A model generated the notes under the pieces. It was not told the DNA's origin, ran no database searches, and worked only from the letters and a program-made list of their open reading frames with translations. The position numbers and the translations under genes were made by a program. From Microcystis aeruginosa LEGE 91341 (GTDB lineage: Bacteria > Cyanobacteriota > Cyanobacteriia > Cyanobacteriales > Microcystaceae), in the NCBI RefSeq assembly GCF_015206885.1, contig NZ_JADEXY010000006.1, forward strand, positions 1-64,000: a stretch of DNA of 64,000 bases, in the 5' to 3' direction. Below are positions 1 to 64,000 of the stretch, piece by piece (the first letter of the stretch is position 1; each line of letters starts with the position of its first letter).

Positions 1-67
1 CAGGATATACTCCACAAAAGCGTTTAAACTCTTCTGGATTCAAATTTTTTACTTTTTCGTAAGTCAT
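1..67 (-). CDS. Transposase, N-terminal fragment (truncated by window edge)
   Basis: An ATG at 67 on the minus strand opens a frame that runs off the window edge after 22 codons. The peptide begins [16 protein letters not shown] and continues FCGVYP. This resembles the N-terminus of cyanobacterial IS5-family DDE transposases, which start with a short helix before the catalytic domain. Nothing catalytic is visible in so short a piece, so the family call is recognition from the N-terminal pattern only. It is divergent from the RTX gene and belongs to the IS that cut that gene. Confidence 0.55.
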
Positions 68-127
68 TGTTTTTCTGAGTGTTTTACTTTATTTTACATA
101 ATCAGTTCCTATTTTTGCAGGAGGTCT
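1..127 (-). mobile_element. End of an IS5-type insertion sequence (runs off the window)
   Basis: The first 127 bases read on the minus strand as an IS terminus followed by a transposase start. The outer end, read inward, is AGACCTCCTGCAAAAAT. It matches the ends of two small elements at 25163-25349 and 61137-61306 (AGACCTCTTGTAAAAAT). GC-rich RTX coding sequence begins directly after it. The flanking ACT at 128-130 would fit a 3-bp target duplication, but the other end lies outside the window. Family assignment rests on the transposase N-terminus and the 3-bp ATT duplications of the related MITEs. Confidence 0.7.
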
Positions 128-145
128 ACTATCAACTCCGGCGTT

Positions 146-2566
146 GTGCAGATCGGCCGATTGGAGTCGAGCCAGCCTGCAGCTGACGGACTGGTCAACA
201 TCACCGGCGCAACAACCATCGACGGCTCCGCCAACAATGACACCGTGCAGGTGGAAGGCTCTGGTACGGTCACGTTCAACGCTGGCGACGGGAACGACAC
301 CTTCATCGGTGGAACGGGCAACGACACAATTAATGGTGATGCGGGCAACGACACGCTCTCTGGCGGCGATGGCAACGACCAGCTTTCTGGCAACGGCGGC
401 GATGATGCCCTTGAAGGTGGCGCGGGCAATGATGCCCTTGAAGGTGGCGCGGGTAATGACAACCTTGAAGGTGGCGCGGGTACCGATACAGCGATCTACA
501 CCGGTAACTTTGCCGACTATTCGACCAGTGGCTCGGCCAACGACTTCACGATCGTGGACAATCGTGACGGCTCGCCCGACGGCACGGATACAGTTCAGAA
601 CGTCGAATTCTTGCAATTCGCGGACGTGACGGTTCCAGTCGCCAACATCCTTACCACAGTCCGGTTGTTCGACAACAACGACGTTTTGATTGGCGGTTTC
701 ACGACCATCCAGGAGGCGATCAACGCGGCGGCCGAGGGCTATCGCATCGTTGTCGGGGCTGGGTCCTACACCGAGAACCTCACCGTCAACAAGAAGTCGT
801 TGACGATTCGTGGTGCCAATACAGGCATTGCGGCGGGCGATCCCCGTGGTGCTGAATCGGTTCTGACTGGCGGCATTCATATTCTGGACGAGGGCGTGTT
901 GATCGATGGTATGAAGATCGCAGAAGGCACGACGATCTCCGGAGAGTTGGCGGGGGTCTATGTCCAAGGGAATAACGCAACTGTGGAGAACACGGTCTTC
1001 CACCGGAGCGGAACGGTTGATGGCGATGGCTCGCGCGGCGTTATCACGGCTGGTTCCATCACGGGACTGGAGGTTTCTGGAAACAGTTTTAGCGGCTTCG
1101 CAACCGGCGTTTATCTGAAGCCGGGAGCTGCCGGCTCAGTCAGTGGGAATAGCTTCGAAGACAACTTCGTTGGCTTGTCCTTCGACACAAACAATCCAAC
1201 TGATGTTGCGGTTACTGGAAACTCGTTTACCAACAATGTCTTTGAACAAGTCGGACTTGGGATTTTGTCGAGTACTGCTAATCTGTTGACCTTTGGAAGC
1301 GGAAGCACATTTACGGGTGCGTCGCCGCAAGTGAGCATCTACGGGCTTCGTGGAGATGGTCAGTTGATCATTGGCACTGGGTTCGATGACAAATACAGCG
1401 GCGGTGCGGGCAACGATACGATCTCTGGCGGTGCGGGCAATGATACCCTTAATGGTGGTGCGGGTACCGACACGGCAGTATTTGGTGCAGGCAACAACAC
1501 CGTCAACCTGACTTTAACTACCGGCCAGAACACGGGTGAAGGCACAGATGTACTGAGCAGTATCGAAAACCTAGTGGGCGGCGACGGTGACGACTCCCTT
1601 ATCGGGGATACTGGCAATAACCAACTCGATGGCGGTACGGGCAACGACAACCTAAGTGGTGGTGCGGGCAACGACACCCTTCTGGGTGGCGATGGTACCG
1701 ACACAGCAACATTTGGTGCAGGCAACAACACCGTCAATCTGACTTTAACTACCGGCCAGGACACGGGGGAAGGTATAGACGTACTGAGCGGTATCGAAAA
1801 CCTAGTTGGCGGCGACGGCGACGACTCCCTTATCGGGGATACTGGCAATAACCAACTCGATGGCGGTACGGGCAATGACACCCTTCTAGGTGATGCGGGC
1901 GACGATACCCTCATCGGTGGTGCGGGCAATGACAGCTTAGTGGGTGGTGCGGGTATCGACACAGCAACATTTGGTGCAGGCAACAACACCGTCAATCTGA
2001 CTTTAACTACCGGCCAGAACACGGGGGAAGGTATAGACGTACTGAGCGGTATCGAAAACCTAGTTGGCGGCGACGGCAACGACTCCCTTACTGGTAATAC
2101 TGGCAATAACCGACTCGATGGCGGTACGGGCAACGATACCCTACTCGGTCAACAGGGAGCCGATTTGCTAGACGGTGGAACTGGAGCCGATAGCCTATCT
2201 GGTGGCTCTGGAAACGATACTCTCATCGGTGGCGCTGGAAACGATACCCTAACTGGTGGCACTAATACTGACCGTTTTGTTTTCAACAATCCCACCGAAG
2301 GCCTTGACACTATCACCGATTTTAACGTCAGTGAAGCTGATGCTATCGTAGTTTCTTCCTCTGGTTTTGGTGGACTGACTACCATTGGCGGTACTTTGAC
2401 TGCTAGCCTATTCGCGACAGCTGAAAATGGCACTGCCAAATTTATCTACAGTGGTGGTATTTTATCGTTTGACTCAAACCTTGCTAATCCTGGTGGTCTG
2501 GTTCAACTCGCAACTCTCACTAATTTGCCAGTCATCGCTGCAACCAATATTCAGGTTGTCGCCTAA
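146..2566 (+). CDS. RTX calcium-binding / parallel beta-helix protein, 5'-truncated
   Basis: Probably a secreted or surface calcium-binding repeat protein; RTX proteins usually leave by type I secretion. From the GTG at 146 it is 806 residues. There is an early block of GGxGxD nonapeptides (about residues 45-110), then a NosD-like right-handed beta-helix segment (about 165-410). A second RTX region (about 415-700) follows, and the protein ends in a C-terminal domain beginning [18 protein letters not shown], typical of cyanobacterial RTX proteins. The frame stays open upstream of 146, and codons from 128 still look like RTX coding (TINSGVV). The GTG is therefore probably not the native start, and the 5' end was lost to the IS. 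The first half is visibly GC-rich and unlike its neighbours, while the last 400 bases look host-like. It may be a pseudogene. Confidence 0.8.
1464..2150 (+). repeat. Three tandem RTX modules of 231 and 258 bp period
   Basis: Near-identical modules begin at about 1464, 1695 and 1953, each opening with a GTDTA-type peptide and the segment [16 protein letters not shown]. The first period is 231 bp (77 codons) and the second 258 bp (86 codons). The difference is 27 bp, exactly one RTX nonapeptide. DNA identity between copies is high, which points to recent internal duplication. Confidence 0.85.
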
Positions 2567-2645
2567 TCTATCGCTGTCCCTCCACTGCGGTGGGTTGTAG
2601 AATTGTTGATTTTTAGGGAAAAATTAAGCCCCCAGAAATCATCGG

Positions 2646-2679
2646 TAAGGGTGTCTTAGCTAGAGCTAAGACACCCTTA
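2646..2679. terminator. Perfect 16-bp inverted repeat after the RTX gene
   Basis: Arms TAAGGGTGTCTTAGCT and its exact complement are separated by a 2-base loop, 80 bp after the RTX stop. No clear T-run follows. It may act as a terminator or be a repetitive palindrome; a half-copy, GTAAGGGTGTC, recurs near 3742. Confidence 0.45.
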
Positions 2680-2705
2680 TTACTGAACTTCCCCATACAT
2701 AAGTA

Positions 2706-3087
2706 GGGTCTGCTGAAAAAGTTTTTCCTGGGGGTAGGAGTCAGGAGTCAGGAGTTTCAGGCTTTGTTGCCCTTGTTTTTTATACCAAGCGATGTACTAC
2801 AAGAAGGATAATGCAAGGTTTTTGGACTCTACCAAATCTGTCATGCAAAACTATTAACAACTCATGCTTGTAAAGCTTGTACAGCAAAGCTTTGAGTTTT
2901 TGTTAGATTGATATTTATCAACTTTAGAGCATTGCTGGACAGAGAGGGAGCTTGGGGAATTTTCTACAGTGTAAGTTCGGAAGAACCGGTTTTTGAAAGT
3001 CCCAATCCTATTTTCTTGCACTAACATCGGACTTTAACAGGTCAAAAGCTTTATTTTAAAAGGGTTTTACCATTATTCAGCAAGCCC
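2706..3087. mobile_element. Non-coding TA-flanked element with GGGYYTGCTGAA ends
   Basis: The left end GGGTCTGCTGAAAAAG and the right end, read inward as GGGCTTGCTGAATAAT, form terminal inverted repeats. A TA dinucleotide flanks each side (2704-2705 and 3088-3089). No transposase frame survives inside its roughly 380 bp, so it looks like a non-autonomous derivative. It directly abuts the next element and shares its TA. Confidence 0.6.
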
Positions 3088-3089
3088 TA

Positions 3090-3893
3090 AGTAGGTAGGC
3101 GAAAAAACTTATAAAATAGCAGAGAACCCTTTGCGGAGGATGAATCAAACCTTGCCAGCCCCTCTAAAAATTGATTTAAGTGAATAAGATTCACGAACCT
3201 ATAATGCGGCTCAATTAGCTCGAAAACTAGGAACAGAGCGAAGAGTTGTTTGGAGTCAAGATAGATTAAGGAGAATTCTCAAAGCAAGAGGATGGGTTTG
3301 GAAAAGAACAAGATACAAACAACCCAATTGTGCTGATCCTCAAGTTAAATTAGCTAAAAAAGCCGATTTAGACTGGTTGTTCTTGGCTCATCGTGCCAGA
3401 GAAATCCGTCTAAAATTTTTGGATCAATCAGGTTTTTCTCTTTGGAGTCCCGTCAGCTACACTTATGCTCGTATTGGAGAGCAGAAAGTCTGAGAACAGA
3501 CTAAAAGACGAGGAAAAAGATTAAATATTCTGGGACTTTACTCGGTGGGAGTGAGTTTTGACTATGGATTGAAATTAGGCTCCCTTAAAGGGGACACTTA
3601 TATTAAGCTTCTCGAATGGCAAGCCCAACTTGCTGCCCAACATTTTGAAAAGACCTATTTCTTGTAGGAATCTTTCTTAACAATTTTGTCAGTAAGCACT
3701 CCAATCCTTATCCTGACTTGATTTCAGTTTTTTCTTTGTCAGTAAGGGTGTCAACAAGGAATATTACAAATTGTTAACCGAGTCTTAAAAGCCTTGTGCT
3801 ACAAGGGGTTGAAATGTTAAGAAAGATGTGACTAATGTACAGGGGGGGGATCAAAGACAAAATCTATCTTCAAATTAATTATAACCAGCTACT
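3090..3893 (+). mobile_element. Decayed IS630-like element
   Basis: The left end begins AGTAGGTAGGCG; the right end, read inward, begins AGTAGCTGGTTATAA. TA flanks both sides (3088-3089 and 3894-3895), as in the IS630/Tc1/mariner group. It carries a broken transposase at 3140-3667. Both ends match the MITE copies at 43537 and 49061, so this may be the parent type of that MITE family. Confidence 0.65.
3140..3667 (+). pseudogene. IS630-family transposase relic with in-frame stops
   Basis: One continuous reading frame with internal TAA (3185-3187) and TGA codons before a final TAG at 3665-3667. Recognisable segments are QDRLRRILKARGWVWKRTRY, LKFLDQSGFSLWSPVSYTYA and LNILGLYSVGVSFDYGL. The pattern DQSGF...SYTYARIGEQ is typical of the first catalytic Asp region of cyanobacterial IS630 transposases. 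Most of the N-terminal helix-turn-helix and the C-terminal catalytic Glu region are missing. It cannot make an active transposase. Confidence 0.75.
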
Positions 3894-4022
3894 TATAATT
3901 AATTGGCAAGAGTTCTATTGTGTAGATCAGAAAAATTCTGCACTATCCATAGCGTGGTAGGGAATGGGATTAAAAGACAAAACAGGATAGACTTTTCTCT
4001 AGTCCGATCTATTTTGAGGGCC

Positions 4023-4829
4023 ATGAAGGATTTATTGGCAATTTTTAGCAAGGAATTAAGCTCTTGGTTTCGGCGCTGTTGGTTAGCGGTACTATTAACC
4101 GGCAGGGTTTTTTACTTCCTATTCACGCGCAAACCCGATTGGCGCGTCACCCAAGAACAAATGGTGGCAGCCGGGCCTGCTTCGCTGATTATCGCCATGA
4201 TCACGGCTGCGGTGATCGGGATGATCTTTACTATCCAAGTGGCCCGGGAGTTCCAAGCTTTGGGTGCTGGCAGTATGGTGGGGGGAATTTTGGCCCTTGC
4301 TCTCGGTCGGGAACTCTGTCCGATTATGATGGCGATCGTGGTAGCTGGTCGGGTAGGATCGGCTTTTGCGGCGGAGATTGGTACCATGAAGGTGACGGAG
4401 CAGATCGACGCACTCTATATGCTCAAAACCGATCCCGTGGAATATCTGGTGCTGCCTCGTTTAATTGCCTGTTGTCTGATGGTTCCCGCTTTGAGTATTA
4501 TGGCGTTGCTGATCGGTTTAGGTAGCGGTTTGCTGGTCGGCCAAAGTTTATACGGAATTGCTAATTCAGTTTTTCTCGACTCGGTTCGCGGTTTCCTGCG
4601 CGTGGGAGACGTGCTGAGTGGACCAGTTAAAGGGTTGGTTTTTGGGGCTTTAATCGCGATTATCGGCTGTAATTGGGGTTTAACGACCGATGGTGGTGCT
4701 AAAGGAGTTGGCCAAGCTACGACCGCAGCTGTAGTCACTATGCTCTTAGCGATTTTTGTATCTAATCTGCTGATGACTTGGATCTTGTTCCAAGGATCTG
4801 GTAATAGTTCGGTTTTATTTGGACAGTAA
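4023..4829 (+). CDS. mlaE: MlaE-family ABC lipid transporter permease
   Basis: Integral-membrane permease of an Mla/TGD-type ABC transporter that moves phospholipids between inner and outer membranes with an MCE protein and an ATPase. The chosen ATG at 4023 gives 268 residues, the usual family length. A longer frame from 3903 adds an unlikely basic leader encoded by transposon-flanking DNA. Several hydrophobic segments are visible, and the conserved C-terminal motif TTDGGAKGVGQATTAAVV is intact. Its likely partners, an MCE protein and an ATPase, lie 4-6 kb away on the opposite strand. The gene stands alone just downstream of a transposon end, which may have replaced its original promoter region. 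Confidence 0.85.
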   Translation: MKDLLAIFSKELSSWFRRCWLAVLLTGRVFYFLFTRKPDWRVTQEQMVAAGPASLIIAMITAAVIGMIFTIQVAREFQALGAGSMVGGILALALGRELCPIMMAIVVAGRVGSAFAAEIGTMKVTEQIDALYMLKTDPVEYLVLPRLIACCLMVPALSIMALLIGLGSGLLVGQSLYGIANSVFLDSVRGFLRVGDVLSGPVKGLVFGALIAIIGCNWGLTTDGGAKGVGQATTAAVVTMLLAIFVSNLLMTWILFQGSGNSSVLFGQ

Positions 4830-4834
4830 ATTAG

Positions 4835-5650
4835 TTAAAAACGCTCATTTTCTAGCCATTGTTCTAAATCCTCTACTGACTGGAAATCTAATAAAGCTTC
4901 TCCTAAGTTTTCTAATTTTTCTAGGGAAAGACTTTGGATATTGGCAGATAATTCGGCAGAAATGCCACCTATACGCCGATTTAATTGACGTAAAACCAGG
5001 TTAGCCTCTCCTTCTTGTCTTCCTTCCCCTTTAATTTCCTGATAGATGACAGATTCTTTCATAATATCCTTCCTCAACAATTGTTGAATGATGTCTTTGT
5101 TTAATACTAATCCGGCGAGAATTGCGGTGGAGGCAGCCAGATTGCTTTGTTCTCGACTGTCGCTGATTTGTTCGATTTTTTGGGCGATTTGCCGCAGTAA
5201 ATTCTCTTGCTCCTCAGCTTGAGCTAGTATAGCAAAGGGCAATAGTCCAGGTGCTTGCAATAAGGGTTGATAGGGTTGTTCCCATAGTCTAATCACCTCA
5301 AATTGATGATAAGTTTTTCCCTGTTGATAGTCATTCTGTCTGACTAGGGGTAAGGTACTTCTCCTTAGATAAATCACTACCTGATAGATAGGTTTGCCTT
5401 GATAGCGTCGATAGAGTCTTGTGGCATAATCGAGCATTCTATAGGGAATATCCTCTTTAGGGTCGGTTTGGAACTCAATATGTAAGATTAATTCTTCTGA
5501 CTCCAAAAAGATTAAACTATCGGCTCTTATCGGCTCTAATGACAACTCTGAGGGTTTAATTTCGGTTAAATCCAAAGGTTTACCTAATAACCAAGTGGCT
5601 AAATCTCTCGAATATTCCAGGGCGATAAATTTACAAGTAGAATCATACAT
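4835..5650 (-). CDS. Rpn-family PD-(D/E)XK nuclease with DUF4351 domain
   Basis: 271 residues. The N-terminal two-thirds resemble Rpn/YhgA-like recombination-promoting nucleases: an acidic residue in RADSLIF followed by LHIEFQTDP, a PD-(D/E)XK-like E-x-Q core. The last 50 residues (LVLRQLNRRIGGI onward) match the DUF4351 tail common in cyanobacterial members. Such genes are numerous in Microcystis and often behave as mobile accessory genes. It converges on mlaE with only a few bases between stops and lies 16 bp downstream of the Uma2 gene. The biological role is not known. Confidence 0.75.
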   Translation of the reverse strand: MYDSTCKFIALEYSRDLATWLLGKPLDLTEIKPSELSLEPIRADSLIFLESEELILHIEFQTDPKEDIPYRMLDYATRLYRRYQGKPIYQVVIYLRRSTLPLVRQNDYQQGKTYHQFEVIRLWEQPYQPLLQAPGLLPFAILAQAEEQENLLRQIAQKIEQISDSREQSNLAASTAILAGLVLNKDIIQQLLRKDIMKESVIYQEIKGEGRQEGEANLVLRQLNRRIGGISAELSANIQSLSLEKLENLGEALLDFQSVEDLEQWLENERF

Positions 5651-5666
5651 CGGTCTTGACTATATT

Positions 5667-6239
5667 TTACTCAAAAATAGAGATAAATAGACTAAAGCCG
5701 GGTAAGACATCCTCTCCGCTTAAATTAGCCGGTAGTTCCATAATTTCTACGGATTGCTGAGGACGATAAATTTCCACCTGTTGTTGTTGAGGATTAACTA
5801 GCCAACCTAATCGCAAACCACTGTGGAGATATTCCCGCATTTTAGCTTGAATTTCTGGGAGGGAATCGCTACGGGAGCGCAGTTCAATAACGAAATCGGG
5901 ACAAATAGGCGGAAATTTCTCCTGTTCTTCTCGACTTAGAGCTTGCCAACGAGTTAAACTCACCCAAGCGGCATCAGGAGCGCGATATCCGCCTTTCGGC
6001 AAACGAAAAATCGTCGCCGAACTAAAGACTTTACCCAATTGGGTTTGATGATTCCACAACCAAAGCAAACTAATAAAATCGGCCTCTCGGTTGCCGCTAA
6101 TTCCCCCAACAGGTGGCATCACAATTAATTCTCCTTGAACGTTTCTTTCTAGTTGCCAATCTGGGTTAACTTGACAGAGACGGTAAAACTGCTCATCGCT
6201 GAGATTGACTGTATCTAAGTTTAAAATCACTGCTGCCAT
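5667..6239 (-). CDS. Uma2-family putative endonuclease (DUF820)
   Basis: 190 residues with the Uma2 layout: an N-terminal FYRLCQVNPDWQLE segment, the strongly conserved GELIVMPPVGG turn, and the core PDAAWVS...FVIELRSRSDSL. The last corresponds to the PD-(D/E)XK active site (D, then E-x-R). Uma2 proteins are abundant in cyanobacteria and their function is not established. It is followed at 16 bp by the Rpn-like gene on the same strand, so the two may be co-transcribed. It is only distantly like the tandem Uma2 pair at 33.6-34.8 kb. Confidence 0.8.
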   Translation of the reverse strand: MAAVILNLDTVNLSDEQFYRLCQVNPDWQLERNVQGELIVMPPVGGISGNREADFISLLWLWNHQTQLGKVFSSATIFRLPKGGYRAPDAAWVSLTRWQALSREEQEKFPPICPDFVIELRSRSDSLPEIQAKMREYLHSGLRLGWLVNPQQQQVEIYRPQQSVEIMELPANLSGEDVLPGFSLFISIFE

Positions 6240-6285
6240 GGCTATATTTCACCCTAGAAAACACTCTAGTCTTAATTATAGTCAA

Positions 6286-7299
6286 TTAGATTCCCCGCCA
6301 CAGTGCGATCGCACCGTCCCGATCTCCAGTGACTAACCAACGACCATCTCGACTGGCAACCATTCTTAAGATGACGTTTCCCTTGAGGGTATTCAAGTGC
6401 CGACGGGTATTAACATCCCAAAATTTGACGGTTCCATCCCCGGAGGTACTGGCCAAAACTTTACCCCCATCGAGTAGGGCCATATCGGTAACAGCGTCGT
6501 TATGGGCGAGAATAGTAGTGGTACCGATGCCGCTTTTCACTTGCCAACCGCGGATCGAACCGTCTTGACTAGCAGTACCGGCGGTATTACCATCCTTGGA
6601 AAAAAGCACCCGATAAACGGGGAATAAATTCCCCGCATAGGCACGAATAAAGCGACCGGTACTCACTTTCCACAGTTTAACGAAGCCATCGTAATCGGCG
6701 CTAACAATTCCTTTACCATCGGGACTAAATGCGATCGCCTGAATCGGATGATTATGACCGCGCAGGGTTTTTAACAGTGTACCCGTCTGAAAATCCCAGA
6801 GTTTAACAGTACGATCCCAGCTACCCGTGGCCAAAATTTTGCCATCGGGAGAAATAGCGGCATCAGTAACGAGAAAAGCATGGCCAGGATAGGTCATTTC
6901 TAATTTTCCCGTGCGCGTATTCCAGCGTTGCACTTTTCCCCCCGCATCGGCAGTTACGAAACTCTCACCGTCGGGACTAAATTGGATAGCGTTAACAGTA
7001 TCTCCTAGTTGCCAAGTCCTGAGAGGTTTTTGAGTTTTTAGGTTCCATTCCCTAACAGTGCCGTCAAAACTACCACTCAGCAGCAGGGAGTTATCGGGAC
7101 TAATAGCCAAAGCATAGATGGGATCCTGATCGGCTTTTAAAATAGTAACCCGTTCCACCATCTGCCAAGGAACGATTTCTGCTAGGGGAGGCGCTTGCGG
7201 AGTGGTGGTTTTGCGTTTTTCCTGATTGACTGCACAACCACCGGATAGCAACAGCAGCAATAATAAAGATAATGTCGGTTGATAAAGGGTTATTTTCAT
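6286..7299 (-). CDS. WD40-repeat lipoprotein
   Basis: 337 residues. A hydrophobic leader ends in LLSGGC near residue 22, a plausible though non-canonical lipobox, so the protein is probably a membrane-anchored lipoprotein. About seven WD40 blades follow, with signatures such as LLSGSFDGTVREWNL, LATGSWDRTVKLWDF and LASTSGDGTVKFWDV. WD40 propellers act as protein-interaction platforms; no enzymatic domain is present. It lies upstream of the Uma2 and Rpn genes on the same strand, with about 50 bp between. Ligand or partner cannot be inferred. Confidence 0.85.
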   Translation of the reverse strand: MKITLYQPTLSLLLLLLLSGGCAVNQEKRKTTTPQAPPLAEIVPWQMVERVTILKADQDPIYALAISPDNSLLLSGSFDGTVREWNLKTQKPLRTWQLGDTVNAIQFSPDGESFVTADAGGKVQRWNTRTGKLEMTYPGHAFLVTDAAISPDGKILATGSWDRTVKLWDFQTGTLLKTLRGHNHPIQAIAFSPDGKGIVSADYDGFVKLWKVSTGRFIRAYAGNLFPVYRVLFSKDGNTAGTASQDGSIRGWQVKSGIGTTTILAHNDAVTDMALLDGGKVLASTSGDGTVKFWDVNTRRHLNTLKGNVILRMVASRDGRWLVTGDRDGAIALWRGI

Positions 7300-7335
7300 A
7301 GAATTTTGCCGTTGTCAAAATCATCTTAAACTACT

Positions 7336-7542
7336 TTAAACTTGAACGGGTAGAATTTGCATAGAATAACGACAACGAGGCACAAGATAAATGACAAATT
7401 CTTGATTGGTTGTGTTGGCTTCTTCCAGAACATTCTGTAAATTTTCACCGTGAGCAATCACCCCTTTTTCATTATAGGCAATGTATTGATTTTTATATAA
7501 ATCAAGCACGGTGTCACGATTTTTGTTTAACAAACGTAACAT
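7336..7542 (-). CDS. Small DUF5678-like protein
   Basis: 68 residues. The segment LDLYKNQYIAYNEKGVIAHG followed by ENLQNVLEEA has the DUF5678 look (a short alpha/beta domain of unknown role). An in-frame ATG at 7578 is separated from this start by eleven codons and a TAA, which may indicate a nonsense mutation in a slightly longer ancestor. The next gene upstream (7586-8017) is on the same strand, and the two may form a unit. Confidence 0.65.
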   Translation of the reverse strand: MLRLLNKNRDTVLDLYKNQYIAYNEKGVIAHGENLQNVLEEANTTNQEFVIYLVPRCRYSMQILPVQV

Positions 7543-7585
7543 TTATTGGGCTTGTTCTTGAGAGATTGAGTCTGTCATAGTATTT

Positions 7586-8017
7586 TTAAGTAGGGTCAGT
7601 TTTGATTAAAGTAAAAGCATCGCTAATCAGTTTGTTTTTGTCAATTATAGCTTCTATTTGCTCCGATTGATAACGACCTGATTCAACTTCTAAAGAAGCG
7701 GCATCCAAAGCATTAAGATAAGCATCGTTTAAAGTGTCTGTTAATTCTTCATCACTTAAATAATATCCTGCCGCTTTTCGGCGTTTGTTTTGGCGTTGAA
7801 TTTCTCTAACACTATTGCGAATGGAGACATCCCAAGAACGGGTGGTTCGGTTTTCTGCCTGTTGTTTAATTAAATGAAGTAATAAGATAATCGCATAACT
7901 ACGAATAGTGCTAATAATCCCGTTTTTGCTCATATCTTCAAGTTCTTCTACAATCGCCAGTGAACCTTTAATATCACCTTTTAAGAGCAAAGCTTTTAAT
8001 TCTAAAAGTTCTTCCAT
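7586..8017 (-). CDS. DUF29-like protein
   Basis: 143 residues, helical. The stretch from VEELEDMSKNGIISTIRSY through LLLHLIKQQAENRTTRSW and SIRNSVREI follows the DUF29 pattern (E-E-L-E, HL-K, R-SW). DUF29 proteins are frequent in cyanobacteria; some have been discussed as toxin-antitoxin-like, without firm function. It is 43 bp upstream of the DUF5678 gene. The family call is from pattern memory. Confidence 0.6.
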   Translation of the reverse strand: MEELLELKALLLKGDIKGSLAIVEELEDMSKNGIISTIRSYAIILLLHLIKQQAENRTTRSWDVSIRNSVREIQRQNKRRKAAGYYLSDEELTDTLNDAYLNALDAASLEVESGRYQSEQIEAIIDKNKLISDAFTLIKTDPT

Positions 8018-8199
8018 AATCGAATTTCTTCCCCAAATACCCCTTAATTATATCTTGCCACAAGTCTCTCTATCCCAAAGCTCATTTAAGTCGATCTTGA
8101 GCAAAAAGTTAATCTTTTTTTTATCTATTTTAAGCTTTTCTGTGCTATGGTGTGGCCGTTCTTGTGAAAATGGAGTTTTTAATATTGAATATATTGTAG

Positions 8200-8218
8200 G
8201 GGCGAATTGCATTCGCCC
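8200..8218. repeat. Short GGGCGAA palindrome
   Basis: GGGCGAAT and its complement are separated by TGC, inside a GTAGGGGC...GCCC context. A similar hairpin occurs at 24119-24137. It is a dispersed short palindrome of the kind common in cyanobacterial gaps. Confidence 0.5.
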
Positions 8219-8269
8219 TCTTTTAATAACTTCGGCTGCTCACCTATATGTGAGAGAAAGTCACCAATA

Positions 8270-8475
8270 GGAGATGTACCCGTCCGTCTATCTATTCAAC
8301 CGACAAAAAACGGTGAAGCGAAAGCTGATCAAGTTAAACAATTTTTAAAAATACAGGAGGAAGAAATAGCCCCCAAACAGCACTCAATCAATTAATTTTA
8401 GCTTGGGAAGGCGTTAAAGAAAGTTATCGTCAATATGGTGAAGAAATTCCTCATTTAGCTATGACAAAAAATTAG
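8270..8475 (+). pseudogene. Frameshifted remnant of a small gene
   Basis: Two frames read as protein back to back. The first (GDVPVRLSIQPTKNGEAKAD and on to KIQEEEIAPK) ends at a TAA at 8393-8395. The second (ALNQLILAWEGVKESYRQYG, then EEIPHLA) begins near 8372 and stops at 8473-8475. A single-base shift would join them. No family was recognised and no intact start is evident. It occupies the 545-bp gap between the DUF29-like and MCE genes. Confidence 0.45.
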
Positions 8476-8562
8476 GCAACCTGTTGTGTATTGAAACTGG
8501 GCTTTGAAAAATTTAGTACAAATGATCAGACTTTTTTTCCCAACCCCTAACCCCAAATTCTG

Positions 8563-9939
8563 CTACTCAGAGTCAGGTTTTTTAGCGTCTTTTTCCGGGG
8601 TATTAGCGGCGGGATTTGGGGCTATTGTCGCAATTTGGGCGGCCATTCTTGTCATTGCTTGACCTTGGGCGAATTCCTGCTGTAGCTGTTCGCTAGAAGA
8701 AACCAAACGACTTAAACCCTGGATTAAACGGATAATTTCCTGTCGCAGTTGCGGATTACCGGTAATTTCATCCACATCCGAGGTGATTTTCTGAAGATTG
8801 GCAAAAGCAGCGCGAGAGGAGTCGAGGAGTTGCTGTAGGGTGACAACAGTGGCAGGATCGGAGAGATAAGCAGTAAAGTTACCCAAATTTTCGCTTAATT
8901 TAACAGCGTTTGCCGAAATAGTGTTTAAATTCTCAATAATTTGGCTTTTCTGCACTTGCGTCAGAATCGGATCCAAAGCAGCGAGAGTAGTTTGTAGGCG
9001 ATCGCTGGTAGTTTTGATACTATCGAGAGTAGCAATTAAACGATTTTGATTAGCTGCCAAAAAAACCCGCAGTTCTTCGGTAGTTTGTCCCACCAAAAGC
9101 AGCGTTTTTCGGGCCTCCACTAGGGTAGCGTCTAAATTTTTCAGGCCGCCACTTCCCTGTAAACTTCTCAGTAAAGTAGTCGCTTCCTGACTCAATCCCC
9201 CGACACCGGAAAGATCACTAGAAAGGCGACCGAGGGAACCGGATACTTGGGGTAAAGATTCCAGGGATCTCATCCCCGAATTAAGTTTACCTAGAGTACC
9301 GCTGCGACGTACCTCGCTTAAAGCGGTGGTTGCCTCACCACTAAAGCGATCGAGTCCCCCCAAGGCATTGGCAGCGCGTTGGGTAAAGGAACGAAATCCG
9401 GCCACCATATCGGGATCACTAACTAGATTAGAAATTCTCAGTAAAGATCTGATCAAGGTATTGACATTTAGCGCCGATTGACCTTGTAAACGGGAACCGT
9501 TACAGATAATCACTTCCCCATTACAGTTAGGACTCAAAGGGGGTTCTTTAACACCACCGACGGGTAAAGCTTGCAGGGGAGTAATATCGATCGTGGTTTC
9601 ACCGACTAAACCGGATTGAATGGCTTCGATGAGGGAATTACTGGGAATTAGGCGATCTGCTGGCGAAATCTCCACTTCTACGGCGACTCCCTCCGGTTCT
9701 GGGGTAATTGCCGTCACTTGTCCGATTCTCACTCCCCGATAACCGACGCGGGTTCCCACCATCAGGCCACCCACATTGGGAAAAAGAAAGGTGGCTCGAT
9801 AACTGCGTCCCCCAAAGCTAAAATTACTTAACCAGGCGATTAACCAGATTAATATTCCCCCCGATGCCAGTAACATTAAACCGATACCACTTTGCCGCAG
9901 AGTTGGGGAAATCCCCTGTTGTGAACCGCCAGCTTCCAT
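8563..9939 (-). CDS. MCE/MlaD-family lipid-transport protein
   Basis: 458 residues. One N-terminal membrane helix (about residues 17-40) anchors the protein. The MCE domain (about 45-125) starts at SYRATFLFPNVGGL, includes GYRGVRIGQV and ends GETTIDITP. A long helical region fills the rest, as in the MCE/TGD2 partners of plastid and cyanobacterial lipid importers. It is expected to form a periplasmic hexamer that shuttles lipids with the MlaE permease and MlaF ATPase. The ATPase gene lies upstream on the same strand, separated by a repeat-filled gap of about 160 bp. The Pro-rich tail (NPAANTPEKDAKKPDSE) is low-complexity. Confidence 0.85.
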   Translation of the reverse strand: MEAGGSQQGISPTLRQSGIGLMLLASGGILIWLIAWLSNFSFGGRSYRATFLFPNVGGLMVGTRVGYRGVRIGQVTAITPEPEGVAVEVEISPADRLIPSNSLIEAIQSGLVGETTIDITPLQALPVGGVKEPPLSPNCNGEVIICNGSRLQGQSALNVNTLIRSLLRISNLVSDPDMVAGFRSFTQRAANALGGLDRFSGEATTALSEVRRSGTLGKLNSGMRSLESLPQVSGSLGRLSSDLSGVGGLSQEATTLLRSLQGSGGLKNLDATLVEARKTLLLVGQTTEELRVFLAANQNRLIATLDSIKTTSDRLQTTLAALDPILTQVQKSQIIENLNTISANAVKLSENLGNFTAYLSDPATVVTLQQLLDSSRAAFANLQKITSDVDEITGNPQLRQEIIRLIQGLSRLVSSSEQLQQEFAQGQAMTRMAAQIATIAPNPAANTPEKDAKKPDSE

Positions 9940-9992
9940 AAATAATTACTCCTCATCTCTATACAGTATCTTACAGGAGAAATCGGGGGATT

Positions 9993-10096
9993 TCAGTTAT
10001 CAGTGATCAGTTATCAGTGATCAGTTATCAGTGATCAGATGCGAGTTATCAGTGATCAGATGCGAGTTATCAGTTCACTGATTACTGTTTACTGTT
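9993..10096. repeat. Tandem TTATCAGTGATCAG short repeats
   Basis: Several copies of a 14-base unit TTATCAGTGATCAG, with variants carrying ATGCGAG inserts, fill the gap between the MCE gene and its ATPase. The same sequence type recurs near 20778 and 21150. There are no unique spacers, so it is not CRISPR. Confidence 0.8.
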
Positions 10097-10102
10097 TACT
10101 GA

Positions 10103-10882
10103 TCACTGAATTGGTCCGTCGATACTGCCAGTAAAAAATTGCTTGAGTACGGGGATTTCGGAGTGATAAGCCTCTTGAGTCGGTCCAACCCATTGAAATT
10201 GACCTTTATAGAGAAAAACGATGCGATCGGTGGTATTTTCGATGGTGCTGTGGACGTGGGTGACAATAAGATGGGCCCCACAGGCTTTTTTTACCTTGAG
10301 AAGTTCCATAATTACCGTCTGGATGCGGGTAGAAGCGACGGGATCGAGTCCAGCAGTGGGTTCATCGTAAAGGAGAATGTTCGCTCGATCGGCTGCGATC
10401 GAGGGATCGCTGATAATTGCTCTGGCTAAACTGACGCGTTTTCGCATCCCTCCGGATATTTCAGAGGGATAGAGGTCGTAGGAACCAGACATTCCCACTA
10501 AATCTAGTTTTTCTTCCACTAAATCGCGGATTTCGGCTCGTTTTAGCTTTGAGTTGCGATAGAGAGCAAAACCGACATTTTCCCCGACGGTGAGGGAGTC
10601 AAAAAGGGCCGATTGTTGGAAAACTAGACCAACACCGAGGGGATCTTCCCCCTGTTCTACGGTTCTCTGTCGTTTTGTGCCGTATATGTACACTTCTCCT
10701 CGATCGGGGGCCAGTAATCCGGCGACTAAGCGTAAAATGGTCGATTTTCCCGTCCCCGATGGACCGATCACGCCGATCGCTTCTCCTTCGTACACCTTGA
10801 GATCGACGTTATTTAAGATTACTTTCTTGCCGAAAGCTTTAGTCACTCCCCTTAATTCGACGATCGGTTCGCGCATCACCAT
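10103..10882 (-). CDS. MlaF-type ABC transporter ATPase
   Basis: 259 residues: the cytoplasmic ATPase of an Mla-type lipid transporter. Walker A GPSGTGKST lies at residues 40-48, the Q-loop at VFQQ, signature ISGGMRKRV at about 142-150, and Walker B with NILLYDEPTAGLDP at about 168-181, followed by the H-loop in VTHVHST. Together with the MCE protein downstream and mlaE at 4.0-4.8 kb it supplies a complete permease-MCE-ATPase set. A second in-frame ATG two codons in is an alternative start. Confidence 0.88.
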   Translation of the reverse strand: MVMREPIVELRGVTKAFGKKVILNNVDLKVYEGEAIGVIGPSGTGKSTILRLVAGLLAPDRGEVYIYGTKRQRTVEQGEDPLGVGLVFQQSALFDSLTVGENVGFALYRNSKLKRAEIRDLVEEKLDLVGMSGSYDLYPSEISGGMRKRVSLARAIISDPSIAADRANILLYDEPTAGLDPVASTRIQTVIMELLKVKKACGAHLIVTHVHSTIENTTDRIVFLYKGQFQWVGPTQEAYHSEIPVLKQFFTGSIDGPIQ

Positions 10883-10909
10883 CTAGAATATCTTTACAAA
10901 AATGTCCTT

Positions 10910-11773
10910 TTATTGTAGTGCAACGACCCGATCTTTCTTTTTTTTCTTTTCTGGTTTTATGGTTCGCGATTCTATCTGCATTTCGGGAATCTCTCGCAAT
11001 TCTTCCGCATCTAAACGATATTGTTCGCAGACAAGACTGAGACGAATACCAGAACAGCTAACGGGATTAACTGAATGGGTGAGATCTCCTTGAAAGAGAA
11101 TCAGGGTGTTAGCACAAGGACGAATCTGGGCCACGGAACGATTACGGTTTGCTAGTACCAATTCCCCCCCTTGAATATCCCTAGGAACCTGCACATAAAG
11201 GACGCTAACTAGGAGCGGGGGATCGATCGTTTTACAATAGGAGCGCAGGGAGCGATCGATATGGGGATCGACGCGTGAACCAGTTTGTAGGAGTAAGGGA
11301 TTAAGATAAAAAGCGTTGCAGTCAGCTTGTAAACTGCGATCAAGATAGGGTTTAAAATAGGGAAAAATTCGTTCGACTTCGCTGATTTGTGTGCGTCGAA
11401 AAGCGATGGAAAAGCCTTTAGTTTTAACGAAATCTCGATTTAAATTGTTAACTGTGAAGTGGGGACAAGCGAGAATCTGTCCTTGTAGTTCGCTCAGATA
11501 ACTGGGAGTGAAAGCGTCGGGATATTGGGAATAGTAAGGCACGGATAGAATCAGAACGGTACGGCAATCTTTAGGATAGCTTGTTTTTAGGGGAGATGGG
11601 GATAATTTTCCCAGAAGTGTTCTGTCTGTGTGTATTTTAAGATAAGAGTTATTAAGAATGATGTTCTGATCGAAAGCTTGACTAACTCTCCTTAATTCTC
11701 CGAGCGATTTATTGTCGAGCCGATTTTCTACCGTAGCGGTTATTATTGTTAACTTTTTAGATTGACTAATCAA
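10910..11773 (-). CDS. 2OG-Fe(II) oxygenase-like protein
   Basis: The C-terminal half has the iron-binding facial triad of 2-oxoglutarate dioxygenases: HxD in SRVDPHIDRS, a distal His in FQGDLTHSV, and a 2OG-binding Arg in SGIRLSLV. It is probably a hydroxylase of unknown substrate. The tail is very basic (PEKKKKKDR). An ATG at 11863 would overlap the methyltransferase by about 100 bp. I chose the TTG at 11773, which overlaps the methyltransferase stop in an ATGA-like manner, giving about 287 residues. No other ATG is available near the expected N-terminus, so the start is uncertain. Confidence 0.7.
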   Translation of the reverse strand: MISQSKKLTIITATVENRLDNKSLGELRRVSQAFDQNIILNNSYLKIHTDRTLLGKLSPSPLKTSYPKDCRTVLILSVPYYSQYPDAFTPSYLSELQGQILACPHFTVNNLNRDFVKTKGFSIAFRRTQISEVERIFPYFKPYLDRSLQADCNAFYLNPLLLQTGSRVDPHIDRSLRSYCKTIDPPLLVSVLYVQVPRDIQGGELVLANRNRSVAQIRPCANTLILFQGDLTHSVNPVSCSGIRLSLVCEQYRLDAEELREIPEMQIESRTIKPEKKKKKDRVVALQ

Positions 11774-12704
11774 ATACCTCAAATTCCTGGCCGATCTTGC
11801 CAAAATATTCCCCCAAACGTTGTTGAATGATATTAATATACTGAGCTTCAATTTCAATACCAATAGTCTGATAACCTAATTCTAGAGCAGCAATTAAAGT
11901 TGTACCCGTTCCAGCAAAAGGATCGAGAACTATATGACTGTTATCCTGTGGTAGAAATAACTCGATCAGTTTTCTAATCAATGATAAAGGTTTAATCGTA
12001 CAATGCTCATCAAAATTTTCATCCCGTCCTTTAGAAAAGCCCTCTAAAATATTGGATTGAAAAGAGCCGTCATTTAGTATAGCTTTGAAGGGACCCAATC
12101 CAGTCATTTGTATAGTTTCAATATAGTTGTTTTTAAGAGGCTTCTGCACAATAACTATAGCTTCCCATTCATTTCTAAGGCAAGTATGCCAACCTTGCCA
12201 TTGTTTGGCATTAGTATCACCAATTTTGTCAAGTTTTTTCTCAATATTTAATCCTTTAGGAATGCCTGAATGTCGTCTATAAACCAGCACATCTCTAGCA
12301 TAAAAACCGGCATTTTCAAGAGCAATCTGAATATGAGCCAGTGTTCTTGTGCTACTAAAAACAGCGACAACAGCCCCCCTTTTACAAACACGCATTAGTT
12401 CCTTTGACCAATCTGTTGCCCATTCAATATAATTGACCACATTTTCGCGATTGCGTTGATACCAACGCTCATTGCGAACCCCACCAGCTAACCCACTTCC
12501 ATAGGGAATATTTTTTACCAGTGTGGAACTGTTTTGAATGCGTTCTCTGCGTCTTTGGATTTCATCATGATCCCAATTTCTGCCAATGAACTCATAATTA
12601 TAGGGTGGATCTGTGATCACACAAGATATACTAGATTCTTCTAGTAAAGTGAGAAGTTCTCTACAATCACCGTGCAGAAGTTGCCATCTTTTTGAGATAT
12701 TCAT
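11766..12704 (-). CDS. DNA methyltransferase (N4/N6 amino type) of a type II R-M system
   Basis: 312 residues. Catalytic motif IV TDPPYNYEF (residues 31-39) precedes the SAM-binding motif I DPFAGTGTT (about 261-269), the beta-class order for amino-methyltransferases. It methylates adenine or cytosine N4 at a specific site and protects host DNA. The upstream gene is a restriction enzyme whose stop overlaps this ATG by four bases, so the two are translationally coupled. A central region (about 150-230) probably carries target recognition. Sequence specificity cannot be read from the gene. Confidence 0.88.
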   Translation of the reverse strand: MNISKRWQLLHGDCRELLTLLEESSISCVITDPPYNYEFIGRNWDHDEIQRRRERIQNSSTLVKNIPYGSGLAGGVRNERWYQRNRENVVNYIEWATDWSKELMRVCKRGAVVAVFSSTRTLAHIQIALENAGFYARDVLVYRRHSGIPKGLNIEKKLDKIGDTNAKQWQGWHTCLRNEWEAIVIVQKPLKNNYIETIQMTGLGPFKAILNDGSFQSNILEGFSKGRDENFDEHCTIKPLSLIRKLIELFLPQDNSHIVLDPFAGTGTTLIAALELGYQTIGIEIEAQYINIIQQRLGEYFGKIGQEFEVFD

Positions 12705-13270
12705 CGGGCAATATAAAACTCCTGTGTTTCAGAAAATTTATCAAAAGCTTTCAGCAAATCGAACCCACTGCGATCAAGTATATAATCAAAACTTTGTTGG
12801 CTCTGCAAAACAGTCCAGCCACCCAGATGACAAGCTTTAATCGCTGCTGGTAAGTTATCCTCTCGCACAATCAGTAAAATAGGTCTAAGTCCTCTTTCCT
12901 GTAATAGTTTTCCATACTGTTTAAACTTTTTAAGTGTGCCAGAATCTCCCGAACCAATTCTATATTTAGTATCAATGGCATCTCTACCTAAAATGCAGTC
13001 ACAAGGTTGATCATCTGCAATCTTTAAAGCTGGTTGATAATCTAAACAATTAGCCTTAAAAACTTCTGTCACCAGACGTTGCCAACACATTCCTAGTTCC
13101 CTGCCCCAATACTGACGATTTTCCCTTTTTAAACTAGGAGTAATTCCAAATACCCTCATAAGCGGATCATAATCATCATTTTCTTCTCCATAGATTTTGT
13201 CACTAAAAGAACTTTGGTATTGTCTCAAAATTCCCTTGAGTAGGTTTTCTATTTGATCGGGTGGCATCAA
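12701..13270 (-). CDS. Type II restriction endonuclease, ApaLI-like
   Basis: 189 residues. A PD-(D/E)XK-like core is visible: D91 in PCDCILG and the pair D100/K102 in AIDTKYR. A conserved tail RIGSGDSGTLKKFKQYG and LIVREDNLPAAI follow. I recall these latter segments from ApaLI-like endonucleases, so GTGCAC specificity is possible but unproven. It overlaps the methyltransferase by four bases and is first in the pair, an order that requires tight regulation. No separate controller (C) gene was seen. Confidence 0.75.
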   Translation of the reverse strand: MMPPDQIENLLKGILRQYQSSFSDKIYGEENDDYDPLMRVFGITPSLKRENRQYWGRELGMCWQRLVTEVFKANCLDYQPALKIADDQPCDCILGRDAIDTKYRIGSGDSGTLKKFKQYGKLLQERGLRPILLIVREDNLPAAIKACHLGGWTVLQSQQSFDYILDRSGFDLLKAFDKFSETQEFYIAR

Positions 13271-13492
13271 TAATCCTTTTTGATATAGATAGCTAACTAC
13301 TGATTATCTCCCCAAATTATCGGTAATCTGTTCAAAGATAATATCACCCCTGGCCAAGGAAAATGAGCGGTTATTTACACAGGTCTTCCATCTTGCCCCT
13401 AATATTTTAACAGCTGATCGGCCCTAATCTCTAAATCATTGACTACCCACGGTTTACAATAGTTAAGAACCAACGGCAAGCAAGAATTAACG

Positions 13493-15928
13493 ATGCGGAT
13501 TTCGATCAACTGGTTACGAGAATTAGTCAAAGTCGCCCAATCTCCCCAAGAATTAGCCGAATTATTGACAATTGCGGGAATAGAAGTGGAAGAGATCGAG
13601 GATCGCCGAGAATGGGCAAAGGGTGTGGTTATTGGTAAAATTATCGATCGCCAACCCCATCCTAACGCAGATAAATTAAGTGTCTGTCAGGTGGATATCG
13701 GTCAGGAAAATCCTAGTACAATTGTCTGTGGTGCGCCCAATGCTAGGGCTGATATTCTAGTTCCCGTGGCTACTTTGGGAACCTATTTACCGAAAATCAA
13801 TTTAACGATTAAACCGGCTAAATTGCGGGGGGTAAAATCGGAAGGGATGATCTGTTCCCTCGCGGAATTAGGATTAACTAAGGATTCTGAAGGAATCCAC
13901 ATTTTTAGTCAGGAAAATCTCTCTTTAGGTACAGATGTTCGTCCCCTTTTAGGACTCGATGAGGTGATTTTAGATATTTCTCCCACCGCTAACCGTGCCG
14001 ATGCTTTGAGTATGATCGGAGTCGCGCGGGAAGTGGCGGCTTTGACAGGAGGAGAATTAAGCCTACCAAAAGTGAAATTAGGGGAATTTTCCCCTAAAAA
14101 AGATTTAACGCTGGAAATATCAGAAAATAAAGCTTGTCCTGCTTATATTGGTACGGTGATCGAGGGGGTAAAAATTGGCCCATCTCCGCTATGGTTGCAA
14201 CAGCGTTTACAGGCTGCCGGACTGCGATCGATCAATAATGTGGTCGATATTACTAATTATGTACTTTTGGAGTGGGGACAACCCTTACACGCTTTCGATC
14301 GCGATCGTTTACAGAGTTTTGCCGGAGGTAAATCCGTTACTATTGGGGTCCGTTTTGCCGAGGAAGGGGAAAAAATCATTACCCTTGATGGTCAGGAAAG
14401 AAGCTTAAAAGAGCTTAATTTGTTAATTACTGCCAATAATAAGCCTGTAGCTTTAGCAGGAGTGATGGGAGGTCAAGATACGGAAGTTAACGAGGAAACC
14501 GTTAATCTTGTGCTAGAGTCGGCTTTATTCGATCCGATCGCTATCCGTCGTTCCTCAAAAGCGCAGGGTTTACGCAGCGAGTCTTCCGGACGCTATGAAC
14601 GCGGTGTTAATCCCGCCGCTTTGGAATATGCTTGTCAAAGGGCGATCGATTTGATTCTAGAGTTAGCTGGGGGAACTGTCAGCAGTCAGGTTAAAGCTGA
14701 TTATCGCGCTGATCAGTCCAGTGGTTCGATCGAATTGCGTTTAGAACGTTTACAGCAGCTACTGGGTCAAGTTACCCTAGATAATGGTGCGATCGGTGAA
14801 ATTCTCGCCGAGGATGTGGAACGTATTTTAGGCAATTTGGGCTGTGAATTGCAGTTAACCTCGAAAAATCCCGTTCTGTGGACTGTGACAGTGCCAGACT
14901 ACCGTTATCGGGATTTAGAACGAGAAATTGACTTAATTGAAGAAGTGGCGCGACTGTACGGATATGATCGCTTTGTCGATACTTTGCCGGCAAAAACCGC
15001 AGCCGGAGGATTATCCTTTGAGGAAACTATACAGCGTCGAGTGCGGGAAGCTTTTCGCGCAGTGGGTTTGACGGAATTAGTCCAGTATTCCCTAGTTAAA
15101 CCGGAATTAGCGGAAGTTGTCCTCGCTAATCCCCTTTTTGTCGAGTATTCTGCTTTGCGGACTAATCTCCTAGACGGTTTAATCGAAGCGTTTGAGTATA
15201 ATCAGTCTCAGGGTAACGGTTCCTTAAATGGCTTCGAGATCGGGCGAGTTTTCCGCCTAGAATCGGATAATATCAACGAATACGATGCAATTGCTGGTAT
15301 TTTCGGCGGTGATTTCTTCCCTGCTGGACGTTGGCTGCGATCGGGTAAAGAGGTAGCCATGACTTGGTATGAAGCAAAAGGCATTTTAGAAGCAGTATTC
15401 GATCGCCTTTCGCTGACAGTAAGCTACGAAAAAGATGCCGAAGATGCGCGTTTTCATCCCGGACGAACAGCCTCTTTATGGATTGGTAAACAACGCTTAG
15501 GAATTTTTGGTCAACTACACCCGCAATTGCGTCAGCAAAAGGGATTAATTGAGGCAGTTTATGCCTTTGAAATCCAGTTCCCGATCCTGTTAGCAACTCT
15601 TAGCGATAGTGCCAAAATTACCCCACGTTTACAGGTCTATTCTACCTATCCGGGGGCAGCGCGAGATATCGCCTTCTTTGTTTCCACAGATATACCCGTA
15701 GATAGATTGACAAAAACTATCAAAAATGCTGGGGGTAATCTCTTAGAAAAAGTCGAATTATTCGATCGCTATCAGGGGCAGAATGTGCCAGAAAATCATT
15801 GTAGTTTGGCCTTTAGTTTAGTCTATCGTGCCAGCGATCGAACTTTAACCGATGAAGAGGTGGAACCCTTAATGACAAAAGTGCGAGAAGCTTTAGTTAA
15901 ACAGTTCCAAGTTTCTTTAAGAAGTTAA
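13493..15928 (+). CDS. pheT: Phenylalanyl-tRNA synthetase beta subunit
   Basis: 811 residues, full length for bacterial PheT. It pairs with PheS to charge tRNA-Phe. Domains in order: the N-terminal [12 protein letters not shown] start, an OB-fold tRNA-binding domain (about 40-150), B3/4 editing domain (about 210-390, with [12 protein letters not shown]), B5 (about 405-500), a catalytic-like domain, and the C-terminal ferredoxin-like anticodon-binding domain (about 715-811, [12 protein letters not shown]). pheS is not in this window. It is monocistronic here, with about 220 bp upstream. Confidence 0.97.
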
Positions 15929-16157
15929 ATTCAGCGATCAGTTAACAGTTATCAGACATCGACCTCATGTTATCTCAAAACTAATCTCACACATCGCTAT
16001 CAATATCGCTGATTGCCTCTCATCGTTACCAATCAGTTTGAGAGTTGCTCAAAGTAGGTTCGCTGTTCATATTTCGTCGCTCCGCCACCTTTGAATTGTT
16101 AGATAGTAGTGAGGCGATTACCATATTTTAATACATCAGATATGATATAAACACATC

Positions 16158-16445
16158 ATGGCTGATCAAAGCAAACCTTTAGCTTGGCTGCATGGTGAGA
16201 TCAAGACCCCACCTTTCAGTTTAGAAGCACGGATCGAAGCAGGTGTCTTCCTCAGGCAACTACAGGAAGGCGAACCTCTTGGTTTGCCACATTCGCGTCC
16301 TCTGCCAAGTGTAGGCTATCATTGTCATGAGCTACGCATTAGAGACATCGATAAAAAGCTGTTGGCAACAGGTGTCACTCCTCAAGACATCGGACAAATC
16401 ATTGCCAGTGTCAAAGGCGTTGCTGAATCAAGACCTGAATGCTAA
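16158..16445 (+). CDS. HigB-like (phage Gp49-type) toxin, C-terminally replaced
   Basis: 95 residues. The first 65 or so match cyanobacterial RelE/HigB-type toxins: KPLAWLHGEIKTPPFSLEA, FLRQLQEGEPLGLPHSRPLP, CHELRIRDIDK. The family would continue with a beta-strand segment such as W-R-I-I-Y-R-I. Here the sequence switches after DIDK to KLLATGVTPQDIGQII, which does not look like a HigB tail. The catalytic C-terminus is therefore missing, and the product is probably inactive. No HigA antitoxin follows; a broken VapC-type gene lies just downstream. Confidence 0.55.
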   Translation: MADQSKPLAWLHGEIKTPPFSLEARIEAGVFLRQLQEGEPLGLPHSRPLPSVGYHCHELRIRDIDKKLLATGVTPQDIGQIIASVKGVAESRPEC

Positions 16446-16456
16446 TTTTGTGCATC

Positions 16457-16590
16457 CTATCCACTAATGTTAGTTATTGTCGTTGATGCCATAAATCCCT
16501 GAATTTCCCCAGCATCAATACGCTCAAATAATCTTGCTGCGTTTTCCACAAATAGCTCTCGTTCTTGTAGAAAATCAAGAAGATTTTTTA
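16457..16590 (-). pseudogene. VapC/PIN-domain toxin fragment
   Basis: A minus-strand frame reads LLDFLQERELFVENAARLF followed by ERIDAGEIQGFMASTTITNI and then a stop. This is the typical N-terminal third of a PIN-domain ribonuclease (D-x-LL-FL-ER-PF...FMAST-TN). There is no start codon in the expected place and the remaining acidic residues are gone. It lies between the HigB-like fragment and xfp, suggesting a scrapyard of toxin-antitoxin modules. Confidence 0.6.
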
Positions 16591-16661
16591 GGTGGAATAG
16601 GAAGATGAAATTTATCAATAAACTAATAAATTATCATCACCTAAACCACTTTCTAGCCTAA

Positions 16662-19082
16662 TTAATAAGGCCATTTCCAGTTAGTAATCTCGTCCTTATC
16701 GATACCATTGGTAAAAGCATAATCGAGATTATCGATAATAGCATTTTTCATCCGTTCTTTTACATGACCGGCAGCAGAACCTAATTTCGGCACGCGATCG
16801 ATGACATCAATTACTAAATGAAAACGATCAACTTGGTTACGAATGGCTAATTCTAGGGGAGTATTAATATTCCCTTCTTCTTTGTAACCGCGCACATGAA
16901 TACGTTCTTGATTACTGCGACGGTAGGTAAGTTTATGAATCAGCCAAGGATAACCGTGGAAATTAAAGATAATTGGTTTATCAGGGGTAAATAAACTATC
17001 AAAATCCCGTTCCGATAAACCATGGGGGTGTTCACTTTCCGACTGTAATTTAAACAGATCAACCACATTGATAAAGCGAACTTTTAAGTAGGGGAATTCC
17101 TCCCGCAGAATTGCTGTTGCTGCCAAAGATTCTTTAGTGATAATATCCCCACAGCAAGCCATAATTACATCTGGTTCATCAGGATTTATTCCATCATCAT
17201 CGTTACTGGCCCAATCCCAAATACCGATACCTTTGGTGCAGTGTTTAATTGCTTCTTCAATGGTCAAGTATTGCAGGTGTTTCTGTTTATCAGCAACGAT
17301 AATATTAGTGTAATCCTTGCTCTTGAGACAGTGATTAGTCACACTTAATAAACAATTCCCATCGGGGGGAAGATAAACCCGCACCACGTCGGCACTTTTA
17401 TTAGTTACTAAATCGATAAAACCGGGGTCTTGGTGACTAAAACCATTGTGATCCTGCCGCCAAACTACCGAGGATAATAACAGATTCCAAGAGGAAACAG
17501 AAGCACGCCAAGGCACATGATTTTTGCAGATATCGAGCCATTTAGCGTGTTGGTTGAACATGGAATCGATAACATGGGCAAAAGCCTCGTAGGAGTGAAA
17601 TAAACCGTGACGACCGGATAATAAATAACCCTCCAACCAACCGACTAAAGTATGTTCACTCAGCATCTCCATCACACGACCATCGGGAGATAATTGGCTA
17701 CCATCTAAATCCTCCGGATAGGTATCAGCTAACCAAGCTTTTTTAGTCACTTCATAGAGAGCCGCTAAACGATTAGAAGCAGTTTCATCGGGACCAAAAA
17801 CGCGAAAATTAGTCATATTATTTCGCATTACATCCCGCAAAAATACCCCCATCACTCCCGTGTTTTCCGCTTCCACTTGGCCTGGGTGGGTGACATCTAC
17901 GGCATACTGACGAAAATCGGGCATTTTTAGGTCTTTACGCAGCAATCCGCCGTTAGCGTGCGGATTAGCACTCATGCGACGATGACCAATAGGAGCGAGT
18001 TCTTTAAATTCCGGCTTAAATTTACCCGTGGTATAGTCAAATAATTCCTCCGGGTTATAGCTTTTCATCCACTCTTCTAATTTTCTCAAGTGGTCGGGGT
18101 TTTCGTGCATCCCACCCATGGGGACTTGGTGAGCGCGCCAGAATCCTTCTACTTTATGACCATCCACATTTTTCGGACCGGTCCAACCCTTGGGAGACCG
18201 CAGGATAATCATCGGCCAGGGGTAACGTTTAGCCACTCCCGTGCTGCGAGCTTCCTGTTGATAGGAGCGAATCTGATTGATACAGTGTTCTAGGGTAGCG
18301 GCCATTTTTTGATGGCAGTGGAGCAGGTCTTCATCTTCCTTACATTCGACGATGTAGGGAGTGTAACCGTAACCAACAAAGAGACTTTCTAACTCGTGGG
18401 TCGAAATACGGGAGAGAATGGTGGGATTAGCGATTTTATAACCGTTTAAGTTTAAAATTGGCAGTACCGCACCATCGCGAATCGGGTTAAGGAATTTATT
18501 CGAGTGCCATGCGGTAGCAAGGGGACCTGTTTCTGCTTCCCCATCACCCACCACCACGGCCGTAATTAGGTCGGGATTGTCGAAAACAGAACCGTAGGCA
18601 TGGGAAACACTATAACCCAGTTCGCCGCCCTCATGGATAGAACCGGGGGTTTCGGGGGTGACGTGACTGCCGATGTGACCGGGAAAAGAAAATTGTTTAA
18701 AGAATTTTTGTAATCCTTCCTCGTCTTGACTTTTATCGGGGTAAATTTCCGAATAGGTTCCTTCTAGATAAACCGGACCGAGTACCCCCGGCGCCCCATG
18801 GCCGGGACCTGCCATAAAAATCACATCGAGGTCGTATTTTTTGATTAAACGGTTGAGGTGAATGTAGGTAAAACTTAAGGCCGGACTTGCTCCCCAGTGA
18901 CCGAGCAAACGATACTTAACGTGTTCGGGTTTAAGATGTTCCTTGAGCAGGGGATTATCGCGTAGATAAATCATACCTACAGCTAAATAGTTACAAGCGC
19001 GCCAATAGGCATGGGTTTTGTAGAGTTCGTCTTGAGAAAGGGGATTTTGTTCTGTTAAGGGTCTTTCTGGTGCGGATACCAT
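16662..19082 (-). CDS. xfp: Xylulose-5-phosphate/fructose-6-phosphate phosphoketolase
   Basis: 806 residues, full length. A thiamine-diphosphate enzyme that splits xylulose-5-P or fructose-6-P with phosphate to give acetyl-phosphate and glyceraldehyde-3-P or erythrose-4-P. The TPP-binding motif starts at GDGEAETGP (179-187). Other family signatures include [44 protein letters not shown] and [12 protein letters not shown]-like [15 protein letters not shown]. It is divergent from gap1 across 660 bp. The two link sugar catabolism to acetyl-phosphate formation. Confidence 0.95.
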
Positions 19083-20777
<1,695 letters not shown>

Positions 20778-21197
20778 ATCAGTTATCAGTTATCAGTTAA
20801 GTAGTTGGACAAAAGTAAAGTTAACTGTGGGGTAAGGAGTCAGGAGTCAGGAGTCAGTAGCCGGTCGTCAGTAAGAATTGCGGCAATTTACATTTCTTAA
20901 GATAGACAACAGAATTTATGTCCGACTACTTATCAGTAACCAGTAACCAGTTAACAGTTAACAGTAAACAGTGAAAAGACAGCACTGTTAATGCCATTAG
21001 ACATCTCCAAGAGTGAAACAAAATAGTTCTATGGCTGAAATGTATGTCTTTGTCTATTTAATATTGCTCACTTAATAAGTAGGTGGGTGTTAAAAATTGT
21101 CAGATACCCCCTTATCAAGGGTGGCAGGGGTATCCCCCCACTTAATACTCAAATCTGATCACTGATAACTGATCACTGATCACTGATAACTGATAAG
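20778..21197. repeat. Gap filled with short repeats and a partial MITE
   Basis: Contains tandem TCAGTTATCAG, GTCAGGAGTCAGGA, CAGTAACCAGTAACC and ACTGATAACTGATCACTG runs. A 70-bp MITE-like piece lies at 21076-21145 (TAAGTAGGTGGGTGTTAAAA to CCCCACTTA). No gene or RNA was recognised. Confidence 0.7.
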
Positions 21198-21566
21198 ATG
21201 AATCCAAAATTTAAAGATATTACCGCTTGGGAACAGGCACAATTATTAATGCAACCGGCATTTATTCGGGTGCTGGATAATCTGCGTAAACAGTTAGAAA
21301 ATTCCCTCTGGAAAGGAACTTATACAGAAATTCAAGATCCCTATCCCAGTTATCTGCTCTGTTTGACTTATCTCGATCGCTCCGTTACTGTAAATATTTG
21401 GGAACTTTGTTTTCAAGTCTGTTTTCTCGATTATCCCACCGATGAAGGAGAGAGCGTCACCATCGATACCAGTCTCCTCGACTCCACCGGTGAACTAGAT
21501 TGGCAGAGTTTGGAAACGAAAACCGAGCGCATTATTAAGCAATTATTCGCTAATTTACCCCCATGA
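21198..21566 (+). CDS. Conserved hypothetical protein upstream of ygfZ
   Basis: 122 residues, soluble, no recognised motif. It begins MNPKFKDITAWEQAQLLMQP and has alternating hydrophobic strands (SYLLCLTYLDRSVTVNIWEL). The stop overlaps the next ATG by four bases, so it is translationally coupled to the YgfZ-like gene. That coupling suggests a related role, but none can be named. Confidence 0.7.
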   Translation: MNPKFKDITAWEQAQLLMQPAFIRVLDNLRKQLENSLWKGTYTEIQDPYPSYLLCLTYLDRSVTVNIWELCFQVCFLDYPTDEGESVTIDTSLLDSTGELDWQSLETKTERIIKQLFANLPP

Positions 21567-22573
21567 AAGCAGATTTAGACACGATCAAGGCAGAGTATGC
21601 CGCTAATTTTCTGAAAGATTACGGCAATGATCCCCAAAGTTTAGCATCGCCAACAATTTTAATCGATCGCTCCCATTGGGGTTTATTAGAATTAAAAGGC
21701 CAGGATCGGCTGCGTTTTCTCCACAATCAAACCAGTAACGCTATCGATCGCCTGAAACCGGGTCAGGGTTGTGAGACAATTTTCCTTAACTCTACTGGTC
21801 GTACCCTCGATTTTGTCACAGTTTACGCTGGCGATGACTCCCTCCTCATCCTCGTTTCTCCCCAACGTCGTCAATTTTTACTGGAATTGATCGATCGCTA
21901 TATTTTCCCCTTCGATAAGGTGGAAATTAGCGACTTAACCGATAATTTTAGCATTTTCACCATAATAGGTGCTGAAAGCGGGCAATACCTGCAAAAAATC
22001 GCCATTCCAGAGCAGATTTTAACGGGGGTGCAGCATAGTCATTATCTCCTTTCTGACCCCCCCCTGAGAGTGGCCGTCGGCACCGGCTTAGATCTACCCG
22101 GATATACTTTAATCGTTGCCGCCGCGGAAGCGGGTTCTCTCTGGGAAAATTTAATTAAAAATGGCGTTACTCCCGCCGATGAACAGGTGTGGGAATACCT
22201 GAGAATCCATCAGGGCCGACCAGCAGTCGATCGAGAATTAACCGAAGATTATAACCCTTTAGAGGCCGGTTTATGGCGAGCGATTGTCTTTGATAAGGGT
22301 TGTTATATTGGTCAAGAAACTATCGCCCGTCTTAACACCTATAAAGGCGTAAAACAAAGACTTTGGGGCATAAAACTCAGCCAACCCGTCCCCAGCAATA
22401 CCCCGATTATTTTAGAAGGGCAAAAAGTCGGTTTACTCACCAGTGTGCTGGAGGATTTTGGCTTGGGTTATGTGAAAACAAAAGCCGGAGGAGAGGGTTT
22501 AAAAGTACAAATCGGCGAGGCAACGGGAGAATTAATCTCTTTACCCTTCCTCTCTCACGAATACCCCTGTTAG
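21563..22573 (+). CDS. ygfZ: YgfZ/GcvT-type folate-binding protein
   Basis: 336 residues. YgfZ proteins bind folate and assist assembly or repair of certain iron-sulfur enzymes. The hallmark KGCYIGQE lies at 245-252 and includes the conserved Cys of YgfZ, which distinguishes it from the glycine-cleavage T protein. An N-terminal GcvT-like domain starts with LLELKGQDRLRFLHNQTSN. It forms an operon with the small gene upstream. Just after the stop begins a series of MITE pieces. Confidence 0.88.
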   Translation: MKADLDTIKAEYAANFLKDYGNDPQSLASPTILIDRSHWGLLELKGQDRLRFLHNQTSNAIDRLKPGQGCETIFLNSTGRTLDFVTVYAGDDSLLILVSPQRRQFLLELIDRYIFPFDKVEISDLTDNFSIFTIIGAESGQYLQKIAIPEQILTGVQHSHYLLSDPPLRVAVGTGLDLPGYTLIVAAAEAGSLWENLIKNGVTPADEQVWEYLRIHQGRPAVDRELTEDYNPLEAGLWRAIVFDKGCYIGQETIARLNTYKGVKQRLWGIKLSQPVPSNTPIILEGQKVGLLTSVLEDFGLGYVKTKAGGEGLKVQIGEATGELISLPFLSHEYPC

Positions 22574-22582
22574 TGAACAGTA

Positions 22583-22660
22583 ATACTAAATCTGGTTATT
22601 AAAAACTGATTATTTATTCTCCGTTTTGCCTTTTGTCTCTTGCTTTTTGCCTGTCTGATC
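22583..22660. mobile_element. Left half of an ATACTAAATCC-type MITE
   Basis: Begins ATACTAAATCTGGTTATTAA and matches the left half of the element at 45459-45578. It is interrupted by, or joined to, the 147-bp repeats that follow. A similar half copy starts at 30265. Confidence 0.5.
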
Positions 22661-22954
22661 AGTAGGTAGGCGTTAAAAATTATCAGATGCCCACCTTATT
22701 ATAAAGGGGGATCGGCACCCCCCTTATCAAGGGGGGCAGGGGGGATCAAACGACCCGTTGACTAAAAACAAAAATCAGGTCTTGACTTGCGTTAGAATCA
22801 ATACTTAAGTAGGTAGGCGTTAAAAATTATCAGATGCCCACCTTATTATAAAGGGGGATCGGCACCCCCCTTATCAAGGGGGGCAGGGGGGATCAAACGA
22901 CCCGTTGAGTAAAAACAAAAATCAGGTCTTGACTTGCGTTAGAATCAATACTTA
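22661..22954. repeat. 147-bp direct tandem duplication of a MITE segment
   Basis: Two copies (22661-22807 and 22808-22954) differ by one base that I can see (GTTGACTAAA against GTTGAGTAAA). Each begins AGTAGGTAGGCGTTAAAAAT, the left end of the AGTAGG MITE family, and contains a CCCCCCTTATCAAGGGGGG hairpin. The right MITE end is absent. Confidence 0.85.
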
Positions 22955-23054
22955 AGGAAAAAGCTAAAAGCTAGAAAACCAAACAGGGCATCTAACCTTT
23001 AGCTATTCTTGTTCAACGTCACAGTTATCAATGTGTACGAGACATTGGTAACTG

Positions 23055-23717
23055 TTATTTTTGCTTCTTGAAGCGGGAAACCATTCCTAAACCACCCACT
23101 GCCAGAAGTCCGAGGATAGTACCCGGTTCGGGGGTTTGTTTGTAAGCATTGTTCAAGCTGAATAGACCTTCACCGGGGTTAGCAGCAAGGGTATCTGTGA
23201 CGGTCAACTTTTTGATGGGGGCGATAGGGTAAAAACCTATAGCAGGGTCAGAACTGCCGTTAACTGAAACTAAGACATTAGGTATCTCAGCAAATGTTTT
23301 GGTTACAGTCCCGTAAGTGGCTGTTACGTCTGAATCCAGTGCAACCGCGGTAATATACTGGTTGGGGTCAGTGACCTCGATTGTATATGTGAAAGACCCG
23401 GAATTCATATTAGCCCCAGGGGAACCCAGAGTCGTGGCATCGTACACGAAATCATACTCATCACCGGTCAACAGCAGGGCAACTTCATCCAGCGGATCGG
23501 CCCCAAAGCCATTTTCTGAGACGAACGTAACTTTTTTGTCCCCAGCAGTAAGAACATTAGAATATGTTCCAGTGATAGGATCTAACGTCGTCCATTGCCC
23601 CCAAGTTAATATGTTGGCGGCACTCGCACTGGTAGCGGCAAACACGGAGCCGGCGAGAACCCCGATCGCTAGAGAGCCAGAAGCAAAGGTTTTGGTTAAT
23701 TTGTTGGTTGTCATCAT
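23055..23717 (-). CDS. PEP-CTERM sorting-domain exported protein
   Basis: 220 residues. A signal peptide (about 1-34, ending SASAA) is followed by a beta-rich domain. The C-terminus has the full PEP-CTERM signal: TPEPGT, a hydrophobic helix (ILGLLAVGGLGMVS) and a basic tail RFKKQK. Such proteins are processed by exosortase and are often tied to extracellular polysaccharide. No exosortase is in the window. The role of the central domain is unknown. Confidence 0.88.
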   Translation of the reverse strand: MMTTNKLTKTFASGSLAIGVLAGSVFAATSASAANILTWGQWTTLDPITGTYSNVLTAGDKKVTFVSENGFGADPLDEVALLLTGDEYDFVYDATTLGSPGANMNSGSFTYTIEVTDPNQYITAVALDSDVTATYGTVTKTFAEIPNVLVSVNGSSDPAIGFYPIAPIKKLTVTDTLAANPGEGLFSLNNAYKQTPEPGTILGLLAVGGLGMVSRFKKQK

Positions 23718-24188
23718 AACTGAATTATCCAGCGTTAATTGTGTGTACTATAGCCATCAAAAGAAGTTAGGCAAGGGTTAAGCTCGCTAATAACTTTTTG
23801 TTTGACTTGACAGAACTATAGCGAAACTTTTCAAAAAAAACAAGTGTTTTAGAAAACTTTTTTTCGGCAATATTTATCTATTTTTTTGTCCAATTTATAG
23901 CAGTTTTTTCTCAAAATAACTGCCCAAAAATTGACAAATATACCCAAGATTTTTGGTGAAAGTTGGACAAATAAACAGGCTCTACTTAAAAAAAAATCTC
24001 TCAAGTTGTTACAAAACTTAATCAAAAGAGGGACAATGTATAAAATTTAACAGTTTTGATCGTTAAAACTGAAATTGCATAAGAATTAAAAGACCTGCGC
24101 TTTGATAATGTACCTTTTGGGCGAACGCAGTTCGCCCCTACATTGTGGACAAAATCCGTTACTATCAATCAGGTTTGCTGATCACCCT

Positions 24189-24270
24189 AAGTAGGGGGAG
24201 AGCCTTCGAGGACCCCCGCAGGATAGCCTTGATCAGGGGGGTGTCTGATAATTTTTAACGCCTACCTACT
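24189..24270 (-). mobile_element. AGTAGG-family MITE copy, inverted
   Basis: Starts TAAGTAGGGGGAGAG and ends GTCTGATAATTTTTAACGCC and TACCTACT, the reverse complement of the family left end. The centre is altered (CGAGGACCCCCGCAGG). It lies about 150 bp upstream of the recombinase-like gene. Confidence 0.65.
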
Positions 24271-24325
24271 CATCTCTATCTAAAGATATATGACTAATTT
24301 GCCTCAATCATCTAGACTCACGATT

Positions 24326-24379
24326 GTAGGGTGACCCTACTATAAAAGTGGACAACCAACTGTCTAAAATTGGACAACC
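24326..24379 (+). promoter_or_regulatory. Palindrome plus paired TGGACAACC repeats
   Basis: A 15-base near-palindrome GTAGGGTGACCCTAC (24326-24340) is followed by two direct TGGACAACC repeats at 24349-24357 and 24371-24379. Their starts are 22 bp apart, about two helical turns. They end 42 bp before the recombinase-like start codon. This is plausible as a binding site for that protein or a residual transposon end. Confidence 0.4.
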
Positions 24380-24421
24380 TTACCTCGATAAATTTCTTTA
24401 ATTAAAACCGAGTTCTATATT

Positions 24422-25033
24422 ATGAATAACCTCATCACTATTCGAGAAGCCTCGGATTTGCTTGGAGTTAGCATTAAAACCCTCCGGCGCTGGGAACAAC
24501 AGGGGAAAATTGCCTCAATTCGTACCGTTGGCGGTCATCGCCGATTTCGACGGGTAGATATCTTACAATCTGTACAAGAAACTGGATTTATTGTGGGCTA
24601 TGCTCGTGTTAATCGACCTGAACAAAAACCACAATTAGACGACCAGATAAAAGCGTTAGAAGACTTTTGTAGTCAGCAGGGTCAACCCTTTGAAATTCTC
24701 ACCGATATCGGCGACGGAGTCAGCCACAATCACCCTAATTTTATGCGTCTAGTGAAGATGATTTGTCACGGTGAGGTGAAATCTCTAGTTTTAACCCATC
24801 CGGAAAGTGTGAGTCGCTTTTGTCATGATTTTATTTTGGGTTTGTGCAGTCTCTTCAAAATCCAAGTCATTCTCCTCAATCAACCCCAGGAATCCATTGC
24901 AGCTGAGGATTTAGTCGAGGATATCCAATCCCTCGTTACCATCTGTTACAATCGTCTCTACCCGCTACATAACCCAGATCATCAGCAATTACTGCAATAC
25001 CTAGGGGCGCTTAAGAATCTCCCCCCGGCTTAA
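24422..25033 (+). CDS. Orphan IS607-type MerR-HTH/serine-recombinase-like protein, catalytic Ser replaced
   Basis: 203 residues. The N-terminal MerR-like helix-turn-helix (about 5-45: ASDLLGVSIKTLRRWEQQGK, GGHRRFRR) is that of IS607 TnpA resolvases. The second domain keeps the GYARVxxPEQK frame, but the catalytic serine is Asn64 (YARVN in place of YARVS). The usual D-R-L-x-R-F motif is PESVSRF, so another active-site position is changed. DNA binding is probably retained and strand cleavage lost. There is no tnpB next to it. It may be a domesticated regulator or a dying transposase; the full-length intact frame favours the former slightly. Confidence 0.75.
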   Translation: MNNLITIREASDLLGVSIKTLRRWEQQGKIASIRTVGGHRRFRRVDILQSVQETGFIVGYARVNRPEQKPQLDDQIKALEDFCSQQGQPFEILTDIGDGVSHNHPNFMRLVKMICHGEVKSLVLTHPESVSRFCHDFILGLCSLFKIQVILLNQPQESIAAEDLVEDIQSLVTICYNRLYPLHNPDHQQLLQYLGALKNLPPA

Positions 25034-25162
25034 AATTGTCCTTGGACTAGCTTTCCCGTCCCTCTTTGTTGCCTGTCTGATGCCGCCTCTACTATTCCCC
25101 GAACAAGGGCCAAAAATAGTAATATTTTAGCTGACGGCTGACGGCTATAATAACTCTACATT

Positions 25163-25349
25163 AAACTTCTTGCATAATTAATTTTTGAGGGTTCAAAAAC
25201 GGTCTATTTAAGGATTAAATTGCATAAAATCCTTAAATAGACCGTTTAATTGATTATTATTCATTCTTAATTCTCCTGACTACTAACTCCTGACTCCTGA
25301 CTCCTGACTCCTGACCCTAACAACAATTTTTGATTTTTACAAGAGGTCT
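25163..25349. mobile_element. IS5-derived MITE directly upstream of thiE
   Basis: Left end AAACTTCTTGCATAATTAA; right end, read inward, AGACCTCTTGTAAAAATC. ATT flanks both sides (25160-25162 and 25350-25352), a 3-bp target duplication. An almost identical element with the same ATT flanks lies at 61137-61306. Its centre carries GGTCTATTTAAGGATT inverted repeats and GACTCCTGACTCCTG runs. It ends 11 bases before the thiE start. Confidence 0.8.
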
Positions 25350-25360
25350 ATTGACGGCAA

Positions 25361-26377
25361 ATGAAACTAGAAACCACGGCGATTAAACGGATTCTTGATG
25401 CTAACCTTGACCGCGCTAGAGAAGGACTGCGAATTATCGAAGAATGGTGTCGTTTTGGCTTAGATAATCCCGATTTAGCCCAAGAATGTAAAGAAATGCG
25501 CCATCAGTTGGCTAGTTGGCACTCGATCGATCTTAAACGACATCGGGACACAGCTGGCGATATCGGCACAAATTTAAGCCATCCCAGGGAAGAAATCCGG
25601 GAGACTGTCGAGGGACTGCTGCAGGCAAATCTCGCTCGCGTACAGGAGGCTTTTCGGGTTTTAGAAGAATACGGTAAACTCTATGATCTAGAGCTAGGGA
25701 TAGCCTGTAAACAGCTGCGCTATCGGGTTTATCAGCTAGAGAGTAAACTATTAATCTCTCCACCTCTGGAAAAACTAAAAGCATCTCCCCTCTATCTAGT
25801 CACTTCTCCCGCCGAAAATCTGCTAGAAATCGTTGAATTAGCCCTAAAAGGAGGTTTAAAATTGGTGCAGTACCGCCATAAAACCGCCGTTGATACGATT
25901 CGTTTAGAAGAGGCCGCTAAACTGTGTGAGTTATGCCACCGTTACGATGCTTTATTTATTATGAACGATCGCGTTGATATTGCTAAGGCCGTTCATGCCG
26001 ATGGTGTTCATCTCGGCCAACAGGATCTACCGATTTCCCTAGCGCGGCAATTTCTCGGCCCGACGGCAATTATCGGCCGGTCCACCACTAATCCCCAAGA
26101 GATGGCCAAAGCAATCCAAGAAAAGGCCGATTATGTGGGAGTCGGTCCGGTTTATGCCACCCCCACCAAAGCGGGAAAAACCCCCGCAGGATTGGAATAC
26201 GTCCGTTATGCGCGGGAAAATTGCCCTTTACCCTGGTTTGCGATCGGTGGTATTGATAGTAATAACATTAAAGAGGTTTTAGAGGCAGGAGCGCAACGGG
26301 TGGCTGTAGTCCGGGCCATCATGGAAGCGCAGCACCCCGATGTGGTGACACAACAATTATTAACCCAATTAAAGTAG
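25361..26377 (+). CDS. thiE: Thiamine-phosphate synthase with N-terminal extension
   Basis: 338 residues. It joins the thiazole and HMP-pyrophosphate moieties to give thiamine phosphate. The C-terminal 200 residues are the ThiE barrel: KLVQYRHK, DALFIMNDRVDIA, VHLGQQDLP, IIGRSTTNPQE, YVGVGPVYATPTKAG, and WFAIGGID. The N-terminal 140 residues are a helical domain found in cyanobacterial ThiE (ILDANLDRAREGLRIIEEW). thiS follows 205 bp later. No TPP-riboswitch consensus was seen upstream; a MITE sits there instead. Confidence 0.94.
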   Translation: MKLETTAIKRILDANLDRAREGLRIIEEWCRFGLDNPDLAQECKEMRHQLASWHSIDLKRHRDTAGDIGTNLSHPREEIRETVEGLLQANLARVQEAFRVLEEYGKLYDLELGIACKQLRYRVYQLESKLLISPPLEKLKASPLYLVTSPAENLLEIVELALKGGLKLVQYRHKTAVDTIRLEEAAKLCELCHRYDALFIMNDRVDIAKAVHADGVHLGQQDLPISLARQFLGPTAIIGRSTTNPQEMAKAIQEKADYVGVGPVYATPTKAGKTPAGLEYVRYARENCPLPWFAIGGIDSNNIKEVLEAGAQRVAVVRAIMEAQHPDVVTQQLLTQLK

Positions 26378-26560
26378 GGTGTAGGAATTATGAATTATGA
26401 ATTATGAAGTGGGGTGTGGGGGGGGGAATTATGAATTATGAATTATGAAGTGGGGTGTAGGGTGTGGGGAGAAAAAAGCTGTCTCCTATCTCCTGAATAC
26501 TGTCTCCCGTCTCCTGACTCCTGAATACTGCCTCCTGTCTCCTGTCTCCTCCGATTAACT
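26378..26560. repeat. Tandem short repeats between thiE and thiS
   Basis: GAATTATGAATTATGAAGTG and GGGTGTGG units are repeated, followed by CTCCTGTCTCCTGAATACTG-type runs. These are low-complexity repeats with no gene. Confidence 0.75.
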
Positions 26561-26582
26561 TGATTCGTTCATATCCAAATCC

Positions 26583-26792
26583 ATGTCAGAAATAACCTTG
26601 CAAATCAACGGCAAAAATCAAACCTGTTTACCCGCAACTAAACTACCGCAAATGCTAGAAAATTTGGGCATGAATCCTCGGTTAGTTGCAGTGGAATATA
26701 ACGGGGAAATCCTCCATCGTCAGTATTGGGAAAACACGGAAATCAAGGAGGGGGATAAATTAGAAATTGTTACTATTGTCGGAGGGGGTTGA
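26583..26792 (+). CDS. thiS: Sulfur-carrier protein ThiS
   Basis: 69 residues with a ubiquitin-like beta-grasp pattern (MSEITLQINGKNQTC start, DKLEIVTIVGGG end). The C-terminal Gly-Gly is adenylated and thiocarboxylated to donate sulfur to the thiazole ring. It follows thiE on the same strand. A tnpB element begins only a few bases after its stop codon without affecting the Gly-Gly tail. Confidence 0.93.
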   Translation: MSEITLQINGKNQTCLPATKLPQMLENLGMNPRLVAVEYNGEILHRQYWENTEIKEGDKLEIVTIVGGG

Positions 26793-26825
26793 CACTCCCA
26801 TCGCTAAAAGCGAGGGATTCTTGGT

Positions 26826-28034
26826 TCACTGAGTTTCCTTAATCTGGCAGGACGTATCCAACCAAACCAGAGGGAATCTCTCCCCAAGCGTATTAGTTTC
26901 GGTGTGTCCCACCGTACTTAGTCCCTTTTTGAGAATATTGATAGCGGCGTTAATATCTCTATCTTCTACATAGCCACAATGGGGACAAACATGGGTTCTC
27001 GTAGATAGAGATTTAGGGACTTTTTGACCACAATTAGAACAATTTTGACTCGTGTTATGGGGGGCTACTGCTACTGTAGCCTTACCATATTTAAAACCAA
27101 AATATTCTAACCATTGCCGAAAAGTTGACCAAGCCACATCATTAATAGATTTAGCAAGTTTAGAGTTTTTTACCATGCCTTGAATATTTAAGTTTTCGTA
27201 GGCGATGAAATCGTTAGATTTAATGACGCGCAATGCCTCTTTTTCGACAAAGCCTTTACGTTGCCTACTTACTCTTAAATGCTTTCTAGCATATCTCTTT
27301 CTAGCTTTTTGGTAGTTGTTTGATTGGGGTTGACCTTTTCTAAACTTTTTAGATTTCTTCCGATTCAGTCGGTTTAATCTTTTTTCTGCCTTGCGATAGT
27401 ATTGCGGTATTTCTACTATTTCCCCATCACTGTTAGCGTAGAAAACTTTTAAACCTACATCCAATCCCACACATCTTTTTGTTGGTTCTAGGGGTTTAGC
27501 ATATTCCCGAATATCAACGCTAAGACAGAATTGGACATAATAACCATCTGCTCGTTTAACAATCCTAACTCGTTTAATTTGGTCTAGAGGGTAAAAGTTT
27601 AAGTCTCTAGTTCCTTTCAGTTTAACCGTGCCAATGTTTTTCTTGTCTGTGAAAGTTATTTTCTTTCTATCCTCCGATAATTTCCATCCGGAGTTTTTAT
27701 ATTCCACAGAACGATTATTTTTCTGGAATTTAGGATAACCCTTTTTACCTTTAACCTTTTTCTTACAATTGTCATAGAAACGAGCAATAGCTGACCAAGC
27801 TCGTTCGGCCGATGCTTGTCTGGCCGTAGAATTTAGAGTATCGACAAACTTGAACTGTTTGGCGAGAACTGCACAATATTTATTGAGAGAATATTTATCG
27901 ATTTTGTCTTCTCTCTTGGCATCCATCCAAAGCCTTAAAGCCTTATTACGGATGAATTGTACTGTACGAATAGCTTCATCAATGGCAGAACACTGACTTG
28001 GTTTGACCACGGCTTTCATTTCTAAGACAATCAT
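26826..28034 (-). CDS. tnpB: TnpB, RNA-guided endonuclease of IS200/IS605 type
   Basis: 402 residues and apparently intact. Split RuvC residues are Asp192 (GLDVGLK), Glu280 (AYENLNIQGM) and Asp360 (EDRDINAA). The zinc finger is C332-x2-C335 (NCSNCGQ) and C350-x2-C353 (VCPHCGY). TnpB proteins are guided by an omega-RNA copied from the 3' end of the gene and the right end of the element. It promotes retention of the transposon at donor sites. The guide would come from sequence just past the hairpin at 26797, that is, from thiS. It runs convergent to thiS. Confidence 0.9.
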   Translation of the reverse strand: MIVLEMKAVVKPSQCSAIDEAIRTVQFIRNKALRLWMDAKREDKIDKYSLNKYCAVLAKQFKFVDTLNSTARQASAERAWSAIARFYDNCKKKVKGKKGYPKFQKNNRSVEYKNSGWKLSEDRKKITFTDKKNIGTVKLKGTRDLNFYPLDQIKRVRIVKRADGYYVQFCLSVDIREYAKPLEPTKRCVGLDVGLKVFYANSDGEIVEIPQYYRKAEKRLNRLNRKKSKKFRKGQPQSNNYQKARKRYARKHLRVSRQRKGFVEKEALRVIKSNDFIAYENLNIQGMVKNSKLAKSINDVAWSTFRQWLEYFGFKYGKATVAVAPHNTSQNCSNCGQKVPKSLSTRTHVCPHCGYVEDRDINAAINILKKGLSTVGHTETNTLGERFPLVWLDTSCQIKETQ

Positions 28035-28116
28035 TGTTTATCGACCTCAAACAACTTATTTTATTCTAACCTGTAGAGCATCGGATTGTCAAGATTTCAG
28101 TGAACATTGAGCCTTT

Positions 28117-28200
28117 ACATTGAGCCTGTCGAAATGTGTCGAAATGTCGTGCTTCTTGTCACTGAGCTTTTACATTGAGCCTGTCGAAATGTGTCGAAGT
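28117..28200. repeat. Two copies of an ACATTGAGCCTGTCGAAATG repeat
   Basis: Two nearly identical 27-base units start at 28117 and 28172, separated by 28 bases that include CTTGTCACTGAGC. They lie between the tnpB start and the left-end hairpin. Function unknown; the type resembles dispersed repetitive palindromes. Confidence 0.65.
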
Positions 28201-28304
28201 GCTGTTTTATACTGGTCGGGGTTTCATCCCGTCGCTAAAAGCGAGGGTCTTCACCCCGACATTCAAGATAAAATAATCAACAATCGACAGTTGAGGGAAA
28301 AAAC

Positions 28305-29441
28305 TTGTTAGTTATCGGTTTAATCAGTGGCACATCGGTGGACGGCATCGATACCGCTTTAGTAGAGATTAGCGGTACAGTGGAATCTCCACAGGTGCAG
28401 TTATTAGCAGGGGAAACCTATCCCTATTCCCCCCGATTACGCGAGACAATTTTACAAGTCTGTGGGGGAGAAAAGCTATCTATTGAAGCTTTAGCCAGCT
28501 TAGATGATGATATCGCCGCAGAATTCGCCCAAGCTGCCTTAAATATCCAAAAAGAAGCCCCAAAAGCCCAATTAATCGGCAGTCACGGTCAAACCGTTTT
28601 TCATCGACCCCCCGCAAACGATCGCCTCGGTTACACGGTACAATTAGGACGGGGAGCAGCGATCGCAAAAATCACCAGTATTCCCACCATTAGTAATTTT
28701 CGCGCTGCCGATATCGCCCAAACTGGTCACGGTGCGCCCCTAGTGCCGAAAATTGACGCTTATCTGCTTTCTCACCCCACTAAAGCCCGCTGCGTCCAAA
28801 ATATCGGCGGTATTGGCAATTTAACCTATCTACCCCCCCGAAAAACGGAAAATTGGCAGCAAAAAATTTTCGGTTGGGATACCGGCCCCGGCAATGTCCT
28901 CATCGATTTGGCCGTACAATTTTTGAGCCAAGGCCAACAAACCTACGACCATAACGGTCAATGGTCGGCCCAAGGTCAACCCTGCTCCGAATTAGTTCAT
29001 AAATGGCTACAGGAGCCTTATTTTCAACAATATCCCCCTAAATCCACTGGCAGAGAGTTATTTAGCCCCGCTTATCTAGCCCAATTGCACCGGGATGCCC
29101 AAGCTTATTCCCTCAGTGATGCCGACTGGTTGGCCAGTTTAACCGATTTAACCGCTATTTCGATCGCCCACAGCTATCAAACTTTTTTGCCAGAAATGCC
29201 TGCGGAGGTGCTGCTCTGTGGTGGTGGCGCTCGTAATGCCTACCTGCGCCAACGACTCCTAGCACATTTGGGGACAAATGTCAAGCTTTTGACCACTGAT
29301 GAGGTAGGATTAAATAGCGATTTTAAAGAAGCGATCGCTTTTGCCCTTTTGGCCTATTGGCGCTGGCACGATTTCCCCGGTAATTTACCGAAAGTCACGG
29401 GAGCAAAAGAGGAGGTTTTATTAGGAGAAATTTATCTATGA
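28305..29441 (+). CDS. anmK: Anhydro-N-acetylmuramic acid kinase
   Basis: 378 residues. It phosphorylates 1,6-anhydro-MurNAc recovered from peptidoglycan turnover to MurNAc-6-P. The N-terminal ATPase motif [12 protein letters not shown] (5-16) is diagnostic, with [31 protein letters not shown] and the C-terminal [10 protein letters not shown]. The start is a TTG at 28305, the only one that preserves the family N-terminus. It overlaps the next gene by four bases. The IS605 end lies about 45 bp upstream. Confidence 0.93.
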
Positions 29442-30208
29442 GCAGCATATATGAAATGTTGTCAACAATTCAACGCCAAAGGGTCAGCGATGGGCAAATA
29501 GTGCCAATTTTAAGCGATTGTACTGGGTATAAACGTCTTTTAATTCTTGTTTGGCCGCAGTTGGGGGATTTTGACAGTCTCGAATACGCTTGGTGGTTAG
29601 AAAAAGAGGCGGCCCTTTGGCAAAATGCCGGGATCACCATTCGTGCTATCGGTATCGGCGATCGCAATTCAGGTTTAAAATTCTCTGAATATACGAAATT
29701 TCGGCAAGATTGGCTGTTTGTTGACCCTAAAGCCGAATTACACGATTTATTAGGACTGTATCGGGGTTTATCGTTAAAATTACCTGGGTTTTCTCTCGGA
29801 CAAAATGCCTGGTTAAATCTAATTTTGATGTGTGCGGGTGTGGGTAGTCCGGGGACTCTGGCCGAAGTGCTGCGGGGTTATCGTGGCGATCGCAAAGCCC
29901 CCCAATTAATTGCCGAGGAGGAAACAATACAAGCGCGGCCTTTACCAGCTTTCCGGGGTTCCCTATTCAATCTTGCCGGGGGTCAAGGTTTTCAGCGACC
30001 TTTTGAATTAGCCACCCTGAGACTGCGTAATATGACTCAGGTTTTGGGCAATTGGTCAACCTATGTCCCCGATAGTAGTTATCTCACCCAACGGGGAGGG
30101 ACTTTTTTATTTGATAATCAAGGAAATTTACTCTATGAGCATCGAGATGGAGGTATCTTGGGCTTTGCTGAGAATATGAGTTATCCCCTCGCTTTTTTGC
30201 ATGATTAA
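29438..30208 (+). CDS. Peroxiredoxin-like (AhpC/TSA-related) protein
   Basis: 256 residues. A thioredoxin-fold protein of the peroxiredoxin-like family: [20 protein letters not shown] stands where the peroxidatic C-P-x-C loop would be, and [18 protein letters not shown] closes the fold. The usual catalytic Cys motif is absent at that place, so peroxidase activity is doubtful. Coupled to anmK by an ATGA overlap. Its role beside anmK is unknown. Confidence 0.72.
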
Positions 30209-30348
30209 GCTTTTTTCTTCTTCATATAGGGATTTTCGATTAAATGATACCAGTCCAAAATTTTATACTAAATCCGGTTATCAAAGACTGATTATCTCTT
30301 GCTCTTTTGCCTGTCCTGATATGTAGCCTATAGTCAAGGGATTTATGG

Positions 30349-31293
30349 TCACAATGACCCTTTTGTAGGGCTTGTTGTTTCCCCATCGGGAATTATCATC
30401 TGACCTTGGCAGACTAGAACTGATGCACCACCCACAGAAACTTCCGTGATTGACCGGTTGTTTTTCTGAAACCTTAATTGTAAACTGCTGGGTCTGCCCA
30501 TTTCCACTCCTTGGATTATCGTCCATTGATTCATCCCTTCCCTAGAAGATTCTAAAGCTCCTAGGTAGCCCGCTAAAGCGGCCACAGCCGAACCGGTGGC
30601 GGGATCTTCCATAACTCCTAAACCGGGGGCAAACATTCGGCCATAGAGACGAGATAGGGGAGATTCTGGGTCAAAACAGCAGACAAAAAGGGAATTAGCG
30701 GGGGATTGGCCTAATAATGATGACCAAAGAGTTAGATTTAGTTTTATTTTCCCCAAAATATCTCGATTTTTAACGGGGATGAATAAAAAAGGGAGACCGC
30801 AGGAAAAGGCCCGGGGGGGATAACCGGGTAAGAAATCGGCAACGCTTAGGGACAGAATCGCCGCTAAATCATCGAGAGCATAAGTATCCGTCACTAATTC
30901 GGGCAATTGTGCCACTTTTAACTCACTATAGACCGGTTTTTCCCCCTCCATGATAATTTTCACCGGTACTAAACCGACTCCTTCCTCTAGATAAATCGTG
31001 GTTTCTTGGTAGGGGGGAATAGCACCGATTAGGGCTAAAATATAGGCTGTGCCGACGGTAGGATGACCAGCAAAGGGTAATTCCGTACTGGGGGTAAAAA
31101 TCCGGACTTTTTTAGTGCCTTGTGGCGTTTCTGGCGGAAAAACGAAGACTGTCTCCGAGAAGTTAAATTCGGCAGCGATTTTTTGCATCTGGGTGCGGGT
31201 TAATCCAGACGCTTCCGGAAAAACTGCCAAGGGATTACCGCCAAAAATGCGATCGCTAAAAACATCGGCGGTATAGTAGGAATAGGTAGGCAC
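30349..31293 (-). CDS. PhzF-family isomerase-like protein
   Basis: 314 residues with the DapF/PhzF two-lobe fold: the N-terminal [20 protein letters not shown], catalytic Glu in [27 protein letters not shown], and the C-terminal [18 protein letters not shown]. PhzF proteins isomerise varied substrates; without phenazine genes nearby the substrate cannot be assigned. It is convergent with the peroxiredoxin-like gene and has its own upstream region. Confidence 0.87.
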
Positions 31294-31551
31294 GCGGGGG
31301 ATAGAGCAACAGTTATCGGAGAATTTTTTGATCTTACAACTATTTTCACCTCTGACCGCCCCCCGGTTGTCTGTCTAGGGATAGATACTCCTTGTCAGTC
31401 CTGTTAGTCTCTGGTGACTAAGAAATAATTAAAATACAGAGTTTTTTATGAAGATAAGGTATGTCTTGAATCGTCTCGGAGTCTCCTATGGGAAAAACCA
31501 CAAAGACACAAAGGACACAAAGATTGATCGCTCCTATATAAGTTAAACTCA
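31294..31551. other. Intergenic, no gene seen
   Basis: Upstream region of the PhzF-like gene. Contains a TCTCGGAGTCTCCT motif near 31472 shared with the gap1 leader (near 19536) and an ACAAAGACACAAAGGACACA repeat. No coding or RNA feature was recognised. Confidence 0.5.
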
Positions 31552-31656
31552 TAAGTACCTAAGCAAAATTAATTACACATATCTAACCCGCTCTTGCCTT
31601 TTGCCTCTTGCCTTTTGCCTATCTTTACTAGGAAATTAATTTTGCACGACTACTTA
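31552..31656. mobile_element. MITE with AAGTACCTAAGCAAAATTAATT end
   Basis: Left end TAAGTACCTAAGCAAAATTA; right end, read inward, TAAGTAGTCGTGCAAAATTA. The centre is made of TTGCCTTTTGCCTCTTGCC repeats. A reversed relative is at about 53270-53364. Its right end lies one base from the stop codon of the next gene. Confidence 0.7.
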
Positions 31657-32130
31657 CTACTCATCCGCTTCTAATCTGGATAATAAACTGACTAACTTAT
31701 CTCTAACGGAATTGTGAGTGTATTCGTCTTCAGGGTGGGGTTTTTGATGGGGTTTTTGAAAATAGGGACGTTCCCCGTATAATTGTCCCCATTTCACATC
31801 GACTCGGTGTACTAATTCATAGAGTAATTCTTGATTGTCTAAAATTTCTTCTAGGATTAACTGTAAAGCTTGAACGGGATTATCTAAATTCTGACTGACT
31901 TTGGTTAATTCTTCATCGACAATAAGCTGTAAAATTATCTGCAAAGCTCCGGAAGAATCCCCTAAATTAGCGGCAATAAATTGTTTAATCTCTGTGGTAA
32001 CTTGCACCAATTTGGGGACAGGAGATTCCCCTTTGAGGAAATCCGCCCCCTCTTGAGCGATAAAATCTGCTAGGGTAAACTCGCGCCTTTCGATGATATC
32101 TTGGGAAAAATCCGGTTCTTCAGGGGTCAT
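31657..32130 (-). CDS. Conserved hypothetical acidic protein
   Basis: 157 residues, predicted mostly helical and acidic, with no recognised catalytic motif. It begins MTPEEPDFSQDIIERREF; two internal segments share a QALQLILEEIL / GALQIILQLIVDEEL repeat-like pattern. It is divergent from pepP with only about 60 bp between the genes. The stop codon lies next to a MITE end. Confidence 0.65.
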   Translation of the reverse strand: MTPEEPDFSQDIIERREFTLADFIAQEGADFLKGESPVPKLVQVTTEIKQFIAANLGDSSGALQIILQLIVDEELTKVSQNLDNPVQALQLILEEILDNQELLYELVHRVDVKWGQLYGERPYFQKPHQKPHPEDEYTHNSVRDKLVSLLSRLEADE

Positions 32131-32191
32131 AAATTAAAAAGATTAGCGATAATAGACTCTAGGACTTATTGTGACATTTCTAGGAATATCT

Positions 32192-33511
32192 ATGGGCATC
32201 GATCGCAGAGAGTTTCAACACCGTCGTCAGCAGGTAATGGAAAAAATCGGCAATGGAACCGCAATTTTTCGCAGTGCGCCCATGGTGGTCATGCACAATG
32301 ACGTAGAATACACCTATCGTCAGGATAGTGACTTTTTTTACCTGACAGGATTTAATGAACCGGAGGCGGTGGCGGTTTTAGCACCCCATCACCCCGAACA
32401 TCAGTTTATCCTGTTCGTGCAGCCAAAAGACCCAGAAAAAGAAACCTGGACCGGCTATCTCCACGGTGTGGAAGGAGCAAAGGAAACTTTTGCTGCTGAT
32501 GAGGCCTATTCTATCGAAGAATTGGACGAAAAATTACCCCAATATCTCGAAAAAGCCGACCGAATTTATTATCATCTCGGCCGGGACAAAACTTTTAATA
32601 CAACTGTTCTTAAGCACTGGCAAAAATTAATCGCCACTTTTCCCCGTCGCGGCACCGGACCGACTGCTTTAGAGGATACTAATTTTATTCTCCATCCTTT
32701 GCGCTTGCTGAAAACCGAGGCCGAATTGGACAATATTCGCCAAGCAACTGCTATTTCAGCACAGGCACATAATCGGGCCAGAGAATTTACCAAAGTTGGT
32801 CACTATGAGTATCAAATTCAAGCGGAAATTGAGCATACTTTTCGCCTAGAAGGGGGTATGGGTCCGGCTTATCCTTCTATTGTCGCTAGTGGTGCTAATG
32901 CCTGTATTCTGCACTATATCAACAATAATCGCCAAGTACAAGAAAATGAGCTTTTATTAATTGATGCTGGTTGTGCCTACAATTACTATAACGGTGATAT
33001 TACCCGCACTTTTCCCGTTAATGGTAAATTTACCCCCGAACAAAAAACTATCTATGAAATTGTTCTGGAAGCTCAACTAAAGGCGATTGAAGTGGTGAAA
33101 ACTGGTAATCCTTATAATCTTTTTCATGACACAGCCGTGAGGACAATTGTGGAGGGATTAGTAGATTTAGGGCTATTGGTCGGCGACATTGATGAGATAA
33201 TTAAAGAGGAAAAATATAAGCCTTTTTATATGCACAGAACCGGCCATTGGTTAGGATTAGATGTCCATGATGCGGGAGGTTATAAAGTTAACGAAGAAAC
33301 TTGGCAAACTTTGCAGCCTGGTCATGTTTTAACCGTAGAACCCGGTATTTATATCTCCCCCGATATTAAACCTGCTGAGGGACAGCCGGAAGTGCCAGAA
33401 AAATGGCGGGGTATCGGTATCCGTATCGAAGATGATGTGTTAGTTACTGCCACAGGAAATGAGGTTTTAACTGCAACGGTTCCCAAAAAAGTTGAGGATA
33501 TCGAATCTTAA
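32192..33511 (+). CDS. pepP: Xaa-Pro aminopeptidase (aminopeptidase P)
   Basis: About 439 residues from the ATG at 32192 (MGIDRREFQHRRQQVMEKIG). An upstream GTG at 32171 would add seven residues of no family character. It removes N-terminal residues preceding proline. The N-terminal creatinase-like domain (DVEYTYRQDSDFFYLTGF) is followed by the pita-bread domain. Metal ligands are in LLIDAGCAYNYYNGDITRTF (two Asp), HRTGHWLGLDVHD (His), VEPGIYI (Glu) and IRIEDDVLV (Glu). The TAA stop merges with a decayed MITE end (TAAGTA). Confidence 0.93.
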   Translation: MGIDRREFQHRRQQVMEKIGNGTAIFRSAPMVVMHNDVEYTYRQDSDFFYLTGFNEPEAVAVLAPHHPEHQFILFVQPKDPEKETWTGYLHGVEGAKETFAADEAYSIEELDEKLPQYLEKADRIYYHLGRDKTFNTTVLKHWQKLIATFPRRGTGPTALEDTNFILHPLRLLKTEAELDNIRQATAISAQAHNRAREFTKVGHYEYQIQAEIEHTFRLEGGMGPAYPSIVASGANACILHYINNNRQVQENELLLIDAGCAYNYYNGDITRTFPVNGKFTPEQKTIYEIVLEAQLKAIEVVKTGNPYNLFHDTAVRTIVEGLVDLGLLVGDIDEIIKEEKYKPFYMHRTGHWLGLDVHDAGGYKVNEETWQTLQPGHVLTVEPGIYISPDIKPAEGQPEVPEKWRGIGIRIEDDVLVTATGNEVLTATVPKKVEDIES

Positions 33512-33600
33512 GTAAAAAGCTAGGTGTTAAAAATTGTCAGATTCCCCCTAATTTATTAAGGGGGTATCAAAGGCAATATTTATCTTCAAAGGAGATTCAA
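33509..33600. mobile_element. Decayed AGTAGG-family MITE after pepP
   Basis: TAAGTAAAAAGCTAGGTGTT and TAAAAATTGTCAGATTCCCCC match the family left half. The right side (TATCAAAGGCAATATTTATC, TTCAAAGGAGATTC) resembles the end of the IS630 relic at 3850-3880 but lacks the terminal repeat. Its first bases are the pepP stop codon. Confidence 0.55.
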
Positions 33601-33623
33601 TTAAGTTTTTTCTAGAGATTATT

Positions 33624-34190
33624 ATGATTGCTACCCAACAAAAATTATATACCTTTGCAGAATATTTAAATTATCAGGACTCCACAGATAATAAATACGA
33701 ATTATTTAACGGAGAATTAATTTCTATGCCTCCCGCTAGTGGCTTTCATGCTTTGATACTTAGATATATATTTAAGGTGTTAGAAAGGGAAATAGAGAGG
33801 CTACAATTAGACTGGCAAGTTATGCCTGCTACGGTGGGAATTCGCACCGATAAAGCTAAATCGAGAATCCCCGACTTAATGATTTTAACTGCCGAACAAT
33901 GTCAAGAGATTAGAAATATGACCACAGCAGTGATTGAATTTCCTCCCCTCTTAGTTGTAGAAATTGTTAGCCCCGGTAATGCCGATGATGACTACCGTTA
34001 TAAACGTTCAGAATACGCAGTGAGAGGCATTCCTGAATACTGGATTATCGATCCTATTGCCCTAAAAATATCAGTTTTAACCCTGATTTCAGGATTTTAT
34101 GAACTGGCAGAATTTAATAACGAAGATAGAATAATATCGGTCACTTTTCCCGATTTAAAATTAACTCCTCAAATGGTCTTTGCACAGTAA
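33624..34190 (+). CDS. Uma2-family putative endonuclease, copy 1
   Basis: 188 residues, DUF820/Uma2 fold. Conserved elements are LFNGELISMPPASGFH, the core RIPDLMILTAEQC, PPLLVVEIVSPGNADDDY and GIPEYWIIDP; PD, E and the following residues form the PD-(D/E)XK site. It is nearly identical to the next gene except for residues about 46-66 (RYIFKVLEREIERLQLDWQ here). Only 20 bp separate the two genes. Function unknown. Confidence 0.82.
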   Translation: MIATQQKLYTFAEYLNYQDSTDNKYELFNGELISMPPASGFHALILRYIFKVLEREIERLQLDWQVMPATVGIRTDKAKSRIPDLMILTAEQCQEIRNMTTAVIEFPPLLVVEIVSPGNADDDYRYKRSEYAVRGIPEYWIIDPIALKISVLTLISGFYELAEFNNEDRIISVTFPDLKLTPQMVFAQ

Positions 34191-34210
34191 AATCTTAGCT
34201 GGAGACTTTT

Positions 34211-36951
<2,741 letters not shown>

Positions 36952-37084
36952 TATATTAAGTAAATATCTCTAGTTAAGGACTTTCTGCTATTCTGAGAGA
37001 TAGGCATATAGTGCTAGTCTTCACGGATATTCAAACTCTCTCTAACTTTTTATAGAAAAACATAAATAACAGGGGGTTATACTA

Positions 37085-38545
37085 ATGATAACTTCAGAGT
37101 TGGCTTCTTTAATTATCGGCATTGAAGAAAATGTGCGACCAGAAAGTGAATATTATGGCAAGCTAGTCAAATGGCGAGAAAAATATCAAACGTGGCATTA
37201 TGGAATTGGCTTATCGGACACGCATTTCTTTAGTTTGGGAAATCTAGAAAAACAAGAACTGCAACTCCTAAAACGTCACGATATTCGTGATTTTGACCTG
37301 AGAATTCTTCCTGATGTTAAATCACCCTTTGAAAGCGACGAAGTTATAGAACGACTTAAATATGCCTTAAGATGGTTACATGATTTACCAGAAAACTCAT
37401 CTCAGAAAACAATTACAGGTAAGGAATTGGCTTTCCAGATATTGACAGGCAATCCAGATTATGAATATTCTGGAGATACAAAACTAATTCCCCCCGACCT
37501 AAGTTATGAGGATTATTTAAAGCAAGTTTCACCGAAGCTTCAACATAGCAAACTTGGAGATTTTTTGGGCAATCGAAAAAATTGGCCGTACATATTCTTG
37601 TTTTTGTTTGCCTTTTTAATAGTTGTTGCGATTGGTCTAATAAATGATGGTTATGGGTTCGTCACTGATATGCCCTGGCTAAGATGGATGCTTTTCTTAT
37701 TATTATTCCTACTTATTATAGCCAATGTAGCGATAGTATCGAACTGGATAGCAAATTTTAAATGGTCGGGCTTTCAGAAAAAAAGTTTTTGGGATTGGTT
37801 ACAATTATTGATAGTACCTCTAATGTTAGCCCTGGGTGCTTTCTATCTGAATTCTGCAGCCGACTTTAGAGATTATCAAATTGCACAAGAGCAGAAACAT
37901 CAGGAGATTCTGACGGATTATTTTTCCAAAATGCAGGGTTTAATTGTAGAGACAAAAAAAATCAAAGAAACATCTGGGTATAAAGAATCACATCCAAAGG
38001 ATAAAGAGGCGAATTTATTACAGGAATTTAGATCAACTGCTAAAGCTTTAACTCTCTCTGTTTTAGAACAATTGGATGGTGAACGTAAAGGAAAAGTTAT
38101 CACTTATTTAGCTGAATCGCAATTAATAAATAAAATAGATCCTCTGATTCAATTAGGTGGAGCAAATTTACAAAAATTGGAGTTAAAAGGTCGTCAGGTG
38201 TTTTCTTCGATAAACATCGTAGGAGCTAATATGACAGCAACAGAATTGAGCGATATACTTATTTCTGACTCGGACTTGTCCACAGTTAATCTCACTGATG
38301 CTGTACTGCAAGACGTGACTTTTGAAAATTCTGATTTATCAGGAATTAACTTTGATGGAGCATCGCTTACAAATGTTTCTCTCGATAAAAACAATAAATA
38401 TCAAGATGCTTGTTATAGCAACAAAAATAGCTTATCAGACAGAGAAACTTTATCCAGACTAGGTTTTCAACAAATAAAGCCTGGTTCTAATGATTGTAAG
38501 CTCAAAGGTGGTAGTATAGATGAAAAACTGAAACAGGAGAAGTAA
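37085..38545 (+). CDS. Membrane protein with C-terminal pentapeptide repeats
   Basis: 486 residues. A soluble N-terminal region of about 165 residues with no recognised fold is followed by three hydrophobic segments (about 168-188, 200-222, 238-256). A helical stretch follows, then a pentapeptide-repeat beta-helix segment (about 355-430: A-N-M-T-A-T-E-L, SDLSTVNLTDAVL, NSDLSGINFDGASLTNVS). Pentapeptide repeats form a quadrilateral beta-helix used for protein interaction or DNA mimicry. The tail is highly charged. It has an AGGGGGT site 9 bp upstream. It probably forms a pair with the secreted protein that follows. Confidence 0.72.
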   Translation: MITSELASLIIGIEENVRPESEYYGKLVKWREKYQTWHYGIGLSDTHFFSLGNLEKQELQLLKRHDIRDFDLRILPDVKSPFESDEVIERLKYALRWLHDLPENSSQKTITGKELAFQILTGNPDYEYSGDTKLIPPDLSYEDYLKQVSPKLQHSKLGDFLGNRKNWPYIFLFLFAFLIVVAIGLINDGYGFVTDMPWLRWMLFLLLFLLIIANVAIVSNWIANFKWSGFQKKSFWDWLQLLIVPLMLALGAFYLNSAADFRDYQIAQEQKHQEILTDYFSKMQGLIVETKKIKETSGYKESHPKDKEANLLQEFRSTAKALTLSVLEQLDGERKGKVITYLAESQLINKIDPLIQLGGANLQKLELKGRQVFSSINIVGANMTATELSDILISDSDLSTVNLTDAVLQDVTFENSDLSGINFDGASLTNVSLDKNNKYQDACYSNKNSLSDRETLSRLGFQQIKPGSNDCKLKGGSIDEKLKQEK

Positions 38546-38585
38546 GTATTTAAACAACCTTAGATATTTGAGGATATTATTTACC

Positions 38586-38972
38586 ATGAATAATAAGTAT
38601 TGTTTGTTAATGACATTATTTTGTCTGGTCTTCAATTGTTTGAATATAGCATTTGCTGGGTCTGAATTTTCTTGGGGGGTTGTTTATGGTTCAGACACGA
38701 ACATTCAAGAGGCACAAACAGAAATTAATCAACTGCCTGGACGATTGCCACAATATCGAAACCTTGAGCGCTCATTATTTAAACGTAGCAACTTTTATGT
38801 GAGTGTCATCTTATTCCCAACCCAGCAAGATGCCAATAACGCTCTACCAATAATAGAGAATGAATATAAAAGAGGCTCATTTGTCAGATCTCTTAACGAG
38901 TGGTGTCGTCCTGATTGGAGAACAAAGACAGGTGAAGAAAGTGGCATAAGCTATTATGACTGCGGAAAATAA
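38586..38972 (+). CDS. Secreted SPOR-like small protein
   Basis: 128 residues from the ATG at 38586; a TTG at 38568 would extend it by six. The N-terminal signal peptide (MNNKYCLLMTLFCLVFNCLN to FAG) is clear. The mature part resembles a SPOR-like fold: EFSWGVVYGSDTNIQEAQTE, YVSVILFPTQQDANNALP. Two Cys near the C-terminus (WCRPDW and YYDCGK) could form a disulfide. It follows the pentapeptide membrane protein by 40 bp, probably in one unit. Function unknown. Confidence 0.6.
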   Translation: MNNKYCLLMTLFCLVFNCLNIAFAGSEFSWGVVYGSDTNIQEAQTEINQLPGRLPQYRNLERSLFKRSNFYVSVILFPTQQDANNALPIIENEYKRGSFVRSLNEWCRPDWRTKTGEESGISYYDCGK

Positions 38973-38992
38973 GAAATCCTTGTCAGAAAAAC

Positions 38993-39019
38993 TAGGGCGA
39001 TCAAGGAATGATCGCCCTA
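38993..39019. terminator. Hairpin between convergent genes
   Basis: TAGGGCGATCA and its exact complement flank a 5-base loop, between genes that converge here. It is followed by CATTTATTTTG. Probably a bidirectional terminator or a repetitive palindrome. Confidence 0.6.
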
Positions 39020-39052
39020 CATTTATTTTGATGTTTGCTTTATAAATAAGCT

Positions 39053-39898
39053 CTAAGATTGGAGCAAATCTACGGAAGTATTATCGATTAACTGAGCAAC
39101 AGCATCAAGATAATCATTAAGTTCCATTTTGTGAGCTTGAGCAAATAAATTAAGGGTTTCTACCTTTGTTCCTTCTCCCTGTTCAATGCGTCTCACTTGA
39201 CGCTCGGATACTCCTATAATATCTGACTGTCGCAGTTGATGCTGTTTGCGTAAAGATGCGATCGCTTGACCAAAAATCTGATCATGTTTTAATTTAATCG
39301 CTGCAAACTTTTGTTTTGCTGCCGGTTCAATCACACTCAAAAAAGCCGCTATATCAAGATGAATGTCCACCACTGGCCAATGAATATAACTACCATCTTC
39401 TGCTATAATGAACTTCTCTCTTTCTTCTGGAGGAATACGCTGTAAAGCTGGCATAGATGCAAAGGGAATTTCTAGCTCATCGAAATCACAGCGACTGATT
39501 AATAAACTTTCCCCAATAACTAAAGCTGTGGCGATTAAATGCTCTTGCGCTCCCCAAATCCAAGCATTAATCACCCTTGTCGGTAAAGTAAAATCTCGAT
39601 AAATTAGGGTATTTCGCAGGGTGCGTAAATTGACCCGTTTAAATAGTTGCGGCAAGTAGATAGAATCAATGTCTGCTCGGATAAAAAGACCTCGTAGATG
39701 ATGTTTATCATTAGCGGTTCTGACAATATCTGACACTGCTTTTAAACCGGTCAAAGAAGTATAAATAAAGATGTTTTTTAAAGAATCAATATTCTTTAAA
39801 TCTGGTAAGGAAAGAATCGGCACAGATTGAAACTCTGGCAAGAAATTATAACTTTCTTTATCCTCAATTATAACAGTAATTTCTGGCTTATTTAACAT
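39053..39898 (-). CDS. Three-part protein: unknown N-domain, DUF2442-like, XRE-type HTH
   Basis: 281 residues from the ATG at 39898. A start at 39934 would run into the upstream gene. The N-terminal 100 residues are unrecognised. The middle (about 135-195: EIPFASMPALQRI, FIIAEDGSYIHWPVVDIHLD) follows the DUF2442 pattern. The C-terminus (about 205-270: LRKQHQLRQSDIIGVSERQV, RRIEQGEGTKVETL) is a Cro/CI-type helix-turn-helix. The DUF4160 gene sits directly upstream with two bases between stop and start. DUF4160-DUF2442 pairs look like toxin-antitoxin modules, and the HTH would allow autoregulation. Confidence 0.7.
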   Translation of the reverse strand: MLNKPEITVIIEDKESYNFLPEFQSVPILSLPDLKNIDSLKNIFIYTSLTGLKAVSDIVRTANDKHHLRGLFIRADIDSIYLPQLFKRVNLRTLRNTLIYRDFTLPTRVINAWIWGAQEHLIATALVIGESLLISRCDFDELEIPFASMPALQRIPPEEREKFIIAEDGSYIHWPVVDIHLDIAAFLSVIEPAAKQKFAAIKLKHDQIFGQAIASLRKQHQLRQSDIIGVSERQVRRIEQGEGTKVETLNLFAQAHKMELNDYLDAVAQLIDNTSVDLLQS

Positions 39899-39900
39899 GA

Positions 39901-40182
39901 TTAATTCCCCTGGGTACAGACTTTTGCCTCCCATTCAATTAGGAGCGCAGAACGATTGGTCAAAACGTGGTCGAGTATTTGCTTTTTTTCCTTACTAGAT
40001 ATTTTGGCATTGGCGGGCCATTTCACCTCAAACTTTAGACCATTTTCTTGATTACAAAGCAAGAAAAAAACTCTAATTTCCCATTGGCCCGGTTTACGAA
40101 CATGAAAATGAGGTGGCAAATGATCGTGAGAATTGAAAAACAGATCTAAGCCATCTAAATTAAAGGATTCCACCTTGCCCAA
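39901..40182 (-). CDS. DUF4160 protein, putative toxin partner
   Basis: 93 residues. The DUF4160 hallmark is clear: LFFNSHDHLPPHFHVRKPGQ, with conserved His residues. The C-terminal half (ILDHVLTNRSALLIEWEAKV) is a helix. It is the first gene of a two-gene unit with the DUF2442-HTH protein. Toxin function is inference from genomic pairing in the family. Confidence 0.75.
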   Translation of the reverse strand: MGKVESFNLDGLDLFFNSHDHLPPHFHVRKPGQWEIRVFFLLCNQENGLKFEVKWPANAKISSKEKKQILDHVLTNRSALLIEWEAKVCTQGN

Positions 40183-40339
40183 ATGTTCACCTCGCCTACC
40201 TCAACTCCGGTCACTTAATGCCATTATACACTTAACCAGACATTTTGTCCTTAAATTCTGAAATATAATGTCTGCTTAACCTAGAACGATCAAAGCGTTA
40301 GATTAGAAAGAGTCCTTTTTTGAGAGATATTTAAACCTG

Positions 40340-41161
40340 ATGGTCTGGCCTTTTAAACCGAAAACCCGCAAACAAATCGCTCGAATAGAAATTACAGGTG
40401 CAATTGCCTCCGATACCCGCAAAAGAGTCTTAAAAGCCCTAGAAATCGTTAAAGAAAGGCAATATCCCGCCCTACTTCTCCGTATTGACTCCCCCGGGGG
40501 AACCGTGGGGGATTCCCAAGAAATTTATGAAGCATTGAAGCGGTTACAAAAAAACACGAAAATAATCGCTAGTTTTGGCAATATTTCCGCCTCTGGCGGC
40601 GTTTATATCGGTATGGGGGCTAATTATATTATGGCTAACCCCGGCACGATTACCGGCTCGATCGGTGTTATCCTGAGAGGGAACAATCTGGAAAGATTGT
40701 TGGATAAGGTGGGAGTTTCGTTTAAAGTGATTAAATCGGGCCCCTATAAAGATATTCTCTCCTTCGATCGAGAATTAACTGATGAAGAAGAAAGAATTCT
40801 CCAGGATATGATCGATACCAGTTATCAGCAATTTCTGCAAACCGTCGCCGGAGCGAGAAATTTAGATGTCAATCAGGTGAAAAGTTTTGCCGATGGGCGC
40901 ATTTTTACCGGTCAACAGGCTTTAGAATTAGGAGTGGTTGATCGCTTGGGAACCGAGGAAGATGCCCGACTTTGGGCGCTAGAATTGGCAGGATTACCCC
41001 CAGATAAAACTAAATGTCAGACTATCGAAGAACCCAAACCCCTCCTCAGTCGTCTGACTGGCAATCGTTCCCAAATACCCCCAGGATTACAAAAAACCCT
41101 ACAGCGTCTAGAATTTGAATTGGAAGTTAACGGACAACTGTTGTGGTTATACCGACCCTGA
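40340..41161 (+). CDS. sppA: Signal peptide peptidase SppA (S49 protease)
   Basis: 273 residues, the short SppA form. It degrades cleaved signal peptides in the membrane. The nucleophile is Ser85 in NISASGGVYIG; the general-base Lys is probably in SGPYKDI (K137). RIDSPGGTVGDSQEIYEA and GTITGSIGVI are family signatures. No obvious N-terminal membrane helix is seen; the protein begins MVWPFKPKTRKQIARIEI. It is followed at about 77 bp by aroH. Confidence 0.9.
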   Translation: MVWPFKPKTRKQIARIEITGAIASDTRKRVLKALEIVKERQYPALLLRIDSPGGTVGDSQEIYEALKRLQKNTKIIASFGNISASGGVYIGMGANYIMANPGTITGSIGVILRGNNLERLLDKVGVSFKVIKSGPYKDILSFDRELTDEEERILQDMIDTSYQQFLQTVAGARNLDVNQVKSFADGRIFTGQQALELGVVDRLGTEEDARLWALELAGLPPDKTKCQTIEEPKPLLSRLTGNRSQIPPGLQKTLQRLEFELEVNGQLLWLYRP

Positions 41162-41225
41162 TGACCAGATTAAAGTCGAGAAAAAGGGCGCGTTAACCCC
41201 TAAAATTGACTCATCAGGATTATCG

Positions 41226-41231
41226 GAGGAT
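41226..41231 (+). promoter_or_regulatory. Ribosome-binding site deciding the aroH GTG start
   Basis: GGAGGA lies 7 bases before the GTG at 41239. It supports that start over the upstream in-frame TTG at 41206, which has no such site. Confidence 0.7.
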
Positions 41232-41238
41232 AACAATC

Positions 41239-41631
41239 GTGCAGTGGAAGGTTCGAGCCATTCGGGGAGCAACGACGGTAACGGTTAATACTATTGAAGC
41301 TATACGAGAAGCAGTGACAGAACTCCTCGAAGCGATCGAAATTCACAATAGTCTCGATCCCGATGATATTGTTAGTATTATCTTTACGGCAACTCAGGAT
41401 TTAGACGTGATTTTCCCCGCTGCTATCGCTCGTGAACGTCCCCATTGGCAAAATGTCCCCCTCCTCGATGTGCAACAGATGCACGTCGTTGGTAGTCTGG
41501 AAAAGTGTATTCGCATAATTCTCCACGTTAATACTCCCAAACTACAAGGGGAAATGCAGCACGTCTATCTCCGGGGGGCGAAAAATCTTCGCCCCGATTG
41601 GCAGATTTCTCCAGTAACTATTAATCGCTAA
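41239..41631 (+). CDS. aroH: Chorismate mutase, AroH type
   Basis: 130 residues from the GTG at 41239. It converts chorismate to prephenate for Phe/Tyr synthesis. The AroH trimer fold is recognised by VRAIRGATTVTVNT, IVSIIFTATQDLDVIFPAAI and EKCIRIILHVNT, with active-site Arg residues in RAIRGA and the LRGAKNLRPD tail. The length matches Bacillus AroH. It is downstream of sppA on the same strand. Confidence 0.92.
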   Translation: MQWKVRAIRGATTVTVNTIEAIREAVTELLEAIEIHNSLDPDDIVSIIFTATQDLDVIFPAAIARERPHWQNVPLLDVQQMHVVGSLEKCIRIILHVNTPKLQGEMQHVYLRGAKNLRPDWQISPVTINR

Positions 41632-41692
41632 AATCTTCCTTCACCTTTGGGGATGAGAAAAATTATTCCTCAACCCCAACTTTTTTAACTGA

Positions 41693-42586
41693 CTAAATCC
41701 CCATTTCCGACAGCCAACTCAAAATTAATTGATTAACTTTTTCGGGATGTTCATCGTGGGGACAGTGACCGGCTTTGGCAATCGGATAAAATTGGGTATT
41801 ATTTCCCATTTTAGCTCTTTCTTGGTAAATTACCGAACCGGCGATCGGTGTCCAAGGGTCATCCTCTCCCCAGAGTACCAATAAAGGGCGATCGATTGGC
41901 GGTAATAATTCCTGGGGAGAAGGTCCGGGGGGTGCTGTCAACACCGATGCAAACACTCCCCACGCACCCTCATCACAGGAGGGTTGATAGAGAATTTCGA
42001 CTAATTCCTCGGTAATCGCAGTATGGTCGCGATAAACCTGTTTTAAGGTGTTCCGGATGCGATTTTTCTGCCTTACCTGTTCAAAAATAAACTTTCCTGT
42101 CACCGGAGAACTAACTAAACCGGTAAAGGCAGCCATGATTAAACGCAAAGGGAAATTTAATTCTTCGGGACGATGGTTTAATCCTCCCGCACAGTTGATA
42201 ATTACTCCTGCGGCAGTGATTTCGGGAGATTCTGCCATCAGCATTAAGGTAATCAGTCCCCCGATGGAATTACCGACAAATACGGTCGGTTTTGCGATTT
42301 TTTCCCGCCAAAAGTCTTGTATTTGCTGCTGCCAAAGGTTGAGACTATAATCTAAAGCGGGCTTATCCGCACCCCCAAATCCCAAAAGATCTAGGGCATA
42401 GACTTGATAGCCATTTTCCGCTAAAACGGGGATATTTTTGCGCCAATGACCGATAGATGCCCCAAAACCGTGAATTAATACTAGGGGTTGTCCTTCTCCC
42501 CGCACAGTGTAGGGGATGGTGTGACCTTGCCATGTCCAAGACAATTGCTCTAAGCTAGTGGCAGTGAGCGGCGATTGTAGTGCCAT
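41693..42586 (-). CDS. Alpha/beta hydrolase
   Basis: 297 residues. Oxyanion HGFGASIGHW, nucleophile elbow VGNSIGGL, acid in LWGEDDPWTP and catalytic His in AGHCPHDEHP are all present. The sequence is typical of a cyanobacterial and plastid hydrolase group. Substrate unknown. It is divergent from a second, different alpha/beta hydrolase across about 58 bp. Confidence 0.87.
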   Translation of the reverse strand: MALQSPLTATSLEQLSWTWQGHTIPYTVRGEGQPLVLIHGFGASIGHWRKNIPVLAENGYQVYALDLLGFGGADKPALDYSLNLWQQQIQDFWREKIAKPTVFVGNSIGGLITLMLMAESPEITAAGVIINCAGGLNHRPEELNFPLRLIMAAFTGLVSSPVTGKFIFEQVRQKNRIRNTLKQVYRDHTAITEELVEILYQPSCDEGAWGVFASVLTAPPGPSPQELLPPIDRPLLVLWGEDDPWTPIAGSVIYQERAKMGNNTQFYPIAKAGHCPHDEHPEKVNQLILSWLSEMGI

Positions 42587-42644
42587 TGTATGAAGTTTTA
42601 TTAAGTGATATTTAAATTATAGAGTAAAAATCAGCCGAGAATTT

Positions 42645-43493
42645 ATGCCACAACGCCAGACTTTTACCAATAACTCGATGGCAATTTCCTATTTACAATG
42701 GAGCGATCGAGGTATGCCTCTATTATTATTGCACGGCATGGCGGATCATGCTTTGGTTTGGTCAAGTTTGGGCGATTATTTAAGCTCAAATTATCAAGTT
42801 ATTGCCCCAGATTTGCGGGGACATGGGGAAAGCAGTAAACCAGCAACGGGTTATCACTTTCAGGATTATATCGGCGATTTAAGGGCTTTAATTAATCATT
42901 TAGGTTGGACGCAAGCACATATTTTAGGTCATTCTTGGAGTGCTAAAATAGCGGCAATTTGGGCAACTCAACAGCCAGAAGTATTTAAGAGTTTAATTTT
43001 AGTCGATCCCTTTTTTATCGATAAAATGCCTAGTTGGATTAGGATAACTTTTCCAATTCTCTATCAAGTTTTGCCCTTTTTAAAGATTACTCGTTCCTTT
43101 GATAGTTATCAGAGCATAGAAGCGATCGCTTATCAATTAAAACAATATAAAGGTTGGTCAAATCTACAGCAAGAGGTGTTTAAAAATGCCATTGAACAAA
43201 AAGCGGATGGCAGTTGGAGCAGTAAATTTACTTTATCGGCACGGGGAGAAATTTTTGAGGATGTCATGGGGTTTGCTGGATTAACTAAAGCTTTAGATAT
43301 TCCCAGTTTATTAATCCTTCCCCAACAGGGATTAAATCGCACTGCTTGGCAAATTCAATCCTATAAAAAGTATTTAACTTCTCTAGAGATTAAAAAGATA
43401 CCGGGTAATCATTGGGCATTTTTAGGGGAACCGGAAAGGTTTAATCAAGCGGTGGCCGAGTTTTTATCTGTTCAGAAAAATGACGATGGTTAA
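42645..43493 (+). CDS. Alpha/beta hydrolase
   Basis: 282 residues. HGMADHALVWSSLGDYL, DLRGHGESSKPATGYH, nucleophile elbow LGHSWSAKIA, and His in PGNHWAFLGEPE mark the fold. It resembles epoxide-hydrolase/haloperoxidase-like enzymes but with Ser as nucleophile. It is only distantly related to the divergent neighbour. A MITE copy follows 45 bp after the stop. Confidence 0.85.
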   Translation: MPQRQTFTNNSMAISYLQWSDRGMPLLLLHGMADHALVWSSLGDYLSSNYQVIAPDLRGHGESSKPATGYHFQDYIGDLRALINHLGWTQAHILGHSWSAKIAAIWATQQPEVFKSLILVDPFFIDKMPSWIRITFPILYQVLPFLKITRSFDSYQSIEAIAYQLKQYKGWSNLQQEVFKNAIEQKADGSWSSKFTLSARGEIFEDVMGFAGLTKALDIPSLLILPQQGLNRTAWQIQSYKKYLTSLEIKKIPGNHWAFLGEPERFNQAVAEFLSVQKNDDG

Positions 43494-43536
43494 TTAAAAG
43501 GTAATTGAGCTAATTTTAAGCCGGATTGCGCTGCTC

Positions 43537-43677
43537 TAAGTAGGTAGGTATTAAAAACTTTCAGATGCCCCCCTTATTAAGGGGGGATTAAGGAGTAATC
43601 TGCACCCCCCTTATCAAGGGGGGTAGGGGGGATCAAACCTAAAATCCATTTTTAATTTAATTATAACCAGCTACTTA
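43537..43677. mobile_element. AGTAGG-family MITE, complete copy
   Basis: Left end TAAGTAGGTAGGTATTAAAA; right end AATTATAACCAGCTACTTA. The centre holds CCCCCCTTATTAAGGGGGG and CCCCCCTTATCAAGGGGGG hairpins. TA flanks each end (43537-43538 and 43675-43676). The last three bases supply the TAA stop of the lpxB-like gene read on the minus strand. Confidence 0.85.
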
Positions 43678-44850
43678 ACACCCTAATTTCATATAAATTT
43701 CTTCGGCAATCTTCCTGCTACCTCCAGACTCTCCCACTCTAATTTTACCATTCTCTAAACATCTGTATAAATAACGAGAATCTGCCAAAATATCGATAAT
43801 TTTAACTGCAGCATTTTTAAATAAATTTACCTCCGTGGGTTTCTTTCCAATAGTTATCACCGATTCCCCTAATAAGCGCATTTGTGCCTCAGCAAAAGGG
43901 TAGGTAAATTGGGGACCAAATCCGGGTATTTGTAGGACGGGTTTTCCTAATCCTACCGCTTGTTCTACTGCTGTTCCCGCCATGGCTAAACAAGCGTCAC
44001 AATGGTGTAGAATATCGGCAAAAGCATCACGATAACAGTACAATAAAGCCCCATTTTTCTCTAATTTTCCCGCTCCTAAATAATGCCATCCCTCTTGTTT
44101 AGCTAAATTTTCTAAGTCGGTTTCTCTGATGCTAGGAATGATAGCAGCCCGAAACTGCATTGGTTTAATTTTAACTATTTCCTCACAGACTTGTAACTGT
44201 AAAGCCAAATTACTCAAAGCTTCGGGTAAACGACTCCCCGCTAATAAAGCAATCATAGGAATTTGACTATCTAATTCTAAATCTTTACCCGTTGGTGTTA
44301 GGACATCCATAATCGGATAACCAGCAAAAATCGCTTTTTTAATACCCCGATTTTGTAGATCTGTTGCTGTATATTTATCTCTGGTGAAAACCCTTAAACA
44401 CTTGTCTGATCTTAAACATAATTTTGTCAGTAAAGGTAATTTAATTGTACCTTCGTAATAACTGGAAGTAGAAACAATAAAAGCCACAAAGGGACGACCA
44501 GTTAAACGAGCGATCGCAATTGGCACTATATCCCCCACTGCTATCAATAAATCACAATTCTTGCTAACTTTAAAAGCTGCCCGAATTTGCTGAATAGTTA
44601 GACCAATTAATCCCGCACCAATATCTTTAATCCAATTAAAAGGATTGGTATAAATAATTCCCCCCGATGGCATAGTGGCAGTGGGGGCAATAATTGGTAC
44701 TGGCAATTTTTGATAAGCTTTTCCCTCTCCCACTAAAGGCAAAGCAGCTATAGATAATTGGGGCTGAATTTTTTGTAATTCCCCCACAATTAAACTAGCA
44801 TTTAAATCCTCGCCATGACCATTACTAAGAAATAAAACCTGTTTAAGCAT
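43675..44850 (-). CDS. Lipid-A-disaccharide synthase-related glycosyltransferase
   Basis: 391 residues. The GT-B fold of LpxB/MurG-like enzymes is suggested by LFLSNGHGEDLNASLIVGEL, LLIAVGDIVPIAIARL, IALLAGSRLPEALSNLAL, and CLAMAGTAVEQAVGLGKPVL. Cyanobacteria carry this LpxB-like protein in addition to canonical LpxB; acceptor unknown. The stop TAA is made by a MITE end. It overlaps the upstream cbiG-like gene by 8 bases. Confidence 0.8.
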   Translation of the reverse strand: MLKQVLFLSNGHGEDLNASLIVGELQKIQPQLSIAALPLVGEGKAYQKLPVPIIAPTATMPSGGIIYTNPFNWIKDIGAGLIGLTIQQIRAAFKVSKNCDLLIAVGDIVPIAIARLTGRPFVAFIVSTSSYYEGTIKLPLLTKLCLRSDKCLRVFTRDKYTATDLQNRGIKKAIFAGYPIMDVLTPTGKDLELDSQIPMIALLAGSRLPEALSNLALQLQVCEEIVKIKPMQFRAAIIPSIRETDLENLAKQEGWHYLGAGKLEKNGALLYCYRDAFADILHHCDACLAMAGTAVEQAVGLGKPVLQIPGFGPQFTYPFAEAQMRLLGESVITIGKKPTEVNLFKNAAVKIIDILADSRYLYRCLENGKIRVGESGGSRKIAEEIYMKLGC

Positions 44851-45412
44851 CGATTTCGTATCCTCTATATTCCCTTGCTGCCAAAGAAACCGCCACTGTC
44901 ACCGATTTGGCTTCTATTTGCTTGCTGACTAGCAAAATCTCGCCCATTTTTAAAGCGGCAGCCTCAGCGACGCTAGGGGTTCCCCCTTGCTTGTTGACAA
45001 TGGCTGAGGGATTGGGGACATTAATATCTCTCAACTCCTGGGCAGTAAAGGTTTTTAGTGGCAATCCTTTCTCCTGACAGTAGGCAATTAAACCCCGTTC
45101 ATCAGCTTTGATGTCAAGGGTGGCGATACCGGCAATAGCGGCTAAAGAGAGGTGATAACGCTGAAAAACAGCCCTAATTGCCCTATCTATGACCGTTTTC
45201 TCCGTCCCACGGATGCAACCTATGCCTAGCCATAATACTCGTCCATGACACTGCACTTTTACCCCAGAAGAATCGGGGGAAAAACGACCTTGACTAAAAC
45301 CTGTCCACAGGGGACCGAACCCAATTAAATCAATTGCGGGTGGGTGGAAAGCAGGGGAAGCGCCAGTCATCATCGGTGTTGCCTCTAATTGTTGCGGGAT
45401 TAGGTTTGCCAA
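44843..45412 (-). CDS. CbiG C-terminal-domain cobalamin biosynthesis protein
   Basis: 189 residues. Contains the CbiG C-terminal domain (cobalt-precorrin-5A hydrolase region): LWLGIGCIRGTEKTVIDRAI, IATLDIKADERGL, and GGTPSVAEAAAL. The N-terminal CbiG part is missing, and about 60 unrelated residues precede the domain. It probably acts in corrin ring contraction or as a stand-alone helper. No other cobalamin gene lies in the window. Confidence 0.77.
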   Translation of the reverse strand: MANLIPQQLEATPMMTGASPAFHPPAIDLIGFGPLWTGFSQGRFSPDSSGVKVQCHGRVLWLGIGCIRGTEKTVIDRAIRAVFQRYHLSLAAIAGIATLDIKADERGLIAYCQEKGLPLKTFTAQELRDINVPNPSAIVNKQGGTPSVAEAAALKMGEILLVSKQIEAKSVTVAVSLAAREYRGYEIDA

Positions 45413-45458
45413 CGGGGAGAATCACCTTGGTGCTGTTTAGTCAGCTAAAAAACATTTA

Positions 45459-45578
45459 ATACTAAATCCAGTTATTAAAAACTGATTATTTATTCTCCGT
45501 TTTGCATGAGTGCATGAGTAGAAAACGGGTTTCTCCGAGAAACCCGTTTTCTGTGCGTTACTCAACGGATTTAGTATA
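45459..45578. mobile_element. ATACTAAATCC-type MITE with internal palindrome
   Basis: Terminal inverted repeats ATACTAAATCC (45459-45469) and GGATTTAGTAT (45568-45578). A perfect 15-bp stem AGAAAACGGGTTTCT with a CCG loop lies at 45520-45552. Left-half copies occur at 22583 and 30265. No gene. Confidence 0.75.
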
Positions 45579-45669
45579 AGAGAGGGTTCGTAAATTAATG
45601 TAAAGAAGATGGATTGTTTCTCGCCGTTCCCCGATACCTTTTAAACAGGATTTTATAATATATATGTAC

Positions 45670-45700
45670 TATCTAGGGCGCAGATCCTGCGCCCTAGATA
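45670..45700 (-). terminator. 14-bp perfect hairpin after the GH57 gene
   Basis: TATCTAGGGCGCAG and its complement flank an ATC loop, 10 bp after the GH57 stop on the minus strand. There is no strong T-run. It may act as a terminator or be a dispersed palindrome. Confidence 0.55.
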
Positions 45701-45710
45701 CCTTACTATC

Positions 45711-47195
45711 TTAGCGGGTTAAGGCCGCGCCTCTTTCGTACAAAGTGCGAGCGTAATCGGTCCAAGTACCCTGGCCCCAATAACGGAAACAACTGGTTTG
45801 CACAAGCAAATTATAAAGCAGTGCCTCCAGATAATCCGGCCGTCGGGTGAAGCTAGGATCCGCCTGTACTAAAGGATCATATTTTTCGTGGAATTGAGCG
45901 CTTAATTGGTTCATCGGTTCGAGGACATTTTCGTAACCGCGCACCCAACTGAGATCATTTGTCCAAGATGCCCCATCCATGCTAAAACGGTGGTCGGTCT
46001 GTTTTAACTCAGCGATCGCTTGTTCCACTGCTTCCGGGGTAGCGGCATCGGGATTAACTCGCTGCCAGATTTTATGCTGATGTACGGCTTGAATTGCCGG
46101 ATAATCTTGGGGATTAACGCCAGCAGCCTCGATTAACTCCAGATATTCCGTACCGTTAAATCCTGCCACACTGGAACCCCCCTGCATTTCCCGCCAAGGA
46201 TTGGGAAAATCGCGAGGAAATTCATTCATCATCACGCCACCATTTTCACCGTCGGCAATCTGGGAACCTAGGGAAGGAACCCAAACGCCGCCGATTTGCT
46301 GTTTACCGCGGCATTTAGCCTCGTGGTAGGGTTGCATTTGGGCGACTAATTTGGTGTCGGAACCCTGGGTTTTAATCAAAGCAGTAATCGCAATCACTTC
46401 ACCGCGAGAATTGCGGGCCACCAGGCGATTAGGAATATATTTTTGTTCCTGACTCAATCCCGAACCGTCGAGATTTTCCACCGAGTGTTCCTGTACCAAT
46501 AACCAACGATAGCCGCATTCTTTCAGAGCTTTAATATACTCGTAGAGGGTATCGGGATGGTTAGGAAGGTGCATTTCTGGGGGAGAGAACCCTTTGACTC
46601 GTTTCAGAGCATCTAGGCCAAAAATCGAGGCAAAATAGGTTTGCCATGCTTGCATCTGTAATTTTAGATCGGGAATCGGTGTGGAAGGAGCCACCGCATG
46701 ACTCCACATTGTCCCCAACCATTCCACATAGGGTTGATATTGACTGTTACAGGTGATTAATTTGAGTTTATCGAGGATATCCTGCCGTCCCATCTGTACC
46801 AAACCCCAGAGGAGATTGCCGGAATAATCGAGCATAATCCGGGGATTACAGCCTTCCGCCACCAATTCCGGGATAAAATCGCCCATGCGACTGTAACACC
46901 AGGCAAAAACGCTGGCATTATGGTTATCGCCATCCCCTTGATTCTCGAACATATGCTGGAGATTGCAGATTAATTCCCCGTTAACACCCGCCGGGATAGT
47001 GGGTTGGTGCATATGCAAGGCACAGGCAAAACCAGCGTTGATATGGTCTAATTTGAGATTTGTTGTCGGTAAAAAGATCGGATCATCGTGATTAACAATC
47101 GCTGCAATTTCCTGTTCCCAACCGCAAATAGTCGGTAGTCCGGGGCGGATTTCCGTGATAGGGTTCGATTTCGATGATACGGGTGTAGCGATCAT
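45711..47195 (-). CDS. Glycoside hydrolase family 57 protein
   Basis: 494 residues. GH57 enzymes act on alpha-glucans (amylase, branching or transferase roles). HINAGFACALHMHQPTIP near the N-terminus matches the conserved HQP motif, and GFSPPEMHLP resembles the nucleophile-containing region. RWLLVQEHSV and MNEFPRDFPNPW are further family-like segments. The specific activity cannot be assigned. It is divergent from the CorC/HlyC-like gene across about 270 bp. Confidence 0.82.
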   Translation of the reverse strand: MIATPVSSKSNPITEIRPGLPTICGWEQEIAAIVNHDDPIFLPTTNLKLDHINAGFACALHMHQPTIPAGVNGELICNLQHMFENQGDGDNHNASVFAWCYSRMGDFIPELVAEGCNPRIMLDYSGNLLWGLVQMGRQDILDKLKLITCNSQYQPYVEWLGTMWSHAVAPSTPIPDLKLQMQAWQTYFASIFGLDALKRVKGFSPPEMHLPNHPDTLYEYIKALKECGYRWLLVQEHSVENLDGSGLSQEQKYIPNRLVARNSRGEVIAITALIKTQGSDTKLVAQMQPYHEAKCRGKQQIGGVWVPSLGSQIADGENGGVMMNEFPRDFPNPWREMQGGSSVAGFNGTEYLELIEAAGVNPQDYPAIQAVHQHKIWQRVNPDAATPEAVEQAIAELKQTDHRFSMDGASWTNDLSWVRGYENVLEPMNQLSAQFHEKYDPLVQADPSFTRRPDYLEALLYNLLVQTSCFRYWGQGTWTDYARTLYERGAALTR

Positions 47196-47462
47196 AATTT
47201 TTCAGGCGAATAGATTGAGATAGTTTGTCCCCACTCTCCCAGGGACAACTTTTTTGACTGGCAACAGGTCACTCCTGACTGTTCACTGCTAACTGAGTTA
47301 AGAGTGCGGACTTGATCCTATCCCATTTATACTGGGAGTAACCCCCTCCAGACACAAGCCTTAGTAACTCGTTAAAAATCAAGATGATTCTTTACTGAAC
47401 TTAACCGATCCTCGCACTATGATACAAACAACTATCCGCCCTTTTACCTGTAACTTTTAACC

Positions 47463-48770
47463 ATGTTCTCGGCGACTACCGAAATTCTTGTTATCTTCTT
47501 CCTCATCCTCCTCAATGGAGTCTTTGCTCTCTCGGAAATTGCCATTGTCTCGGCCCGCAAAATCCGTTTGGAACAATTAGCCAGAGATGATCGAAGGGCG
47601 GCGGTGGCCTTAAAATTGGCCAATGATCCCAATCAAATTTTATCGACGGTGCAGATTGGCATTACCCTAGTGGGTATCTTTGCCGGGGCCTACGGAGGAG
47701 CCAATTTATCGGTCAGTGTGGCGCAATTGTTGGCGCAAGTTCCTGTTTTAGCCCCCTATAGTCAAGCTTTGGGATTAGGATTAGTGGTGTTAATTATTAC
47801 CTATCTATCCCTAGTGGTGGGGGAATTAGTGCCGAAACGGTTAGGTTTAAGTAATCCTGAAAAAATCGCTATCCTCGTTGCTGATCCTCTGAATAGGTTA
47901 TCAAAAATTGTTTCGCCTGTTGTCCATCTTTTGAGTCAATCGACTAATCTGATTCTCGGTTTGTTGGGGATTAGCGGCAATAATAATGATTCCCCAATTA
48001 CGGAAGAAGAATTGAAAATTATGCTTAAACAGGGAACCGAAGCGGGAACCTTTGAGGAAGCAGAACAGGATATGGTGGAAAGGGTGTTAGGATTGAGCGA
48101 TCGCCGAGTCAGTCAGATTATGACCACGCGTCCGGATGTTGTTTGGTTAGATTTGGAAGATAGTGCCGAAATTAATCGCCAGAAGCTAATTGAGAGCAAT
48201 CATACCCGTTTTCCTGTGTGTCAGGGCAGTTTAGATGAGGTTTTGGGGGTAATCGAAGTCACAGACTTATTGGCCGATTGTTTAACCGGTGAAAGTTTCG
48301 ACCTAACGAAGGATTTACAGCAGCCGCTTTTTGTGCCAGAAAGCACTAGGGGTTTAAAGGTTTTAGAATTGGTGCAGCAAAGTGGTCATCATATTGCCTT
48401 GGTAGTGGATGAGTACGGGGTGATTCAAGGATTGGTGACGCGTCAGGATATTTTAGAGGCAATTGTCGGCGATTTACCCCAATTAGATAATATTGAAGAT
48501 GCTCAGATCGTGCAGCGGGAAGATGGTTCTTGGTTGATCGATGGCACAGTGGCGATCGAAGATTTTAAAGACTTATTTGAAATTAGTGAATTACCCGGGG
48601 AAAAACAGGGCAATTATCACACTTTAGGGGGTTTTATTATTACCCATCTTGGTAGGATTCCGGGGGCTGCCGATCATTTTGAATGGCAAAGGTTGCGCTT
48701 GGAAGTGGTGGATATGGACGGTAATCGCGTCGATAAGGTGTTAGTCACGCTCTTGTTGGATGATTTGTAA
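47463..48770 (+). CDS. CNNM/CorC-HlyC-type membrane protein with CBS pair
   Basis: 435 residues. The DUF21 (CNNM) transmembrane domain occupies about 1-190 (LIFFLILLNGVFALSEIAIV-like start, LVVGELVPKRLGLSNPE). Two CBS domains (about 215-335: RVSQIMTTRPDVVWLD, HIALVVDEYGVIQGLVT) and a C-terminal CorC/HlyC domain (DGSWLIDGTVAIEDF, GGFIITHLGRIP) follow. Homologues are implicated in magnesium or other divalent-ion efflux; the hemolysin name is historical. Confidence 0.9.
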   Translation: MFSATTEILVIFFLILLNGVFALSEIAIVSARKIRLEQLARDDRRAAVALKLANDPNQILSTVQIGITLVGIFAGAYGGANLSVSVAQLLAQVPVLAPYSQALGLGLVVLIITYLSLVVGELVPKRLGLSNPEKIAILVADPLNRLSKIVSPVVHLLSQSTNLILGLLGISGNNNDSPITEEELKIMLKQGTEAGTFEEAEQDMVERVLGLSDRRVSQIMTTRPDVVWLDLEDSAEINRQKLIESNHTRFPVCQGSLDEVLGVIEVTDLLADCLTGESFDLTKDLQQPLFVPESTRGLKVLELVQQSGHHIALVVDEYGVIQGLVTRQDILEAIVGDLPQLDNIEDAQIVQREDGSWLIDGTVAIEDFKDLFEISELPGEKQGNYHTLGGFIITHLGRIPGAADHFEWQRLRLEVVDMDGNRVDKVLVTLLLDDL

Positions 48771-48806
48771 GTAATTGTTAGTAAATATCTAGATTTTTTT
48801 AAGCTT

Positions 48807-49719
48807 GTGAAGACCGATACAATTTTTTATCAACTCTTGCAAACTTTTCCGTGGTTAATTTTTGAATTACTGGGAGAATCAACCCAGAAAGCTGAAAATT
48901 ATCAATTCTCCTCCCGAGAAATCAAAGAATTAGCGCGTCGTTTTGACGGTATTTTTTTACCGACCACAGCAGCACCAGAACTAATTATTTACTTTGTTGA
49001 AGTGCAATTTCAGGATAAAAGTGATTTTTATTGGCGATTTTTAACAGAAATTGTCATCTAAGTAGGTAGGCGTTAAAAATTATCAGATCCCCCCGCCTAT
49101 CGGCACCCCCCTTATCAAGGGGGGCAGGGGGGATCGAACCTAAAATCCATTTTTAATTTAATTATAACCAGCTACTTATCTCAATCAGTATAAACCCGTT
49201 CAGGATTGGATGGCTGTAGCTTTATTTGCCTCCAGGGATATCGACAATAATTTTCCCTATCAACTACGGGGATTTGAGATAACGGGACAGATCAGACGTA
49301 TTTATTTAGATGAATTAATCGATAGTCCAGATCCGTCTCTGGGTTTAGGAATTATTCAGTTAATTGTCGCTACACCCCAATTAGCACAGCAACGAGGAAA
49401 ACCACTTTTACAAAAAGCGATCGCTGAAATTGATGATCTAGTTTTCCAGCAAAAAGTTATAGAATTAATTGAAAGAACCTTAGCCTATAAATTTACTAAT
49501 CTTAGTCGCACGGAGTTAGAAGCTATGTTCGGATTAGATGATCTCAGACAGACTCGACTTTATCAAGAAGCTAAAGAAGAAGGTCGTGAAGAAGCTAAAA
49601 CTGAAGTGATCGCTGGTTTACTGGCTTTAGGTTTAAGTATAGAACAGATTGCCACTGCTTTGCAGTTAGAACTTACCAAAGTACAAGAGACGGCAGCAAG
49701 ATTATCCCCCCCAAATTAG
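48807..49719 (+). pseudogene. DUF2887 (Rpn-like) nuclease gene interrupted by a MITE
   Basis: The N-terminal part (48807-49061, GTG start, 84 residues) contains FELLGESTQKAENYQFSS and RRFDGIFLPT with YFVEVQFQDKSDFYW, a PD-(D/E)XK-like core. It ends at a TAA created by a MITE. The C-terminal part (from about 49179) continues LNQYKPVQDW, MAVALFASRDIDNNFPYQL and a charged tail. Deleting 49059-49176 rejoins the frame exactly as EIVIYLNQYKP. An internal ATG at 49210 could start a 169-residue fragment. Members of this family are frequent accessory nucleases in cyanobacteria. Confidence 0.85.
49061..49176. mobile_element. AGTAGG-family MITE inserted in the DUF2887 gene
   Basis: 116 bp between duplicated TA (49059-49060 and 49177-49178). 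Left end AGTAGGTAGGCGTTAAAAAT; right end, read inward, AGTAGCTGGTTATAATTAAA. An internal CCCCCCTTATCAAGGGGGG hairpin is present. It is the cleanest copy in the window. Confidence 0.93.
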
Positions 49720-49754
49720 AAGAGTAAATTATCAAGTTTCTCCCAGATTTTACC

Positions 49755-51092
49755 CTATTCATTCATATTACGATAGGTAGCCACTGCCGAGGGAGAAATG
49801 CGATTGAGATAACGGAAAATCCAATATTTTAAGACTGTATCCAAGATAACGGGAAAAGTGGCGATAAAGAGAAAATTAAACTGGCGATTTTCCGGTAAAC
49901 CGAAATGACGACTTAATCCTTCTAGGATCACTTCCCAACCGTGGGGAGAGTGGAAACCGACAAATATATCGGTAAAGAGAATAATTAAAAAAGCTTTAGC
50001 TGAATCACTAAGATTATAGAGAATGCCATCCAGAAAAGACTTGACAATCTCGATTTCTCGGCGACTAAAAGCGACAACAAAACCAAAGGCAATTAGGGAA
50101 CAAATATCGGCGAAAATATTAGCGATCGCATTTAAACCTCGTTGGCGAAATTCTTCACTTAGTACCGCTGCTTTTTTGGTAATTTCTCCCTCGATTTCTT
50201 CGTTAGATAATTTGGGTGCTAAACCAATCATACCTCGAAAATGTAAAGCTTCCTCAAATCTTCTCAATTCCGAAAAAGCTTCTTCTTCTAAATCCTGATT
50301 GATAAAAATAAACTGTTCCTGTTGTTGGAAATATTTATTAACCAAGGGGGTAATCAGGAAAGTTTTGGTTAATTGCTGGGTTAATAAAGGAACAATAATT
50401 AACAGTAAAATAAACTTGAGGGAAATGGCTGTTTTATAACGAGAATTGCGAAATTTCTTTAAAACTGCCTCCTCCGATTCCTCCGCTTGGGGATCAATTT
50501 CCTGCTTAATGCGATTAAAAGTATTGACAAAAGAACGGGGTAAAACCCCCGGTTTTTCCGTAGCTTTTTGGGATTTATTACTTTTGATTATTTCCTCATC
50601 TTCAATACTACCCGCTGCTAAAAAAGAGCGATTTCTGGAAGTCTTGTTTTTGGCTGTTTCCTGGTCAAAATTTCTTTTCTGGAGACTTTTGGGGACATCT
50701 TGCACCTCTTCTTGCCAATAATTATCTTGATATTTCCCGATAATACTATCGATAAACTGAAGTTTTTTCAGACAAACATCTGTGGTGACAGTAATCACCC
50801 CATTATTAATTGTCGGTTGATTTGGTCCGAAGGTATTAACGATCGAGCGACTAGCTTTAAACTCCGTCAGTCTGACTTTAATTTTTTGCAGATAACCTTT
50901 AACTTCTGCGATAAAATAGGAATTAGTGCTGCTGCCATAATTCGAGAACTCATTCGCCACTTTTCGCCCTTGAAAATGCTTGTCTTCTATCTCCTTAATC
51001 TTCAAAGCTGCATGATAGGCTTCATCTAAAGAACGTTCAGGAGTTTGTAATAACCATTGATTAACACCTTGCAAAATCCGATTAAGATTCAT
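49755..51092 (-). CDS. pcxA: Proton extrusion protein PcxA (CemA/CotA family)
   Basis: 445 residues from the ATG at 51092; a TTG three codons earlier is less likely. PcxA mediates light-driven proton extrusion at the cytoplasmic membrane and affects CO2 uptake. The C-terminal third has the CemA hydrophobic segments (LKFILLLIIVPLLTQQLTK, AFLIILFTDIFVGFHSPHGW, FLFIATFPVILDTVLKYWIF) including the conserved HSPHGWE motif. The N-terminal half is a cyanobacteria-specific hydrophilic region. It is divergent from the helicase-like gene with about 80 bp between. Confidence 0.9.
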   Translation of the reverse strand: MNLNRILQGVNQWLLQTPERSLDEAYHAALKIKEIEDKHFQGRKVANEFSNYGSSTNSYFIAEVKGYLQKIKVRLTEFKASRSIVNTFGPNQPTINNGVITVTTDVCLKKLQFIDSIIGKYQDNYWQEEVQDVPKSLQKRNFDQETAKNKTSRNRSFLAAGSIEDEEIIKSNKSQKATEKPGVLPRSFVNTFNRIKQEIDPQAEESEEAVLKKFRNSRYKTAISLKFILLLIIVPLLTQQLTKTFLITPLVNKYFQQQEQFIFINQDLEEEAFSELRRFEEALHFRGMIGLAPKLSNEEIEGEITKKAAVLSEEFRQRGLNAIANIFADICSLIAFGFVVAFSRREIEIVKSFLDGILYNLSDSAKAFLIILFTDIFVGFHSPHGWEVILEGLSRHFGLPENRQFNFLFIATFPVILDTVLKYWIFRYLNRISPSAVATYRNMNE

Positions 51093-51170
51093 AGAAAACA
51101 ATTATTTCCACAAGGGAGAAAAGCTAGAGTACCGATCAGTTATCTTAACAAATACAATCGAGAAAAAACG

Positions 51171-53261
51171 ATGTCAATCATACCAATTTGGATCGAAGGT
51201 GGCACGCGATCGGGAAAAACCACCGCTTTAGTCGGGGAATTTCGGTGCTGGGTGTCTCGCGATCGCTCAAAATCATCCCCCCTTGCTCGATCGATCTTAG
51301 TTTTCGCTGCCAACGATGATAATAAACGGGAATTAGCCGATCGATTAGCCATTGCTGTTAGGGGTAGCTATCCGATTCTCTGCAAAACCCCTTTAGGTTT
51401 TCTCACCGATGAAGTCATCCTGTTTTGGCCGTTAATTTTCGAGTTTTTGGGGCTAAAAGCGCAATTTCCCCGCCGATTACGCCCAGAAACGGAGCAGGAA
51501 CTCGCCACCCGTCTCTGGCAACCAGCAATCGCCGAATTCTTCCAGCTTACTAGCATAAATGAATATCGTTTCGTGCGTCAAGTTCTCGACTTGTTACAAT
51601 TAGCTGGCGCTAGTGGTGTTCCCGCAGAAAAGATACCCGAAAGATTAGCCTACGGATTATCAGAAACAGATCTAAAACGAGTTTTAGCGATTAATGAGCA
51701 GGAAATACCAGAAAAAGTGGGAGAATTAATCATTAAATGGCGTGATTGGTCTCTAGAACGTGGTTTATTAAGTTATGGTATCATCTACGAACTCTATTGG
51801 CGCTATTTATTTCCTGATAGTCGTTATCAACAGCAACTATTAAAACGCTTCCGGGGAGTTTTTGCAGACGATGTGGACGATTATCCGGCTATTGTCAAGG
51901 ATTTACTCAGTTTTTTCCTCGATCACGATTGTTTTAGCGTTTTTACCTACAATCCCCAGGGAAAAATTCGCTTAGGATTAACTGCCGATCCCGATTATCT
52001 ACACGAATTAGAGAAACGCTGTCAAATTATGCCATTATCCACCACTGAAGGATTAGCTGCTCAGTTTAGCGAGACGATTCTCTCCCTAATCAGCGACGGT
52101 GACTATCGTGGCAATCTTCCCGATCAATTCATCTCCCTGCAAACCACCTCTCGCGCTGAATTGTTACGGAAGACAGCCACAGCTATTATTCAAGCAGTCA
52201 AGCAAGGGGCAGTAAAACCCGAAGAAATCGCCGTTATTGCCCCCGGTTTAGACGAAATCGCCCGTTATAGCCTGATGGAAATTTTAACCAGTGCCGGGAT
52301 AGCCGTTCAACCCCTCAACGAACAACGACCCCTGATCAGTTGTCCTCTGATTCGGGCATTATTGACCCTTCTCGCCCTTGTTTATGAAAATTTGGGGCGT
52401 TTAGCCCCCCAAGAGGCCATAGCGGAAATGCTGGTGATTTTTAGCCGTTATCGCTGGGATGAAGAAGAAAATTTAATTCCCGATATCGATCCGGTTCGCG
52501 CTGGATTAATTGCCGATCATTGTTATCAAGTGGATCTGGAAAATCCTCGTTTATTAGCGATCGAAACTTTTCCCCGTTGGGATCGCTTAGGACAAAAAGC
52601 TTGTACTGCCTACGAAAGAATTTGTCACTGGATCGAAGGGATGAAAAAACGGCAGCAGGAAGCCAAACTTTTCCCGATTTTTGTCTTAAATCAAGCGATC
52701 GAACAATTATTAAACGATGGGGAAAATTTGCCCTTCGATCACTTGGCAGCTTTGCGAGAATTAATGGAAACTGCCCAACATTTTTGGGAGATCGATCGCC
52801 GTTGGCGTGAGAGTGAACCCTCTTTTCAAAGTCCCAGCGAAACTATTAGTCAGTTTATCCAACTTTTGCGCCGTGGTACAATTACTGCTAATCCCTATCC
52901 TGTGCGACAATTTATTAAATCTTCCTCAGCAGTTACCCTAGGCAATATCTTTCAATATCGTTCTTTTCGTTCTAGTCATCGTTGGCATTTTTGGCTAGAT
53001 TGTTCCTCTCCACTCTGGGAACAAGGAGGTGCTGCCACTCTTTTTGCCGCGCCAATTTTTTGGCGAAAAAGTCCCTATCAACCCTGGACAACGGAGGCAG
53101 AATTAGAGGAAAATCAGGCCCGTTTACAGAGAGTTTTAAGGGATTTATTAGCAAGGGTAAGCGAAAAAGTTATCCTCTGTCACAGTGATTTAGGAGTATC
53201 GGGAACCGATCAAACTGGACAACTTTTATCCTTAGTACAAGCGGCAAAAGAATATGATTAA
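51171..53261 (+). CDS. SF1/AddB-like helicase-related P-loop protein
   Basis: 696 residues from the ATG at 51171; a longer frame from 51057 lies in the pcxA start region. Walker A GGTRSGKTT is at about 9-17, a Walker B-like FADDVDDYP at about 240, and HSDLGVSGTDQTGQL near the C-terminus resembles the last helicase motif. The overall architecture suggests a UvrD/RecB-like or AddB-like protein acting on DNA ends, but some motifs are weak. No PD-(D/E)XK nuclease tail is seen. It is conserved-looking and intact. Confidence 0.7.
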   Translation: MSIIPIWIEGGTRSGKTTALVGEFRCWVSRDRSKSSPLARSILVFAANDDNKRELADRLAIAVRGSYPILCKTPLGFLTDEVILFWPLIFEFLGLKAQFPRRLRPETEQELATRLWQPAIAEFFQLTSINEYRFVRQVLDLLQLAGASGVPAEKIPERLAYGLSETDLKRVLAINEQEIPEKVGELIIKWRDWSLERGLLSYGIIYELYWRYLFPDSRYQQQLLKRFRGVFADDVDDYPAIVKDLLSFFLDHDCFSVFTYNPQGKIRLGLTADPDYLHELEKRCQIMPLSTTEGLAAQFSETILSLISDGDYRGNLPDQFISLQTTSRAELLRKTATAIIQAVKQGAVKPEEIAVIAPGLDEIARYSLMEILTSAGIAVQPLNEQRPLISCPLIRALLTLLALVYENLGRLAPQEAIAEMLVIFSRYRWDEEENLIPDIDPVRAGLIADHCYQVDLENPRLLAIETFPRWDRLGQKACTAYERICHWIEGMKKRQQEAKLFPIFVLNQAIEQLLNDGENLPFDHLAALRELMETAQHFWEIDRRWRESEPSFQSPSETISQFIQLLRRGTITANPYPVRQFIKSSSAVTLGNIFQYRSFRSSHRWHFWLDCSSPLWEQGGAATLFAAPIFWRKSPYQPWTTEAELEENQARLQRVLRDLLARVSEKVILCHSDLGVSGTDQTGQLLSLVQAAKEYD

Positions 53262-53631
53262 GCACTAGAAAAAAATTAACTTCTTGGTTAGGAGAGGCAA
53301 TAGGCAATAGGCAATAGGCAAAGGGGGGGTTAGATATGTGTAATTAATTTTGCTTAGGTACTTAGTAAAAGAATTGGGGGAGATTCAGCTAATCTAAGGA
53401 TAGGCGGTTAAGATGCGTCTTAGCTTATAACCTAATTTGGTCTTGACGACCGGCCAAGCTCTTGACTATCTAAATTAGCCGTTAAGACTGCACCGGAGTG
53501 CCAGACTTGGGAGCAGGGAGAGGAAGTTTGAGCATTTGTACTAAAATTTTCAATACGCAGTTTAAATTCAGTACAGCTTACCCACTCTCTGTGTGCGAGA
53601 ATAGCCTGTGTGAAAAACCCAGGTAAGTGTT
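53262..53631. other. Intergenic with GCAATAG repeats and a reversed MITE
   Basis: From about 53270 to 53364 lies a relative, in reverse, of the MITE at 31552-31656: GGTTAGATATGTGTAATTAA, TTTTGCTTAGGTACTTA and AGGCAATAGGCAATAGGC repeats. The left end is degenerate. The rest is the P-type ATPase upstream region; no gene was seen. Confidence 0.6.
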
Positions 53632-56277
53632 ATGGTTGCACCTATGCAAAATAGGCAGTTTAACGGGTTGTCTAGTCAAGAAGCTGGCGATCGCTTGAAA
53701 CAGCAAGGCTACAACGAACTCCCCTCAACTCAGCATCGTACTTTTTTAACCATCGCCCTAGACATTATCCAAGAGCCGATTTTCTTGCTCCTGATTGCTT
53801 GTGGTGTCATCTACCTCTTTTTGGGTGATGCACAAGAAGCTCTGATTTTACTGGGGTTTGTCTTTTTTATTATTGGCATCAATCTTTACCAAGAGCAAAA
53901 AACGGAACGTTCTCTAGAAGCACTGCGGGACTTATCCAGTCCGCGGGCCTTGGTGATTCGAGATGGGGAGCGGCAGCGGATTGCCGGCCGAGAAGTGGTA
54001 CAGGGCGATCTGATCGTGGTGGAGGAGGGCGATCGCGTTCCTGCGGATGCGATTTTGCTGTGGTCCACTCACTTGACGATTGATGAATCGCTGTTAACTG
54101 GAGAGTCTGTTCCGGTCAGAAAACGCACCATCCACAGGGAAGAAGACCCGAAGCACCTTTCAGCCACCTTGAGACCGGGTGGCGACGACTTACCCACCGT
54201 CTATTCTGGCACTCTGGCGGTACAAGGGCAGGGCATTGCCCAGGTACAAGCAACGGGTATCGGCACTGAAATGGGAAAAATCGGCAAAGCTCTGCAAACG
54301 GTTGAACCGGAAGACACGGTCTTACAAAAAGAAACCCGTCGCATTGTCGGTAAATTGACGATAATCGCCCTTGCCATTTGTGCGGCGGTGGTCGTGATTT
54401 ATGGATTAACCCGGGCCGATTGGTTACAGGGCTTTTTGGCAGGATTAGCCCTGGCGATGGCAATTTTGCCCAATGAAATTCCGGTGGTGCTGGCCATCTT
54501 TCTGGCTCTGGGAGCGTGGCGATTCTCGCAAAAACAGGTACTAACTCGTCGCATTCCAGTGGTTGAAACCCTGGGTTCTGCCACCGTTCTTTGTGTCGAT
54601 AAGACTGGAACCCTGACATTGAATCAAATGGCCGTTAAACAGTTGTTGGTTTACAGCGGCTCCAATGCTTATCTGTACGATGTGACGCTCCATGAGCGCG
54701 AACCCTTGCCAGAAGTCCTTCACCCCCTGGTCGAGTTTGGTATTCTAGCGAGTCGCAAAGATCCCTTTGACCCGATGGAAAAAGCTTTGCAGCAAATTGG
54801 TTGGGATTACCTAGCCAAGACTGAACACCTGCATAGCGATTGGCAACTACTGCACGAATATCCCCTGTCCACCGATCTCTTGGCCATGTCCTGTGTCTGG
54901 GAATCCCTGACGGGGGAGCTTACCGTTGCGGCAAAAGGAGCCCCAGAAGCGATCGCCGATCTCTGCCATTTCAGCCCGATTCAACAACAGGATCTGGTCG
55001 AACAGATCCAGGCAATGGCCAGAGAAGGTTTGCGAGTTCTGGGAGTCGCCCAAGGACGCAAAATGGGAACATTACCCAAAACCCACGCTCTTGAGTCATC
55101 CGGGCCTGCAGCCTACTTAGAATCTGATGATCGCTTACCGGTTCAACAACACGACTTTGAGTTTGAATTTGTCGGACTCATCGGCCTGGAAGACCCCGTG
55201 CGTCCTACTGTGGCACCTGCGATCGCTGAATGCTATGGTGCGGGAATTCGCGTTGTCATGATTACGGGTGATTATCCCGTAACAGCCCAGAATATTGCCC
55301 GTCAGATTGGACTCAGGCCTTTAGACAAGGTGATCACCGGTAGGGAACTGGAGCAAATGGGTGAGTCGGAATTGCGCGATCGCATTCAAAGCACCAACAT
55401 CTTTGCCCGTGTCGTCCCCGAACAAAAACTATTGATTGTCAATGCACTGAAACGCTCCGGGGAAATTGTGGCCATGACCGGTGATGGTGTCAACGATGCC
55501 CCGGCCCTCAAGTCTGCTCATATCGGCATTGCCATGGGTGAACGGGGGACCGATGTAGCGCGAGAGTCTGCCGATCTGGTCCTGTTGAAAGATGATTTTT
55601 CATCCATTGTCGAATCGGTCAAACTAGGAAGACGTATCTTTGACAACCTGAAAAAGGGGATGGCCTATACCTTGGCCGTTCACGTTCCGATCGCGGGTAT
55701 GTCGTTGATTCCAGTCATGTTTGGCTGGCCCTTGGTGCTACTCCCCATCCACATTGCCTTTCTGCACTTAATTATTGATCCGGCCTGCACGGTGGTGTTT
55801 GAAGCTGAACCGGCAGAAAGCGATATTATGCGTCGCCCCCCCCGTAATCCCAAAGAACCCTTGTTCAGTCGTCGGACGTTGCGATTGGCTTTGCTTCAGG
55901 GGATCAGCGTTTTAGTGGTACTGGTTATTGTATTTGCGATCGCCTATAGCAACGGCAATAGTGAATTTAATGCTCGTGCCTTAGCATTTACCACATTGAT
56001 TATCTCCAACTTGGCTATGATCCTCACCAATCGTTCCTGGTCCCGAACGATTCCAGAAATGCTCCAAGCTCCTAATCAGGCTTTGTGGTGGGTGATCGGC
56101 GGTGGACTCCTGTTTTTGGGATTAGTTCTCTATGTTCCCTTGTTACGACACCTGTTCAGCTTTTCACTGCTACATACTGATGATTTGCTGGTTAGCTTAG
56201 TTTCTGGAGTTGTCAGTATTTTCTGGTTTGAAGGACTAAAACTGTGGAACCGTCGGAACTTGAACATCCAAAAATAA
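53632..56277 (+). CDS. Cation-transporting P-type ATPase (P2-like)
   Basis: 881 residues. Pumps a cation across the membrane using an aspartyl-phosphate. TGES lies at 156-159, the phosphorylated Asp323 in DKTGTLT, and the hinge at MTGDGVNDAPALKSAHIGIA; ITGDYPVTA matches the P-domain. The N-terminal cation-ATPase domain (GLSSQEAGDRLKQQGYNELP) is of the SERCA/PMR1-like type. The TM4 ion-site motif is PNEIP (280-284) rather than PEGLP, so the transported ion is uncertain. Ten membrane segments are plausible. Confidence 0.9.
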   Translation: MVAPMQNRQFNGLSSQEAGDRLKQQGYNELPSTQHRTFLTIALDIIQEPIFLLLIACGVIYLFLGDAQEALILLGFVFFIIGINLYQEQKTERSLEALRDLSSPRALVIRDGERQRIAGREVVQGDLIVVEEGDRVPADAILLWSTHLTIDESLLTGESVPVRKRTIHREEDPKHLSATLRPGGDDLPTVYSGTLAVQGQGIAQVQATGIGTEMGKIGKALQTVEPEDTVLQKETRRIVGKLTIIALAICAAVVVIYGLTRADWLQGFLAGLALAMAILPNEIPVVLAIFLALGAWRFSQKQVLTRRIPVVETLGSATVLCVDKTGTLTLNQMAVKQLLVYSGSNAYLYDVTLHEREPLPEVLHPLVEFGILASRKDPFDPMEKALQQIGWDYLAKTEHLHSDWQLLHEYPLSTDLLAMSCVWESLTGELTVAAKGAPEAIADLCHFSPIQQQDLVEQIQAMAREGLRVLGVAQGRKMGTLPKTHALESSGPAAYLESDDRLPVQQHDFEFEFVGLIGLEDPVRPTVAPAIAECYGAGIRVVMITGDYPVTAQNIARQIGLRPLDKVITGRELEQMGESELRDRIQSTNIFARVVPEQKLLIVNALKRSGEIVAMTGDGVNDAPALKSAHIGIAMGERGTDVARESADLVLLKDDFSSIVESVKLGRRIFDNLKKGMAYTLAVHVPIAGMSLIPVMFGWPLVLLPIHIAFLHLIIDPACTVVFEAEPAESDIMRRPPRNPKEPLFSRRTLRLALLQGISVLVVLVIVFAIAYSNGNSEFNARALAFTTLIISNLAMILTNRSWSRTIPEMLQAPNQALWWVIGGGLLFLGLVLYVPLLRHLFSFSLLHTDDLLVSLVSGVVSIFWFEGLKLWNRRNLNIQK

Positions 56278-56350
56278 AAGGCATCATAGATTCCACGATC
56301 AGTTACAAATTGTTGCAGCAGTGCGCTATGTAGTTGCTTGAATCAATTGT

Positions 56351-56363
56351 GCCTACCTACTTA
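56351..56363. repeat. Fragment of an AGTAGG-family MITE end
   Basis: GCCTACCTACTTA is the reverse complement of the family left end. It lies between the P-type ATPase and hemB, and the rest of the element is absent. Confidence 0.5.
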
Positions 56364-56394
56364 ATAATCAGCATGGTGGGTTAAATCAACAAGT

Positions 56395-57381
56395 TTAACC
56401 CTCTGCTAACCAGCGCACGGCATCCTTAGCGTGGTAGGTTAAGATAATATCGGCACCCGCCCGTTTAAAGCTGGTTAAAGTCTCTAAAGTCACCCGTTTT
56501 TCGTCAATCCAGCCATTTAACGCCGCCGCTTTAATCATCGAATATTCCCCCGATACATTGTAGGCAGCCACGGGTAAATTAGTCATTTCCTTGATTCTCC
56601 AGATAATATCCATGTAAGACAGGGCAGGTTTTACCATTAACATATCTGCTCCTTCTAATACGTCCAATTCCACCTCTTTTAAGGCTTCTCTGGCATTACC
56701 CGGATCCATTTGGTAGGTTCTGCGATCGCCGAATTGGGGGGTAGAATCAGCCGCATCCCGAAACGGCCCATAATAGGCAGAGGCATATTTAGCCGTATAG
56801 GAAAGAATCGGTGTATCACTATAACCCGCCTCATCCAATCCTTGACGAATTGCCTGGACAAAACCATCCATCATTCCCGACGGTGCAATGATATCCACTC
56901 CCGCTTTTACCTGAGAAACGGCGGTTTTTTGCAATAATTCCAGAGTAGGATCGTTTAACACCCTGCCGGTTAAATCTCCCGTTTGCAGATAACCACAATG
57001 ACCGTGGTTGGTATATTCACACAAACAAGTATCGGCGACAATGAGTAGATCGGGAACTGCCTCTTTAATTGCTGTGGCCGCTTTTTGGACAATACCATGA
57101 TCGTGCCATGCTCCCGTCGCCTCTGTGTCTTTACTTTCCGGCAGCCCGAATAAAATAATCGCTGGGATTCCTAAATCCCGCACTTCCTTGGCTTCATCAA
57201 CAATTTTATCGATTGATAATTGGTACACCCCCGGCATCGATTTGACTTCTAAGGCAATACCTTCCCCCGTCGTAGCGAAAAGGGGATAGATAAAGTCATT
57301 GGCTGTCAAGACGGTTTCACTCACCAGACGGCGCATTTGAGGGGTTTGACGCAGACGACGGGGGCGATGAATAGGAAACAT
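56395..57381 (-). CDS. hemB: Delta-aminolevulinic acid dehydratase (porphobilinogen synthase)
   Basis: 328 residues, full length. Condenses two 5-aminolevulinate molecules to porphobilinogen for chlorophyll, heme and bilins. Active-site lysines lie in [16 protein letters not shown] and [28 protein letters not shown] carries cysteines expected for metal binding, and [12 protein letters not shown] is a family signature. It starts with the usual [18 protein letters not shown]. It is divergent from the phasin-like gene across about 440 bp. Confidence 0.96.
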
Positions 57382-57820
57382 AGTTTTTTGTGATTAAATC
57401 GGGAATCTTGTCTCGATTCTTTAGTTTAAATCTTTGCTGAGGATGAACACAAATCAATTCAGCCGGCTGCGGGCTGCCAGCAACTATCCACAATATTTAG
57501 TTATTTTGAGCTTAATCAAACTATTTAGGCCATTTTTGACCTAATGAGGCTTTATAGTCGCTTTAAGGGCGAAAAACCAGCAATTTGACTAAAATTTAAT
57601 CTTTATAGCGATCAATTTTGCTGTTGCTACCACCGCATCTATTTACAAAACTTTACCTGATCAGAGGATTAGGGAAATGGGGAGATAGGGAAATGGGGAG
57701 ATGGGGAAATTTCAACTAAAACCCCAACACCCTAAAACCCCAACACCCAAAACCCATCTCCATTTGGGAGAAGGATCGTTTATTCTAGGAAGTAAGAGCG
57801 ATCGATTCAGGATTTTTGCT
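57382..57820. other. Divergent intergenic region hemB / phasin-like gene
   Basis: Contains GGGAAATGGGGAGATAGGG repeats (about 57675-57710), an ACCCCAACACCCTAAAACCC run, and a CAGCCGGCTG palindrome near 57460. No gene was seen. Confidence 0.55.
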
Positions 57821-58186
57821 ATGGCCAACTTAGGTGATTTAGTCAAAAAAGCAGTTTATTTGGGTGTAGGCATTGCTACCTATGCCGCCGAAAAAGCTGA
57901 AGTAAATTTACAAGAATTAAGAAATCAAGCCCAAAAATTAGCCGATGAGATGATTTCTCGCGGCGAAATGACGACGGAAGAAGCGAGGAAATACGTTGAT
58001 GAGTTGGTGAAACAGGCACAACAGCAAACCGTAGAAGGTAACGAATCTAATATTCCCCATGAACCCCGACGGATAGAAATCATTGAAGACGAGGAAGACA
58101 CCAAAGCAGCCAATCCAAAAGTAGATGAATTGCGGCAACAGGTGGAACGTCTTCAGGAGGAATTACGGAAACTGCAACAGGATTAA
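57821..58186 (+). CDS. Phasin-like / coiled-coil protein
   Basis: 121 residues from the ATG at 57821 (MANLGDLVKKAVYLGVGIAT). An upstream extension in the same frame is repeat DNA. Helical: VNLQELRNQAQKLADEMISR, TTEEARKYVDELVKQAQQQ, and a C-terminal coiled coil VDELRQQVERLQEELRKLQQ. The N-terminus resembles polyhydroxyalkanoate granule-associated (phasin-like) proteins, but no PHA gene is nearby. The role is uncertain. Confidence 0.7.
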   Translation: MANLGDLVKKAVYLGVGIATYAAEKAEVNLQELRNQAQKLADEMISRGEMTTEEARKYVDELVKQAQQQTVEGNESNIPHEPRRIEIIEDEEDTKAANPKVDELRQQVERLQEELRKLQQD

Positions 58187-58245
58187 AACCTAGATTTTAG
58201 CGACAAATAATTAATTATTACCAGACAAGGGATGCAAGTATAAAC

Positions 58246-58626
58246 ATGGACGATTGGCAGAAGGATTTTTGGGAAGTGATCGAAACTGTGGCACTGGGAA
58301 TTGAAAATTTTTTCCAAGAAGTTACCCAAACTATCGAAGAAATCAATGAGGAAATTATCATCGATCTGGAACAGTTTATTCAAGAGGTTTTACCCCAGGA
58401 ATTAGAAGAATTTTTTAACCTCGATGAGTCCCTATTTTCGGAATTAGATGAACCCTCGGATTTTATCCTCACTCCCAAGGTTAACCCCGATCCTAACACC
58501 CATCCTGCTTGTATCGGTTGCCGTAATTATCACGGTTATATCTACGGAGGCAATCTTCTCGTCTGCGGTGTCCATCCCTACGGTTGGGATAGTGATAGTT
58601 GTCCCGATTGGCAAGCAGAGGATTAA
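58246..58626 (+). CDS. Conserved cyanobacterial protein with C-terminal Cys cluster
   Basis: 126 residues. The acidic helical N-terminus (MDDWQKDFWEVIETVALGIE, FFQEVTQTIEEINEEIIID) is followed by a compact tail with CIGCRNYHG, LLVCGVHPYG and SDSCPDWQ. Four Cys and His residues there look like a metal-binding knuckle. It lies 60 bp after the phasin-like gene and may be co-transcribed. Function unknown. Confidence 0.7.
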   Translation: MDDWQKDFWEVIETVALGIENFFQEVTQTIEEINEEIIIDLEQFIQEVLPQELEEFFNLDESLFSELDEPSDFILTPKVNPDPNTHPACIGCRNYHGYIYGGNLLVCGVHPYGWDSDSCPDWQAED

Positions 58627-58645
58627 TTATTTTTCGATAAAATCA

Positions 58646-58666
58646 GGTAGGGTTATTATCCCTACC
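58646..58666. terminator. Hairpin between convergent genes
   Basis: GGTAGGG and CCCTACC flank a 7-base loop, followed by CATAACTTTT. Located between convergent small genes. Confidence 0.6.
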
Positions 58667-58705
58667 CATAACTTTTATCTCAAAGCAGTTATCTGTCATT
58701 TTTAG

Positions 58706-58855
58706 TTAAGAATTACCCTTGGGAGCATGGTAAGGTTCAGAATCAAAAGGTTGCATCCCCACATCGGGATATTCGTCATTGTTGGGACTAAAAATGCGAG
58801 CGAAAGCCTCTGTTAGGTACTGGACAAAATCGTGTAATGTATCCTTGATATTCAT
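58706..58855 (-). CDS. Small conserved-type cyanobacterial protein, 49 residues
   Basis: A complete small frame: ATG at 58855, TAA at 58706-58708. It reads MNIKDTLHDFVQYLTEAFAR then IFSPNNDEYPDVGMQPFDSE and a short tail. The RIFSP-x-x-D-x-YP-x-G-x-QPF pattern is familiar to me from small proteins in other cyanobacteria, though I cannot name a family. A helical N-terminus precedes a proline-rich tail. It is convergent with the Cys-cluster gene. Confidence 0.6.
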   Translation of the reverse strand: MNIKDTLHDFVQYLTEAFARIFSPNNDEYPDVGMQPFDSEPYHAPKGNS

Positions 58856-59052
58856 TGCTTTTTCTCTCCGACTCTCGACAACAATCTCTTTTTCGGATCA
58901 GGTTGATTCAGCCCTCCATCCCCATTATCTGGCCAAAATCTCACCAATTGTTGACTTTTGAGATAATTCTTGAATAATCTTCATAAGACTTTATATTTTT
59001 TCTTGTTTATCTAAACTTTTATAATAATTATTGTATTTTTGTAAAGGAAAAA

Positions 59053-59685
59053 TTATTCAATTAAATCGCTGAACAGATATTTGATTGTTGTCCAGAAAGG
59101 ACTGTATCTTTGTTGATCATCTAGGCATAAATATCCATTGACAAAAACTTTTAATTGAGCATTGTCTATCTCTTCATCCAAAAAAGGATCGATGGCTGCC
59201 TTACGAAGTGCCTTGAGTTTATTGAGGTTTAATCCCAACTTTTCGATAGTATTAATCGCTTTTTGATCATCTTCTTGTGCAGGTTTAATTGTGCCATCAT
59301 AGTTAAAGGCAAAGTGAGACTCACAATCGGGATTAAGTGGAGAGATTAAGAGATTTTCATCAAACCAGTTATTTTTTAGATTACCACAGTACCGAGGTTC
59401 ACCAGGCTTAAGATTTGCCTGACAGGAACATAGCAAATTGGCATAATCTAAGGGATCAACAGTGGGATCACTCTGAGGTTTAAAATGTTCTATATGGCAT
59501 TTATCATCAATCAATCGACTTTCACAATAACAACATATTTCCCCCTGTTCTGTCATCAAAGCTTTAATTAGTATTTCTTTTGGTTTTCCTGCTAAATTTT
59601 TAAAGTCGGGCTGCCAATCTGAGTTAGCTTGCTCTTTCCAATTCTTAAACTCTGGTGGTTCTTGTCTTTTTCTAATATACTTCAT
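59053..59685 (-). CDS. ptuB: PtuB-type HNH endonuclease of a Septu defence system
   Basis: 210 residues. CCYCESRL (51-58), CHIEHFKPQ (63-71) and YANLLCSCQAN with Asn83 form the HNH/zinc-knuckle site characteristic of the TIGR02646/PtuB family. It is coupled to the ATPase gene by a four-base overlap. In Septu systems PtuB is the nuclease that is activated with PtuA upon phage infection. The gene appears intact. Confidence 0.85.
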   Translation of the reverse strand: MKYIRKRQEPPEFKNWKEQANSDWQPDFKNLAGKPKEILIKALMTEQGEICCYCESRLIDDKCHIEHFKPQSDPTVDPLDYANLLCSCQANLKPGEPRYCGNLKNNWFDENLLISPLNPDCESHFAFNYDGTIKPAQEDDQKAINTIEKLGLNLNKLKALRKAAIDPFLDEEIDNAQLKVFVNGYLCLDDQQRYSPFWTTIKYLFSDLIE

Positions 59686-60938
59686 TTTCCGATAATTTCC
59701 TTGCGTCGAATAATAACTTCAGCTTTAATTAATTCTGGATCATCTTGAATTTTAGCTCTGAGATCATTGATTTTATTTTTAGCTGCCTCTAATTGATTTT
59801 GAGATATTTGTTCATAGATATCTTTCAAAGCTTCAGCGATTTCCTTGGGACGAGTTGTCTCTAATCCCATCAAATCTTCCAAAATTCGATCAACATTTTT
59901 GCCGTAGGACTCCTGCACGGGATGAAATTTTATTCCCATTTCTGTTTGTTCCATGAAGTGTAAACTTTCTGGTTGAACATGAGTGATAATATTAGGAGAA
60001 TGGGTGGAAATAAAAAATTGACAGTTAGGAAAAACTTCTAGTAATTTAGGTACTACAAATCTTTGCCATTGAGGATGTAAATGTAAATCAATTTCGTCAA
60101 TGATAATAACGCCATTACCCGTTAAGGGATCAGGATTTTGAGGATTAGCAATCGCCATTCTTCGAGCTAAATCTCCCAGCATAGCAATCAGACATTTTTC
60201 TCCATCAGAAAGTTGATTAACAGTAACTATTTCATTCTTTTTTGTTACTTCCATTCTCAAGGGATTACGACGGACGCTAAGATTAGTAAAATCGGGTAGA
60301 AAACGTTCGATCGTTTCCCGAACCGCTTCCAATTGGGGATCGGGAAAACAAAAACCATATTTTCTATTTTCATTTTCTAAATCTTCACGTTCGCGAAACC
60401 ATTCAAAAAAAGTGCGAAAATCTGATCCACTGGTTAAAGCATTTTCGTAGGCACGTAGAGAATCAAATTGATGTTTTGTTCTAATTTTTAATGGTATATC
60501 TAGCACTGCTCGATTAACAGAATAATAAACAAATAAAGGTAAGTTAATTTGTCCTTGACGTTCAGTAATTTGCCATTGTATTTTTTTAGTATAATCATTT
60601 AATTGGCTAAAATTACTCCGTTCTCCAGCGTGGATATATCCAGTCCTAGTTTTTACTATTTTCCAAGTAATCTCTTGACTATTTTCCGTCACCCCAGTGA
60701 TTTCAATTATAGCCGTCCCCTGACCATTATTAATCTCGGTTTCGCTCATCTGTCGTCCACTGGCATTAGTATTTTTTAGGCGATTAACTAACCATGAAAG
60801 CATAATAGCCAAACTATCTAAAATGGTAGATTTTCCCGCACCATTAACTCCTATAAATACGTTTAATTGCCGATGAAAGTCGATGTTTAAACTAACTGCA
60901 CCTCGATAATTAATAAGCTTTATAGACTTAATTTTCAT
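59682..60938 (-). CDS. ptuA: PtuA-type AAA/ABC ATPase of a Septu defence system
   Basis: 418 residues from the ATG at 60938 (MKIKSIKLINYRGAVSLNID); an earlier start at 60956 is less likely. Walker A GVNGAGKST is at 30-38. The ABC signature-like LSDGEKCLIAMLGDLARR precedes Walker B VIIIDEIDLHLHPQWQ, and FISTHSPNIITH contains the switch His. This is an SMC/OLD-like ATPase. Followed directly by an HNH nuclease, it is a typical two-gene Septu system. No reverse transcriptase or retron RNA was seen nearby, which separates it from retron-linked PtuAB. Confidence 0.85.
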   Translation of the reverse strand: MKIKSIKLINYRGAVSLNIDFHRQLNVFIGVNGAGKSTILDSLAIMLSWLVNRLKNTNASGRQMSETEINNGQGTAIIEITGVTENSQEITWKIVKTRTGYIHAGERSNFSQLNDYTKKIQWQITERQGQINLPLFVYYSVNRAVLDIPLKIRTKHQFDSLRAYENALTSGSDFRTFFEWFREREDLENENRKYGFCFPDPQLEAVRETIERFLPDFTNLSVRRNPLRMEVTKKNEIVTVNQLSDGEKCLIAMLGDLARRMAIANPQNPDPLTGNGVIIIDEIDLHLHPQWQRFVVPKLLEVFPNCQFFISTHSPNIITHVQPESLHFMEQTEMGIKFHPVQESYGKNVDRILEDLMGLETTRPKEIAEALKDIYEQISQNQLEAAKNKINDLRAKIQDDPELIKAEVIIRRKEIIGK

Positions 60939-61136
60939 AGATTTTTGTATCAGCAAGATTTGCTTATAGTTGAGGTAATTGTTAGAGAATGACTCTCCAA
61001 TAATTGCCAGTAAAACTTAGATAGGGTTAAGAGAAAGTAGGACAAGGAATAGAACAAAATATCGACTAAAGAAATAATATCTAGTTTTAGCACAGAACCG
61101 GGTATTCATAATGATTATTTATCATTAAACCTCTTG
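60939..61136. other. Septu upstream region, no gene seen
   Basis: AT-rich sequence between ptuA and a MITE; it must include the ptuA promoter. No retron-like msr/msd fold or reverse-transcriptase frame was noticed by eye. Confidence 0.4.
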
Positions 61137-61306
61137 CATAATTAATTTTCGAGGGTTCAAAAACGGTAAAAATAAGGATTAAATTGCATAAAATTCTTAA
61201 ATAGACCATTTAATTGATTAATGCTCGTTCTTAATTCTTCTGACTACTGGCTCCTGACTCCTGACTCCTAACCCTAACAACAATTTTTGATTTTTACAAG
61301 AGGTCT
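61137..61306. mobile_element. IS5-derived MITE, second copy
   Basis: Left end AAACCTCTTGCATAATTAAT; right end, read inward, AGACCTCTTGTAAAAATC. ATT flanks both ends (61134-61136 and 61307-61309). The sequence closely matches the element at 25163-25349, though the centre is shorter. Located about 100 bp upstream of the methyltransferase gene. Confidence 0.82.
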
Positions 61307-61407
61307 ATTTACCCCCGACCAACTCAAAAAAACCCCGGCTGACTTTCCCGATCGCTGCCCTCTGTGAGACAATCGATCGAGTGTTATCCTAAACTCCGCC
61401 AATTTTC

Positions 61408-62598
61408 ATGTCCGACGACGCTACTATTCGCACTGCTGTACAACGTCTCTACAATACCTATCCTTTCCCCCCCGAACCGCTCCTAGACGAACCTCCTCCG
61501 GGTTACAATTGGCGCTGGAATTGGATTGCTGCCTATAACTTTTGTTGTCATCGTAAACCCGAACGAGAGGATATCCGGATTCTTGATGCGGGTTGTGGTA
61601 CCGGTGCGGGAACCGAATATCTGCTCGCGCTCAACCCTTTCGCTCATGTAGTCGCTATAGATATCAGTGAAAAAGCTCTAGAAATTGCCAAAGAACGCTG
61701 TAATCGTTCGGGAGTCGCAGCAAAGCACCGAGGTTCTCTGGATTTTCACCATTTACCCCTTGAATCCGCCACTAATCTCCCCAGAGAATTTGACTTAATT
61801 AACTGCGTCGGGGTGCTGCACCATCTCCCAGACCCGATTAAAGGTATTCAATCCCTCGCGCAAAAACTGGCCCCCGGTGGTCTGCTGCATATTTTCGTCT
61901 ATGCACAATTGGGACGCTGGGAAATCCAGTTAATGCAATCTGCGATCGCACTTTTGCAGGGAGACCGACGCGGGGATTATAAGGATGGGGTCGCTGTCGG
62001 CCGGGAGATTTTTGCCTCCCTACCAGCAGATAATCGCATTTTGAAACGGGAAAAAGAGCGTTGGTCAATGGAAAATCATCGCGATGAATCCTTCGCTGAT
62101 ATGTACGTTCACCCCCGGGAAGTGGACTATAATATCGATACCCTCTTTCAACTGATTGATGCGTCAGGATTAGCCTTTATTGGCTTTTCTAACCCTTCCT
62201 ACTGGCAATTAGAGCGTTTATTGGGTAAATCCCCCGAATTGATGGCTAGAGCGCAAAATTTAGGGGAAAGGGAACGTTATCGCTTGACGGAATTATTAGA
62301 CCCCGAAATCACCCACTATGAATTTTTCCTCGCTAAACCACCGATTTTGACTGCCGATTGGTCCCGGGATCAAGTCCTAGAGAATGCAGTGGCCGAAGTT
62401 CATCCCTGTCTTTATGGTTGGCCTAGTGCAAGTGTTCTAGATTACGATTATCGGCCAGTTAATCTCTCGGAGAGAGAATTTGCTTTTCTACAAGCTTGTG
62501 ATGGTCATTCAACCGTGGGAGCAATCGATGCTCAAGTTGGTTTAGGATTAACTGGTGTGCGTTCTTTACAACAGCGCCAACTACTGATTTTAAGTTAG
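61408..62598 (+). CDS. SAM-dependent class I methyltransferase
   Basis: 396 residues. Motif I ILDAGCGTGAGTEYL (58-72) is followed by HVVAIDISEKALEIAKERC and FDLINCVGVLHHLPDP. The C-terminal 150 residues are cyanobacteria-type and lack a known domain. The N-terminus begins MSDDATIRTAVQRLYNTYPF. It may methylate a small molecule; substrate unknown. Confidence 0.85.
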   Translation: MSDDATIRTAVQRLYNTYPFPPEPLLDEPPPGYNWRWNWIAAYNFCCHRKPEREDIRILDAGCGTGAGTEYLLALNPFAHVVAIDISEKALEIAKERCNRSGVAAKHRGSLDFHHLPLESATNLPREFDLINCVGVLHHLPDPIKGIQSLAQKLAPGGLLHIFVYAQLGRWEIQLMQSAIALLQGDRRGDYKDGVAVGREIFASLPADNRILKREKERWSMENHRDESFADMYVHPREVDYNIDTLFQLIDASGLAFIGFSNPSYWQLERLLGKSPELMARAQNLGERERYRLTELLDPEITHYEFFLAKPPILTADWSRDQVLENAVAEVHPCLYGWPSASVLDYDYRPVNLSEREFAFLQACDGHSTVGAIDAQVGLGLTGVRSLQQRQLLILS

Positions 62599-62720
62599 TA
62601 AAAACTTGGGGATGTTAGAGATAGCGTCCCTTGGCAATCGGTAACTTTTAAACTAACTTGGCTAAATCTTGCCAAAAATTCTTTTTTCTTAACAATTATC
62701 CCCTTCCTGTCCCCATAGTT

Positions 62721-62748
62721 TCAGCCCCAGAATTAACCGGGGCTGAAT
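62721..62748. terminator. Bidirectional hairpin between convergent genes
   Basis: TTCAGCCCC and GGGGCTGAA flank a 10-base loop, followed by TTATAATAG. It sits between the convergent methyltransferase and DUF4327 genes. Confidence 0.7.
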
Positions 62749-62827
62749 TATAATAGTTAAAAAAGTGGACAAGGCTGATAAATTTCTGATCAGTTCGATT
62801 TTTCCCCGGATCGGCAAACGGGAGGGT

Positions 62828-63067
62828 TTAATCATTATCCCAAGATTCCGAGGCGATTAAGTCACCAATTTGATCTCTGAGAAGGTAGTCACACCGTTCT
62901 AGTTCACATTCAACACAAACCCACTCCCGGGGGGGAATGAACTGACAGAGGGTGTAGATCGGTTGGTGTCTGCTCACTACCCCCTGTTCTACCATCTGAC
63001 GGACTTCGTCCTTAATCATCCTGATAGAGTAAGCGGTGGGAGCGGTGGAGAAAGTTATGGCACTCAT
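62828..63067 (-). CDS. DUF4327 family protein
   Basis: 79 residues. The cyanobacterial DUF4327 signature is strong: YSIRMIKDEVRQMVEQGVVS, RHQPIYTLCQFIPPREW, VCVECELERCDYLLRDQIGD. Cysteines in LCQF and CVECELERC may bind metal. Function unknown. It is convergent with the methyltransferase. Confidence 0.88.
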   Translation of the reverse strand: MSAITFSTAPTAYSIRMIKDEVRQMVEQGVVSRHQPIYTLCQFIPPREWVCVECELERCDYLLRDQIGDLIASESWDND

Positions 63068-63365
63068 GGGAGATTTCCTGCAAGATCTACAAAAGAAGTC
63101 TTATCACTAACTATAGTCTAACCTATAAGGGGACAAAAGAGATTTTTTGCTGTATCGACGATTACAATTTTTTATATATAGCGAAACCCTCTCCCCTCGC
63201 CAGTTTAGGCTTAGGTTAAGAAAAGTTAAATTTATCGGCTAAAAGCTGTCGAGTCCCCTTATGCCGAATCGGCTTTTTTAGCCGTCAGGAGTCAGGAGTT
63301 AGGAGTTAGGAGTCAGGAGTTAGCTTTTTCTCCCTACTCCTCTCTCACCACTTCCCACTTCCCGC
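63068..63365. other. Intergenic with GTCAGGAGTTAGGA repeats
   Basis: Holds a weak GCCGAATCGGCTTTTTT stretch near 63265 and GTCAGGAGTCAGGAGTTAGG repeats. No gene or RNA was recognised. Confidence 0.5.
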
Positions 63366-63854
63366 TTAAGCTAATAAATGGGGAATAAAAATAAAAGCCG
63401 CTACGAGTAAAGCGGCGATCGAGGCGATTAAAACGGCACCGGCGGCACAATCTTTCGCTATTTTGGCTAAATCATGGTAGGATTGCCCCACCGTCAAATC
63501 TACCACTGATTCTAGGGCAGTGTTAATTAATTCTAAGACCATCACCAGAGCGCAGGTAAGGGTGACAATCGCCATTTCCATGGCATCAACCCGCAAAAAT
63601 AAGCCCCAACTAACCGCTACTAGGGTAATCAGGGTGTGAATGCGAAAATTTCTTTGACTGACAAAAGCATAACGGACTCCGGCCCAAGCGTAGCGAAAAC
63701 TGACTAATAGATTCGAGGCGACTTGCCAAGCGTATTCTCTTTGACTGGGATTGTTGCCCTCACTCACCTGTCCCGATCGAGGGATAAAATTATTGTTGAG
63801 ATAGGGATTAGGTATGCTGGTAGATTGGTTGGCTTGATGATAATTTGTCTTCAT
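63366..63854 (-). CDS. dgkA: Diacylglycerol kinase (prokaryotic type)
   Basis: 162 residues from the ATG at 63854 (MKTNYHQANQ); a TTG three codons upstream is an alternative. It phosphorylates diacylglycerol or undecaprenol in the membrane. Three helices are visible: LITLVAVSWGLFLRVDA, VTLTCALVMVLELINTALES and AVLIASIAALLVAAFIFIP. The catalytic motif ELINTALESVVDL is intact, and AKDCAAGAVL is the second family signature. It lies directly downstream of ybeY, an order seen in many bacteria. Confidence 0.92.
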   Translation of the reverse strand: MKTNYHQANQSTSIPNPYLNNNFIPRSGQVSEGNNPSQREYAWQVASNLLVSFRYAWAGVRYAFVSQRNFRIHTLITLVAVSWGLFLRVDAMEMAIVTLTCALVMVLELINTALESVVDLTVGQSYHDLAKIAKDCAAGAVLIASIAALLVAAFIFIPHLLA

Positions 63855-63882
63855 ATTCCTCAATAATGCTTGACAAAAATAA

Positions 63883-64000
63883 CTAACTATGTATCGGCAT
63901 TTCGACGGTTTTTAACAAAGTTTCCTGTAAAGATAGCATTTCTAACAGACTTGTTTCATCGGGATGGTCCCAACCCAAAAGATGTAAACAAGCGTGGGTG
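63883..64000 (-). CDS. ybeY: Endoribonuclease YbeY, C-terminal part (truncated by window edge)
   Basis: Only the last 38 codons or so lie in the window. The peptide begins THACLHLLGWDHPDE, matching the zinc-binding H-x5-H portion of the YbeY H-x3-H-x5-H motif, and ends LKTVEMPIHS before TAG at 63883-63885. YbeY acts in rRNA maturation and ribosome quality control. dgkA follows within 30 bp, probably in the same operon. Confidence 0.9.
   Translation of the reverse strand, partial: THACLHLLGWDHPDETSLLEMLSLQETLLKTVEMPIHS

Follow-up and report, generated by a model that had tools for sequence, protein, structure and literature searches.

A catalytically degenerate IS607-type transposase retained in Microcystis as a predicted DNA-binding protein and proposed autoregulator

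Regulators are known to arise from exapted transposon proteins, and several described systems come close to the locus analysed here. IS607-family TnpA proteins bind helically phased motifs in the transposon left end, and IS607 no longer transposes when the catalytic Ser of its TnpA is changed to Gly (PMC6188088). BldC regulators, which assemble as cooperative multimers on direct repeats (PMC5859096), are the nearest regulatory precedent, although in our case the direct repeats are seen in the sequence alone. CvkR is a MerR-type repressor of a type V-K CAST, and its publication draws no tie to serine recombinases (PMC9938897). The TldR proteins, nuclease-dead regulators derived from TnpB (named in PMC13418256), likewise come from a gene of IS605/IS607-type elements that has lost catalysis and regulates genes; they are RNA-guided, whereas the protein described below derives from TnpA and is predicted to bind DNA through a helix-turn-helix (HTH). 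The principle of an exapted transposon protein is thus known, but a full-text literature search, with most subscription papers outside its reach, brought up no description of a regulator made from an IS607 serine transposase.

We analysed a 64-kb stretch of Microcystis DNA (the window), in which one gene encodes a 203-aa protein that we propose, with a probability of roughly 0.7, to be an autoregulator that derives from a transposase and binds DNA, with a modified transposon left end as its operator and possibly with control over a divergent PEP-CTERM gene as well (Table 1). As in IS607-family TnpA (IS607, IS1535, ISC1926; PMC6188088), an N-terminal HTH (Pfam MerR match, 2e-14) is followed by a serine-recombinase domain (Pfam Resolvase match, 7e-9). 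The NCBIfam IS607 transposase model scored 121.6 bits against a cut-off of 110, so that annotation pipelines would name the protein a transposase. The fold agrees as well: a search with the AlphaFold model (mean pLDDT 79) returned the IS607 TnpA catalytic domains 3lhk, 3lhf and 6dgc as best matches, and BldC for the HTH. The HTH is indeed close to BldC regulators in fold and sequence (about 41–45% identity to the crystal structures); unlike them, the protein carries an extra 150-aa recombinase-derived domain, and it missed the NCBIfam BldC cut-off (52.1 versus 77 bits). CvkR, comparable in being a cyanobacterial MerR-type repressor linked to a mobile element, was recovered by neither the sequence nor the fold search.

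Table 1. Features of the degenerate tnpA locus (positions in the 64-kb window)
Feature	Position	Strand	Basis or remark
Degenerate IS607 TnpA-like protein, 203 aa, proposed autoregulator	24422–25033	+	ORF and domain matches
BldC/MerR-like winged HTH, residues 4–50	24431–24571	+	Recognition segment KTLRRW + GGHRRF; omega about 0.3
Serine-recombinase (resolvase) domain, residues 57–171	24590–24934	+	IS607 TnpA catalytic-domain fold, catalytic residues gone; omega about 1
AAT codon, Asn64 replacing the catalytic Ser	24611–24613	+	Asn in 10/10 intact Microcystis copies
E-S-V-S-R where catalytic D-R-L-x-R is expected	24803–24817	+	
Proposed operator TGGACAA-CCAA-CTGTCTAAAA-TTGGACAA	24349–24377	+	Two direct TGGACAA 22 bp apart, inverted TGTCTAA between
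Palindrome GTAGGGTGACCCTAC	24326–24340	.	Present; not kept in other Microcystis
Left-end-type site GTTGGACAAA	23962–23971	+	Between the divergent PEP-CTERM gene and the regulator
Left-end-type site ATTGGACAAA	23885–23894	-	Upstream of the PEP-CTERM gene
PEP-CTERM surface-protein gene, candidate target	23055–23717	-	Divergently transcribed

The preliminary description had read the protein as an IS607-like recombinase with its catalytic Ser changed to Asn and its D-R-L-x-R motif altered, and both readings were borne out. Residues 60–64 are Y-A-R-V-N, the position of the D-R-L-x-R motif reads E128-S129-V-S-R132, and the catalytic set R-S-D-R-R has become R-N-E-S-R. All ten intact Microcystis copies share the signature RNE(S/T)(R/L) in place of the IS607 catalytic set, the second catalytic Arg also being gone in two genomes. 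Given the joint loss of Ser, Asp and Arg and the precedent of the Ser-to-Gly change (PMC6188088), there is little doubt, judging from these residues, that the degenerate TnpA no longer cuts DNA. The same observations weigh on the idea of a recombinase still active through Asn64 or a substitute nucleophile, which might, for instance, carry out a programmed rearrangement of the PEP-CTERM region. The variable and duplicated PEP-CTERM neighbourhood would fit such an activity, as would the relocation of the gene in two genomes, once clearly accompanied by a PEP-CTERM gene, but the missing Asp and Arg residues and the Ser-to-Gly result make it extremely improbable.

As described before, no tnpB partner lies beside the gene in its neighbourhood in the window. 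The nearest tnpB, at 26826–28034 on the minus strand past thiE, is a stand-alone IS200/IS605-type gene separate from the degenerate tnpA; it is common to only some Microcystis genomes and 97.8% identical in G008. The absence extends to the relatives, tnpB following 0 of 23 degenerate genes versus 26 of 58 active-type genes. We found 14 more degenerate TnpA-like proteins, spread over four other genera of the GTDB family to which Microcystis belongs. None of the 24 degenerate proteins has the complete set of Ser, Asp, Arg and Arg, whereas 56 of 59 active-type TnpAs retain all five catalytic residues (RSDRR). In the tree, the 24 fall outside a clade of 57 active-type TnpAs, nearly all of them catalytically complete (support 98/99; 95/99 with the reduced set). 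The Microcystis stem is long, and a single origin of all degenerate proteins is not favoured by the data, as a tree that places the non-Microcystis proteins in a clade of their own fits equally well (p-AU 0.50). Relatives on phages and plasmids were all below 60% identity, the best ones being named IS607 transposases or integrase-resolvases, and none were found on viral contigs.

Full-length, in-frame degenerate homologues are present in the four other genera, and their locus is constant within the genera where more than one genome carried them. From the sequence we take their neighbours to be groL (beside arrays of three), a glycosyltransferase-like gene and a prepilin peptidase-like gene. 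The groL-side arrays (L049 4438–6538 and L050 7652–10142) each consist of three tandem degenerate TnpA-like genes, one of which lacks the HTH in one array while its counterpart in the other has an altered HTH. In addition, TnpA-like matches occur within open frames of 734 and 562 aa (G072:C359:16441–16974 and G064:C1:820776–821213), which are possible TnpA fusions.

Within Microcystis, an intact copy was present in 10 of 12 genomes at 79–85% identity. YARVNRPEQ is invariant among these copies, and Asn64 is fixed in all ten, in one of them through a synonymous codon change; together with the wider degenerate set in the family, this is the opposite of the refuting case named earlier, homologues nearly all with Ser and Asn as a scattered singleton. 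Unlike a mobile IS607 element, the gene is single-copy and mostly occupies one conserved locus, upstream of thiE, whose proteins are 96–98% identical. It lies elsewhere in two genomes (G001:C137 and G005:C1:2215921), close to a phosphomannomutase-like gene; G005 has a PEP-CTERM gene beside it there, and in G001 the PEP-CTERM copy that shares the upstream module is located on another short contig. The two genomes without an intact copy (G010 and G011) hold only remnants of it at thiE, indicating that the gene was ancestral to the genus sample and is dispensable.

Selection on the gene is uneven. Pairwise dN/dS was 0.26 for the HTH and 0.78 for the rest of the gene, with 0.10 for thiE, and the codon model (likelihood ratios taken from a grid) gave an omega of 0.3 for the HTH (2ΔlnL 23.6 against omega 1) and of about 1.0 within Microcystis for the recombinase domain. 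Diversifying selection on residues 104–160 was considered and dropped, since their omega of 1.6 was not significantly greater than 1 (2ΔlnL 1.7). At a dS of about 0.17, no stop codon or internal indel was present among the ten intact frames; in neutral simulations on the ten-copy tree, none of 400 runs for the whole gene left every frame free of stops, and 1 of 400 did so for the recombinase part alone. These simulations and the HTH omega indicate retention of the reading frame and the HTH alongside a loose recombinase sequence. The purifying selection that the preliminary description proposed to look for is therefore clear for the HTH and for frame integrity, but does not extend to the residues of the recombinase domain.

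Such a pattern has to be weighed against simple decay, in which the gene would be a slowly dying transposase and its upstream sites a fossil left end. The loose recombinase domain, the remnants in two of the 12 genomes and the HTH fragments and orphan leader copies close by in several Microcystis genomes are all compatible with decay. However, no neutral run reproduced the ten full-length frames, the HTH is constrained, Asn64 and YARVNRPEQ are invariant, the candidate operator is preserved although its flanks diverge, and full-length degenerate homologues persist in four other genera at loci that are stable wherever more than one genome could be compared. We therefore regard decay as unlikely.

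The operator candidate contains the two upstream repeats reported earlier, TGGACAA at 24349 and 24371, 22 bp apart, and lies about 45–75 bp upstream of the start codon. A version of AAGTGGACAACTGACTGTCTAAAGTTGGACAAT is found upstream of all ten Microcystis copies, in some of them mismatched, farther away or duplicated. In pattern-based, genome-wide scans of the 12 genomes, the dyad and the 22-bp pair were almost confined to this gene, which speaks against a global regulon. Exact TGGACAA-N15-TGGACAA occurred eight times, seven of them upstream of the gene or of duplicated leader remnants; the eighth is an array of three units that precedes an unlinked PEP-CTERM-like gene by about 300 bp. The remaining upstream elements that had been listed fared less evenly. 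The palindrome GTAGGGTGACCCTAC exists, but none of the nine other Microcystis copies has it; we take it to be probably incidental and rejected it as an operator. Among the further GGACAA motifs, some, such as that at 24144, were discarded as they fall inside a dispersed repeat (about 24092–24221), whereas the sites at 23885–23894 and 23962–23971 lie outside this repeat and are the strongest left-end-type sites of the region. Two dispersed repeat families (24092–24221 and 24227–24276), each with many copies in the genome, separate the PEP-CTERM promoter region from the operator. An Rfam search gave no match at gathering level, and the signal in a promoter scan was no greater than in shuffles. 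The motif of CvkR is reportedly AnnACATnATGTnnT, which differs from these sites.

The left ends of sister active IS607 elements contain up to three TTAGACA units in 10-bp phase directly upstream of tnpA. Using a site matrix trained solely on left ends of active elements, we found four sites in 23718–24421 versus 0.41 expected (p about 0.001), making it the densest 704-bp stretch for such sites in the window, and 18 sites versus 3.7 expected upstream of the nine other Microcystis copies. As a matrix trained on active ends marks this region, the putative operator appears to use the ancestral left-end motif in a changed arrangement. The phased left-end motifs of the IS607 family thus recur upstream of the degenerate gene in modified form, at 22-bp spacing and with the middle unit inverted. 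Pairs of TTGGACA/TTRGACA at 10-bp distance were missing from Microcystis save for one match, and upstream of several other degenerate copies no left-end-type sites were found. The correspondence with the left-end motif of active relatives supports the earlier suggestion of a transposase-derived DNA-binding regulator.

The HTH itself points to the same class of ends. HTHs of the type KT(I/L)xRW + GGHRR(F/Y) go with TTRGACA ends and those of the type STLRRW + (N/S)GHRRY with TTACTCA ends; the Microcystis protein has the former. This raises the question of a domesticated transposition inhibitor, a dead protein that would bind incoming TTRGACA-type left ends or dimerise with their TnpA. Apart from the retained HTH type, this would suit the finding that all active elements with TTRGACA ends that we detected came from outside the family of the degenerate proteins. 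Nevertheless, the active IS607 elements found in Microcystis and the family (e.g. G000:C237) have TTACTCA-type ends or neither motif, so that no present target for an inhibitor is visible; moreover, the conserved feature is a site array at the gene itself, for which autoregulation is the simpler explanation. An inhibitor therefore seems improbable to us.

Taken at the level of a catalytically dead, retained, transposase-derived and predicted DNA-binding protein with a left-end-derived operator, the proposal is well supported by sequence, and autoregulation appears the likeliest function. By its sequence the gene descends from an IS607-type transposase and has lost catalysis (Ser to Asn, Asp to Glu, one Arg to Ser/Thr) while retaining the HTH for DNA binding and the dimerisation/catalytic-domain fold. 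Active relatives bind phased TTAGACA-type repeats in the left end just upstream of tnpA; here the array has the modified form TGGACAA, inverted TGTCTAA and TTGGACAA, 22 bp overall. We infer that the protein binds this array, most likely in a cooperative manner, and thereby controls transcription from its own promoter, with repression the probable outcome. The sites at 23885–23971 before the divergent PEP-CTERM gene may be a further target, and the two site clusters could be bridged as TnpA bridges transposon ends. Several observations count against the proposal: the exact sequence of the recombinase domain is hardly constrained, the gene has been lost from two of the 12 genomes, the 22-bp spacing with an inverted middle unit differs from the 10-bp direct array of active left ends, and several other degenerate copies show no such sites upstream. 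If the proposal is correct, a single transposon, with active relatives available for comparison, supplied both the protein and its operator, and regulators can be concealed under the annotation 'IS607 family transposase', in this case beside surface-protein genes of a bloom-forming organism.

Control of the PEP-CTERM gene by the degenerate TnpA is a more tentative proposal, towards which we are slightly sceptical. The gene diverges from the proposed autoregulator in most genomes, sometimes as tandem copies, and left-end-type sites lie near −176 and −252 relative to its start. What speaks for control is that the two genes are neighbours, that two sites have been inherited along with the region, and that one array lies at an unlinked place. 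Elsewhere in the genomes, members of this gene family are without sites, so we do not consider the family a regulon, and common ancestry of the region suffices to explain most cases. The unlinked array (L127 3034–3083, in G001), an independent case, comprises three TTGGACAA units at 22-bp spacing upstream of a strain-specific PEP-CTERM-like gene, a label that reflects our reading of the C-terminus of its product, which NCBIfam does not recognise. More speculatively, the dead IS607 transposases of this one cyanobacterial family could all be local regulators with inherited left-end operators, the Microcystis protein looping its operator to the PEP-CTERM promoter sites; a loop of about 400 bp would then reuse the paired-end complex of the transposase for repression, thereby controlling surface proteins. 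We think this rather doubtful.

Two further observations concern the surroundings of the gene. Tandem PEP-CTERM genes with orphan regulator-leader copies between them (L130 6332–12742 and L041 8148–10388) suggest that regulator and PEP-CTERM module duplicate together. Finally, 3′ of the regulator gene, window positions 25196–25250 form a long near-perfect hairpin (ACGGTCTATTTAAGGATT...AATCCTTAAATAGACCGT), which is probably another small mobile repeat.
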